Shown in pieces: positions 1-39,414 of a DNA stretch of 39,414 nucleotides. The position numbers and the translations under genes were made by a program. The stretch lies in contig JALQVI010000009.1 of the NCBI GenBank assembly GCA_023260395.1, positions 1-39,414 on the forward strand, read 5' to 3'. The notes beneath the pieces are model-generated. The model did no database searches. It saw only the letters and a list, made by a program, of their open reading frames with translations, and was not told where the DNA came from. The first letter of the stretch is position 1; every line of letters starts with the position of its first letter. The DNA comes from Candidatus Nanopelagicales bacterium (GTDB lineage Bacteria > Actinomycetota > Actinomycetes > S36-B12 > UBA5976).

Positions 1-291
1 AGCAAAAAGTGCAAAGACTGTTGTGAGTAAGAAACCGGAGGCAAAAAACATCATCACGACCGTGAAGTTCATGGCACCTGATGTGGCGAGATCAATGAGG
101 TTAAGTCCACTTTGCGGCGAACCGCCAATGACTGAAGTTGAACCTTGGCCAGACGGCCCAAATTTCAATGCCAGAACCACAATGAGTGGGAGTAACAGCA
201 TGAGTAAGAAGGCTGTCGCAGTGCGACGACGGCGTAATTGTCGAACGAACTCTACGCGAAACGGCAAGGTCTTCGATGCTTCATAACTCAT
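1..291 (-). CDS. ABC transporter permease, N-terminal part (truncated by window edge)
   Basis: Minus-strand reading from ATG at 291: MSYEASKTLPFRVEFVRQLRRRRTATAFLLMLLLPLIVVLALKFGPSG..., one TM then a second hydrophobic stretch; start overlaps the stop of the upstream ABC ATPase gene (ATGA). Confidence 0.75.
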   Translation of the reverse strand, partial: MSYEASKTLPFRVEFVRQLRRRRTATAFLLMLLLPLIVVLALKFGPSGQGSTSVIGGSPQSGLNLIDLATSGAMNFTVVMMFFASGFLLTTVFALFA

Positions 292-2759
292 GATGATTTT
301 CCAATGGTGAGATCTTCGCCAACGACTTCGATGAAGAAGTCTTCAAGTTTGGTATTTGAAGTAAGCAAGTCTGAAACTTCACCAGCAGTCACCAACGCGC
401 CACGATGCATCACGACTACATATGAACATGTCTGTTCCACTTCGCTAAGCATGTGTGAAGAGATGATTACGGTTTTGCCGGTGGCAACGTAGTCATGCAG
501 GACATCCCGCATTTCCTTAATCTGCTGTGGATCAAGCCCGTTTGTTGGTTCATCGAGAATCAGCAAGTCAGGTTGGCCAAGCATTGCTTGAGCGATGCCT
601 AAGCGCTGGCGCATACCTTGACTGTAAGTACGAACTTTGCGATCGATAGCAGTTCCTAGGTCTGCAATCTTGAGCACGTCTTCGAAGTTTGCTGGTTCGG
701 TTCGACCTGCAGCTCGCCAATACAGATCCAGATTCTCTCGACCAGTCAGATGTGGCAGGAATCCTGAGCCTTCAACAAGCGAACCAATTCGAGACAATAC
801 TTTCGCGCCTGGTTGAACCTTTTGGCCAAAGACAAAAACATCACCGTTGGTTGGTTTAATCAAGCCCATCACCATACGCATGGTTGTGGTTTTGCCAGCT
901 CCGTTTGGCCCGAGAAGTCCAACTACCTTTCCCTGCGGGATTGAATAAGAAATGTCATTCACGGCAAGTGGGCCGTTTTTGAATTGCTTAACCAAGTGCT
1001 CGATTGTCACCGGCACGTCGGCAAGTTCAGGTCGAGAGTCATTCTCTAAGGATCGCTTACGAGTTGCGAATAAGACTGCTGCCGCAATTAGTAGCGCACC
1101 CAAAATCACCCACAAATAGATCCACAATGAAGCGCTGGGATTAAGTGGCTGCAGCTCGAGGTTGGTGAGACCTAACGATGGCTGTGCGAGTGAGACCTTA
1201 ATCATGGCAGGGTTAATCGGCAGACGGTATGCCATGTCTGTCGTACTGACAACAACCTGCAAGTGGTCGCCAGGCTTAATCTTCGCGGCAATTGCTGGCA
1301 AATTGATTTCGATGTGGGTCGGCGTTTGCGAAACCTTGGAAAGTTCCACCGGCGCGACTAAACCATTTGGTAACTGGGCGACACCAGAAGCTGAAACGAT
1401 TTGCAGACTGGCAAACAAAGCGACGTCGGTCAAACTTTGCTCTTGGCTCGAAACTAAAAGGGAGACTCGGCTGCTGCCGATAATTTCTTGACTCTTAGTG
1501 AATGGCTGGGTGTTGAATGTCGCAGACTGACCGGGTATTTGGTGGGAGAGGAATCCACCTGCATTTCCAATTCCTGGAAAGGTCGAGATGTTGGCTGGCA
1601 CACCACCTGCTGGAGCCAATATTTCTTGCGGTCCACCTATGAGTGGGACTTCACGCAGATTTTGGTCAAGCGGTGTGTAGGTCGAAGATACCGAAACGCT
1701 CGGTACCGCTTGCTCGCGTTCCGAACCAGTGATGTTTTGCGCGGCGAAAGTTACTTCAAAATCAGTATTGAGTTTCTTGGTTTTCTTCAGATAAGTGTCG
1801 AACCATTCACGTGTTAAAGAGTTGAGTCGAGTCGTTTCAGGTGTGCCGCCATCATGTCCACCGCTGTGCCAAATCATTTTCACAGGCGTTGCAGGATGGC
1901 CAGCCTTGATCTGTTGATACGTTGCGTCTGCTTGCGAAATCGGAAAGAGCGAATCTGCTTGTCCGGCCATCAGCAACGTTGGCGCCGTGATTTTTTGAGC
2001 GACTGACATTGGTGATGAGTTCTGCAAAAGCTTTGCTTGTTCCGCCGAATAAGTTCCGGTGGTAGCAACGTGTTCATAAAGTTTGCACCATTGAACGGCA
2101 AAGCGGCCGCAAAGAGTGGTGGATTGATCTTGATTGAGTTGTCCGCGACTAAAGAACAGTCCAGTCCAGAGCTGTTTATATACTCCGGGTGTTTTGCCGC
2201 CAACAATAGATTGTGGAAAGAGCGCAGTTTCGAGATTGTTCCATGTGATGTCTGAACTTACGGCATCGACTCGATGATCAGAACCGGCAACCATAAGGCT
2301 CAGTGCGCCACCATATGAGGCGCCAGCAAACCCAACGACTGGATCGTTCGCAGAATCCAATTTCACTTCCGGACGAGTGCTTAAGTAATCAATGATCTTG
2401 CTGGCATCTGCTACTTCAAACTGAGTTGAGTTCATGGAGATAGATCCCGAACTCTTTCCAAATCCTCGAGCCGAGTAGGCCAACACGACGTAGCCAGCAT
2501 CTTGTAATTGGATAGCTTGCGCTGCAACGGATGCCTTACTGCCCCCAAATCCATGAGCAAGTACAACGGCTGGGGCTGGTGTTGCTTTAGGCAGATAGAG
2601 ATCAGCATCCAAGACGACTGGTGTTGAGTCAGTCGCTGACGTTGCTGCACCAGTAATCGAGATAACTTCGCTACTTGATTGTGCCAAGGCCGGCAGTACC
2701 GCATTGGCACTGAACAACATGCTGATGGTTACAACCATGGCTGATAGCCGGAATCTCAT
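288..2759 (-). CDS. Fusion protein: secreted alpha/beta hydrolase (X-Pro dipeptidyl-peptidase/CocE-like) - TM helix - ABC transporter ATP-binding domain
   Basis: Signal peptide MRFRLSAMVVTISMLFSANAVLPALAQ; nucleophile elbow GFAGASYGG; TM LWIYLWVILGALLIAAAVLFATRKR; Walker A GPNGAGKT, signature YSQGMRQRLGIAQ, Walker B LLILDEPTNGLDP. Confidence 0.9.
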   Translation of the reverse strand: MRFRLSAMVVTISMLFSANAVLPALAQSSSEVISITGAATSATDSTPVVLDADLYLPKATPAPAVVLAHGFGGSKASVAAQAIQLQDAGYVVLAYSARGFGKSSGSISMNSTQFEVADASKIIDYLSTRPEVKLDSANDPVVGFAGASYGGALSLMVAGSDHRVDAVSSDITWNNLETALFPQSIVGGKTPGVYKQLWTGLFFSRGQLNQDQSTTLCGRFAVQWCKLYEHVATTGTYSAEQAKLLQNSSPMSVAQKITAPTLLMAGQADSLFPISQADATYQQIKAGHPATPVKMIWHSGGHDGGTPETTRLNSLTREWFDTYLKKTKKLNTDFEVTFAAQNITGSEREQAVPSVSVSSTYTPLDQNLREVPLIGGPQEILAPAGGVPANISTFPGIGNAGGFLSHQIPGQSATFNTQPFTKSQEIIGSSRVSLLVSSQEQSLTDVALFASLQIVSASGVAQLPNGLVAPVELSKVSQTPTHIEINLPAIAAKIKPGDHLQVVVSTTDMAYRLPINPAMIKVSLAQPSLGLTNLELQPLNPSASLWIYLWVILGALLIAAAVLFATRKRSLENDSRPELADVPVTIEHLVKQFKNGPLAVNDISYSIPQGKVVGLLGPNGAGKTTTMRMVMGLIKPTNGDVFVFGQKVQPGAKVLSRIGSLVEGSGFLPHLTGRENLDLYWRAAGRTEPANFEDVLKIADLGTAIDRKVRTYSQGMRQRLGIAQAMLGQPDLLILDEPTNGLDPQQIKEMRDVLHDYVATGKTVIISSHMLSEVEQTCSYVVVMHRGALVTAGEVSDLLTSNTKLEDFFIEVVGEDLTIGKSS

Positions 2760-2859
2760 TACTTAAACCTATGCCAGTTCTGGCCATATGACTCATTGAA
2801 GAAAGTGGGCCGGTATGAATGCCATCGAACAGCGTCTCATTTCAATTGGCGAACCGCTC

Positions 2860-3019
2860 GTTCGACTTGATATCGCGAAACGATTCAATTAGCGGCGGTT
2901 CTGGATGAAATGTTAGCCGAACCTATAAAAGCGAAATAGGCGATCATTGTGTCGCCTATGAGCGTGTTCGGCGGTATTTGCATCCAGTGACCGTCGCGAC
3001 TCGTGGGTTTGGGTCGAAC
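2860..3019 (+). ncRNA. Candidate structured RNA: long rod-like imperfect hairpin of unknown class
   Basis: Helices read by eye: 2892-2900/2989-2997, 2901-2907/2981-2987, 2908-2911/2976-2979, 2916-2922/2966-2972, 2936-2943/2952-2959 (35 bp), plus outer 2860-2868/3011-3019. Wobbles are G-U on the + strand (A-C on the minus strand). Confidence 0.55.
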
Positions 3020-3041
3020 CGCTCGCTAGCGAAAGGACTCT

Positions 3042-3074
3042 GACAACTCCCAAGGCGGGACTTGTAGAGTTGTT
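3042..3074 (+). other. Hairpin upstream of PLP decarboxylase
   Basis: ACAACTC (3043-3049) pairs GAGTTGT (3067-3073), G-U at 3042/3074; inner CAAG (3051-3054)/CTTG (3061-3064). Confidence 0.5.
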
Positions 3075-3135
3075 CTTGGTGATAGTGACCCTGCTGGCTG
3101 GAATCGAGTCGGCGGCCTGACACCTAGTGTGAAGA

Positions 3136-4497
3136 GTGAATCTGATGGCAAAGATGCATGAGCATGATGCAGCGCTAACCGATTTGGTATTCGATTACAT
3201 GCGCGAACGCCTGGCAATGCCAGAAGTGCCGTTGGATTTCCCTGGCACCTCACACGAAGTTCTTAGTGCACTTGACGGCCTGTTTACTGCCGAAGGCCGT
3301 CCGGCAAATCAAGTGATGGATTTGTACGACAACGTCATTTCTCGCACGGTGATTTCGGCAGATAGTCCAAAGTTTTTAGCATTCATTCCTGCGGCTCCTA
3401 CTAAGGCCGCATTGTTATTCGACATGGTTGTGTCGTGTGCGAGTTTGCAGGCAATCTCGTGGCTCGAAGCATCAGGTGCGGTTGCCGCTGAAAACCAAGT
3501 GCTGCGTTGGATGGCCGATCTGGTTGGTTTGCCTGAGGGTGCAGGTGGAACATTCGTATCTGGTGGATCGGCTGCGAACCTTGCTGCGTTGACCGTTGCT
3601 CGCGACATGGGTCGCAAGAAACTTGGCGGCAAAGTCCCAGTGCGCATTGCCATCAGCGAGCAAGCGCATTCGTCGAACCGTAACTCGCTATCGATTCTTG
3701 ATGTGGAACCGTTAGTTGTGCCATGCGAGAACTTCCGCATGACGGGTGAAGATTTAGCTCGCGCGTTGGCTAATGACACGAGTGATGTTCCAGTCGTTGG
3801 TGTGGTTGGTACTGCGGGCACGACAAATGCCGGCATCGTCGACGACCTTGCTGGCATAGGAGCAATCGCGCGTGAACGGGGCATGTGGTTCCACGTGGAT
3901 GCCGCCTATGGTGGCGCTGCCTTGTTAGCCCCGAGCGTGCGCGAAGTATTTAACGGTGTTGAGCTTGCCGATTCGATCACGATGGATCCACACAAGTGGT
4001 GGTTCTCGCCGTTTGATGTTGCAGCCATTATTTATCGCAATCCGGCATTGGCGAAAGAAGTCCACACGCAAAAAGCTTCCTATCTCGATGTGCTGCACGA
4101 AGATGGCGATACCGATTGGAATCCAACGGACTATGCATATCACTTGACTCGTCGTGCACGTGGTTTGCCGTTGTGGTTCTCGGTTGCTGTGAACGGTACC
4201 GATGCTTACCGTGATGCCGTTGAGTCGTCGCTATCACTGACTCGTGAAGTTGCCGATTACATTCGCGCACATGATTCATTCGAACTTGTGCAAGAGCCGA
4301 CCTTGTCCGTAGTTCTGTGGCGTCACAAGGACTGGACTGCGGCTGACTATGCCCGCATGCAAAACACCCTGCTCGATCAACAGATTGGGTTTGTGACACC
4401 GACCGTTTGGCAAGGCGAAACAGTAGGCCGCTTTGCCTTTATCCATCCACACACGACTTTGGACATGGTTGTCCATATGTTTGAAGCAATTGCCTAG
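3136..4497 (+). CDS. Pyridoxal-dependent decarboxylase (aromatic-L-amino-acid decarboxylase/group II family)
   Basis: HVDAAYGGAALL and SITMDPHKWWFSPFDVAAI (PLP-lysine motif); start GTG 3136 or ATG 3145. Confidence 0.9.
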   Translation: MNLMAKMHEHDAALTDLVFDYMRERLAMPEVPLDFPGTSHEVLSALDGLFTAEGRPANQVMDLYDNVISRTVISADSPKFLAFIPAAPTKAALLFDMVVSCASLQAISWLEASGAVAAENQVLRWMADLVGLPEGAGGTFVSGGSAANLAALTVARDMGRKKLGGKVPVRIAISEQAHSSNRNSLSILDVEPLVVPCENFRMTGEDLARALANDTSDVPVVGVVGTAGTTNAGIVDDLAGIGAIARERGMWFHVDAAYGGAALLAPSVREVFNGVELADSITMDPHKWWFSPFDVAAIIYRNPALAKEVHTQKASYLDVLHEDGDTDWNPTDYAYHLTRRARGLPLWFSVAVNGTDAYRDAVESSLSLTREVADYIRAHDSFELVQEPTLSVVLWRHKDWTAADYARMQNTLLDQQIGFVTPTVWQGETVGRFAFIHPHTTLDMVVHMFEAIA

Positions 4498-4541
4498 GCA
4501 AGCTGTTTCATCAATCAACGATAGTACGGGAGACTAGAAAC

Positions 4542-5918
4542 GTGAATCACGTTGTCATCATTGGCGGAGGCCCTGGCGGATACGAGGCGGCACTTGTTGC
4601 TCGCCAGTTGGGCGCGACGGTCACGATCGTTGAGCGAGATGGCCTTGGTGGTTCTGCCGTATTGACGGACGTTGTTCCGAGCAAGGCTCTGATTGCTGTG
4701 GCTGAAGCTGCGACAGATACTCGCGGCGCCGGTGCCATCGGCGTACACGCAAGTGATGTATTCGTGGATCTCGCTGAAGTGAATGCACGTCTTCAAAAAT
4801 GGGCGACGACCCAGAGCAGTGACATTCGCACTGGTCTGATTAACGCGGGCGTAACTGTATTGAGCGGCACTGGTCGTCTGATTTCTGACAATGAAGTTGT
4901 TGTCACAGATAAGGCTGGCGCTGAGTCGACACTGACCGCTGATGTCATTCTGTTGGCAACTGGCGCACGTCCTCGAGTTCTCGATACGGCCGTGCCAGAC
5001 GGTGAACGAATTTTTACGTGGGAACAGCTTTACGACCTCACTGAACTTCCTGAAAAACTCATTGTGGTTGGTTCCGGTGTGACGGGTGCAGAGTTTGCTG
5101 GTGCATACCAAGCACTTGGTAGTCAGGTCACGTTGGTGTCATCGCGTGACCGTGTTTTGCCTGGTCAGGACGAAGATGCAGCTAGCGTCATCGAACATGT
5201 TTTCGGAGAGCGCGGCATGACCGTGCTGTCGAAGTCGCGCGCTGAATCCGTCACTCGTACTGCCGATGGCGTCGAAGTGACGTTGGCTGATGGACGTGTA
5301 GTCACTGGCACGCACTGTCTCTTGGCTGTTGGCTCATTGCCAAACACCGAATCACTTGGCTTGGACGCCGCAGGTATCGAAACAGATGCCAATGGTTACA
5401 TCACCGTCGATGGTGTTTCGCGCACAAACGTGCGTGGCATTTATGCGGCGGGCGATTGCACTGGCGTGATGCTGTTGGCATCGGTTGCTGCGATGCAGGG
5501 ACGCATTGCGATGTGGCATGCACTTGGCGATGCTGTGAAGCCGCTGCAACTTGATACTGTCTCGGGCAACGTTTTCACTGATCCAGAAATTGCAACAGTT
5601 GGTATCAGCGACGCTGATATCGCTTCGGGCAAGGTCAACGCGATTTCAGTTCTATTGCCTTTGAATAAAAATGCACGTGCAAAGATGCAGGGCATTCACG
5701 AAGGTTTTATCAAACTGTTCGCATTGCCAGATTCGGGCATCATCGTGGGCGGTGTCGTCGTTGCGCCAAAGGCCAGCGAACTCATCTTCTCGATCGCATT
5801 GGCAGTGCAACATCGACTGACCGTCGATGACGTGGCACACACATTCACGATTTACCCATCGCTGAGCGGTTCAATCGCCGAAGCAGCACGCCAGCTACAC
5901 AACGCAGATTTGGGTTAA
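4542..5918 (+). CDS. lpdA: NAD(P)H-quinone dehydrogenase / flavoprotein disulfide reductase, LpdA-like
   Basis: FAD motif IIGGGPGGYEAA, GIYAAGDCTG, C-terminal dimerisation domain; redox CxxxxC replaced by GGSAVLTDVVPSK. Confidence 0.85.
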   Translation: MNHVVIIGGGPGGYEAALVARQLGATVTIVERDGLGGSAVLTDVVPSKALIAVAEAATDTRGAGAIGVHASDVFVDLAEVNARLQKWATTQSSDIRTGLINAGVTVLSGTGRLISDNEVVVTDKAGAESTLTADVILLATGARPRVLDTAVPDGERIFTWEQLYDLTELPEKLIVVGSGVTGAEFAGAYQALGSQVTLVSSRDRVLPGQDEDAASVIEHVFGERGMTVLSKSRAESVTRTADGVEVTLADGRVVTGTHCLLAVGSLPNTESLGLDAAGIETDANGYITVDGVSRTNVRGIYAAGDCTGVMLLASVAAMQGRIAMWHALGDAVKPLQLDTVSGNVFTDPEIATVGISDADIASGKVNAISVLLPLNKNARAKMQGIHEGFIKLFALPDSGIIVGGVVVAPKASELIFSIALAVQHRLTVDDVAHTFTIYPSLSGSIAEAARQLHNADLG

Positions 5919-5967
5919 GCCGCTTCCGTCATCTTGGCTAACGCCAACGACAAAATAGTTTCAAGCC

Positions 5968-6011
5968 ATAAGCAAAGGCTCCCCGGAATCATCCGAGGAG
6001 CCTTTGCTTAT
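5968..6011. terminator. Bidirectional intrinsic terminator between convergent lpdA and accA
   Basis: Perfect 15-bp stem ATAAGCAAAGGCTCC (5968-5982) / GGAGCCTTTGCTTAT (5997-6011), 14-nt loop, A/T-rich flanks. Confidence 0.9.
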
Positions 6012-6018
6012 TAAGTAG

Positions 6019-7785
6019 TTACTTGATTTCGAGAAGCACCGTTCCGGTTGGAACTGTCGAGCCAACTTCGGCAGAAAGACCAGTCACGACGCCATCTTTG
6101 TGAGCGGTCAATGGCTGTTCCATCTTCATGGCTTCAAGCACAATGACGAGTTCACCAGCAGCAACAGTCTGTCCTTCTTCGACGGCAATCTTGACGATTG
6201 TGCCCTGCATTGGAGCAGCAACGGCGTCACCGCTAGCAGCACCGCCGGCCTTCTTGGCACGCTTGGTTGGCTTCTTTGCACCACCAGCTGATCCACCGGA
6301 GCCAAGCTGCAAGTTCGCAGGCAATACAACCTCGACGCGACGGCCATTAACCTCAACGGTGATTGGGCTGCGCTCTGCAGTTTCATCATCAGCATCAGTT
6401 GTGCCTGTGTAAGCAGGAATGGTGTTGTCGAATTCAGTTTCAATCCATCGGGTATGAACCGAGAACGGGGAAGCAGCATCGACTGGAGCAAACGCAGGAT
6501 CGGCAACAACTGCGCGATGGAATGTCAGCGCAGTTGCAATGCCATCAATCTCGAATTCGGCCAGCGCACGACGGGAACGCTCGAGAGCTTCCTGACGATC
6601 GCGACCGGTCACGATGAGCTTGGCGAGCAGTGAATCGAAGTTACCGCCGATGACATCACCTTGGGTAAAGCCAGCATCCAAACGAACGCCAGGACCGCTT
6701 GGTGGATTCCATGTGGTCAGAACGCCAGGTGCTGGCAAGAAGCCACGACCTGGGTCTTCGCCGTTGATGCGGAATTCAATTGAGTGACCACGAAGTGCAG
6801 GATCGTCGTAGCCAAGAGCCTGACCCTCAGCGATACGGAACTGTTCGCGCACCAAGTCCAGGCCAGCAACTTCTTCGGTAACTGGGTGTTCGACCTGTAG
6901 GCGAGTGTTGACCTCAAGGAACGAAATTGTGCCATCAAGGCCGATCAAGAATTCACATGTGCCTGCGCCAACGTACTTGGCTTCCTTGAGGATGGCCTTG
7001 CTTGACGAGTAGAGCTCATCAATTTGAGCCTGGGTCAAGAACGGTGCAGGAGCTTCTTCAACAAGCTTTTGGTGACGACGCTGCAATGAGCAGTCGCGAG
7101 TTGAGACAACAACAACATTGCCATGTTCGTCAGCCAGGCACTGTGTTTCAACGTGACGTGGATTATCGAGGTAGCGCTCTACGAAGCACTCGCCGCGACC
7201 GAAAGCCGCAACTGCTTCGCGCACTGCTGAGTCAAAAAGTTCCGGAATTTCTTCGATAGTGCGAGCAACCTTGAGGCCACGACCGCCACCGCCGAAGGCA
7301 GCCTTGATTGCAATTGGCAAACCGTGCTCTTTAGCAAAGGCAACAACTTCGTCGCTGTCCTTGACGGGATCAGGCGTGCCCTGAACCTGTGGCGCGCCTG
7401 CCTTCGAGGCAATGTGGCGAGCCGAAACCTTGTCGCCCAAATCGCGAATTGCGGCGGGGGGAGGACCAATCCAAATCAATCCGGCGTCGATGACAGCCTG
7501 AGCAAAGTCAGCATTTTCTGATAAGAAGCCATAGCCAGGGTGCACGGCGTTCGCGCCAGACTTCGTGGCAGCTTCGATGATTTTGTCGATGACGAGGTAG
7601 CTATCAGCGGCTGTTGAACCACCGAGTGCGAAAGCCTCGTCGGCAGCCTTGACGTGCTGGGCATCGCGGTCGGGATCGGCGTAAACGGCAACGCTCTTGA
7701 TTCCAGCGTCTTTGCAGGCGCGTGCTACACGAATAGCAATTTCACCACGGTTTGCAATAAGTACTGACTTGATAGTGCGACTCAC
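6019..7785 (-). CDS. accA: Acetyl/propionyl-CoA carboxylase alpha subunit (biotin carboxylase + biotin carboxyl carrier domain)
   Basis: [47 protein letters not shown], biotinylation motif EAMKMEQ. Confidence 0.95.
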
Positions 7786-7836
7786 GAACGCATCTCCTCA
7801 TCTTCGCTGATGCTTCTCGTAAGTCTATTAGCCCGC

Positions 7837-8466
7837 CTAGTGGCTAGGGGCGTTCCATAGGGATTGCCATGAGATTCCCATCTCAATTGCAAAAGTGCGT
7901 AATAGGCGCAAGGAAATTCCGCCAACGGCAGGGCCGTCGCCATCCATGCGGGAGATGAAGGCGGCGCTGTAGCCCTCGTGGGTGAATGCGCCGGCAACGT
8001 GCAACGGCTCGCCGGTTGCGACATAAGCCTCGATCTCGGCGTCGCTGACGTCATCGAAAAAGACCGTGGCGCCGGCAACGCCAGTACGAGTCTGGCCCGT
8101 CACGGTGTCATACATCCAGTGGCCGGTGTTCAAGGTGCCTTGTTTGCCGCGCATCATCTTCCAACGGTCAATGGTGACCTCAGGAGTGCCTGGCTTTCCG
8201 TAGGCCTTGCCGCCGAAATCCAACATCGAGTCAGCGGCAATGATGAGCAAGTTTGCCGCATCTGTGACTTGAATGTCAGCAGCTACGGCTTCACCTTTGG
8301 CGGTTGCCAGAGCAACACATAAATCAGCAGGGGCAACCGGGCCAAGTTCGCGCTCGAGTGCTTCTTCATCGACGTGACTGACTTGAACCAATGGAACGAT
8401 TCCAGCAGCACTCAATAACGAAAATCGTGATGAGGAAGCTGAAGCAAGAAGGACTGTTCTAGACAT
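7837..8466 (-). CDS. maf: Maf-family nucleotide pyrophosphatase
   Basis: VLLASASSSRFSLLSAAGI N-terminus, LIIAADSMLDFGGKAYGKP; position within acc cluster. Confidence 0.88.
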   Translation of the reverse strand: MSRTVLLASASSSRFSLLSAAGIVPLVQVSHVDEEALERELGPVAPADLCVALATAKGEAVAADIQVTDAANLLIIAADSMLDFGGKAYGKPGTPEVTIDRWKMMRGKQGTLNTGHWMYDTVTGQTRTGVAGATVFFDDVSDAEIEAYVATGEPLHVAGAFTHEGYSAAFISRMDGDGPAVGGISLRLLRTFAIEMGISWQSLWNAPSH

Positions 8467-8490
8467 GAGTTATCCGAAGAGTTGAGAGAA

Positions 8491-8715
8491 CTAGTGAGGT
8501 AGCGCAGAACGACGCCATGCGTTCATGCCATGGTTCAACGTTGGTCGCATGGCACGATGTGGCGCATTCCATTCCGGGCGAGCCGAGCGGTCGCGTGCTG
8601 CATCATTCGCGTGCGACAAAGCTGCGTTGAACACAACAACAAGCGCAGCCAATTCCTCAGCCGACACTTCGCCTTTAACTATGCGCAGTTGATCTGCATC
8701 GACGTGTGGAATCAC
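8491..8715 (-). CDS. accE: Acyl-CoA carboxylase epsilon subunit
   Basis: [24 protein letters not shown] motif; small ORF directly after the beta-subunit gene, start GTG overlapping the accD stop (GTGA). Confidence 0.85.
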
Positions 8716-10301
8716 AGTGGGATGTTTCCATGCTTCTTTGGTGGCAACGTTGCGCGCTTGCCACGCAGTGAGCGCAGTGCGCGAACGATCATGACGCGAG
8801 TTTCGTGAGGCAAGATTACGCGATCAACATATCCGCGCTCGGCGGCCAAGTATGGGTTAGCGAACTTGTCGTCGTATTCGGTCTGCAAGCGTGCGCGCTC
8901 GGCCTCTTTATCCTCGGCCTCGGCAAGTTCCTTGCGGTACAAAATGTTGACTGCGCCTTGCGCGCCCATGACAGCAATCTGTGCAGATGGCCATGCCATG
9001 TTGATGTCCGCGCCAAGATGCTTTGAGCCCATGACGTCGTAAGCACCGCCGTAAGCCTTGCGGGTGATGACGGTGACGAGTGGAACTGTTGCTTCGGCGT
9101 ATGCGTAAAGCAGTTTCGCACCGCGGCGAATAATGCCTTGCCATTCCTGGTCGGTACCTGGCAAGAAGCCAGGAACGTCAACCAATGTGATGACGGGAAT
9201 GTTGAAGGCATCGCAGGTGCGAACAAAGCGAGCGGCCTTTTCGCTGGCATCAATGTCGAGCGTGCCGGCAAACTGCATTGGCTGATTTGCCACGATGCCA
9301 ACTGGACGACCTTCGACGCGACCGTAACCCGTGATGATGTTCGGAGCGAACATTGACTGGACCTCAAGGAAGTCTTCGTCGTCAAGAATGGCTTCGATGA
9401 CCTTGTGCATGTCATACGGCTGGTTTGGTGAATCTGGAATCAAAGTGTCAAGTGCTTTGTCTTCGTCAGTGATTTCCATGTCGGCATCAACATCAAAGAA
9501 TGGAACCTCGTCCATGTTGTTGCTTGGCAAGAATGACAAGAGTGACTTTGCGTAATCAATCGCATCGTCTTCGTCATGAGCCATGTAGTGAGCAACGCCG
9601 GACTTAGTGTTGTGTGTACGAGCACCACCGAGTTCTTCGAATTCAACTTCTTCGCCGGTCACAGTCTTGATGACGTCTGGACCAGTGATGAACATATGTG
9701 ACGTCTTGTCGACCATGATGATGAAGTCGGTCAGCGCGGGGGAGTAAACCGCACCGCCGGCGCTTGGGCCAAGCACGAGAGAAATCTGTGGGATGACGCC
9801 TGAAGCATGAGTATTGCGCTTAAAGATTTCGGCATACATGCCCAGCGCAACAACACCTTCTTGAATGCGAGCGCCACCGGAATCGTTGATGCCGATTAGC
9901 GGAACGCCAGTCTTGAGTGCGAGGTCCATGACCTTGCAAATCTTTTCGCCGAATACTTCGCCGAGTGAGCCACCGAAAACGGTGAAGTCCTGTGAGAACA
10001 CACAAACCTGGCGGCCATCGATCGTGCCATAGCCGGTGATGACGCCATCGCCATACGGACGGCTCTTTTGCATGCCAAAGTTGTGTGAGCGGTGACGTGC
10101 CAAGCCATCAATCTGTTGGAATGAACCTTCGTCCAATAGGCGTTCGATGCGCTCCATTGCAGTCAGCTTGCCCTTGGCATGCTGCTTGTCGACGGCTTCC
10201 TTGCGACGGCCTGCCGCTAGTTCGCGACGATGCTCGAGATCGGCAATCTTGCCTGCTGTCGTGTGGATATCAATCCCATGCGTCTTATCTGCGGCGCTCA
10301 C
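8712..10301 (-). CDS. accD: Acyl-CoA (propionyl/acetyl) carboxylase beta subunit
   Basis: [59 protein letters not shown] before GTG start. Confidence 0.95.
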
Positions 10302-10339
10302 TGGTACCTCCGGACTGGTTACTTCACTACCCTAGCGAT

Positions 10340-11137
10340 GTGAGCACAAATGATGTGAAAGCCTCCCGCAAGAACCTGCAGAATGCCGAAATTACGGCTG
10401 AGTTGGCTCGACTGGGATGCGAGTGGGTTTCGGTTCATGTGTTGGATCAGGTGAAGTCCACAAATGACGAAGCAGTAGCGCGTAAATCAGCCGTGATTCC
10501 TGGGACAGCAATAGCTGTGACGGCTGATGAACAGGTTGCTGGCCGTGGGCGACTCGATCGCACGTGGACGAGTCCATGGGCTGGCGGTATTGCCTTGACG
10601 GTGTGCTGCGCTATCGATGACGTGATTGGCCAGGCAACCAGCGTTCCGTTGCGCACGGGTCGTGCAGTGGTTGCAGCGCTTGAGAGTTTGTCGATTCCAG
10701 TTGCGTTGAAATGGCCAAATGATGTCGTGACCGTGGATGAGCCCATGCGTAAAGTTGGCGGCATTTTGGTTCAGCTCATTGATGGTGTGTTTGTCATCGG
10801 CATCGGACTCAATGTGTCGTTGCTCGAGGATGAATTGCCAACGGCGCAGGCAACCTCGCTGCACTTGTTGGGACACCATGATGTCAGCCGCGAGGTGTTG
10901 ATTGCTCGAATCATTTCGGCATTAAACGTAGAGCTGGTGCAGGACGGTTGGATTGACCGGTATCGCGAAGTTTCTCGGACGCTGGGCACTCGGGTTCGCA
11001 TCACGCGGATGGGGCAAGAAGCCGTCGAGGGACTTGGTCTAGACATTTCGGACAGCGGTGCCTTGGTGGTGGAAACCGAACAGGGTGTCGTTGAAATCTC
11101 GATGGGTGACGTTGAACATTTGCGCTCCGCAAATTAG
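10340..11137 (+). CDS. birA: Biotin--[acetyl-CoA-carboxylase] ligase
   Basis: DEQVAGRGRLDRTWTSPWAGGIALTV, LKWPNDV, KVGGILVQ; start set to GTG 10340 because the longer ORF runs antisense into accD. Confidence 0.93.
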   Translation: MSTNDVKASRKNLQNAEITAELARLGCEWVSVHVLDQVKSTNDEAVARKSAVIPGTAIAVTADEQVAGRGRLDRTWTSPWAGGIALTVCCAIDDVIGQATSVPLRTGRAVVAALESLSIPVALKWPNDVVTVDEPMRKVGGILVQLIDGVFVIGIGLNVSLLEDELPTAQATSLHLLGHHDVSREVLIARIISALNVELVQDGWIDRYREVSRTLGTRVRITRMGQEAVEGLGLDISDSGALVVETEQGVVEISMGDVEHLRSAN

Positions 11138-11140
11138 GCA

Positions 11141-11155
11141 TAGGCTTAAAGAGTG
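11141..11155 (+). promoter_or_regulatory. Candidate leaderless promoter -10 for response regulator
   Basis: TAGGCT (11141-11146), 6 nt, GTG start at 11153. Confidence 0.4.
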
Positions 11156-11821
11156 CCACGTGTATTAGTTGTCGAAGACGACGTTGAAATTGCAGAACCA
11201 CTCGTTCGCACTTTGCAGAGCGAGGGTTACACAGTTGCGCATGTCGAAGATGGTGCGACCGCTCTGACACTGATCGAAGAAACACATCCGGACGTTGTGG
11301 TTCTCGATCTGGGACTTCCTGTCGTTGACGGACTTGATGTGTGTCGCACTGTTCGCGAACGTGGTGACGATGTTCCAATCCTGATTTTGACTGCGCGTTC
11401 GAGTGAGCTTGATTTAGTTGTTGGGCTCGATGCGGGCGCAGATGACTATTTGGAAAAGCCATTTCGATCTTCGGAACTACTTGCACGTTTGCGCGCATTG
11501 CTCCGCCGTTCCGCGGGAGTTACTGGTGATGTGTTGACCAGTGGCGATTTGTACTTGGATGCCAAGTCACGCCTATGTCGCGTAGAAAGCGAAATCATCG
11601 GTTTAACACCAACTGAATTTGATCTACTCGAGATGTTGATGCGAAATTCCGGTCAGCTCATCACGCGACAACGTATGTTGCGGGATATTTGGAACACCGA
11701 TTGGGATGGTTCAACTAAGACGCTCGACATGCATATGTCGTCATTGCGTCGAAAGATCGGCGATCACGGTTCAAAGGTCCACACAATTCGAGGTCACGGC
11801 TACCGTTTCGACGAGATTTAA
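11153..11821 (+). CDS. OmpR-family response regulator
   Basis: VLVVEDDVEIAEPL, VVVLDLGLPVVDGL, C-terminal winged-helix with LTPTEFDLLEMLM and IRGHGYRF. Confidence 0.93.
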   Translation: MPRVLVVEDDVEIAEPLVRTLQSEGYTVAHVEDGATALTLIEETHPDVVVLDLGLPVVDGLDVCRTVRERGDDVPILILTARSSELDLVVGLDAGADDYLEKPFRSSELLARLRALLRRSAGVTGDVLTSGDLYLDAKSRLCRVESEIIGLTPTEFDLLEMLMRNSGQLITRQRMLRDIWNTDWDGSTKTLDMHMSSLRRKIGDHGSKVHTIRGHGYRFDEI

Positions 11822-11823
11822 TT

Positions 11824-12831
11824 ATGGTCGCGCGAATTCGAACGTTCTTGCTCGCCATTCTGATTCCGATTGTGGTTGCACTCGGTATTTGCGCTCAAAT
11901 TTATGTCTCTTCGCACTATGAACTAGCAGTTGGCCACGATCGAAACATGTGGCACATTTCGGTTGGTATTCAAGCGATCGTCATCCTGATTACGTGGGTG
12001 ATAGTTCTTGGTGCAACGGCACTAGCCAAAAACACCGCAGCGCCGTACCAGCAAATGAATGACTCGATTCGCCGTATTGCTAACCGTGAATTCAACATCG
12101 TGCCGCCGCCAACGCGCATAGCCGAACTCGATGACACATTGCAGGCGCTCTACGCGACTGCTACAGCGGCTCGCCGTCGCTTGGATGCCGAACGCACGTT
12201 GGCTGCAGATGTATCGCATCAATTGCGTTCACCACTGACCGCGCTCTCACTTCGACTTGAAGAGATCGATCGTCGTACCCAAGGCCAAGATGTCAATCTG
12301 GATGCACGAGCAGCCCTTGGCCAGGTGGAACGACTTGTCACGATGGTCGAGGATCTGCTTACTACTTGGCGCACCTCAAGTGATCGGACGCTTGCAACGT
12401 TTCGGGTAGGCGAGGTTATTAACGCCGAAGTCCATCGTTGGAAAGATCAATACCAAGCAGTTGGCCGCGACATTGTGGTTAGTTGCGACAACAAGTTTCA
12501 TGCCCTGGGAACCGTGGGGGTTCAAGAACTTGTGCTGTCAGTTCTATTGGACAACTCGCTCAAGTATGGAGCGGGCACAACTTTTATTAACGTCACTGAT
12601 TATCAAACGTGGATTTTGATTGAAGTTGGCGACGAAGGTCCAGGTATTCGCGAAGAGGTCCGCAGTACGTTGATGTCCACGGGAACGTCATCGGGTGGAA
12701 ACGGGTTGGGTCTTGCATGGGCAAGACGCCAAGTTTCCGCAGACGGTGGTCGACTGGAATTACGCTCACTCAGCCCAGCGGTTTTTGGAATCTTTTTGAT
12801 CGCCGATCGTCAGGCGGAAGTGTCAGCCTGA
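11824..12831 (+). CDS. Sensor histidine kinase
   Basis: Two TMs, HAMP-like region, H-box DVSHQLRSPLTALSLRLE, N-box LDNSLKYG, G-boxes DEGPGI and GGNGLGLAWARR. Confidence 0.92.
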   Translation: MVARIRTFLLAILIPIVVALGICAQIYVSSHYELAVGHDRNMWHISVGIQAIVILITWVIVLGATALAKNTAAPYQQMNDSIRRIANREFNIVPPPTRIAELDDTLQALYATATAARRRLDAERTLAADVSHQLRSPLTALSLRLEEIDRRTQGQDVNLDARAALGQVERLVTMVEDLLTTWRTSSDRTLATFRVGEVINAEVHRWKDQYQAVGRDIVVSCDNKFHALGTVGVQELVLSVLLDNSLKYGAGTTFINVTDYQTWILIEVGDEGPGIREEVRSTLMSTGTSSGGNGLGLAWARRQVSADGGRLELRSLSPAVFGIFLIADRQAEVSA

Positions 12832-13271
12832 TCGGGTTGTTCTAAGAAAACCCACTTGCGATAGCTCCAGAAGCGAAATGCTGTTCCAAGCACCAAGCCA
12901 ATGCCATTTGCGCTGATGTTGTCGGCCAACGGCGATGTTAATTCAAAGATGTAGTGCGATAACCACAAGCACACCAGGGAAATGCCCATACCAACAATGT
13001 TGAGCACAAAAAATAATGTGTATTCGCGCCGAATCGTAGTTTTTGCACGATGCTTAAAAGTCCAATGCCGATTGGCAAAGTAGGCAAAAGTTGTTGCCAC
13101 ACTCGCGCTAATGACTTTGGCAGTCAAAGGCTTGTCAAAGAGCAGTCCTTGGTCATTATGAAAACGAAGAAAGTTAAAAATGCCTACGTCAATTACGTAA
13201 GCAGCTAAACCAACGGCTCCGAATTTCGCGATTTCATGCTTGATTCGGTGGACAAGATCAAGGAACGGCAC
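12810..13271 (-). CDS. GtrA-family membrane protein
   Basis: FGAVGLAAYVIDVGIFNFLR and FAYFANRHWTF, FRFWSYRKWVF; four hydrophobic segments. Confidence 0.88.
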   Translation of the reverse strand: MPFLDLVHRIKHEIAKFGAVGLAAYVIDVGIFNFLRFHNDQGLLFDKPLTAKVISASVATTFAYFANRHWTFKHRAKTTIRREYTLFFVLNIVGMGISLVCLWLSHYIFELTSPLADNISANGIGLVLGTAFRFWSYRKWVFLEQPDQADTSA

Positions 13272-13304
13272 GGTTTAACCATAGTCTCTGGGTGTTTAGG
13301 GGCT

Positions 13305-13333
13305 GTTAGCAATCTGTTATCTTGCGGTAGATT
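13305..13333 (+). promoter_or_regulatory. Candidate MtrA/OmpR-type direct repeat and promoter upstream of mtrA
   Basis: GTTAGC (13305-13310) and GTTATC (13316-13321) at 11-bp spacing; TAGATT at 13328-13333 as possible -10. Confidence 0.35.
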
Positions 13334-13362
13334 TACCTAGTAGTTCGAAAGGGGCGCCACAC

Positions 13363-14043
13363 ATGGCACAACGAATTCTGGTCGTAGAGGACGACCCGTC
13401 GATTGCTGAAATCACGGGAATTGCTTTGCGTGCCGAAGGTTTTGAACCTTCATTTTGTGCTGATGGCGCAGCTGCGATGGACGTTTTTCGTCGCGTTCAG
13501 CCTGACTTGGTGCTCCTTGACTTGATGTTGCCTGGGCGAGATGGCGTCGATATTTGTCGCGCAATTCGTCAAGAAAGCGGCGTTCCGATCGTGATGCTCA
13601 CAGCGCGCAGTGATTCGCAAGATGTCATCACCGGACTTGAAGCCGGAGCTGATGACTACATCATCAAGCCGCTTCGTACGCCAAAAGAACTTATCGCTCG
13701 AGTGCGTGCACGTTTGCGCACAGTCGAATCGCCTTCGAGTCAAGAGATTGTTATTGGCGATCTTGTTATTGATGTTGCTGGTCACACTGTGCGTCGCGGC
13801 GAAACTGAAATTCCATTGACAGTTTTGGAATTCAAGTTGCTGGTCACTCTTGCCCGTCGCCCATGGCAAGTTTTCACACGCGAAGTATTGCTCCAAGATG
13901 TGTGGGAATACCGTCACGCCGCTGATACTCGTTTGGTCAACGTCCACGTGCAACGACTGCGTGCAAAAATCGAGATTGACCCAGAGCGTCCCGAAATCGT
14001 TCTTACGGTTCGCGGTGTTGGCTACAAAGCGGGATCCGTTTAG
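13363..14043 (+). CDS. mtrA: Response regulator MtrA
   Basis: ILVVEDDPSIAEITGIALRAEGFE, LVLLDLMLPGRDGVDICRAIR, LVNVHVQRLRAKIE; followed by mtrB and lpqB. Confidence 0.93.
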   Translation: MAQRILVVEDDPSIAEITGIALRAEGFEPSFCADGAAAMDVFRRVQPDLVLLDLMLPGRDGVDICRAIRQESGVPIVMLTARSDSQDVITGLEAGADDYIIKPLRTPKELIARVRARLRTVESPSSQEIVIGDLVIDVAGHTVRRGETEIPLTVLEFKLLVTLARRPWQVFTREVLLQDVWEYRHAADTRLVNVHVQRLRAKIEIDPERPEIVLTVRGVGYKAGSV

Positions 14044-14046
14044 TTC

Positions 14047-15597
14047 GTGTCATTCCTGAGGTTGCTTCGATCACACTGGCGCCGCAATCTGCAATTGCGC
14101 TTGGTGGTTATTGCGCTGGGAATTACGGCCATCGTGCTAGGTCTCGTGGGAATTCTATTGCTCAACCGAGTGACCTCGGGCTTGCTTACGGCCAAAGAAA
14201 ATGCGTCCATCACCGAAGCAACGGCAGCGCAATTAGAAGTACAACGCCTACTCAATGCATCTGACACAGGCCTGACGGTTCCTAATGCAACCCGCTTGAT
14301 TGATTCGGCCATCACAGCGCTTGCAGTGCGTTCTGGTTCGCCCGGCCTCTTTGACGCCTTGCTCTTGAGCGATCCAGCATTAAGTGGTCAGCCCGAACGC
14401 GGCACCAAACTCGTGGCTGAAATCTCTGTACCCAACACCTTGCGTAAAGCGGTGCAGTCAGAAAAGCAACAGTTGTGGCAGTACTCGTCGATCCACTATG
14501 AAGACGGTGCGACTCAACCGGGCATCATTGTTGGAGCGCCGCTGCAGGTGCCCCAAGTTGGGCAGTACGAGCTCTATTTACTGTTTCCGCTGGATGCTGA
14601 ACAGAACACTATTGACTTGATGCGCCAAGCTGTTTTGGCAACTGGTTTGTTGCTCATGCTAGGTATCGGTTTGCTCGTCAACTTCATTACCTCGCGAGTG
14701 ACGGCGCCGGTGCGCGAAGCGGCATCGATTGCCGAAGAACTTGCTGCGGGTGAATTTGATCGCCGCATGAAAGTGCGAGGCGAAGATGACTTGGCACGAT
14801 TGGCCGGATCATTTAACGAGATGGCCGAGAGTTTGCAGAGCCAGATCATCCGCTTGGAACGGTTGTCGCATGTACAACAGCGCTTCGTTTCCGATGTCTC
14901 GCATGAACTTCGCACGCCGTTAACGACAGTGCGCATGGCTAGCGAAATCATTTACGAATCACGCGACGAGTTTGATCCAGCAACTGCGCGGTCGGCGGAA
15001 CTCTTGCGTAATCAAGTGGATCGATTTGATGTCTTGCTCAGTGACCTATTGGAAATCAGTCGCATTGATGCCGGCGCCGCACAGTTGGAAACCTCGCCAC
15101 TCGATATGCATGCCATGGCTGAATCAGTCATCTCGGAATTCGAAGATATTGCCGCGCAACATGAAACTCAACTCATTCTTAATGCACCTATTGGTTCCGT
15201 GTTTGTCGAAGCCGATAGTCGCCGTGTCAGTCGTATCGTGCGCAACCTCATTGCGAATGCGATTGAACACTGTGAGGGCAAGCCAGTGCACATTTCAGTG
15301 TGTAGCAATGCTGAGTCAGTGTCGATTGGCGTTCGCGATCAAGGTCACGGCATCGATGCCCGAGATTTCGAACGTGTGTTTAGTCGATTCTGGCGAGCTG
15401 ATCCATCACGTCAACGCACTCTAGGTGGTACCGGTCTTGGACTTGCAATCTCTGCGGATGACGCCGCGCTGCATGGCGGCAGAATCGATGTCGGAGGTGC
15501 GATTGGTGTTGGCGCACATTTTGTCTTGACGCTGCCGCTTGTGCCACACGGTCACATCAGTACTCCCGCAATCGAGGTGAAGCATGAAAGCCGCTAA
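14047..15597 (+). CDS. mtrB: Sensor histidine kinase MtrB
   Basis: HAMP followed by RFVSDVSHELRTPLTTVRMASEIIY, FSRFWRADPSRQRTLGGTGLGLAIS; operon context. Confidence 0.93.
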   Translation: MSFLRLLRSHWRRNLQLRLVVIALGITAIVLGLVGILLLNRVTSGLLTAKENASITEATAAQLEVQRLLNASDTGLTVPNATRLIDSAITALAVRSGSPGLFDALLLSDPALSGQPERGTKLVAEISVPNTLRKAVQSEKQQLWQYSSIHYEDGATQPGIIVGAPLQVPQVGQYELYLLFPLDAEQNTIDLMRQAVLATGLLLMLGIGLLVNFITSRVTAPVREAASIAEELAAGEFDRRMKVRGEDDLARLAGSFNEMAESLQSQIIRLERLSHVQQRFVSDVSHELRTPLTTVRMASEIIYESRDEFDPATARSAELLRNQVDRFDVLLSDLLEISRIDAGAAQLETSPLDMHAMAESVISEFEDIAAQHETQLILNAPIGSVFVEADSRRVSRIVRNLIANAIEHCEGKPVHISVCSNAESVSIGVRDQGHGIDARDFERVFSRFWRADPSRQRTLGGTGLGLAISADDAALHGGRIDVGGAIGVGAHFVLTLPLVPHGHISTPAIEVKHESR

Positions 15598-17308
15598 GTA
15601 TTTAGTCGCTGCCTCGATGCTTGCGTTGACGGCGTGCGGGGGAATTCCGCATGACGGCGTAATTCATCACGGCGAAAGTGTTGCTTCGGGGGATGGGCAA
15701 TTTATTCGTGTGATTGCCCGGCCGCCGGTCGATGACATGACACCTGAGCAAATCGTTCGCGGGTTCCTAGATGCATGTGCTGATCCAACGAGCACATTTT
15801 CCATTGCTCGCCAGTATTTAACGCCACAAGCAAATGAATCGTGGAATCCGGGAACGGGCATTCAAATTTATGATGGTAATTGGCTCAAATTGGCGCATGG
15901 GACAGGAACTGTCACACTGACGGCGCCAAAGGACAGCACTGTATCTGCAAATGGCCATTTGAGTTTTTCTAGCCAGGCAACAAATGTCACCTCTGAATTT
16001 GGACTTGTTCAAGATGCAGCGCATCAATGGCGAATTTCGAATTTAGGAAACGGATTGTTGCTTGCTCGTTCGGATTTTGAACGCAGCTTCCGTTCGTCGC
16101 CGTTATATTTCCTGAATGACGATGATTCTGCATTAGTGCCAGATTCCATTGTGCTTCCAACGAGTTCGGCAGGCGCTGCAACAAGTGTGACGCGCAGCTT
16201 GCTCGAAGGACCATCTGCAGAGCTCAAGCCAGCAGTTGAGAGTGCATTCCCGCCGGGCACAAAGCTCACTTACAACTCTGTGCCAGTAAACGGTGGTATC
16301 GCGCAGGTTGATTTGTCTGCTGAGGTGTTGGCCGCTTCTCGTGTTGAGCGAGATAAGTTGTCTGCGCAATTGGTCGCCACTCTCACGGCTGTTCAAGGCG
16401 TCTCTGGGGTGCGCATCACGGTTTCGGGGCAGCCACTCAAGGTCCCAGGCGTCGATAGCGTACAGACCATGGCTGATTGGACTCGATTCCCAATCCGCTT
16501 GGATCCAACGCATGCGGCTTCATTTTTTGTCAGAGATTCGCAAGTCTTGCGCCTCGAAGATGGTCAAGCCGTCACGGTGAGTCAGATGCCCAAGGGTGAA
16601 GTTGGTCGAATCGCGGCCGCTGCTATCTCGCCATCGGGTGGCACGGTTGCAGTCGCCACAATGGATGGCAAAACCCTGCTCGTTGGCGACCTGCAAGCCA
16701 AACCGCTACGTGTGATTGCGACTGGCGAGGCGTTTGCCCGACCTGCTTGGGATCATCATGGAAACATTGTGGTACCAGATAACGGCCGTGGGTTGTTTGC
16801 TTTTAACCGTGATGGAAATCCCGTCTCGCTAACAGTGTCAGATTCGCCAATCGGAACTCTCAAAGAAATTCGTCACATCGCTATTGCCAACGATGGCACG
16901 AGGATTGCGTTGGTTTATCGATCGGGAACCGTTGATTCCATTGGCGTCGGAATTATTGTTCACACTGGTTCAGGCATAGTGATTTCGCAAATTCATCGTG
17001 TCGAGCGAAGTGTTGTCACGGTTAACGACATCGTGTGGGCTAACTCGACATCGCTTGAAATTCTGGGTGGACGTTCGGCCTCTTATCAAGAGTTGTTATC
17101 TGTTGATACGGCTAATGGTCAGACAGTCGTTGCAAGTGCGCCAATTGGAGCGCAAGGTATTTCTGTTGATGCACTGGGCAATATTTTTGTCGCTGTCATG
17201 GATGGCAAACACGAAACCATTGTGAAGCAAACATTTGGTCCATGGGAACCAGTTATTGCAGGGCGGTCACCGTTCACTGGATACGTGGCTAAGGTTTCCA
17301 CACCGTAA
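15584..17308 (+). CDS. lpqB: Lipoprotein LpqB
   Basis: Lipobox LALTACGGIP; GerMN-like region LLEGPSAELKPAVESAFPPGTKL; third gene of mtrAB-lpqB, overlapping mtrB. Confidence 0.9.
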   Translation: MKAAKYLVAASMLALTACGGIPHDGVIHHGESVASGDGQFIRVIARPPVDDMTPEQIVRGFLDACADPTSTFSIARQYLTPQANESWNPGTGIQIYDGNWLKLAHGTGTVTLTAPKDSTVSANGHLSFSSQATNVTSEFGLVQDAAHQWRISNLGNGLLLARSDFERSFRSSPLYFLNDDDSALVPDSIVLPTSSAGAATSVTRSLLEGPSAELKPAVESAFPPGTKLTYNSVPVNGGIAQVDLSAEVLAASRVERDKLSAQLVATLTAVQGVSGVRITVSGQPLKVPGVDSVQTMADWTRFPIRLDPTHAASFFVRDSQVLRLEDGQAVTVSQMPKGEVGRIAAAAISPSGGTVAVATMDGKTLLVGDLQAKPLRVIATGEAFARPAWDHHGNIVVPDNGRGLFAFNRDGNPVSLTVSDSPIGTLKEIRHIAIANDGTRIALVYRSGTVDSIGVGIIVHTGSGIVISQIHRVERSVVTVNDIVWANSTSLEILGGRSASYQELLSVDTANGQTVVASAPIGAQGISVDALGNIFVAVMDGKHETIVKQTFGPWEPVIAGRSPFTGYVAKVSTP

Positions 17309-17369
17309 TCGATTCACAATCGAGAGATTGCGGTAACTCCGTGATGTTTCGTGCGTACACAATCTGTGC

Positions 17370-17972
17370 ATGCTGCGTGATCTGCTATTCACTCCTAGAT
17401 GCATCGGGTGCGCAACTTTAGGGACGCATGTGTGTGTGAAGTGCACGGCCGAGTTAATGCCACAAAGTTTTCACATCAGTGATGGTCGCTATTCCTGTCA
17501 TTGCGTCGGCGCTTATGACGGTTGGCTGCGTGATGCAATCATTCGCTACAAATCCGGAGCTCGTTCAACTGTTTTTGGATTGGCGCTTGCGGCAGCTGCG
17601 CACGTGCCCTTAGGTGGGACGATCGTTCCTATTCCTTCGAGCGCGGCCAAGATTCATGAACGCGGCTACGACACGATGGGGTTGCTCAGCCGTCAGATCG
17701 CCAAGTTACGTCCAGATGTGGAAGTCCAGCCAGTGCTTCGAGTGATGCGACCTGTGGTCGATCAAGTAGGTCTTAATGCCCGAGAACGTCGAGCAAATGT
17801 GGCTGGTGCTTTCCGCAGTGCAGCGGGCCTATCAGGCCGCATTGTGCTCATCGACGATGTCATAACTACGGGGGCAACCATGTCCGAAGGGATGCGTGCA
17901 GCCGAACTTGCAGGAGCAAAAGAAGTTTTTGGATTTTCACTATGCGCAGGCGCCAATAGGGGTTACCTTTAG
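17370..17972 (+). CDS. comF: ComF-family phosphoribosyltransferase
   Basis: N-terminal Cys pairs CIGC / CVKC, PRTase motif IVLIDDVITTGATMSEG. Confidence 0.9.
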   Translation: MLRDLLFTPRCIGCATLGTHVCVKCTAELMPQSFHISDGRYSCHCVGAYDGWLRDAIIRYKSGARSTVFGLALAAAAHVPLGGTIVPIPSSAAKIHERGYDTMGLLSRQIAKLRPDVEVQPVLRVMRPVVDQVGLNARERRANVAGAFRSAAGLSGRIVLIDDVITTGATMSEGMRAAELAGAKEVFGFSLCAGANRGYL

Positions 17973-17975
17973 TTA

Positions 17976-18235
17976 TGGCGCCCACCTGGGTCCGTGATTG
18001 CGGAGCAGACCAGTTCTTCGAAGTTGGTCTGTTTCAAGCCGATGCCAGTCGCAGGCAAAGCGGTCCACGTAAGACGAGTCAATCGTTGAGCACGGTGCGG
18101 TTTAGAAGTAAGCCCTGCCTCGCCGGTAATCCAGATGATTATCTCAAGCGGGAGAAGGTCATTAGTGGCAAAAAGCTGCGAGGACTTCAGCAGGCGGATG
18201 TGGGGTCGAAGATCAGGTCGGCCAGGTGGGCGTCA
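17976..18235 (+). ncRNA. Large structured RNA, probable raiA-type RNA upstream of hpf
   Basis: Closing helix TGGCGCCCACCTGG (17976-17989) with CCAGGTGGGCGTCA (18222-18235), 14 bp with one G-U; internal hairpin CAGACCA (18006-18012)/TGGTCTG (18025-18031), smaller stems AGAT/ATCT near 18133-18144 and CTGC/GCAG near 18176-18193. Sits between comF and hpf, with no credible ORF. Confidence 0.72.
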
Positions 18236-18244
18236 CTATTCACC

Positions 18245-18283
18245 AACTCTGCAACGCGCATGCGTTGTGGAGTTTTGTCGTTT
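18245..18283 (+). terminator. Terminator/attenuator-like hairpin between the structured RNA and hpf
   Basis: AACTCTGCAACGC (18245-18257)/GCGTTGTGGAGTT (18262-18274), 13 bp with two G-U pairs, GCAT loop, followed by T-rich TTTTGTCGTTT. Confidence 0.6.
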
Positions 18284-18296
18284 AAGGAGCACTGCA

Positions 18297-18920
18297 ATGA
18301 CTAAAACAATGCACGATGAACCACTCGAAATTGTGATTCATGGACGTCACTCCAACGTTTCGGATCGCTTTAAAGAATTTGTGACTGACAAAGTCAGCCG
18401 CATCGAGAGGTTTTCGGTTCCCGTGCATCGAATAGACGTTGAAGTCTCCCACGAGGCAAACCCACGACAACACGATCGTGCGTACGAAGTTGAATTGACA
18501 TGCAGCGGCAGCGGGCCATTCCTGCGCACTGAAGCCCATGCATCCGATAAGTACGCAGCGATGGAACTTGCCTACGCAAAATTAGAGGAATGCTTCCGAC
18601 GTATGCATGAACGTCGTCGTTCAGTTCGACATCAGCGACCACAAGTGGATGGCGCATTGCTGGTCGTTAGTGATGTAACCGCACATGACAGCGAAGAGGA
18701 AATTGATGACCCCTCAATCGTTTTGGAATCAGGCCCACTGGTCGTTCGAACCAAAAACATTGAAACCGCTGTCATGAGTGTTGAAAAAGCTGTCGAAGCG
18801 ATGGAACTGCTTGGGCACGATTTCTTTCTCTTTGAAAATGAAGCATCCGGATTACCGAGTGTGATCTACCGTCGTCGAGGTTACGACTTTGGCTTGGTGG
18901 AACTCGGGAAGGCGAGTTAA
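18297..18920 (+). CDS. hpf: Ribosome hibernation promoting factor, long form
   Basis: EIVIHGRHSNVSDRFKEFVTDKVSRIERF; C-terminal dimerisation domain VVRTKNIETAVMSVEKAVEAMELLGHDFFLF; SD AAGGAG 7 nt before ATG 18297. Confidence 0.93.
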   Translation: MTKTMHDEPLEIVIHGRHSNVSDRFKEFVTDKVSRIERFSVPVHRIDVEVSHEANPRQHDRAYEVELTCSGSGPFLRTEAHASDKYAAMELAYAKLEECFRRMHERRRSVRHQRPQVDGALLVVSDVTAHDSEEEIDDPSIVLESGPLVVRTKNIETAVMSVEKAVEAMELLGHDFFLFENEASGLPSVIYRRRGYDFGLVELGKAS

Positions 18921-18932
18921 CCTCAGGTCGGA

Positions 18933-20198
18933 TTAATTCAGTTGGGCGAGCGCCTTAGTCAGTTTGGCTTTGGCGCTCGCTGGCTTTACCTCGCCAATTC
19001 GAACATCGCTGGCATTGACCCATGAGGCGGCTCGTTTGAGTGCCACAGCTGTGCCATCAATCGATTGTTGTGCAACATTCTTGAGACCAAGGGTTTCAAA
19101 AGTTACAGTTTTGGCTTCCATGATGGTGTTGCGGCCGTCTTTGATCCGACCTGGGTCAACGCGGGCCACCAAGTGTGAATCATGCAGGACGGGCATGGCG
19201 AAGTACCCGTACACACGCTTTGCGGCCGGAGTGTATGCCTCTAGTCGGTAATCCATGTGGAACATACGCGATACGCGTTCTCGATGCCAGACCAGCGAAT
19301 CAAACGGTGATAGCAACGTTGTTGTGGATGTTTGGGCAATCTTGTTCTTGTTGAGTAAAGCTATAACTTTGGGGTCGGCATACGTCGGCTCACTCCAGCC
19401 TTCTACCTGAACTTCGATGATTTCTTTCGCCTCGATGCAGTCTCTTAGAATCTTGAGTACATGCGGTCGAGTGCTGTGCCAACCGGTGAGTCGATGTACG
19501 TCGATGAGATCGCTGACAGTTCCAACACCAAGTGTTCGCATGGAATCAAGCAGCAAAGCTTTGACACATTCATCATCCGATGGTCCAGTGATGCCTTGTT
19601 GTGTCACATAGCGGTCAGATTCCAAAAATTGGTGCGGGATGGAATTGTGAGTCAGCGAATAAATGCGACGCCAACCAACACGCTGGGTGCATACAACCTC
19701 GCCAATAGCCAAAAGCCATTCCAGTGCTTCTTTGGTATCCGACCAATCCCACCAATCGCTGCCTTTTTTGGCGCCGCCAAGATCAGTTGCGGTGGCCGAA
19801 GTGTCTGCCAGACGCTTTTTAACGTCGCGCAGTGTCTTGGCGCTTGGCAAGTTATCCCACGTACTCTTTTTCGCGACGAACCCGCGTCGTCGCGTGGCAA
19901 AAAAAGGAAACATGTCGATTGGTAAAACGCACGCTGCGTGCGACCAGTATTCAAAAGTGTGAGGGGGATTTGCCCACAACGCAGTTTCAACTTGCGCTCG
20001 TGTCACCTGGGCAGAGCGTGCATAGTGGACCAACTCATGAGACCGAGCCAAGGTCGAAATGGTGTCGAGCTGAATTGCGCCGAGATTGTGGAGTACTCCA
20101 TTGAGCTGTGAATCGTTTGTGGACTCGGGGGTCGTATCCAAACCTTGGGCATGAATGGCCATGGACTTTGCCTGCGAAAGTGTAAGTGATGGAGTCAA
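18933..20198 (-). CDS. Winged-helix DNA-binding protein, YcaQ/AlkZ-like DNA glycosylase family
   Basis: LGAIQLDTISTLARSHELVHYAR, HTFEYWSHAACVLPI, LLSPFDSLVWHRERVSRMF are characteristic of the family. Confidence 0.85.
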   Translation of the reverse strand: MTPSLTLSQAKSMAIHAQGLDTTPESTNDSQLNGVLHNLGAIQLDTISTLARSHELVHYARSAQVTRAQVETALWANPPHTFEYWSHAACVLPIDMFPFFATRRRGFVAKKSTWDNLPSAKTLRDVKKRLADTSATATDLGGAKKGSDWWDWSDTKEALEWLLAIGEVVCTQRVGWRRIYSLTHNSIPHQFLESDRYVTQQGITGPSDDECVKALLLDSMRTLGVGTVSDLIDVHRLTGWHSTRPHVLKILRDCIEAKEIIEVQVEGWSEPTYADPKVIALLNKNKIAQTSTTTLLSPFDSLVWHRERVSRMFHMDYRLEAYTPAAKRVYGYFAMPVLHDSHLVARVDPGRIKDGRNTIMEAKTVTFETLGLKNVAQQSIDGTAVALKRAASWVNASDVRIGEVKPASAKAKLTKALAQLN

Positions 20199-20263
20199 GA
20201 CATGACACTTTCTGTGACAGGCATTCCGCTAAGGTTACGAGTGTTGCCAGTTTAGGTGGATGT

Positions 20264-21475
20264 GTGAGCGCTCAAGTGAATAATCAAGCCGAAAGTACCA
20301 AGTCAGTAATCTTGCGGTCACTACCGCTCGTTGCATTCTCGATGACGCTTCGGCCTATGGTCACTTCTGTAGGTCCGGTACTTCCTGAAATTCGCCATGA
20401 ATTGCACATGTCTGCCACTCAGGCGAGTTACTTAACGGCGCTTCCAGTTGTGTGTTTTGCGATTGGTGCATTTTTGACACCTCGACTCCTTCGTCACGTA
20501 AGCCCAAATCATGCAGTCGCATTGGCAATGGTGTTGTTGTTCATCGGTGGCAATGTTCGCCTTATTTCACACACGTCAATCGTGTTGTTGGGAACTTTTA
20601 TCGCGGGTATGGGCGCTGCGATCGGCAACGTGCTTGGCGGCCTTGTTGCTCGACGCGATTTCTCGGCTCGAGTTGGACTCGTGATGGGTTTGTACGTCGG
20701 TCTCATGTCATTGTCGTCATCAACTGCGGCAATGATTTCCTACCCAGTGTCACAGCACTTTGGTTCGTGGAAATATGCGCTCGCAATTTGGGCCGACTTG
20801 GCCTTCATCGTGCTTGGAATTTGGCTCGTCACTCAACGGGGCCACGAAGACAATTCACCGATGACAACAACGAGTTCTTACCGCTACATCGCGAAAAACA
20901 AAATGGCCTGGTGGCTCGTTTTGTACTTTGGTTTCCAGTCAACAAACTTTCATTCGCTCGCTGGCTGGTTGCCCACCATTTTGCGTGATGCCGGCATTGA
21001 CCCCACGCGTGCTGGTGACATGGTTTCCTTGATGATTCTTGTTGGAGTTCCAGCAGGGCTATTGATGCCGCCGCTCATTGCGCGCTTTGAATCTCAACGC
21101 ATCATGATTTCGCTAGTCGTAGCCATTAGTTTGGTTGGCCTAGTTGGGGTGTGGCAGGCTCCGACTTTGGCACCATGGCTGTGGGTTGTGTGCTTGGGAC
21201 TTGGAGTTGGATCATCGTTCCCCATCGCCCTGACTTTGGTTATTACGAAATCCAACAGCTCAGAAGCGGCACGTGATTTAAGTTCGTTCATGCAAAGTTG
21301 GGGCTATGTGATTTCGGCAATCGGGCCGTTGGCATTGGGAGCTCTGCGCGATGCCACAGGCTCATGGTCGTATGCGTTGATTGCCTTGATTATTGGAACT
21401 GGCATTCAATTCACGGCAGGCATGGTGGTGGGTGGCCCTGGCCATCTACACGTGGACGAAACCGTTTCTGCCTAG
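20264..21475 (+). CDS. MFS transporter (CynX/NimT-like)
   Basis: 12 hydrophobic segments; VGPVLPEIRHELHMSATQASYLTALPVVCFAIGAF; start GTG 20264 chosen. Confidence 0.85.
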   Translation: MSAQVNNQAESTKSVILRSLPLVAFSMTLRPMVTSVGPVLPEIRHELHMSATQASYLTALPVVCFAIGAFLTPRLLRHVSPNHAVALAMVLLFIGGNVRLISHTSIVLLGTFIAGMGAAIGNVLGGLVARRDFSARVGLVMGLYVGLMSLSSSTAAMISYPVSQHFGSWKYALAIWADLAFIVLGIWLVTQRGHEDNSPMTTTSSYRYIAKNKMAWWLVLYFGFQSTNFHSLAGWLPTILRDAGIDPTRAGDMVSLMILVGVPAGLLMPPLIARFESQRIMISLVVAISLVGLVGVWQAPTLAPWLWVVCLGLGVGSSFPIALTLVITKSNSSEAARDLSSFMQSWGYVISAIGPLALGALRDATGSWSYALIALIIGTGIQFTAGMVVGGPGHLHVDETVSA

Positions 21476-21507
21476 CGTGACATCGTTCTACATGTAAGAC
21501 TCGGCGC

Positions 21508-22386
21508 ATGAGAGAAAGCTTCTTCTTGCGTACAACGGGTGAACGCGTTGACTACTTCGATAGCGGTACTGGAACTGATCTGATCATTTATCACCATGGA
21601 ACTCCAGGTGCTGGTCCGATGCATTCAGATTTGCTCAATCCTGCGCGTGATAATGATTTACGAATTGTCGAATTGGTGCGACCAGGGTACGGAGACTCTT
21701 CGCGAATGGCCGGCCGCAGAGTTGCCGATGTCGTTGACTTGGCTGATGAGCTTGCCGACCACCTTGGATTTGATCGGTATGTGACGATGGGCTGGTCTGG
21801 GGGTGGGCCGCATGCGTTGGCCAACGTCGCGTTAAGTCCTGATCGTTGTGTTGCGGCGATGTCTCTGGCAGGTGTTGGAATGTTTGGCCAAGACGACTTG
21901 GATTTCTTGGCCGGAATGGGCCAAGACAATCACGATGAATTTGCTGCTGCATTGCGAGGCGAAACTGATATTCGTGAGTACCTTGAACCGATTGCCGAAG
22001 AACTTGCGACAATCACTGGCGCACAGATTGTCGATGTCATGGGTTCATTGCTTCCGGATGAGGATCGTGAAGCGCTCACAGGTGAATATGGCGAGAACAC
22101 CGCTGAAATATTTCGGTGGGCAGTTCACACCGGCGTAGATGGCTGGCTTGATGATGACATTGCGTTCACAGCGCCGTGGGGTTTTCAGCTGGAGGACATC
22201 ACAAATCCAGTCGCCGTGTGGCAGGGGGCCACTGACTTGATGGTGCCGTTTGCCCATGGTCAATGGTTAGTGAGCAAGATTTCGAATACCGAAGCCAACT
22301 TGCTTGAGGGTCATGGCCATCTATCGATTGGTGAGCCGGCTCTGGCAGATGGATTTGCTTGGCTTAAGAGGCAGTTAGCGAATTAA
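21508..22386 (+). CDS. Alpha/beta hydrolase
   Basis: HHGTPGAG oxyanion motif, MGWSGGGPHALA nucleophile elbow, GHGHLS catalytic His. Confidence 0.9.
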   Translation: MRESFFLRTTGERVDYFDSGTGTDLIIYHHGTPGAGPMHSDLLNPARDNDLRIVELVRPGYGDSSRMAGRRVADVVDLADELADHLGFDRYVTMGWSGGGPHALANVALSPDRCVAAMSLAGVGMFGQDDLDFLAGMGQDNHDEFAAALRGETDIREYLEPIAEELATITGAQIVDVMGSLLPDEDREALTGEYGENTAEIFRWAVHTGVDGWLDDDIAFTAPWGFQLEDITNPVAVWQGATDLMVPFAHGQWLVSKISNTEANLLEGHGHLSIGEPALADGFAWLKRQLAN

Positions 22387-23025
22387 TTTGTTGCCGTCGG
22401 TCGACATCAAAGTGGCGATGAGTTGATCTTCAGAATTTGGCGACGAGCTCAAGTCTGAAATCACTCCATCTTGATCTTCTTGGGAACGGTTCTGATTGAG
22501 TTTTGCCTTGGCTTCAATGCGATCAATCGTTAATGTGACCGCGACAATGCCCTTGAGCTGCGCATTCATGTAGACATCCGGAGCATCATCGATACTCCAC
22601 GGTTCATTGCGTTGTGTTTCGTACTTGTCAGTCAACTCGCGCACAATGCCACGCAAATAATCAGTGTCGTGACTAATTTCGACTGTGCCACTGAGATGCA
22701 CGGATGTGTAATTCCAGGTAGGGACGACTTTGCCGTGCTCGGCCTTCGCAGCATAGTTGCTTGGTGAAATGTAAGCCTGTGGGCCATGCACAATCGCCAG
22801 CGCGCGAACTCCATTGCTAATGTGTTCCCATTGCTTGTTAGCTCGTGCAATGTGCATGACGAGCGTTCCGTTTGCAGTGTCATCGTTACGCCAGACACAC
22901 GGCATCAAAGTAGATACTGGTTGCCCTGATTCATCCACAGTTACAAAGTCAGCAGTGCCTACAACCTGGACGAATTCTTGAATATCGGTCAAGTCCTCGA
23001 CCGTGAAATGAGCAGGCTGGTACAT
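22375..23025 (-). CDS. FMN-binding (PaiB-like) protein
   Basis: MYQPAHFTVEDLTDIQEFV, MHIARANKQWEH, ISPSNYAAKAEHGKVVPTWNYTSVHLSG. Confidence 0.88.
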   Translation of the reverse strand: MYQPAHFTVEDLTDIQEFVQVVGTADFVTVDESGQPVSTLMPCVWRNDDTANGTLVMHIARANKQWEHISNGVRALAIVHGPQAYISPSNYAAKAEHGKVVPTWNYTSVHLSGTVEISHDTDYLRGIVRELTDKYETQRNEPWSIDDAPDVYMNAQLKGIVAVTLTIDRIEAKAKLNQNRSQEDQDGVISDLSSSPNSEDQLIATLMSTDGNKLIR

Positions 23026-23049
23026 ATCAACCTTCTTTCAGGCGAGTAA

Positions 23050-24219
23050 TCACCAGTTGCGCATGAGCTCAACCTGAGCACCCATTGATTTTACGGTCTT
23101 TGATGTGCGAGAAAGTGCTTTCTTGAGCCGTGGCTTGGTGGTACTGACCCACTTGCCGGTATGCAGCGCTCGATTCACATCGAGAACTCGCACTGGAAAT
23201 GAATCAGTTATAAGCGTTGGGGCGTATTCAACTTTTGTGATTGCGAAGTTGCCGGTTGCGATTTCGGTGAAAGTCCATCGGGTAATGATGCCCTCGGATT
23301 TGATAGTAAGTGGTTCACGTTGTGCGGCATCAAGATTTCCATGGCTGTATACCACCCACATGTTGCCAATTTTTTGAATGGGTTGAACCGAATGAGTGTG
23401 GTCACCATCAATCAAATTAATGAGTCCGCTTTTCGCAAGTTTTTTCGCGATAGAAGTTTGATAATCATTTGGATAGTTTGTGTATTCGTCGCCCCAATGC
23501 AGTTTTGCAATGACAACTTGTGCACCCGCAGTTCTTGCCGCCCGAGCTGCTGCTTCGATTTTCTTGACACTGATTTGATTAGCCCGCCACTTTTGACCTT
23601 GGGGGTAGGGAAGTCCGTTGAATCCATAAGTGAAAGCAATAATTCCAACTTTGACATTTCCGCGCGAAGTATTAACTGTCATGATTAACGGAACTGTGGA
23701 CTCGGCCTTAGTGCGGTACGTGCCGGTATGTGCGATACCTGCTTTATCCAGATCATCAAGTGTTCGTTTGATTCCGGCCGCGCCGGCATCAAATGAATGA
23801 TTAGAAGTTTGATCGCACATATCGAATCCGAGCTTTTTAACTGCGGAAACAATTTGTGGTGGCGAATTAAAAATGGGATATCCGCTGTATGGTCCACCGA
23901 GCTTTCCAAGAGGAGTCTCTAAGTGGCACAGTGCAAGGTCTGCAGTTGACGTTATCCGCTTAATGTCCGAAAGCTGGGGATAGAAGTCCCACTTGCCATG
24001 TTTGCCATCCATGCGAGCTTGCGTCCAGGTCCGCTCGTGCAGCAACAGATCCCCGGATGAAACTATGCGGAACTGCCGAGGGTTAGACGCTGTTGTCACA
24101 GCGGCAGTCCCGCCCAGCGAAGACGTGGATTTTTCCGGAGTGGACGAAGGTGTCGCATTTGCCGTGGTGCACGCACAGAGGACTGATACAAGTGCGCCAA
24201 TCGTCAGAATTCGTCTCAC
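23050..24219 (-). CDS. CapA-family (poly-gamma-glutamate-type) metallophosphatase-like lipoprotein
   Basis: Lipobox-like LVSVLCAC; SGDLLLHERTWTQA, ADLALCHLETPLG, MCDQTSNHSFDAGAAGIKRTLDDL, IIAFTYGFNG, AKLHWGDEY. Confidence 0.88.
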   Translation of the reverse strand: MRRILTIGALVSVLCACTTANATPSSTPEKSTSSLGGTAAVTTASNPRQFRIVSSGDLLLHERTWTQARMDGKHGKWDFYPQLSDIKRITSTADLALCHLETPLGKLGGPYSGYPIFNSPPQIVSAVKKLGFDMCDQTSNHSFDAGAAGIKRTLDDLDKAGIAHTGTYRTKAESTVPLIMTVNTSRGNVKVGIIAFTYGFNGLPYPQGQKWRANQISVKKIEAAARAARTAGAQVVIAKLHWGDEYTNYPNDYQTSIAKKLAKSGLINLIDGDHTHSVQPIQKIGNMWVVYSHGNLDAAQREPLTIKSEGIITRWTFTEIATGNFAITKVEYAPTLITDSFPVRVLDVNRALHTGKWVSTTKPRLKKALSRTSKTVKSMGAQVELMRNW

Positions 24220-24262
24220 ACTTCAAAGTATGTACGTTGCAGGAAAACTGCGAGAATGAAAT

Positions 24263-26320
24263 GTGCCAAATCGATTGCAAAATTCCACTTCGCCATACTT
24301 ACAGGCTCACGCCGATAATCCTGTTGACTGGTATCCCTGGGGCGAAGAGGCATTTGCCGAAGCACGTCGGCGAGATGTCCCAATCTTTTTGAGTGTTGGA
24401 TACAGTGCGTGTCACTGGTGCCATGTGATGGCACATGAAAGTTTCGAAAACCCGCACGTGGCGGCAATTTTGAATGAGTACTTCGTCAGCGTGAAAGTAG
24501 ACCGCGAAGAACTACCTGCAGTCGATGCCTTGTACATGCAAGCAACCCAGGCCATGACTGGCCATGGTGGCTGGCCGATGTCGGTGTGGCTAGATCACGA
24601 TCGCGCACCTTGGTATGCCGGCACATACTTTCCATCGACACCGAGTCACGGCAGCCCATCATTTGTGCAGCTGCTTTCCGGTTTGCATGATGCCTGGACC
24701 AATGACCGCGAACGCGTGCACGAATCTGCCCGACGAATTATTGCTCGACTTTCGGATTTATCAGAATGGGAACGTAGCACCACCTGGACTAAGTCTGACG
24801 TTGAAGATTCAGTGACGCAGGCCATTGAGAACCTGGCCAACAGTTTTGATGTGGTCAATGGTGGCTTTGGTGGCGCTCCGAAGTTTCCACCAAGTTTGGT
24901 TTTGCAATTTCTGAATGACTATGACGGTTACTGCCGTGTCAATAATGTGGACTTCGATCCACGTGTGGCGGCAATGGTTGAAGCCACTTGTGAGCGCATG
25001 GCTCGCGGTGGAATGTACGACCAGTTAGGTGGCGGGTTTGCTCGCTACAGCGTTGATGAAACATGGACTGTTCCGCATTTTGAAAAGATGCTCTACGACA
25101 ACGCGTTGCTGCTGCAAGCATTCACGATGTGGTTTTTGCAAACAAACAATCCGTTGGCCGAGCGCATCATGAACGAAACTGCAACTTTTATGTTGCGCGA
25201 TTTACGAACGTCCGAAGGTGGATTTGCTGCAGCACTTGATGCGGACAGCCTGGATGAATCAACTGGTGAACATCGCGAGGGTGCGTATTACGCCTGGAAT
25301 GTGGCGCAATTCCATGAGGTGCTAGGCGACGATGCAGAATGGGCTGCAGAAATTTTCGATGTATCCGAACGTGGAAATTTTGAACATGGATATTCGGTCC
25401 TGCGTCGAGATCGTGATCCGCAAGATATTCAGCGACTCGACAATGTCATCGCCAAGTTACGTGCGGCACAAAGTTTGAGACCTGCACCGGCGCGCGATGA
25501 CAAAGTTGTTGCTGCGTGGAACGGACTGGCGATTAGCGCTCTCGTCCGGGCCGGTTTAGCACTGGGCAATGATGAATGGGTCCAGGCTTCAATTGCTGCT
25601 GCCGATTTGTTGGTCTCAGTTCATCTCGGGGCCGATTCGAATCACCCTGCTCGTTTGGTCCGGGTCTCGCGTGATGGTGTTCCAGGTACGCACGCACTCG
25701 GTGTGCTCGACGACCAAGCAATTGTTGCGAAGGCATTCCTTGATGTAGCGCAAGCAACCGGTGATAGTTCATGGCTGGAGTTAGCGCACACTTTGCTTGT
25801 CGATATCAAAGAACATTTCATCGAAGGCTCGATGTTGTCCGATGTCGCAGATGACGTTCCAGCAGTAACCGATGCATTAACTAATCGTGGTGTGGATCCA
25901 ACGGACAACGTCACTCCTTCAGGTTGGAGCAGCGCGATTGATGCAGCATTGACGTATTCCGCATTGACCGGAGATGCCACGTGGCACACGTGGGCCGAAG
26001 AGTTCATTGATCCAATACTTAAGTTGGCATCGTCGCATGGTCGCTTTACTGGCTTTGGCGCAGCGGTCCTTATTCGATGGCTTGATGGTCCACGCGAAGT
26101 TGCTGTCGCAGCGCCATTTGATTCCGCAATGGTTCAAACAAGTTTTCGAGGCACAGCGCCAGGAGCGGTGGTTGCTTGGGGAACTGATTTGCCGCTCATG
26201 AAAGACCGGTCTCGCATTGCAGATGCAGACACCGCCTATGTGTGTCGCAATCATGTGTGTGACGCGCCAACAACATCACTCGAGGACTTAGCCAAGTCGT
26301 TGGGTGTTGTCGTTCAGTAG
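24263..26320 (+). CDS. Thioredoxin-domain protein, YyaL/SPATA20 (DUF255) family
   Basis: [57 protein letters not shown]. Confidence 0.93.
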
Positions 26321-26325
26321 CTGGT

Positions 26326-27102
26326 TTAAGAGCCAAAGCGGCGATGACGAGCCGCATATGAACGAAGCGCACGCAAGAAATCAATCTTGCGGAAATTTGG
26401 CCAATACGCTTCGCAGAAATAAAACTCTGAATGAGCGCTTTGCCACAACAAGAAGCCGCTCAACCGCTGTTCACCGCTCGTGCGAATCACGAGGTCGGGA
26501 TCTGGTTGGCCTTTGGTGTACAAATGTGCGGCGATGTGGTCGATATCAAGATTGGCGGCAAGTTCATCCAACGTCGTACCAGCTGCTGAATGTTCTTGTA
26601 ACAAACTACGGACCGCATCGACCACTTCGCGTCGACCGCCATATCCCACTGCGATGTTCACAAGCAGTCCGTCAACATCGCCGGTATCCGCTTGTGCTTT
26701 GCGAAGCACTTCCGCGGTTTGCTCAGGTAATAAATTCAACGCGCCAACAGGATGGATGACCCATTGCTTTGACTCAGCTAAATCGCGAACAGTGTCTTCG
26801 ATAATGCCAAGTAGTGGCTTGAGTTCATTTTCAGGTCGAGAAAGGTTGTCGGTTGATAACAGCCACAAAGTGACGACTTCAACTCCAACTTCTTCACACC
26901 AGCCGAGAAATTCGCGAATCTTGACGCCGCCGGCGCGATGCCCGTGTGAAGTCGATGCACCTTGATCGGCGGCCCATCGACGATTGCCGTCCAAAATGAC
27001 GCCAACATGACGGGGGAGTTCTTCACGGGGCAAATGTGATTCAAGGCGATGGCCGTATAAGTCATAAGCGACTTCGCCCACTAAACGCCTAAAACGACCC
27101 AC
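26326..27102 (-). CDS. uppS: Isoprenyl (polyprenyl) diphosphate synthase, UppS-like
   Basis: LPRHVGVILDGNRRWAADQG, WLLSTDNLSRP, AVGYGGRREVVDA, DLVIRTSGEQRLSGFLLWQSAHSEFYF; start GTG 27102 inferred (ORF runs on upstream). Confidence 0.93.
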   Translation of the reverse strand: MGRFRRLVGEVAYDLYGHRLESHLPREELPRHVGVILDGNRRWAADQGASTSHGHRAGGVKIREFLGWCEEVGVEVVTLWLLSTDNLSRPENELKPLLGIIEDTVRDLAESKQWVIHPVGALNLLPEQTAEVLRKAQADTGDVDGLLVNIAVGYGGRREVVDAVRSLLQEHSAAGTTLDELAANLDIDHIAAHLYTKGQPDPDLVIRTSGEQRLSGFLLWQSAHSEFYFCEAYWPNFRKIDFLRALRSYAARHRRFGS

Positions 27103-27296
27103 ATCGCCAAGCGTACCTTGTGAGTTCTGGATGCGGTGGGTGTTATTGCGGCGAAGTGACCAACACAAAACCATTAGGCAAACGGGTTCTGACACACGGC
27201 GTGGCGCACCACATGCGGCTTCACACAGGCGTATTTTCACGTTAAAGAGCGGTGGGGAAGCTGCTCCCGAGAAAAACTGAAGTGTGATGTGGTCGC

Positions 27297-28604
27297 ATGA
27301 CAAATTCGGATATAAATCGATACACATTTGTGTTGGACACCAGCGTTTTGTTGGCCGACCCGGCGGCAATCTATAAGTTCGCCGAACACGAAGTTGTCAT
27401 CCCCGTAGTGGTCATCACTGAACTCGAAGCTAAGCGCCACCACCCTGAACTTGGTTTCTTTGCTCGAACTGCCTTACGCAGTTTGGATGACCTTCGCATT
27501 GAGCATGGTCGTCTTGATGCACCAATTGCAATTGGTGAACTTGGCGGAGTGTTGCTAGTCGAACTCAATCACACGAACCAAGAATCACTTCCTGCTGGAT
27601 TTCGATTGGCCGACAATGACACAAAGATTCTGGCGGTAGCTAAGAACCTCTCAAATGAAGGACGCAATGTCGTTCTAGTGAGCAAAGATTTGCCATTGCG
27701 AGTAAAAGCATCTGCGGTTGGACTTGAAGCCCAAGAGTATCGAGCAGAAACTGTGCAGTCATCCGGCTGGACAGGCATGACCGAAGTAGCCGTCTCGGTT
27801 TCGGAAATAGATGATTTGTACAGCGAAGATGTGATCGACATCGAGCAAGCCAGAAATTTGCCAGTGCATACCGGGGTAGTACTGACGAGTGAGCGCGGCA
27901 GCGCGCTAGGACGTGTGAACGCTCACGGTGATGTCCAACTTGTCCGAGGCGACCGTGATGTCTTTGGGTTGCACGGTCGGAGCGCCGAACAACGAGTTGC
28001 ATTGGACTTGTTAATGGACCCCGACATTGGGATTGTGTCACTTGGCGGACGCGCAGGAACAGGAAAGAGTGCCTTGGCATTGTGCGCTGGACTCGAATCT
28101 GTCATGGAACGTCAGTTGCATCGAAAAGTTGTGGTCTTTCGGCCACTATTCGCAGTCGGTGGGCAAGAGCTTGGCTACTTGCCGGGTTCCGAGGGCGACA
28201 AAATGTCACCGTGGGCACAAGCTGTCTTCGACACATTGTCGGCTGTGACTAGCCCAGCAGTGATCGATGAAATTATCGACCGCAACATGTTGGAAGTTTT
28301 ACCGCTAACACATATTCGCGGTCGGTCTCTTCACGATTCATTTGTGATTGTCGATGAAGCTCAGTCGTTAGAACGCAATGTACTTCTGACTGTGCTTTCT
28401 CGAATCGGTAAAGATAGTCGCGTTGTATTAACTCATGATGTTGCGCAACGTGACAATCTTCGCGTTGGTCGTCACGACGGTGTTGTCGCAGTAGTTGAGA
28501 AACTTAAAGGTCATCCGTTATTTGCTCACATTACGTTGACGCGCTCCGAACGATCTCCGATTGCCGCACTCGTTACTGAGTTATTAGAAGACATGCCCGC
28601 ATAG
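27297..28604 (+). CDS. PIN domain - PhoH-like ATPase
   Basis: N-terminal [21 protein letters not shown]; Pho[31 protein letters not shown]. Confidence 0.93.
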
Positions 28605-28621
28605 CAAAATTTCACATCGTT

Positions 28622-28636
28622 TAGAATGAAGCGGTG
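28622..28636 (+). promoter_or_regulatory. Candidate leaderless promoter -10 for SLT gene
   Basis: TAGAAT (28622-28627), 6 nt, GTG at 28634; no SD-like sequence. Confidence 0.5.
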
Positions 28637-29038
28637 TTTTCAACGGGGAAAAATATTCGCGTGCGCGCAATTGTTGTAGCGACCGCTGTGTTATTAACAG
28701 CAGCAATGCCAACGGCACAGGCATCAGCGTCAAAAAGTGCGGCAAAGAGTTACGCAAAGTCATATATGAAACAAACCTATGGTTGGGGCGACGCGCAATA
28801 CGCATGTCTCGTACATGTTTTCAACTACGAATCACATTGGAATTACAAAGCCAAGAACGGTCGCTATTGGGGGATCCCGCAGTTGAACTCTGGATTCGTG
28901 CGTGGCCAGGGATATAGCAAGTCACAGTTCATGGCTAATTACAAAGTTCAAATTCGCGTTGGCTTGAAATACATCAAAAAGCGACATCACACTCCGTGCA
29001 ATGCATGGCACAAAATTAAAAAGCACGGCAGCTACTAG
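28634..29038 (+). CDS. Secreted lytic transglycosylase-like (SLT) domain protein
   Basis: Signal peptide; ACLVHVFNYESHWNYKAKNGRYWGIPQLNSGF catalytic Glu context. Confidence 0.85.
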   Translation: MFSTGKNIRVRAIVVATAVLLTAAMPTAQASASKSAAKSYAKSYMKQTYGWGDAQYACLVHVFNYESHWNYKAKNGRYWGIPQLNSGFVRGQGYSKSQFMANYKVQIRVGLKYIKKRHHTPCNAWHKIKKHGSY

Positions 29039-29051
29039 CTACCGTGCTTTT
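29019..29051. terminator. Intrinsic terminator overlapping the 3' end of the SLT gene, facing fumarase
   Basis: AAAAGCACGG (29019-29028)/CCGTGCTTTT (29042-29051); the left arm encodes part of the C-terminus KKHGSY. Confidence 0.82.
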
Positions 29052-29061
29052 AGTCGAAGCG

Positions 29062-30726
29062 TTAGTTCGGCTTACCTACAGGAATAGTTAGCGCAACTGG
29101 CCGCAAAGTATCTGCAAAGAAATCATTGCCTTTGTCATCAACCACGACGAAGGCCGGGAAGTCTTCAACTTCAATTCGCCATACGGCTTCCATGCCTAAG
29201 TCTTCGAAGTCAAGAACTTCAACTTTCTTGATGTTGTCTTTGGCAAGGCGGGCCGCAGGTCCACCAATGGAGCCTAGGTAAAAACCGCCGTTGTCATTGC
29301 AGGCTTGAGTGACAGCGTTGCTGCGATTGCCTTTAGCGAGCATTACGAATGAGCCGCCCGCTTTCTGGAATCGGTCAACATAAGAGTCCATGCGACCAGC
29401 GGTTGTTGGTCCAAATGATCCCGAGGCGTAACCTTCAGGGGTCTTGGCTGGACCGGCGTAGTAAACCGGGTGGTCCTTGAGGTACTGGGGCATGTCTTCG
29501 CCGTTTTCGAGCATGGCCAAAATGCGAGCGTGTGCGATGTCGCGCGCTACTACCAATGGACCGGACAGTGAGACGCGAGTCTTCACAGGTAATGCTGAAA
29601 GTTGTTCGCGAATTTTTTCCATCGGCTGATTCAAGTCAATGGCAACGACGTTGTCTTCGAGATGTTCATCGCTGACTTCTGGCAAGAACTGCGCGGGATC
29701 TGCTTCAAGTTTTTCAACGTAGGCACCTGTGGCATCAATCTTGACGATGGCCTGTCGGTCAGCAGAACAAGACACGGCAATCGCAATCGGGCATGACGCA
29801 CCATGACGAGGCAATCGAACAACTCGAACATCGTGGCAGAAATATTTGCCACCAAACTGCGCACCAATGCCAAAGCCTTGAGTCAGTTTGAGGACTTCTT
29901 GTTCCATGTCTAGGTCGCGGAAAGCATGACCATCGGTTCCACCTTGTGTCGGTAGATCATCGAGGTACTTCGTGCTTGCATACTTAGCAACTTTGAGAGC
30001 GTATTCCGCGCTCGTACCACCTACGACGATGGCCAAGTGATACGGCGGACAAGCCGAAGTGCCGATGAGTCGAAGTTTTTCATCAAGGAAATTTCGGAAT
30101 GACTCTTCGTTGAGTACTGCTTTTGTTTCTTGATAGAGATAGCTCTTGTTTGCACTACCGCCACCTTTGGCAATAAACAACATTTCATACGTGTTTTCAT
30201 GGCCATCTTTAGTGTCTGCGTAAATCTCGATTTGGGCAGGTAAGTTGTCGCCCGTATTCTTCTCTTCCCACATAGAGACAGGGGACAGTTGGGAATAGCG
30301 CAAATTCAGTTTCTGATATGCATCAAAGATTCCGTGGCTGAGGTGTTCTTCGTCGCGACCAGTGGTCAAAATTTGCGAACCGCGCTTCGCACTGATGATG
30401 GCGGTGCCAGTGTCTTGGCACATCGGTAGAACGCCGCCGGCTGCGATGTTGGCATTCTTAATGAGGTCGAGAGCCACGAACCGATCATTTGGCGAAGCTT
30501 CGGGATCATCAATGATTCGACGCAGTTGCTCCAAGTGGTTTGTGCGAAGCATGTGACTGATGTCGTGAATCGCTTCGTAAGCAACCTTACGAAATACCTC
30601 GGGCTCAATCGTGAGAAAAGTGCGACCGTCCACAGTGGTGGTGCTTATTCCTTCGGTGGTCACTAACCGAAACTCTGGATTGTGATCGCCGCTTGGAAGG
30701 ATGTCGGTGTACTTAAACTCAGCCAT
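29062..30726 (-). CDS. fum: Fumarate hydratase, class I (iron-sulfur)
   Basis: [67 protein letters not shown]. Confidence 0.95.
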
Positions 30727-30797
30727 ATTTCTAGCCTAGACCTGTTCCAGAGTTACCTCATTGCGCGTTCCTCGTTCCTTCACGGCATGATTGACCC

Positions 30798-31337
30798 GTG
30801 GCCAAGAAACCTCGACACTTACAGACTGCGCGCGACATGGTTTATTCGCTTGGCGCAGTGTTTCTTGTCGTCGCCATTATTTTGACTGTCACCTGGCGTT
30901 CGCACACGCAAGCGACTCAGCCAGTGGATTACTCCGGTGCTATCGCTCAAGCAGTTGAAGCCAAAGTTTTTCCGGTACTGGTCCCAACCCCACTGGCTGC
31001 GGGCTATGTGCCGACAAGTGCGCGCTTTGAAGCTGAAACGTACGGTGCCACAGGCGATGTTCGTTGGTATCTGGGTTTTACGACGCCAGCCAAAGAGTTT
31101 GTGTCGCTATGGCAAAGTACGGGACCGATGGGCAAGATTCTTGCCGCGACCTCGAATCATGGCGATTGCTCACAAAAGCAAGTCATCAATAACGCGGAAT
31201 GGATCAAGTGTGAAAATCCAAAACCACTTGCCCGTGTTTTGGCGATGAAAAAAGATGGTGTCACCACGGTTGTTTCCGGTACGGCCTCGTTTACTGAACT
31301 TGAGGCGTTCATTAAGTCACTGCGCGTTGCGCAATAG
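30798..31337 (+). CDS. DUF4245-type membrane-anchored protein
   Basis: Single N-terminal TM, YVPTSARFEAE..GDVRWYLGFTTPAKEFVSLWQS; expected neighbour of fum/xse genes. Confidence 0.8.
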   Translation: MAKKPRHLQTARDMVYSLGAVFLVVAIILTVTWRSHTQATQPVDYSGAIAQAVEAKVFPVLVPTPLAAGYVPTSARFEAETYGATGDVRWYLGFTTPAKEFVSLWQSTGPMGKILAATSNHGDCSQKQVINNAEWIKCENPKPLARVLAMKKDGVTTVVSGTASFTELEAFIKSLRVAQ

Positions 31338-31346
31338 GGTTGAGGT

Positions 31347-31550
31347 ATGGCTGAGGAACTCTCATACGAACAGGCAAAGTCCCGTCTCGAAGAAGTGATT
31401 GTGAAACTGGAAGATAAAGAACTTCCGTTGGACGACATGGTCACACTGTGGGAAGAAGGCGAAAAGCTCGCCGCAATTTGTCAGGATCGTCTTACGTCCG
31501 CGCGAGCCAGACTCGAAGCCGTCCGCCCGAGTCAGAGCGAAAGCGAATAA
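31347..31550 (+). CDS. xseB: Exodeoxyribonuclease VII small subunit
   Basis: LSYEQAKSRLEEVIVKLEDKELPLDDMVTLWEEGEKLAAICQDRL. Confidence 0.93.
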   Translation: MAEELSYEQAKSRLEEVIVKLEDKELPLDDMVTLWEEGEKLAAICQDRLTSARARLEAVRPSQSESE

Positions 31551-31556
31551 TTTTCG

Positions 31557-32765
31557 TTAATCGACAGTTGTGGTGAATTCGCCACTGGCTACTCGCACAG
31601 TCAGTGCATCACCTGTTGCAACATCATTTGCATGTCGAACGATGACATTGTTCTTGCGCACAATCGCATAGCCACGCTCTAAAGTTCCTTGCGGTGATAG
31701 TGCCTTCAAGGTGGCCATGAATCCTTTGAGTAACGACTCTTCAACCACGATGGCGTTCGACATTCTTGTCGACATTGCTGTTCGGCGTTGCGCGATGTCG
31801 CTCATGCGCTGGTCAATTAATTCGCTTGGATGGGCCAGCGCTGGCCGCGCCCGAAGGGCAGCCAAGGTCTGTTCGGCAAATGCCAATCGTGTAGTCGCAA
31901 TCTGCCAAGCGCGCGTGCGAATATTTCGAATTTCAGAAAGTTCCTGCACGACATCCGGCACAATTCGTCGCGCCGCATCTGTTGGTGTTGAAGCACGATA
32001 GTCAGCAACGTAATCAATCAGTGGGCGATCTTCTTCGTGGCCGATCGCAGCAACAATTGGAGTGATGCACTTTGCCACGACGCGCAATAGGGACTCGTCG
32101 CTAAAAGGGAGCAAGTCTTCAAACGAGCCGCCACCACGTGCGATAACAATGACGTCAACATCGTCGATGGCATCAAGTTCGGTGAGTGAATCGCTGACTT
32201 GGCGTACGGCATTCACGCCTTGAACGTTCACTTCGCGAATCACGAATTCGACATCGGGCCAACGACGTTTGGAATTTTCCACCACATCAAACATGGCATC
32301 GCTATTTTGCCCACAAATCAGCCCAATGCGACGTGGTAAAAATGGCAGTGGCTTTTTGCGATCCTCGTTAAATAGACCTTCGGCCGCCAGCAAATTTCGC
32401 AACGCCTCAAGGCGAGCCATGAGTTCGCCCAGTCCAACTGCGCGCAGTTGCAAAACTTTGAACTGCAAAGTTCCCTTTTTCGCCCACCAGTCAGCTTTCG
32501 CCTGGATGACAACGCGAGCGCCTTGCTCGATGGGAGGACTAATTTGGCGTGCCGCGTCGGTTTGTATGTAAAGCGACAAAGTTGCATCGCGATCGATATC
32601 GCGCAATTTCATGTAGGTCAAAGCGCGAGTTTCTTTAACTTCTGAAATTTGACCTTCAATCCATGTGGAGCCAAGCCGGGCAATGTAGTCACTCATAAGT
32701 GAGCCGACTTGATGTACCGCGAAAGGAACTTCGGCGCTTGCTCCAGGCTTTGCGGTATCAGTCAT
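31557..32765 (-). CDS. xseA: Exodeoxyribonuclease VII large subunit
   Basis: OB-fold WIEGQISEVKETRALTYMKLRD, VIVIARGGGSFEDLLPFSDESLLR, ASTPTDAARRIVPD. Confidence 0.95.
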   Translation of the reverse strand: MTDTAKPGASAEVPFAVHQVGSLMSDYIARLGSTWIEGQISEVKETRALTYMKLRDIDRDATLSLYIQTDAARQISPPIEQGARVVIQAKADWWAKKGTLQFKVLQLRAVGLGELMARLEALRNLLAAEGLFNEDRKKPLPFLPRRIGLICGQNSDAMFDVVENSKRRWPDVEFVIREVNVQGVNAVRQVSDSLTELDAIDDVDVIVIARGGGSFEDLLPFSDESLLRVVAKCITPIVAAIGHEEDRPLIDYVADYRASTPTDAARRIVPDVVQELSEIRNIRTRAWQIATTRLAFAEQTLAALRARPALAHPSELIDQRMSDIAQRRTAMSTRMSNAIVVEESLLKGFMATLKALSPQGTLERGYAIVRKNNVIVRHANDVATGDALTVRVASGEFTTTVD

Positions 32766-32824
32766 GTCCCTATTCTGCCCTTACCCATGAAGCGCTGGAC
32801 GAATTTGCCCCCTACGATTAAGGA

Positions 32825-33793
32825 GTGAGCGAACGTAAAGTGTTACTGGCCAAGCCGCGCGGATATTGCGCCGGCGTTGATCGCGCAGTTGAAACAGTTA
32901 AGAAGACACTCGAGACTCATGGTGCTCCGGTTTATGTCCGCAAGGAAATTGTGCACAACAAACATGTTGTCACCACGCTCGAAGAACGCGGCGTAATTTT
33001 CGTCAATGAAACAGACGAAGTTCCCGAAGGTGCAACGGTTGTTTTCAGCGCACATGGTGTTTCACCGGCAGTTCATGCCCAAGCAGCAGAGCGCAACTTA
33101 CGCACGATTGATGCCACGTGCCCATTGGTGACAAAAGTGCATTCCGAAGCTAAACGATTCGCTGCCGATGGCATGCAAATTCTTTTTATCGGCCACGAAG
33201 GCCACGAAGAAGTCGAAGGCACGATGGGTGAAGCTCCCGAGCACATGACACTTGTTGATGGTCCAGCACATGTGGTCGACATTGAAATTGATCGCAGTCG
33301 TCCAGTCGCTTGGCTATCGCAAACCACATTGTCAGTCGACGAGACTTTGGAAACCGTGGACAAGCTGCGTGAAAAGTTCCCAGAACTTATGAATCCACCA
33401 AGCGATGACATTTGTTATGCCACACAAAATCGTCAGCAAGCTGTGAAATTTATCGCCGAACGTTGCGATGTGATGATTGTGGTTGGATCTGCGAATTCCT
33501 CGAACACCGTTCGCTTGCGCGACGTTGCTCTGGAAAGCGGCGTACCACATGCCTATCGCGTTGACTTTGCCTCGGAAATTGATCCGGCGTGGATTGCTGA
33601 CGCGAAAACCATTGGTGTTACAAGCGGAGCTTCAGTGCCAGAGATTCTTGTTGATGGCGTGGTCGAATTCTTGGCACAGCACGGGGTGACCGAAGTCGAA
33701 GAAGTTGAGACGGCTCGTGAACATCTCGTGTTTGCCTTGCCACCAGAGCTTCGTCGCGATATTAAGAATTCCGCAAGCGCCGAATCGAAGTAA
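32825..33793 (+). CDS. ispH: 4-hydroxy-3-methylbut-2-enyl diphosphate reductase
   Basis: [42 protein letters not shown]. Confidence 0.96.
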
Positions 33794-34169
33794 TTATTGC
33801 TGCCAGAATGACGGCACCAATAATCCAAGCAGCATGATTGGCAAGGCCATAGGCCAGATGCAAAATCTGCTTTCGCATAAACGTGCCGCCTTGTTGTTTG
33901 CCAATCTGGCCGACTGTTTCTAGCGCGAATAGCCAAACAATTGGCGGTGCCCATACAGCAGCCATGAGATCGTTGCGACGAACATTGAGAGCGGCCACAG
34001 CGGAAACAAAAACGATGCCAAATTCTGACCATGACGTAACGGTGCCATTAACTAGGCAATCGGCGGCCATGATGACCATGAAGCACAGTGTGCTGAGCAC
34101 GAATACGCCTTGATAGGTCCAACCCTGGCTTGGGGCGGCTGGCGGTGTGACTTCCTGAATCTCGGTCAT
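33762..34169 (-). CDS. Small integral membrane protein (DUF6542-like by context)
   Basis: Four hydrophobic segments; location between ispH and ychF; overlaps the ispH 3' end by 32 bp. Confidence 0.65.
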
Positions 34170-34217
34170 GTCCTACAGATTATCGGTATTAGTTCGTGCC
34201 TACTACGCTTGTGAACC

Positions 34218-35291
34218 GTGGCTTTAACAATTGGAATCGTCGGTCTACCGAATGTCGGCAAGTCAACCATGTTTAATGCGTTGACCAAGAACAATGTATT
34301 GGCTGCGAACTACCCGTTCGCGACCATCGAACCAAACACGGGTGTGGTTGCAGTTCCGGATGCTCGTTTGGCGGTACTTGCCGAAATCTTTGGTTCCGAG
34401 CGCATCTTGCCAGCTACAGTCACTTTCGTTGACATCGCAGGAATTGTTCGCGGTGCTAGCGAAGGTGAAGGCCTAGGAAATAAGTTCCTCGCCAACATTC
34501 GTGAGTCAGATGCGATCTGCCAAGTAATTCGTGCGTTCAGTGATCCAGACGTCGTTCACGTCGATGGCAAAGTGTCACCTTCTGACGATATTGAAACAAT
34601 CAACACCGAACTCATTTTGGCTGATATGCAGACGTTGGAAAAAGCAATTCCACGTCTTCAAAAAGAAGCGCAAAAAGATAAGTCACGTGCTGAAATCGTT
34701 CGAGTTGCCGAAGAAGCTCAGGCTCACCTCAATGCTGGCAAGACAGTGTTTGCCTCTGGCATGGATGCCACTGAAATTCGCGAGCTCTTCTTGCTCACTG
34801 CAAAGCCTTTCATTTACGTTTTCAATCTTGACGAGGATGAAATGGTTAACGATGGTCTGAAGAAGGAACTCAGCGCGCTAGTCGCACCAGCCGAGGCTGT
34901 ATTCATGAATGCCAAACTCGAAGCTGAACTGAGCGAACTTGATGATGCTGAAGCTTTGGAACTTTTGCAGTCGGTTGGACAGCAGGAGAGTGGCATTTCT
35001 GTTCTCACGCGCGTAGGTTTCGACACTCTTGGACTTCAGACTTACCTCACGGCAGGTCCAAAGGAATCGCGTGCGTGGACCATTAATAAAGGCGCGACAG
35101 CCCCTGAAGCTGCTGGTGTGATTCACACCGATTTTCAAAAGGGTTTCATCAAGGCTGAAGTGATTGGCTTTGATGATCTTGTTGAATGCGGTTCGGTTGC
35201 CGAAGCCAAATCAAAGGGCAAAGCGCGCATCGAAGGCAAGGACTATGTCATGGTCGATGGTGACGTAGTGGAATTCCGATTTAACGTTTGA
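34218..35291 (+). CDS. ychF: Redox-regulated ATPase YchF (OLA1 family)
   Basis: IGIVGLPNVGKSTMFNALTKN, NYPFATIEPNTGVV, C-terminal TGS domain FQKGFIKAEVIGFDDL. Confidence 0.96.
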   Translation: MALTIGIVGLPNVGKSTMFNALTKNNVLAANYPFATIEPNTGVVAVPDARLAVLAEIFGSERILPATVTFVDIAGIVRGASEGEGLGNKFLANIRESDAICQVIRAFSDPDVVHVDGKVSPSDDIETINTELILADMQTLEKAIPRLQKEAQKDKSRAEIVRVAEEAQAHLNAGKTVFASGMDATEIRELFLLTAKPFIYVFNLDEDEMVNDGLKKELSALVAPAEAVFMNAKLEAELSELDDAEALELLQSVGQQESGISVLTRVGFDTLGLQTYLTAGPKESRAWTINKGATAPEAAGVIHTDFQKGFIKAEVIGFDDLVECGSVAEAKSKGKARIEGKDYVMVDGDVVEFRFNV

Positions 35292-35308
35292 TAACAAGTC
35301 TGAAAAAG

Positions 35309-35323
35309 TAAGGTAAATCCGTG
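35309..35323 (+). promoter_or_regulatory. Candidate leaderless promoter for SRPBCC gene
   Basis: TAAGGT (35309-35314), 6 nt, GTG at 35321; TTGATA at 35288-35293 is a possible -35. Confidence 0.45.
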
Positions 35324-35788
35324 GAACTAAATTTCTTGTATTCAGTTGAACGTGAATACGACTTTGATATTGAAACTGTTTGGCATGCCTGGATTGATGC
35401 CGCTTCTCTAGAAGCGTGGTACCACCCAACTGATCTTCGTAATGTTCCAGGATCGGTGGTTTCTGACTTTGAAGTTGGTGGACTGTGGACTGTGGCAGTA
35501 GATGTGCCGGACCATAATTTCGTTGCCTACTTCTATGGTCGTTACACCGGAATCTTGCAGCACAAGAAAATTGAGCATTCAATGTTTTATGTCGAGTCTG
35601 CCGAAGAGTTTGCTGCTCGCGATGAGTCTCGACCATTTCACGAAGTAATCGTGGATTTCGAAGAGCGCGGCGACAAGACTTGGGTGAAGTTCACGCAGTT
35701 CGGCGAGCTGCCAGAAGGTCATGCCGAACAGGCTCAGGCTGGAATGACAAGTTATTTTGAATCGCTCGCAAACTTTCTTTCAAAGTAA
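35321..35788 (+). CDS. SRPBCC/AHSA1-family protein
   Basis: ETVWHAWIDAASLEAWYHPTDLRN, YTGILQHKKIEHS, FEERGDKTWVKFTQFGELPEGHAEQAQAGMTSYFESL. Confidence 0.88.
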   Translation: MELNFLYSVEREYDFDIETVWHAWIDAASLEAWYHPTDLRNVPGSVVSDFEVGGLWTVAVDVPDHNFVAYFYGRYTGILQHKKIEHSMFYVESAEEFAARDESRPFHEVIVDFEERGDKTWVKFTQFGELPEGHAEQAQAGMTSYFESLANFLSK

Positions 35789-35864
35789 CTGATCAGATTT
35801 TCGGCGGTTAAACCCGCATTGTCGTCCAACACGTACGTGGCAGTGAGCCTTGATTTGCCGAGCC

Positions 35865-36557
35865 TTAAAAATCAGTGCTTGCTAGTTCAGTTTTGCTAAG
35901 CTCAATTGCTTCGATGATTTTTCCAACGACGTGTTCCGGACTCATCCCAGTAGGAAATTGCGGAGCAATTCCAAACAATGGACGCGATGCCAATCCCGTT
36001 TCAGTATGACCAGGTCGGGCGTCGAGAGTCTTTAATTTCACACGACGGAATTCTTGAGCTAAAGCCGCCAAGTGCCGCGAAGCAGCAAGTTTGCTTTCTC
36101 CGTAAGCAGCAAGTCCAGGAAAACTGCGCTCGGCAACGACGCCGGTAATTCCAACAACCATGGCCTCGCCATGCGCTTCACAGGCTTGCAGCAACTGTGG
36201 CAATAACAGCGTTATTAAGTGTGCTGGCCCTAAGTGATTCACTTGCATCAGTTGTACAGCATCCGATGCCGATGTTTCGGCAATCGTTCCAAATCCAACG
36301 AGCCCCGAACAATTAACGATTGCATCAATGGCAGGTGAAGTCGTTGCGATATGTTGAGCTGCGCTGGTGATTGATTCTGACTGACTTAAATCAAGAATGC
36401 ATGTGGATTCGACGCCACTTGGAATGCGATTGAGAGATGTTTCGCTACGTGCACTTGCGACTACGTGTGCGCCTTTACTTAAAAGCTGTCGTGCCATTTC
36501 TTGACCGAGGACACCGGAACCGCCGATAACGAAAATAGTTTTATTGTTGATGTCCAT
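35865..36557 (-). CDS. Short-chain dehydrogenase/reductase
   Basis: Rossmann TIFVIGGSGVLGQEMARQLLSKGA, NCSG, YGESKLA (YxxxK). Confidence 0.92.
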   Translation of the reverse strand: MDINNKTIFVIGGSGVLGQEMARQLLSKGAHVVASARSETSLNRIPSGVESTCILDLSQSESITSAAQHIATTSPAIDAIVNCSGLVGFGTIAETSASDAVQLMQVNHLGPAHLITLLLPQLLQACEAHGEAMVVGITGVVAERSFPGLAAYGESKLAASRHLAALAQEFRRVKLKTLDARPGHTETGLASRPLFGIAPQFPTGMSPEHVVGKIIEAIELSKTELASTDF

Positions 36558-36657
36558 TGCGGCCAACTTTCCCATTCAACTCATTGAGTCCTATTGAGGT
36601 GAGCCTAAATCGCTTCTCAGCACTTGTCCTGTTGGGTGACTTAACGTCGTCGCCGGT

Positions 36658-37569
36658 TTACCAGCCGAAGGTGCCGCTCTTGAGAATCGTTCCAGTTGAC
36701 TTTGTCGTCGATACGGCGCGGAATTGCCAATCAACAGAAGAGGAGTGCAGCGTTAATTTCACCACGCCGTACTTGCCAGTCAAGCAGTGCGCTCCAGTGC
36801 AGGTGTAAGGCTCAGCTCCGCCGGTGCCAATTGTCATACTCAGAACGGAATGTGCAGGTGTCGAAGTTGTGGCGGCAATGCTTCGAGTCACTGGTTCAAA
36901 ATCGTGGTCATGGCCCCACAGCACAAGTTTTACATCACTATCCGCAACAGATGTTTTCCATAGTTGCTTCACACCGACATCGGATTGGTTTCCGTGTTGG
37001 CCATTGCTGTATCGCGGACGATGCCACATCACGATTGTGGGTCGACCTGCATTCGTGGCAAGCGCATTTTTTAGAAAAGCAATTTCGCGCTTACCTTTTG
37101 GGTTCAGTCGCGAGGTGCTCGCTCCTATTCCTTCGCTATCCAAACCAATGACCGTCCACGTGCCAATTCGGGTTACTGACCAGAGATCTGATCCAGTTGT
37201 TGGAAAGTGATACGTCGTTGCCGCATGGCGATAGCCACCAGCATTATTCGTTCCGTATTCATGATTTCCGGGAACCGCGATTGTGGTGAATGCCGAGGCA
37301 ACTGTGCCCCAGTTCGCGGCGAACTTATCTCGAAACTCGCCGTCTGAGCCCTTTGTGTAAGCCAGGTCGCCAAGGAGTAAAACTTCTCGTGGCGCCAACG
37401 CAGTGGCTAGGCGAGCCGTTTCAGTTTGCGGTCCATTGACATATCGGGCGATGTCTCCGACCGCAACGATGGTGGGATCGCTAGGCGTGGCAAAACTTGG
37501 CGCTATGGCGAATACACCGGTGGTAGTCAGTGCAATTGCAAGAAACATGCGCACGCGTGAAGTTCTCAT
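36658..37569 (-). CDS. Secreted calcineurin-like metallophosphoesterase
   Basis: Signal peptide; VAVGDIARY, LLLGDLAYTKGS, VPGNHEYG, IVMWHRPRYSNG, LWGHDHDFE. Confidence 0.92.
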   Translation of the reverse strand: MRTSRVRMFLAIALTTTGVFAIAPSFATPSDPTIVAVGDIARYVNGPQTETARLATALAPREVLLLGDLAYTKGSDGEFRDKFAANWGTVASAFTTIAVPGNHEYGTNNAGGYRHAATTYHFPTTGSDLWSVTRIGTWTVIGLDSEGIGASTSRLNPKGKREIAFLKNALATNAGRPTIVMWHRPRYSNGQHGNQSDVGVKQLWKTSVADSDVKLVLWGHDHDFEPVTRSIAATTSTPAHSVLSMTIGTGGAEPYTCTGAHCLTGKYGVVKLTLHSSSVDWQFRAVSTTKSTGTILKSGTFGW

Positions 37570-37639
37570 TCTTTGATGGTACGTCAGAAACTCTTTGTTT
37601 CCGCAGTTCCGCGTGGTTCGAGCGCGTAAAATAAAGGCC

Positions 37640-37655
37640 TAGAATTGGTTCAGTG
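37640..37655 (+). promoter_or_regulatory. Candidate leaderless promoter -10 for typA
   Basis: TAGAAT (37640-37645), 7 nt, GTG at 37653. Confidence 0.5.
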
Positions 37656-39414
37656 ACTTTATCTGCCATTCGTAATGACCTTCGCAACGTCGCTATCATC
37701 GCCCACGTAGACCACGGCAAAACCACTTTGGTTGATGCCATGTTGTGGCAATCCGGCGCTTTCCGTGACAACCAAGACGTGAATGATCGCGTCATGGACT
37801 CCATGGATCTTGAGCGCGAAAAGGGCATCACGATTCTCGCGAAGAACACTGCTGTTCGCTACATGGGCCCTTCGGCTGGCGACACTGGTGTCACACTCAA
37901 CATCGTTGATACACCAGGCCACGCGGACTTCGGTGGCGAAGTAGAACGCGGCCTTGAAATGGTCGACGGCGTGCTTTTGCTCGTAGACGCTAGTGAAGGA
38001 CCGCTGCCACAGACGCGTTTCGTTTTGCGCAAGGCACTTCAAAAGCGCCTCCCAGTTGTTTTGGTTATTAACAAGGTCGACCGACCAGATGCTCGCATCG
38101 AAGAAGTTGTTAACGAAACATACGAACTCTTCTTTGACTTGGATGCTGACGAAGAGCAAATCAACTTCCCAATCGTTTACGCATCGGCAAAGAACGGTCG
38201 CGCTTCATTGACGCGTCCAGTTGATGGCGGATTGCCAGACGAAGAAGATCTCGAGCCACTGTTCCGCACGCTTATCGAAACAGTGCCAGCACCTCGTTAC
38301 GATCCAGATGCACCTCTTCAGGCGCACGTCACAAACCTTGATGCTTCGCCATACCTTGGCCGCCTCGCTCTTTGCCGTGTTCGCAACGGTTACATCAAAA
38401 AGGGCCAGACAGTTGCTTGGATGAAGACTGACGGAAGCGTCGAAAAGGTCAAGGTTGTTGAACTTCTCGTCACTCAGGCTCTCGAACGCATGCCAGCCGA
38501 ATCCGCTGGTCCTGGCGACATGATCGCTGTGGCCGGTATGGCTGACATTACGATCGGCGAAACTCTTGCTGATCCAGACAACCCTGTTGCACTTCCATTA
38601 ATCACTGTGGACGAGCCATCGATCTCGATGACCATTGGTATCAACACCTCGCCGCTCGCCGGTGAAAAGGGCAGCAAGGTTACTGCTCGACTACTTAAGT
38701 CCCGTTTGGAATCTGAGCTCATCGGTAACGTGTCACTGCGCGTTGTTGATACTGCACGTCCTGATACGTGGGAAGTTCAAGGCCGTGGTGAACTGCAGCT
38801 CGCCGTTCTTGTTGAACTGATGCGTCGTGAACATTACGAAATGACTGTTGGTAAGCCACAAGTAGTTACCCGTGAAATCAACGGCAAACTTCACGAACCA
38901 GTTGAGCGCCTCACCATTGACGTTCCCGAAGATTACGTTGGCGTTGTTACCCAGCTTCTTGGACTTCGTAAGGGTCGTCTTGAGCAGATGATCAATCACG
39001 GCACTGGCTGGGTTCGTATGGAATACCTTGTACCGGCTCGCGGTTTGATTGGTTTCCGTACCGAGTTCCTCACGGAAACTCGCGGCACCGGCCTGATGCA
39101 CCACGTATTTGATAAGTACGAACCATGGTTTGGCGAATTACGTACCCGTCCAAACGGTTCACTTGTTGCCGACCGCGGTGGTGCGGTTACATCATTTGCA
39201 TGTTTCGGAATTCAAGAGCGTGGAACACTTTTCGTGTCGCCAGGTACTGATGTCTACGAAGGCATGATTGTTGGCGAAAATGCTCGTCAAGAAGACATGG
39301 ACGTCAACATCACTAAGGAAAAGAAGCTGAACAATATTCGTTCAGCAACTGGTGATGAATTAGAGCGTTTGGTTCCGGCCAAGACTCTTAGCCTGGAACA
39401 GGCTTTGGAATTCT
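37653..39414 (+). CDS. typA: Translational GTPase TypA/BipA (truncated at window edge)
   Basis: From GTG 37653: [67 protein letters not shown]; frame open to the end. Confidence 0.96.

Follow-up and report, generated by a model that had tools for sequence, protein, structure and literature searches.

A dispersed family of intergenic hairpin elements in Nanopelagicales with a conserved fold, strand asymmetry and inversion in place

The intergenic hairpin elements of about 110 nt found in the Nanopelagicales are an undescribed family, with divergent members in a second genus and a second family. The family is dispersed, insertion-polymorphic, structure-conserved and strand-asymmetric, and its members invert in place. 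We regard the element as non-autonomous, its active form being most likely the folded single + strand of DNA (probability about 0.5), and we infer that this folded strand is recognised as DNA and mobilised in trans. The copy described in detail lies in the window, the whole 39,414-nt stretch of DNA that was analysed from a freshwater Candidatus Nanopelagicales bacterium, in the intergenic region between the gene at 288..2759 (-) and that at 3136..4497 (+).

RNA folding of positions 2860-3019 gave a single rod of -73.9 kcal/mol on the + strand, compared with a mean of -46.4 (sd 3.9) in dinucleotide shuffles (z = -7.07, 0/200 shuffles), and a weaker fold on the - strand (-55.6 kcal/mol, z = -5.27). 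With DNA parameters, the z-scores of 2884-3003 were -5.3 (+) and -4.8 (-). The long rod drawn by the first-pass annotation is far beyond chance, and its helices were recovered where it had placed them (2892-2911/2976-2997, 2916-2922/2966-2972, and an apical stem near 2936-2944/2951-2959). Its observation that all wobbles are G-U on the + strand was also borne out, the fold of the window copy having four G-U pairs on that strand and none on the reverse strand. The outer stem that it added (2860-2868/3011-3019) does pair; it is seen at the window locus only, and none of the other copies has it. The parts of the element and its neighbours are as follows.

2884..2993 (+): hairpin element, shared unit; 98% identity (108/110) to G000:C159:6479-6588(-)
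2892..2911 (+): outer arm on the left, containing GGATG-AAAT; its complement is 2976-2997, and beyond GGATG it is specific to the locus
2912..2915 (+): left part of a conserved internal loop; GTTA here, UUA, UGA or AAA in other copies
2916..2922 (+): 7-bp conserved stem, 5' side, GCCGAAC (from fold and covariation)
2923..2930 (+): purine-rich asymmetric loop, conserved; CTATAAAA here, VUCUAAARA in other copies, those of G029 and family f25 included
2931..2963 (+): apical hairpin, its stem covarying and its loop A/T-rich; 10/12 pairs of helix 2 show two-sided changes
2966..2972 (+): 3' half of the conserved 7-bp stem, GTTCGGC (from fold and covariation)
2973..2997 (+): right side, with GG loop, ATTT, extra-helical G at 2980, CATCC and right outer arm
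2860..2868 (+): outermost arm, pairing with 3011-3019; confined to the window locus
2850..2860 (+): CGAACCGCTCG, left copy of an 11-bp flanking direct repeat, possible target duplication
3015..3025 (+): CGAACCGCTCG, right copy of the 11-bp flanking direct repeat
3136..4497 (+): PLP-dependent decarboxylase (PF00282), 3' of the element; adjoins methylmalonyl-CoA mutase (MCM) in many relatives
288..2759 (-): X-Pro peptidase/hydrolase fused to an ABC ATPase, in a segment absent between MCM and decarboxylase in relatives

The 11-bp direct repeat around the window copy, matched in 0/200 shuffles, is possibly a target duplication. Flanking direct repeats were notable in only 2 of 26 copies, with lengths of 11 and 8 bp, and these are the two copies that are 98% identical.

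Three DNA matches were found in the genome of the window, namely the window copy itself, a 98% copy (108/110 nt) on contig C159 and a 79% copy on C191, and the structure search returned four; the two 98%-identical copies occupy different loci. Covariance models were built from 11 copies (R1) and 23 copies (R2). R1 gave 21 matches in 7 of the 23 genomes of the genus, with 1-6 per genome; two G016 matches lie at contig ends, have identical sequence and are maybe one copy, for a genus total of 20-21. Searched over 168 genomes of the order, R2 added to the genus copies only three, all in G029, which represents another genus of the same family. In 396 sampled genomes of the class, R2 produced single matches in G252, G274 and G376, which belong to one distant actinobacterial family (f25) and have genomes of 4.7-7 Mb. 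This family holds four copies in all, including an inverted pair in G376, and no further copies were found in about 218 kb of G376 sequence. A second subtype carries GCAGAAC/GTTCTGC as its 7-bp stem. Weak DNA matches in G019 and G036 were set aside, being only 26-53 nt long with E above 1e-4. Inverted pairs with short spacers, some palindromic, occur in independent lineages (L014 10988-11334, L013 920-1255, L022, and L294 1501-1741), an arrangement that resembles BIME/REPIN.

Read from the outside inward, an outer stem that varies between copies is followed by a short conserved stem bearing a single extra-helical base. Next come an internal loop, with UUA, UGA or AAA on one side and G or GG on the other, and the 7-bp stem GCCGAAC/GTTCGGC. 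Further in lie the asymmetric loop, VUCUAAARA facing G(U), and a covarying apical stem of 10-13 bp with an A/T-rich loop. The loops are retained in G029 and the distant family, with nearly all stem letters changed. Across 23 copies, the pairing proposed for the window copy is kept in relatives, with two-sided changes at 24 of the 32 pairs. Paired cells amounted to 95.5% versus 73.2% in shuffles, two-sided changes to 155 versus 41.9, and the covariation score to 0.568 versus 0.158 in shuffles (0/500) and at most 0.110 in slid controls; the model alignment is biased towards its own structure, and the size of these gaps and the outer-arm test are independent of that bias. In the latter test, the outer arms were unique to each locus yet complementary (summed score 357, permutation maximum 276, 0/20,000). 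No conserved flanking sequence was present outside the arms in the aligned copies. The retention of shape while the sequence changes suggests that a protein recognises the folded strand.

At the model pairs, 36 cells were G-U and 4 were A-C wobbles, and the + strand folded better in 22/22 copies. Because of this G-U excess and the better folding, we consider the + strand to be the structured one; the outer arms, scored without strand bias, showed a weaker preference (49 to 29). Relative to the neighbouring genes, about 11 copies run in the same direction and about 9 in the opposite one. Most copies sit between genes that run in the same direction, close to the end of the upstream one, and those of f25 lie between convergent genes. 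Compared with relatives, orthologous copies at three loci are inverted in place. At AcnX-swivel-rbpA and at sseB-infC, the G022 and G002 elements can be aligned only after reverse complementation, and the adjoining non-coding flank aligns in direct orientation; for ribH-hisE, alignment of the G000 block of two elements with that of G022 scored 214 reversed and 45 direct.

The comparison of orthologous sites also revealed empty ones. The ribH-hisE gap measures ~21-41 nt in relatives with both flanks fully aligned, and 336-347 nt in three species, G000, G002 and G022, where it contains two elements. Insertion into a pre-existing palindrome was rejected as the source of the locus-specific arms, since the empty ribH-hisE sites are so short; the arms therefore arrived with the insertion. 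Between metK and priA, many relatives have just the metK terminator, and the element is present in G001, G013, G014 and G016; G013 and G014 have kept the terminator upstream of it.

Wobble intermediates are expected in the evolution of a helix that is under selection as RNA. Among orthologous copies at fixed loci, 45 cells had changed on both sides and were still paired, 11 had changed on one side and 26 were broken. At 20 locus-by-pair sites with two Watson-Crick types, a G-T intermediate occurred in no sampled copy, and about half of the changes were transversions. This pattern suits templated correction of a DNA hairpin, saturation being another possible cause. Correction alone would erase the asymmetric loops, yet these are conserved, which indicates that the loops are recognised by something.

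We searched for known RNAs, enzymes and vectors that could account for the element. It had no Rfam match at the gathering score or at permissive thresholds, and the first-pass annotation had likewise recognised no diagnostic sequence. For 6S, no match was obtained at the gathering score or up to E = 10 over 2780-3140, and the Ms1 covariance model gave none; for lack of covariance-model matches, 6S and other Rfam RNAs were discarded. Near the window copy there was no sigma-70-type promoter-like site and no terminator-like site on the + strand; on the - strand a U-rich tract comes after the apical stem, and the window has one terminator-like match on that strand. The multiple copies, their occurrence in either orientation and the missing promoter-like site speak against a single-copy 6S gene with its own promoter, and the comparison made at first with a dedicated 6S-type RNA is not supported. 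The only Rfam match in the window was raiA RNA (RF03072) at 17981-18230 (+), with 147 bits, far above the gathering score.

The attC R-box pair RYYYAAC/GTTRRRY was found in 0/23 copies on both strands, and no integron integrase exceeded the TIGR02249 cut-off in 44 genomes, several of which are incomplete drafts; an integron attC was rejected on these grounds. Tyrosine recombinases below the cut-off, typically two genes per genome, also occurred in 14/14 control genomes, which suggests that they are ordinary Xer-type genes. A Y1 HUH transposase was detected in 0/44 genomes, with five control genomes positive, and neither a GTAG foot nor any other conserved tetranucleotide was seen in the aligned flanks; a REP/IS200 origin was rejected for want of the transposase. 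The element matched no plasmid and the window element no phage; one f25 copy had a weak 45-nt match within the tail gene of a Mycobacterium phage. A loose pattern run on IMG/VR yielded at least 120 chance matches, none confirmed by covariance model among the 80 loci listed, and two strict patterns gave none. Phage or plasmid origin was dismissed on the basis of these plasmid, phage and IMG/VR results.

The element shares features with several known systems. ERIC is a sequence-conserved family. In size, imperfect palindromy, intergenic location and presence or absence at orthologous sites, the element is like ERIC/IRU (127 bp, enterobacteria); it differs in having free helix sequence and conserved loops. 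It is similar to 6S/Ms1 RNA in overall length and rod shape, but is multicopy, occurs in either orientation and lacks a covariance-model match. A MITE remnant, the alternative raised in the first-pass annotation, comes closer than a 6S-type RNA, given the multiple copies and the empty sites in relatives, and like a MITE the element is non-coding and insertion-polymorphic. It nevertheless does not look like a plain MITE: no fixed terminal repeat is apparent, the helices show covariation rather than decay, and the loops are preserved even in another genus and another family. The outer arms differ per locus, and direct repeats, of 11 and 8 bp, flank 2 of 26 copies.

YPAL/RU-2 of Yersinia is a 168-bp non-coding intergenic palindrome that inserts near dyad symmetry, with target duplications varying from 3 to 26 bp (PMC2229807); the 11- and 8-bp repeats of the present element could likewise be target duplications of variable size. 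YPAL belongs to a different phylum and has no known sequence relation to the element, and covarying helices around conserved internal loops are not described for it in the available part of the source (PMC2229807). REP/BIME sequences served by TnpA-REP are intergenic palindromes, single or in inverted pairs and in either orientation, of which one strand is recognised as a folded hairpin with a required bulge (PMC8266576). REPs are 20-50 nt long with a GTAG foot and hundreds of copies (PMC8266576), whereas the element is ~110 nt long with 1-6 copies and no conserved GTAG foot. In attC sites, there is little sequence conservation, the single-strand hairpin structure is conserved and only one strand is used; they have extra-helical bases, an unpaired spacer and a variable terminal stem (PMC2727003). 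By analogy only, the element has in common with attC a strand-specific hairpin with extra-helical bases; it differs in its long extra outer stem and in lacking a cassette array, R-boxes and an integrase over the cut-off. The best reading by analogy is that the element may act like REP, YPAL or attC hairpins, without being a member of any of these groups; it fails the defining tests of REP and attC.

If the folded + strand of DNA is the active form, it would become single during replication, repair or cruciform extrusion, and a candidate protein might then recognise the unpaired bases of the hairpin and cut or rejoin it. Such processing could occasionally copy the element to a new intergenic site or flip it, and hairpin-templated repair would keep the two arms complementary. 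This reading is supported by the dispersed and polymorphic copies, the empty sites, one recent duplication and the inversion in place, as well as by the conserved loops and extra-helical base within helices of free sequence and the strand-biased wobbles. Against it, no mobilising enzyme was found (no Y1 in 44 genomes, only sub-cut-off recombinases), direct repeats of differing length occur in 2/26 copies, the copy number is low (1-6), conserved loops and covariation are also a hallmark of structured RNA, and passive inversion is possible between short inverted repeats. The broader proposal of a class of structure-recognised, strand-specific DNA recombination hairpins in Actinomycetia, which would follow attC logic with another enzyme, invert and act as an integration point for foreign DNA, seems doubtful.

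The main rival, possible though on the unlikely side, is a multicopy family of structured non-coding RNAs with their own nearby promoters, in which the rod would bind a protein via its internal loops. Covarying helices with conserved loops, the + strand wobble bias with better + folding in every copy compared, and a very stable RNA fold are all consistent with it. It is difficult to reconcile with the absence of promoter-like and + terminator-like sites around the window copy, the unconserved flanks outside the arms, the lack of an Rfam match and the spacers of inverted pairs, which at roughly 20-40 nt leave little room for promoters; the in-place inversions and the few G-T intermediates between orthologous copies also argue against it. 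We judge it unlikely that the element is an ERIC/BIME-like hairpin in read-through mRNA that stabilises, cleaves or terminates the message of a neighbouring gene, even though copies lie mostly near the end of an upstream codirectional gene or, in f25, between convergent genes, and on the - strand there are a U-rich tract after the apical stem and, in the window, one terminator-like match. ERIC in Yersinia affects upstream transcripts in an orientation-dependent manner (PMC2229807), but the orientation of the present element is about even and flips at orthologous loci. Moreover, the U-tract is interrupted in f25 and G029, and the metK gene of G013 and G014 is already provided with a terminator that precedes the element.

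Two further explanations are improbable. One is a passive or fossil palindrome: an old insertion of no recognised function that has stayed self-complementary and that flips solely through template switching in replication. It would agree with the two-sided changes with few G-T intermediates and with in-place inversions between arms; correction would, however, erase asymmetric loops that are conserved across genera and in another family, and a near-identical duplicate is present at a second locus. The other is a site-specific recombination site at the MCM-decarboxylase element, at which foreign DNA would have integrated, leaving a direct copy on either side. Many relatives have MCM and the PLP decarboxylase next to each other, and one element lies between them in G022 and G002. 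In the window genome the two genes are found on different contigs, and next to each lies one of the 98%-identical elements, both in the same orientation; one element has a surface-protein gene (RCC1 repeats) as its neighbour and the other the hydrolase-ABC gene. This looks like DNA inserted between direct element copies, though on two contigs that are not joined. The elements at MCM-decarboxylase in G002 and G022 are of another subtype and in opposite orientation, and the lack of attC R-boxes and of an integron integrase above the cut-off also counts against such a site.

Small, compact genomes of free-living bacteria are expected to shed dispersed repeats, yet this hairpin family persists between housekeeping genes. 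Covariation of helices is usually read as proof of an RNA; in this family it is found together with in-place inversion and an orientation independent of the genes, both of which point to DNA. Should a protein recognise the folded strand, Actinomycetia would have a new hairpin-processing enzyme still to be discovered; should none do so, the family warns those who search for RNA motifs that hairpin-templated DNA repair can mimic covariation.

Additional observations concern the surroundings of the window copy. The hydrolase-ABC fusion (288-2759, -) is unusual, with DNA similarity within the genus only in G007. Window positions 2-99 are 86% identical to G000:C159:34-131 (-); the window side adjoins the hydrolase-ABC gene and the other is the far end of the contig with the other element copy, as if a single inserted segment had a related gene at each end. 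At ~3085-3130, before the start of the PLP decarboxylase gene, a non-coding block (CCCTGCTGGCT...GAGTCGGCGG...ACCTAG) is conserved in the MCM-decarboxylase spacer of the genus with or without the hairpin, and is a possible promoter or leader element.

Follow-up and report, generated by a model that had tools for sequence, protein, structure and literature searches.

We analyzed a window of 39,414 nucleotides of contig sequence from what is most likely a freshwater actinobacterium of Candidatus Nanopelagicales, an order within class Actinomycetes. A genus-specific pattern of the RNA described below matches mainly metagenome-assembled genomes (MAGs) from lakes and ponds. At the locus under study, the gene order is mtrB-lpqB-comF-RNA-hpf-AlkZ-like-MFS, and 324 nt separate the comF stop codon (ending at 17972) from the hpf start codon (ATG at 18297). 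A preliminary description, made from the sequence alone, had reported four properties of this gap: a long-range helix between TGGCGCCCACCTGG and CCAGGTGGGCGTCA, a local stem CAGACCA/TGGTCTG, a further hairpin with a T-rich tail just before hpf, and the lack of a convincing protein. All three structural elements are present (Table 1). The tail of the hairpin is TTGTCGTTTA, and the local stem (18006-18012/18025-18031) corresponds to P2 of the fold given below; the coding question is taken up with the other alternatives.

Table 1. Features of the comF-hpf region, in window coordinates.
Feature	Position	Strand	Evidence or remarks
comF (ComF-family phosphoribosyltransferase-like); 3' end holds predicted promoter	17370-17972	+	TIGR00201, 67.8 bits, E 1e-18, below the curated cut-off
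Predicted -10 hexamer TACCTT, in comF 3' end just before stop codon TAG (17970-17972)	17964-17969	+	TANNNT conservation
raiA (ModT) RNA gene, ~260 nt including 5-bp extension of closing helix	17976-18235	+	RF03072; fold z = -5.3
P1 extension and P1a, 5' strand	17976-17989	+	pairs with 18222-18235, 14 bp, one G-U
P1b and P1c (5' strands 17992-17999)	17992-17994/18219-18221; 17995-17999/18211-18215	+	190-193/193 paired; 7 double-change events
P2, variable hairpin after P1c turn, with CAGACCA/TGGTCTG	18002-18036	+	34-nt insert relative to Rfam model; predicted fold
P3a and P3b (18039-18063)	18039-18041/18061-18063; 18044-18046/18054-18056	+	all six pairs 194/194; 11 double-change events
P3 loop, 7 nt, one half of pk-1	18047-18053	+	pairs with 18096-18102
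pk-2 (5' side 18093-18094)	C18093-G18208; G18094-C18207	+	U-A and G-C in C. acetobutylicum
pk-1 partner strand	18096-18102	+	six of seven pairs 193-194/194, seventh 171/194
P6, enclosing P7 and P8 (18114-18194)	18114-18118/18190-18194; P7 18119-18123/18148-18152; P8 18156-18159/18184-18187	+	P6 194/194 paired
P1a and P1 extension, 3' strand	18222-18235	+	pairs with 17976-17989
13-bp hairpin with T-rich tail, possible intrinsic terminator between RNA and hpf	18245-18274	+	recurs in nearest relatives
hpf (long-type hibernation-promoting factor), neighbor outside RNA	18297-18920	+	PF02482, PF16321, TIGR00741

We counted neighboring genes at the 174 loci where the RNA is flanked on either side by 1.2 kb or more. 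On the strand of the RNA, comF lies upstream at 153 of these loci and hpf lies downstream at 128. Such a preference is already known: PMC11706538 quotes comFC beside 74% and raiA beside 66% of raiA RNAs. The window has this usual setting, with both genes adjoining the RNA. A possible link to competence through comF proved uninformative, as ComEC is encoded in 40 of 44 genomes of the family, with or without the RNA.

Several departures from this arrangement were observed. In f55 (L114, L115, L137, L140, L147, L148 and L156) and f90 (L120, L129 and L136), the comF open frame enters the RNA by about 38-107 nt, so the 5' strand of P1 seemingly lies inside the comF coding region. In f65 (L099, L101, L104, L105, L107, L110, L111, L117 and L121), hpf precedes comF but is encoded on the other strand, and the RNA is directly downstream of comF. 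In f66 (L123, L127, L130, L135, L138, L143, L144 and L146), comF is on the opposite strand, there is no hpf within 2.5 kb and the RNA is isolated. Genus g6, which belongs to the family of the window (L239-L243), has a short HPF: its open frames are about 105-137 aa long and seem to lack the C-terminal domain present in the window's HPF. The AlkZ-like DNA glycosylase gene that adjoins hpf in the window (PF06224, 18936-20198, minus strand) has no same-locus match in several relatives.

Family membership and covariation of the fold

We scanned the whole window against Rfam 15 using cmscan. The sole match anywhere in the window is to RF03072 (raiA RNA), at 17981-18230 on the plus strand; it covers the full model (positions 1-209) and scores 147.2 bits (E 1e-38), relative to a gathering cut-off of 101.3 bits. 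The raiA-type class that the preliminary description had proposed is therefore borne out, both by this full-length match and by covariation that extends to both pseudoknots. The raiA RNA is strictly single-copy in each genome with a match, including one copy found in the host's assembly, which is 78% complete. Carriers amount to 41 of 168 genomes of the order, 103 of 396 sampled genomes of the class and 113 of 299 sampled genomes of the phylum.

The 260-nt segment has a predicted folding energy of -109.9 kcal/mol, which was equaled by none of 200 shuffled sequences. For a test of the individual helices, we aligned 194 raiA RNAs with MAFFT and counted changes in base pairs on trees built without the tested columns, using as controls the same counts with the pairing partner slid. 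Within P1a, the part of the closing helix that belongs to the Rfam model, about 139 double compensatory changes were counted, versus 4-29 in slid controls, and each pair is formed in 90-99% of the sequences. The 5-bp extension of P1, which is outside the Rfam model, adds about 70 double-change events; its pairs are formed in 67-93% of the relatives, with broken pairs commoner towards the end of the helix. The long-range helix of the preliminary description is thus upheld by compensatory changes along both of its parts. Double-change events also number 14 in P6, 54 in P7 and 54 in P8.

The cryo-EM fold of raiA RNA includes two pseudoknots, pk-1 and pk-2 (PMC11751092). We transferred the numbering of that study to the Rfam alignment by our own mapping, which is based on residues named in its text. 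The 7-bp pk-1 has 19 double-change events, versus 0-1 in slid controls. The 2-bp pk-2 is part of the cryo-EM structure and absent from the Rfam structure. In the 194 sequences, the first of its pairs reads C-G 94 times (the window included), U-A 94 times and C-A 6 times, with three double-change events. This covariation amounts to a nucleotide-level test of the published three-dimensional fold in a distant phylum. Computation thus establishes the family membership and the covariation of all helices and both pseudoknots: the segment is a genuine member of the raiA (ModT) noncoding RNA family. The class itself is already known, and the window contributes an additional member.

Persistence of raiA RNA in genomes without hpf

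The genus of the window has 23 genomes, nearly all of them draft MAGs, and 19 of these carry raiA RNA. We searched for HPF in whole genomes with both the window's HPF protein and PF02482, and the outcomes were identical. An HPF gene was found in only 5 of the 19 RNA-bearing genomes, versus 361 of the 396 genomes of the class in the same search. The 14 genomes in which no HPF gene was detected include ones that are 98, 95, 94, 93, 91 and 90% complete. In two of the genomes (G002 and G020) the order is comF-RNA-AlkZ-like-MFS, and in five others (G015, G013, G014, G016 and G004) it is comF-RNA-MFS; these shortened orders indicate that hpf is gone from an otherwise syntenic locus. On a comF tree, from which G020 was left out, hpf was lost at least two separate times within the genus. 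The RNA scores no lower where hpf is gone (mean 151.0 bits with hpf and 150.2 bits without, p 0.69). Outside the genus, the RNA is likewise present with no HPF match in f10/g43 (four genomes, one of them 100% complete) and in G046. The converse also occurs in the family: hpf is present and the RNA absent in g2, g3, g5, most of g6 and g8, and sister genera retain comF-hpf without the RNA. Because the RNA is retained where hpf has been deleted, it appears to be an independent gene rather than a switch for hpf. Thus, of the preliminary description's raiA-type RNA upstream of hpf, the class stands, while the implied role as an element of hpf does not, given that most RNA-bearing genomes of the genus are without hpf.

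One member of the genus (G019, 97% complete) has comF and hpf and gives no RF03072 match. Its comF-hpf spacer (L296, G019:C3, reverse complement of about 5925-6120) retains the -10 element and a P1 helix, TGACACCCACTCGGG / CCCGAGTGGGTGCCA, with 14 of 15 pairs formed, around about 72 nt instead of the 200-nt core. The inner part is weakly collinear with the P1c-P2-P3 region, as 19 of 200 shuffles were equally good. We read this spacer as a probable decayed copy that underwent a large internal deletion, and it may instead be a shortened functional form. P1-like helices were sought in the spacers of other RNA-less genera, and none was found except in G019.

Transcription, possible function and alternatives

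A TANNNT hexamer lies within positions -24 to -9 relative to the first Rfam position at 173 of 193 loci, compared with 3-15 in windows further upstream. It stands at a nearly fixed distance before the RNA, most commonly as TAGCGT or TATAAT, and was found in 18 of 18 examined members of the genus. In the window, the position of this predicted -10 element would place the transcription start at about 17976, which is the first base of the closing helix. A general scan of the window for sigma-70 promoters found none, because the -35 element here is weak. At the other end, T residues are modestly enriched right after P1 (54 of 195 loci, versus 15-23 in controls). Hairpin terminators downstream of the RNA are not general, with 6 of 195 loci versus 3-5 in shuffles. 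The hairpin of the window is, as a terminator-like site alone, unremarkable (1 found versus 0.6 expected). Versions of it with altered bases are present in the two nearest relatives (G022 and G002), of which G002 has lost hpf and kept the hairpin.

We consider it likely, with good confidence, that this segment constitutes a stand-alone gene for a noncoding RNA of the raiA (ModT) family; the RNA here is probably discrete and trans-acting rather than an hpf leader. A promoter of housekeeping type within the 3' end of comF would drive its transcription, which would end either behind P1 or at the hairpin that follows and so yield a stable RNA of about 260-310 nt with one compact, pseudoknotted body. 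To our knowledge, the molecular function of raiA RNA is not known. In clostridia, trans complementation and an effect on the growth transition have been published (PMC11706538), and by analogy the actinobacterial RNA may also act in trans. Its invariant core would bind a cellular partner, and this binding would modulate the transition from growth into stationary phase. As to the kind of partner, our leading candidate is a protein involved in the metabolism of RNA or in translation, which is a tentative guess made because of the tRNA changes reported in PMC11706538. Neither HPF nor c-di-GMP signaling can be an obligatory partner, since there are relatives that carry the RNA and have neither. 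For most of the phylum sample the gene after the RNA is hpf, and transcription may therefore read through into hpf and the two may be coupled to some extent.

It is important to consider other explanations of the locus. The Rfam type label of RF03072, "Cis-reg; riboswitch", is at odds with the evidence collected here and with the published trans complementation. A cis-acting leader or riboswitch controlling hpf, as that label implies, would fit the frequent position of hpf downstream on the same strand and the terminator-like hairpin between RNA and hpf, a candidate part of an expression platform that is seen in the window and two close relatives only. However, the genes directly downstream vary within the genus, hpf in several families is distant, encoded on the opposite strand or missing from the neighborhood, sister genera have hpf and lack the RNA, and clostridial ModT complements in trans (PMC11706538). 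The retention of the RNA without hpf largely refutes this explanation, which we judge quite improbable. It is improbable, too, that the RNA took over the job of HPF or made it dispensable in the freshwater lineage, permitting the repeated loss of hpf, for example if the RNA of slowly growing cells were itself to bind to ribosomes or translation factors. Within the family, RNA and hpf are negatively associated (Fisher p 0.014), which fits such a replacement, but shared ancestry confounds this association. In Clostridioides difficile, ModT affects sporulation via the diguanylate cyclase DccA, and its deletion raises c-di-GMP (PMC11706538). The window genome does encode one GGDEF protein, as a c-di-GMP route here would lead one to expect. 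Yet such proteins occur in just 3 of the 19 RNA-bearing genomes of the genus, being absent from 16 (one of them 98% complete), and RNA-bearing genomes of f32/g77, e.g., G227, also have none. The c-di-GMP pathway therefore cannot be the general output of the RNA, and we regard its operation here as very unlikely.

A vestigial RNA that survived by chance beside comF might be suspected because the rest of the family mostly lacks it and because G019 retains just the promoter and P1, with an unrelated or truncated core between the P1 strands. However, the core is invariant and pairing complete in the genus, and scores are undiminished where hpf is gone, making mere survival highly unlikely. A small protein encoded by a 109-aa frame from an ATG at 17975 is scarcely conceivable: the frame runs stop-free for 87 codons across the RNA in the window, but it is interrupted in 11 of 18 genus members, which means that no protein is conserved, and base changes follow the pairing. 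The earlier judgment that the gap holds no convincing protein is in agreement with this result.

The discrete, trans-acting RNA gene that we favor gains importance from clostridia, in which few RNAs rival raiA RNA in abundance. The genus provides natural deletions: on at least two occasions hpf was lost and the adjacent RNA stayed intact, and most of the genomes lack GGDEF proteins. These deletions dissociate the RNA both from the gene that gave it its name and from the sole pathway to which it has so far been tied, and so narrow the search for its partner. In a limited literature search we found no earlier account of the dissociation from HPF and GGDEF proteins across whole genomes, and we do not claim priority.

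Comparison with known raiA RNAs and hpf leaders

Among the closest known systems is ModT of C. difficile, which is abundant, has its own SigA promoter and acts in trans (PMC11706538). The window shares with ModT and RF03072 the helices P1, P3 and P6-P8, both pseudoknots and a full-length model match, as well as the single copy, comF upstream, raiA/hpf downstream and a predicted promoter element just upstream. It differs in extending the model by a 34-nt P2 hairpin inserted behind P1c and by the 5-bp extension of P1, and in having C-G rather than U-A in pk-2. The hosts also differ: ModT belongs to a spore-forming clostridium, whereas the window comes from a freshwater actinobacterium whose genus is often without HPF and GGDEF proteins.

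For comparison with the cryo-EM structures, the literature that we consulted yielded no solved structure of an actinobacterial member. The raiA RNA of Clostridium acetobutylicum (PDB 9CXF, 9ELY) is 210 nt long and lacks the P2 insert of the window; the base pairs that it forms in P1, P3, pk-1 and pk-2 have counterparts in the window sequence. With mRNA leaders of hpf/raiA genes, the RNA has in common its position between comF and hpf. Unlike such leaders, raiA RNA outlasts the deletion of hpf and has a predicted start of its own.
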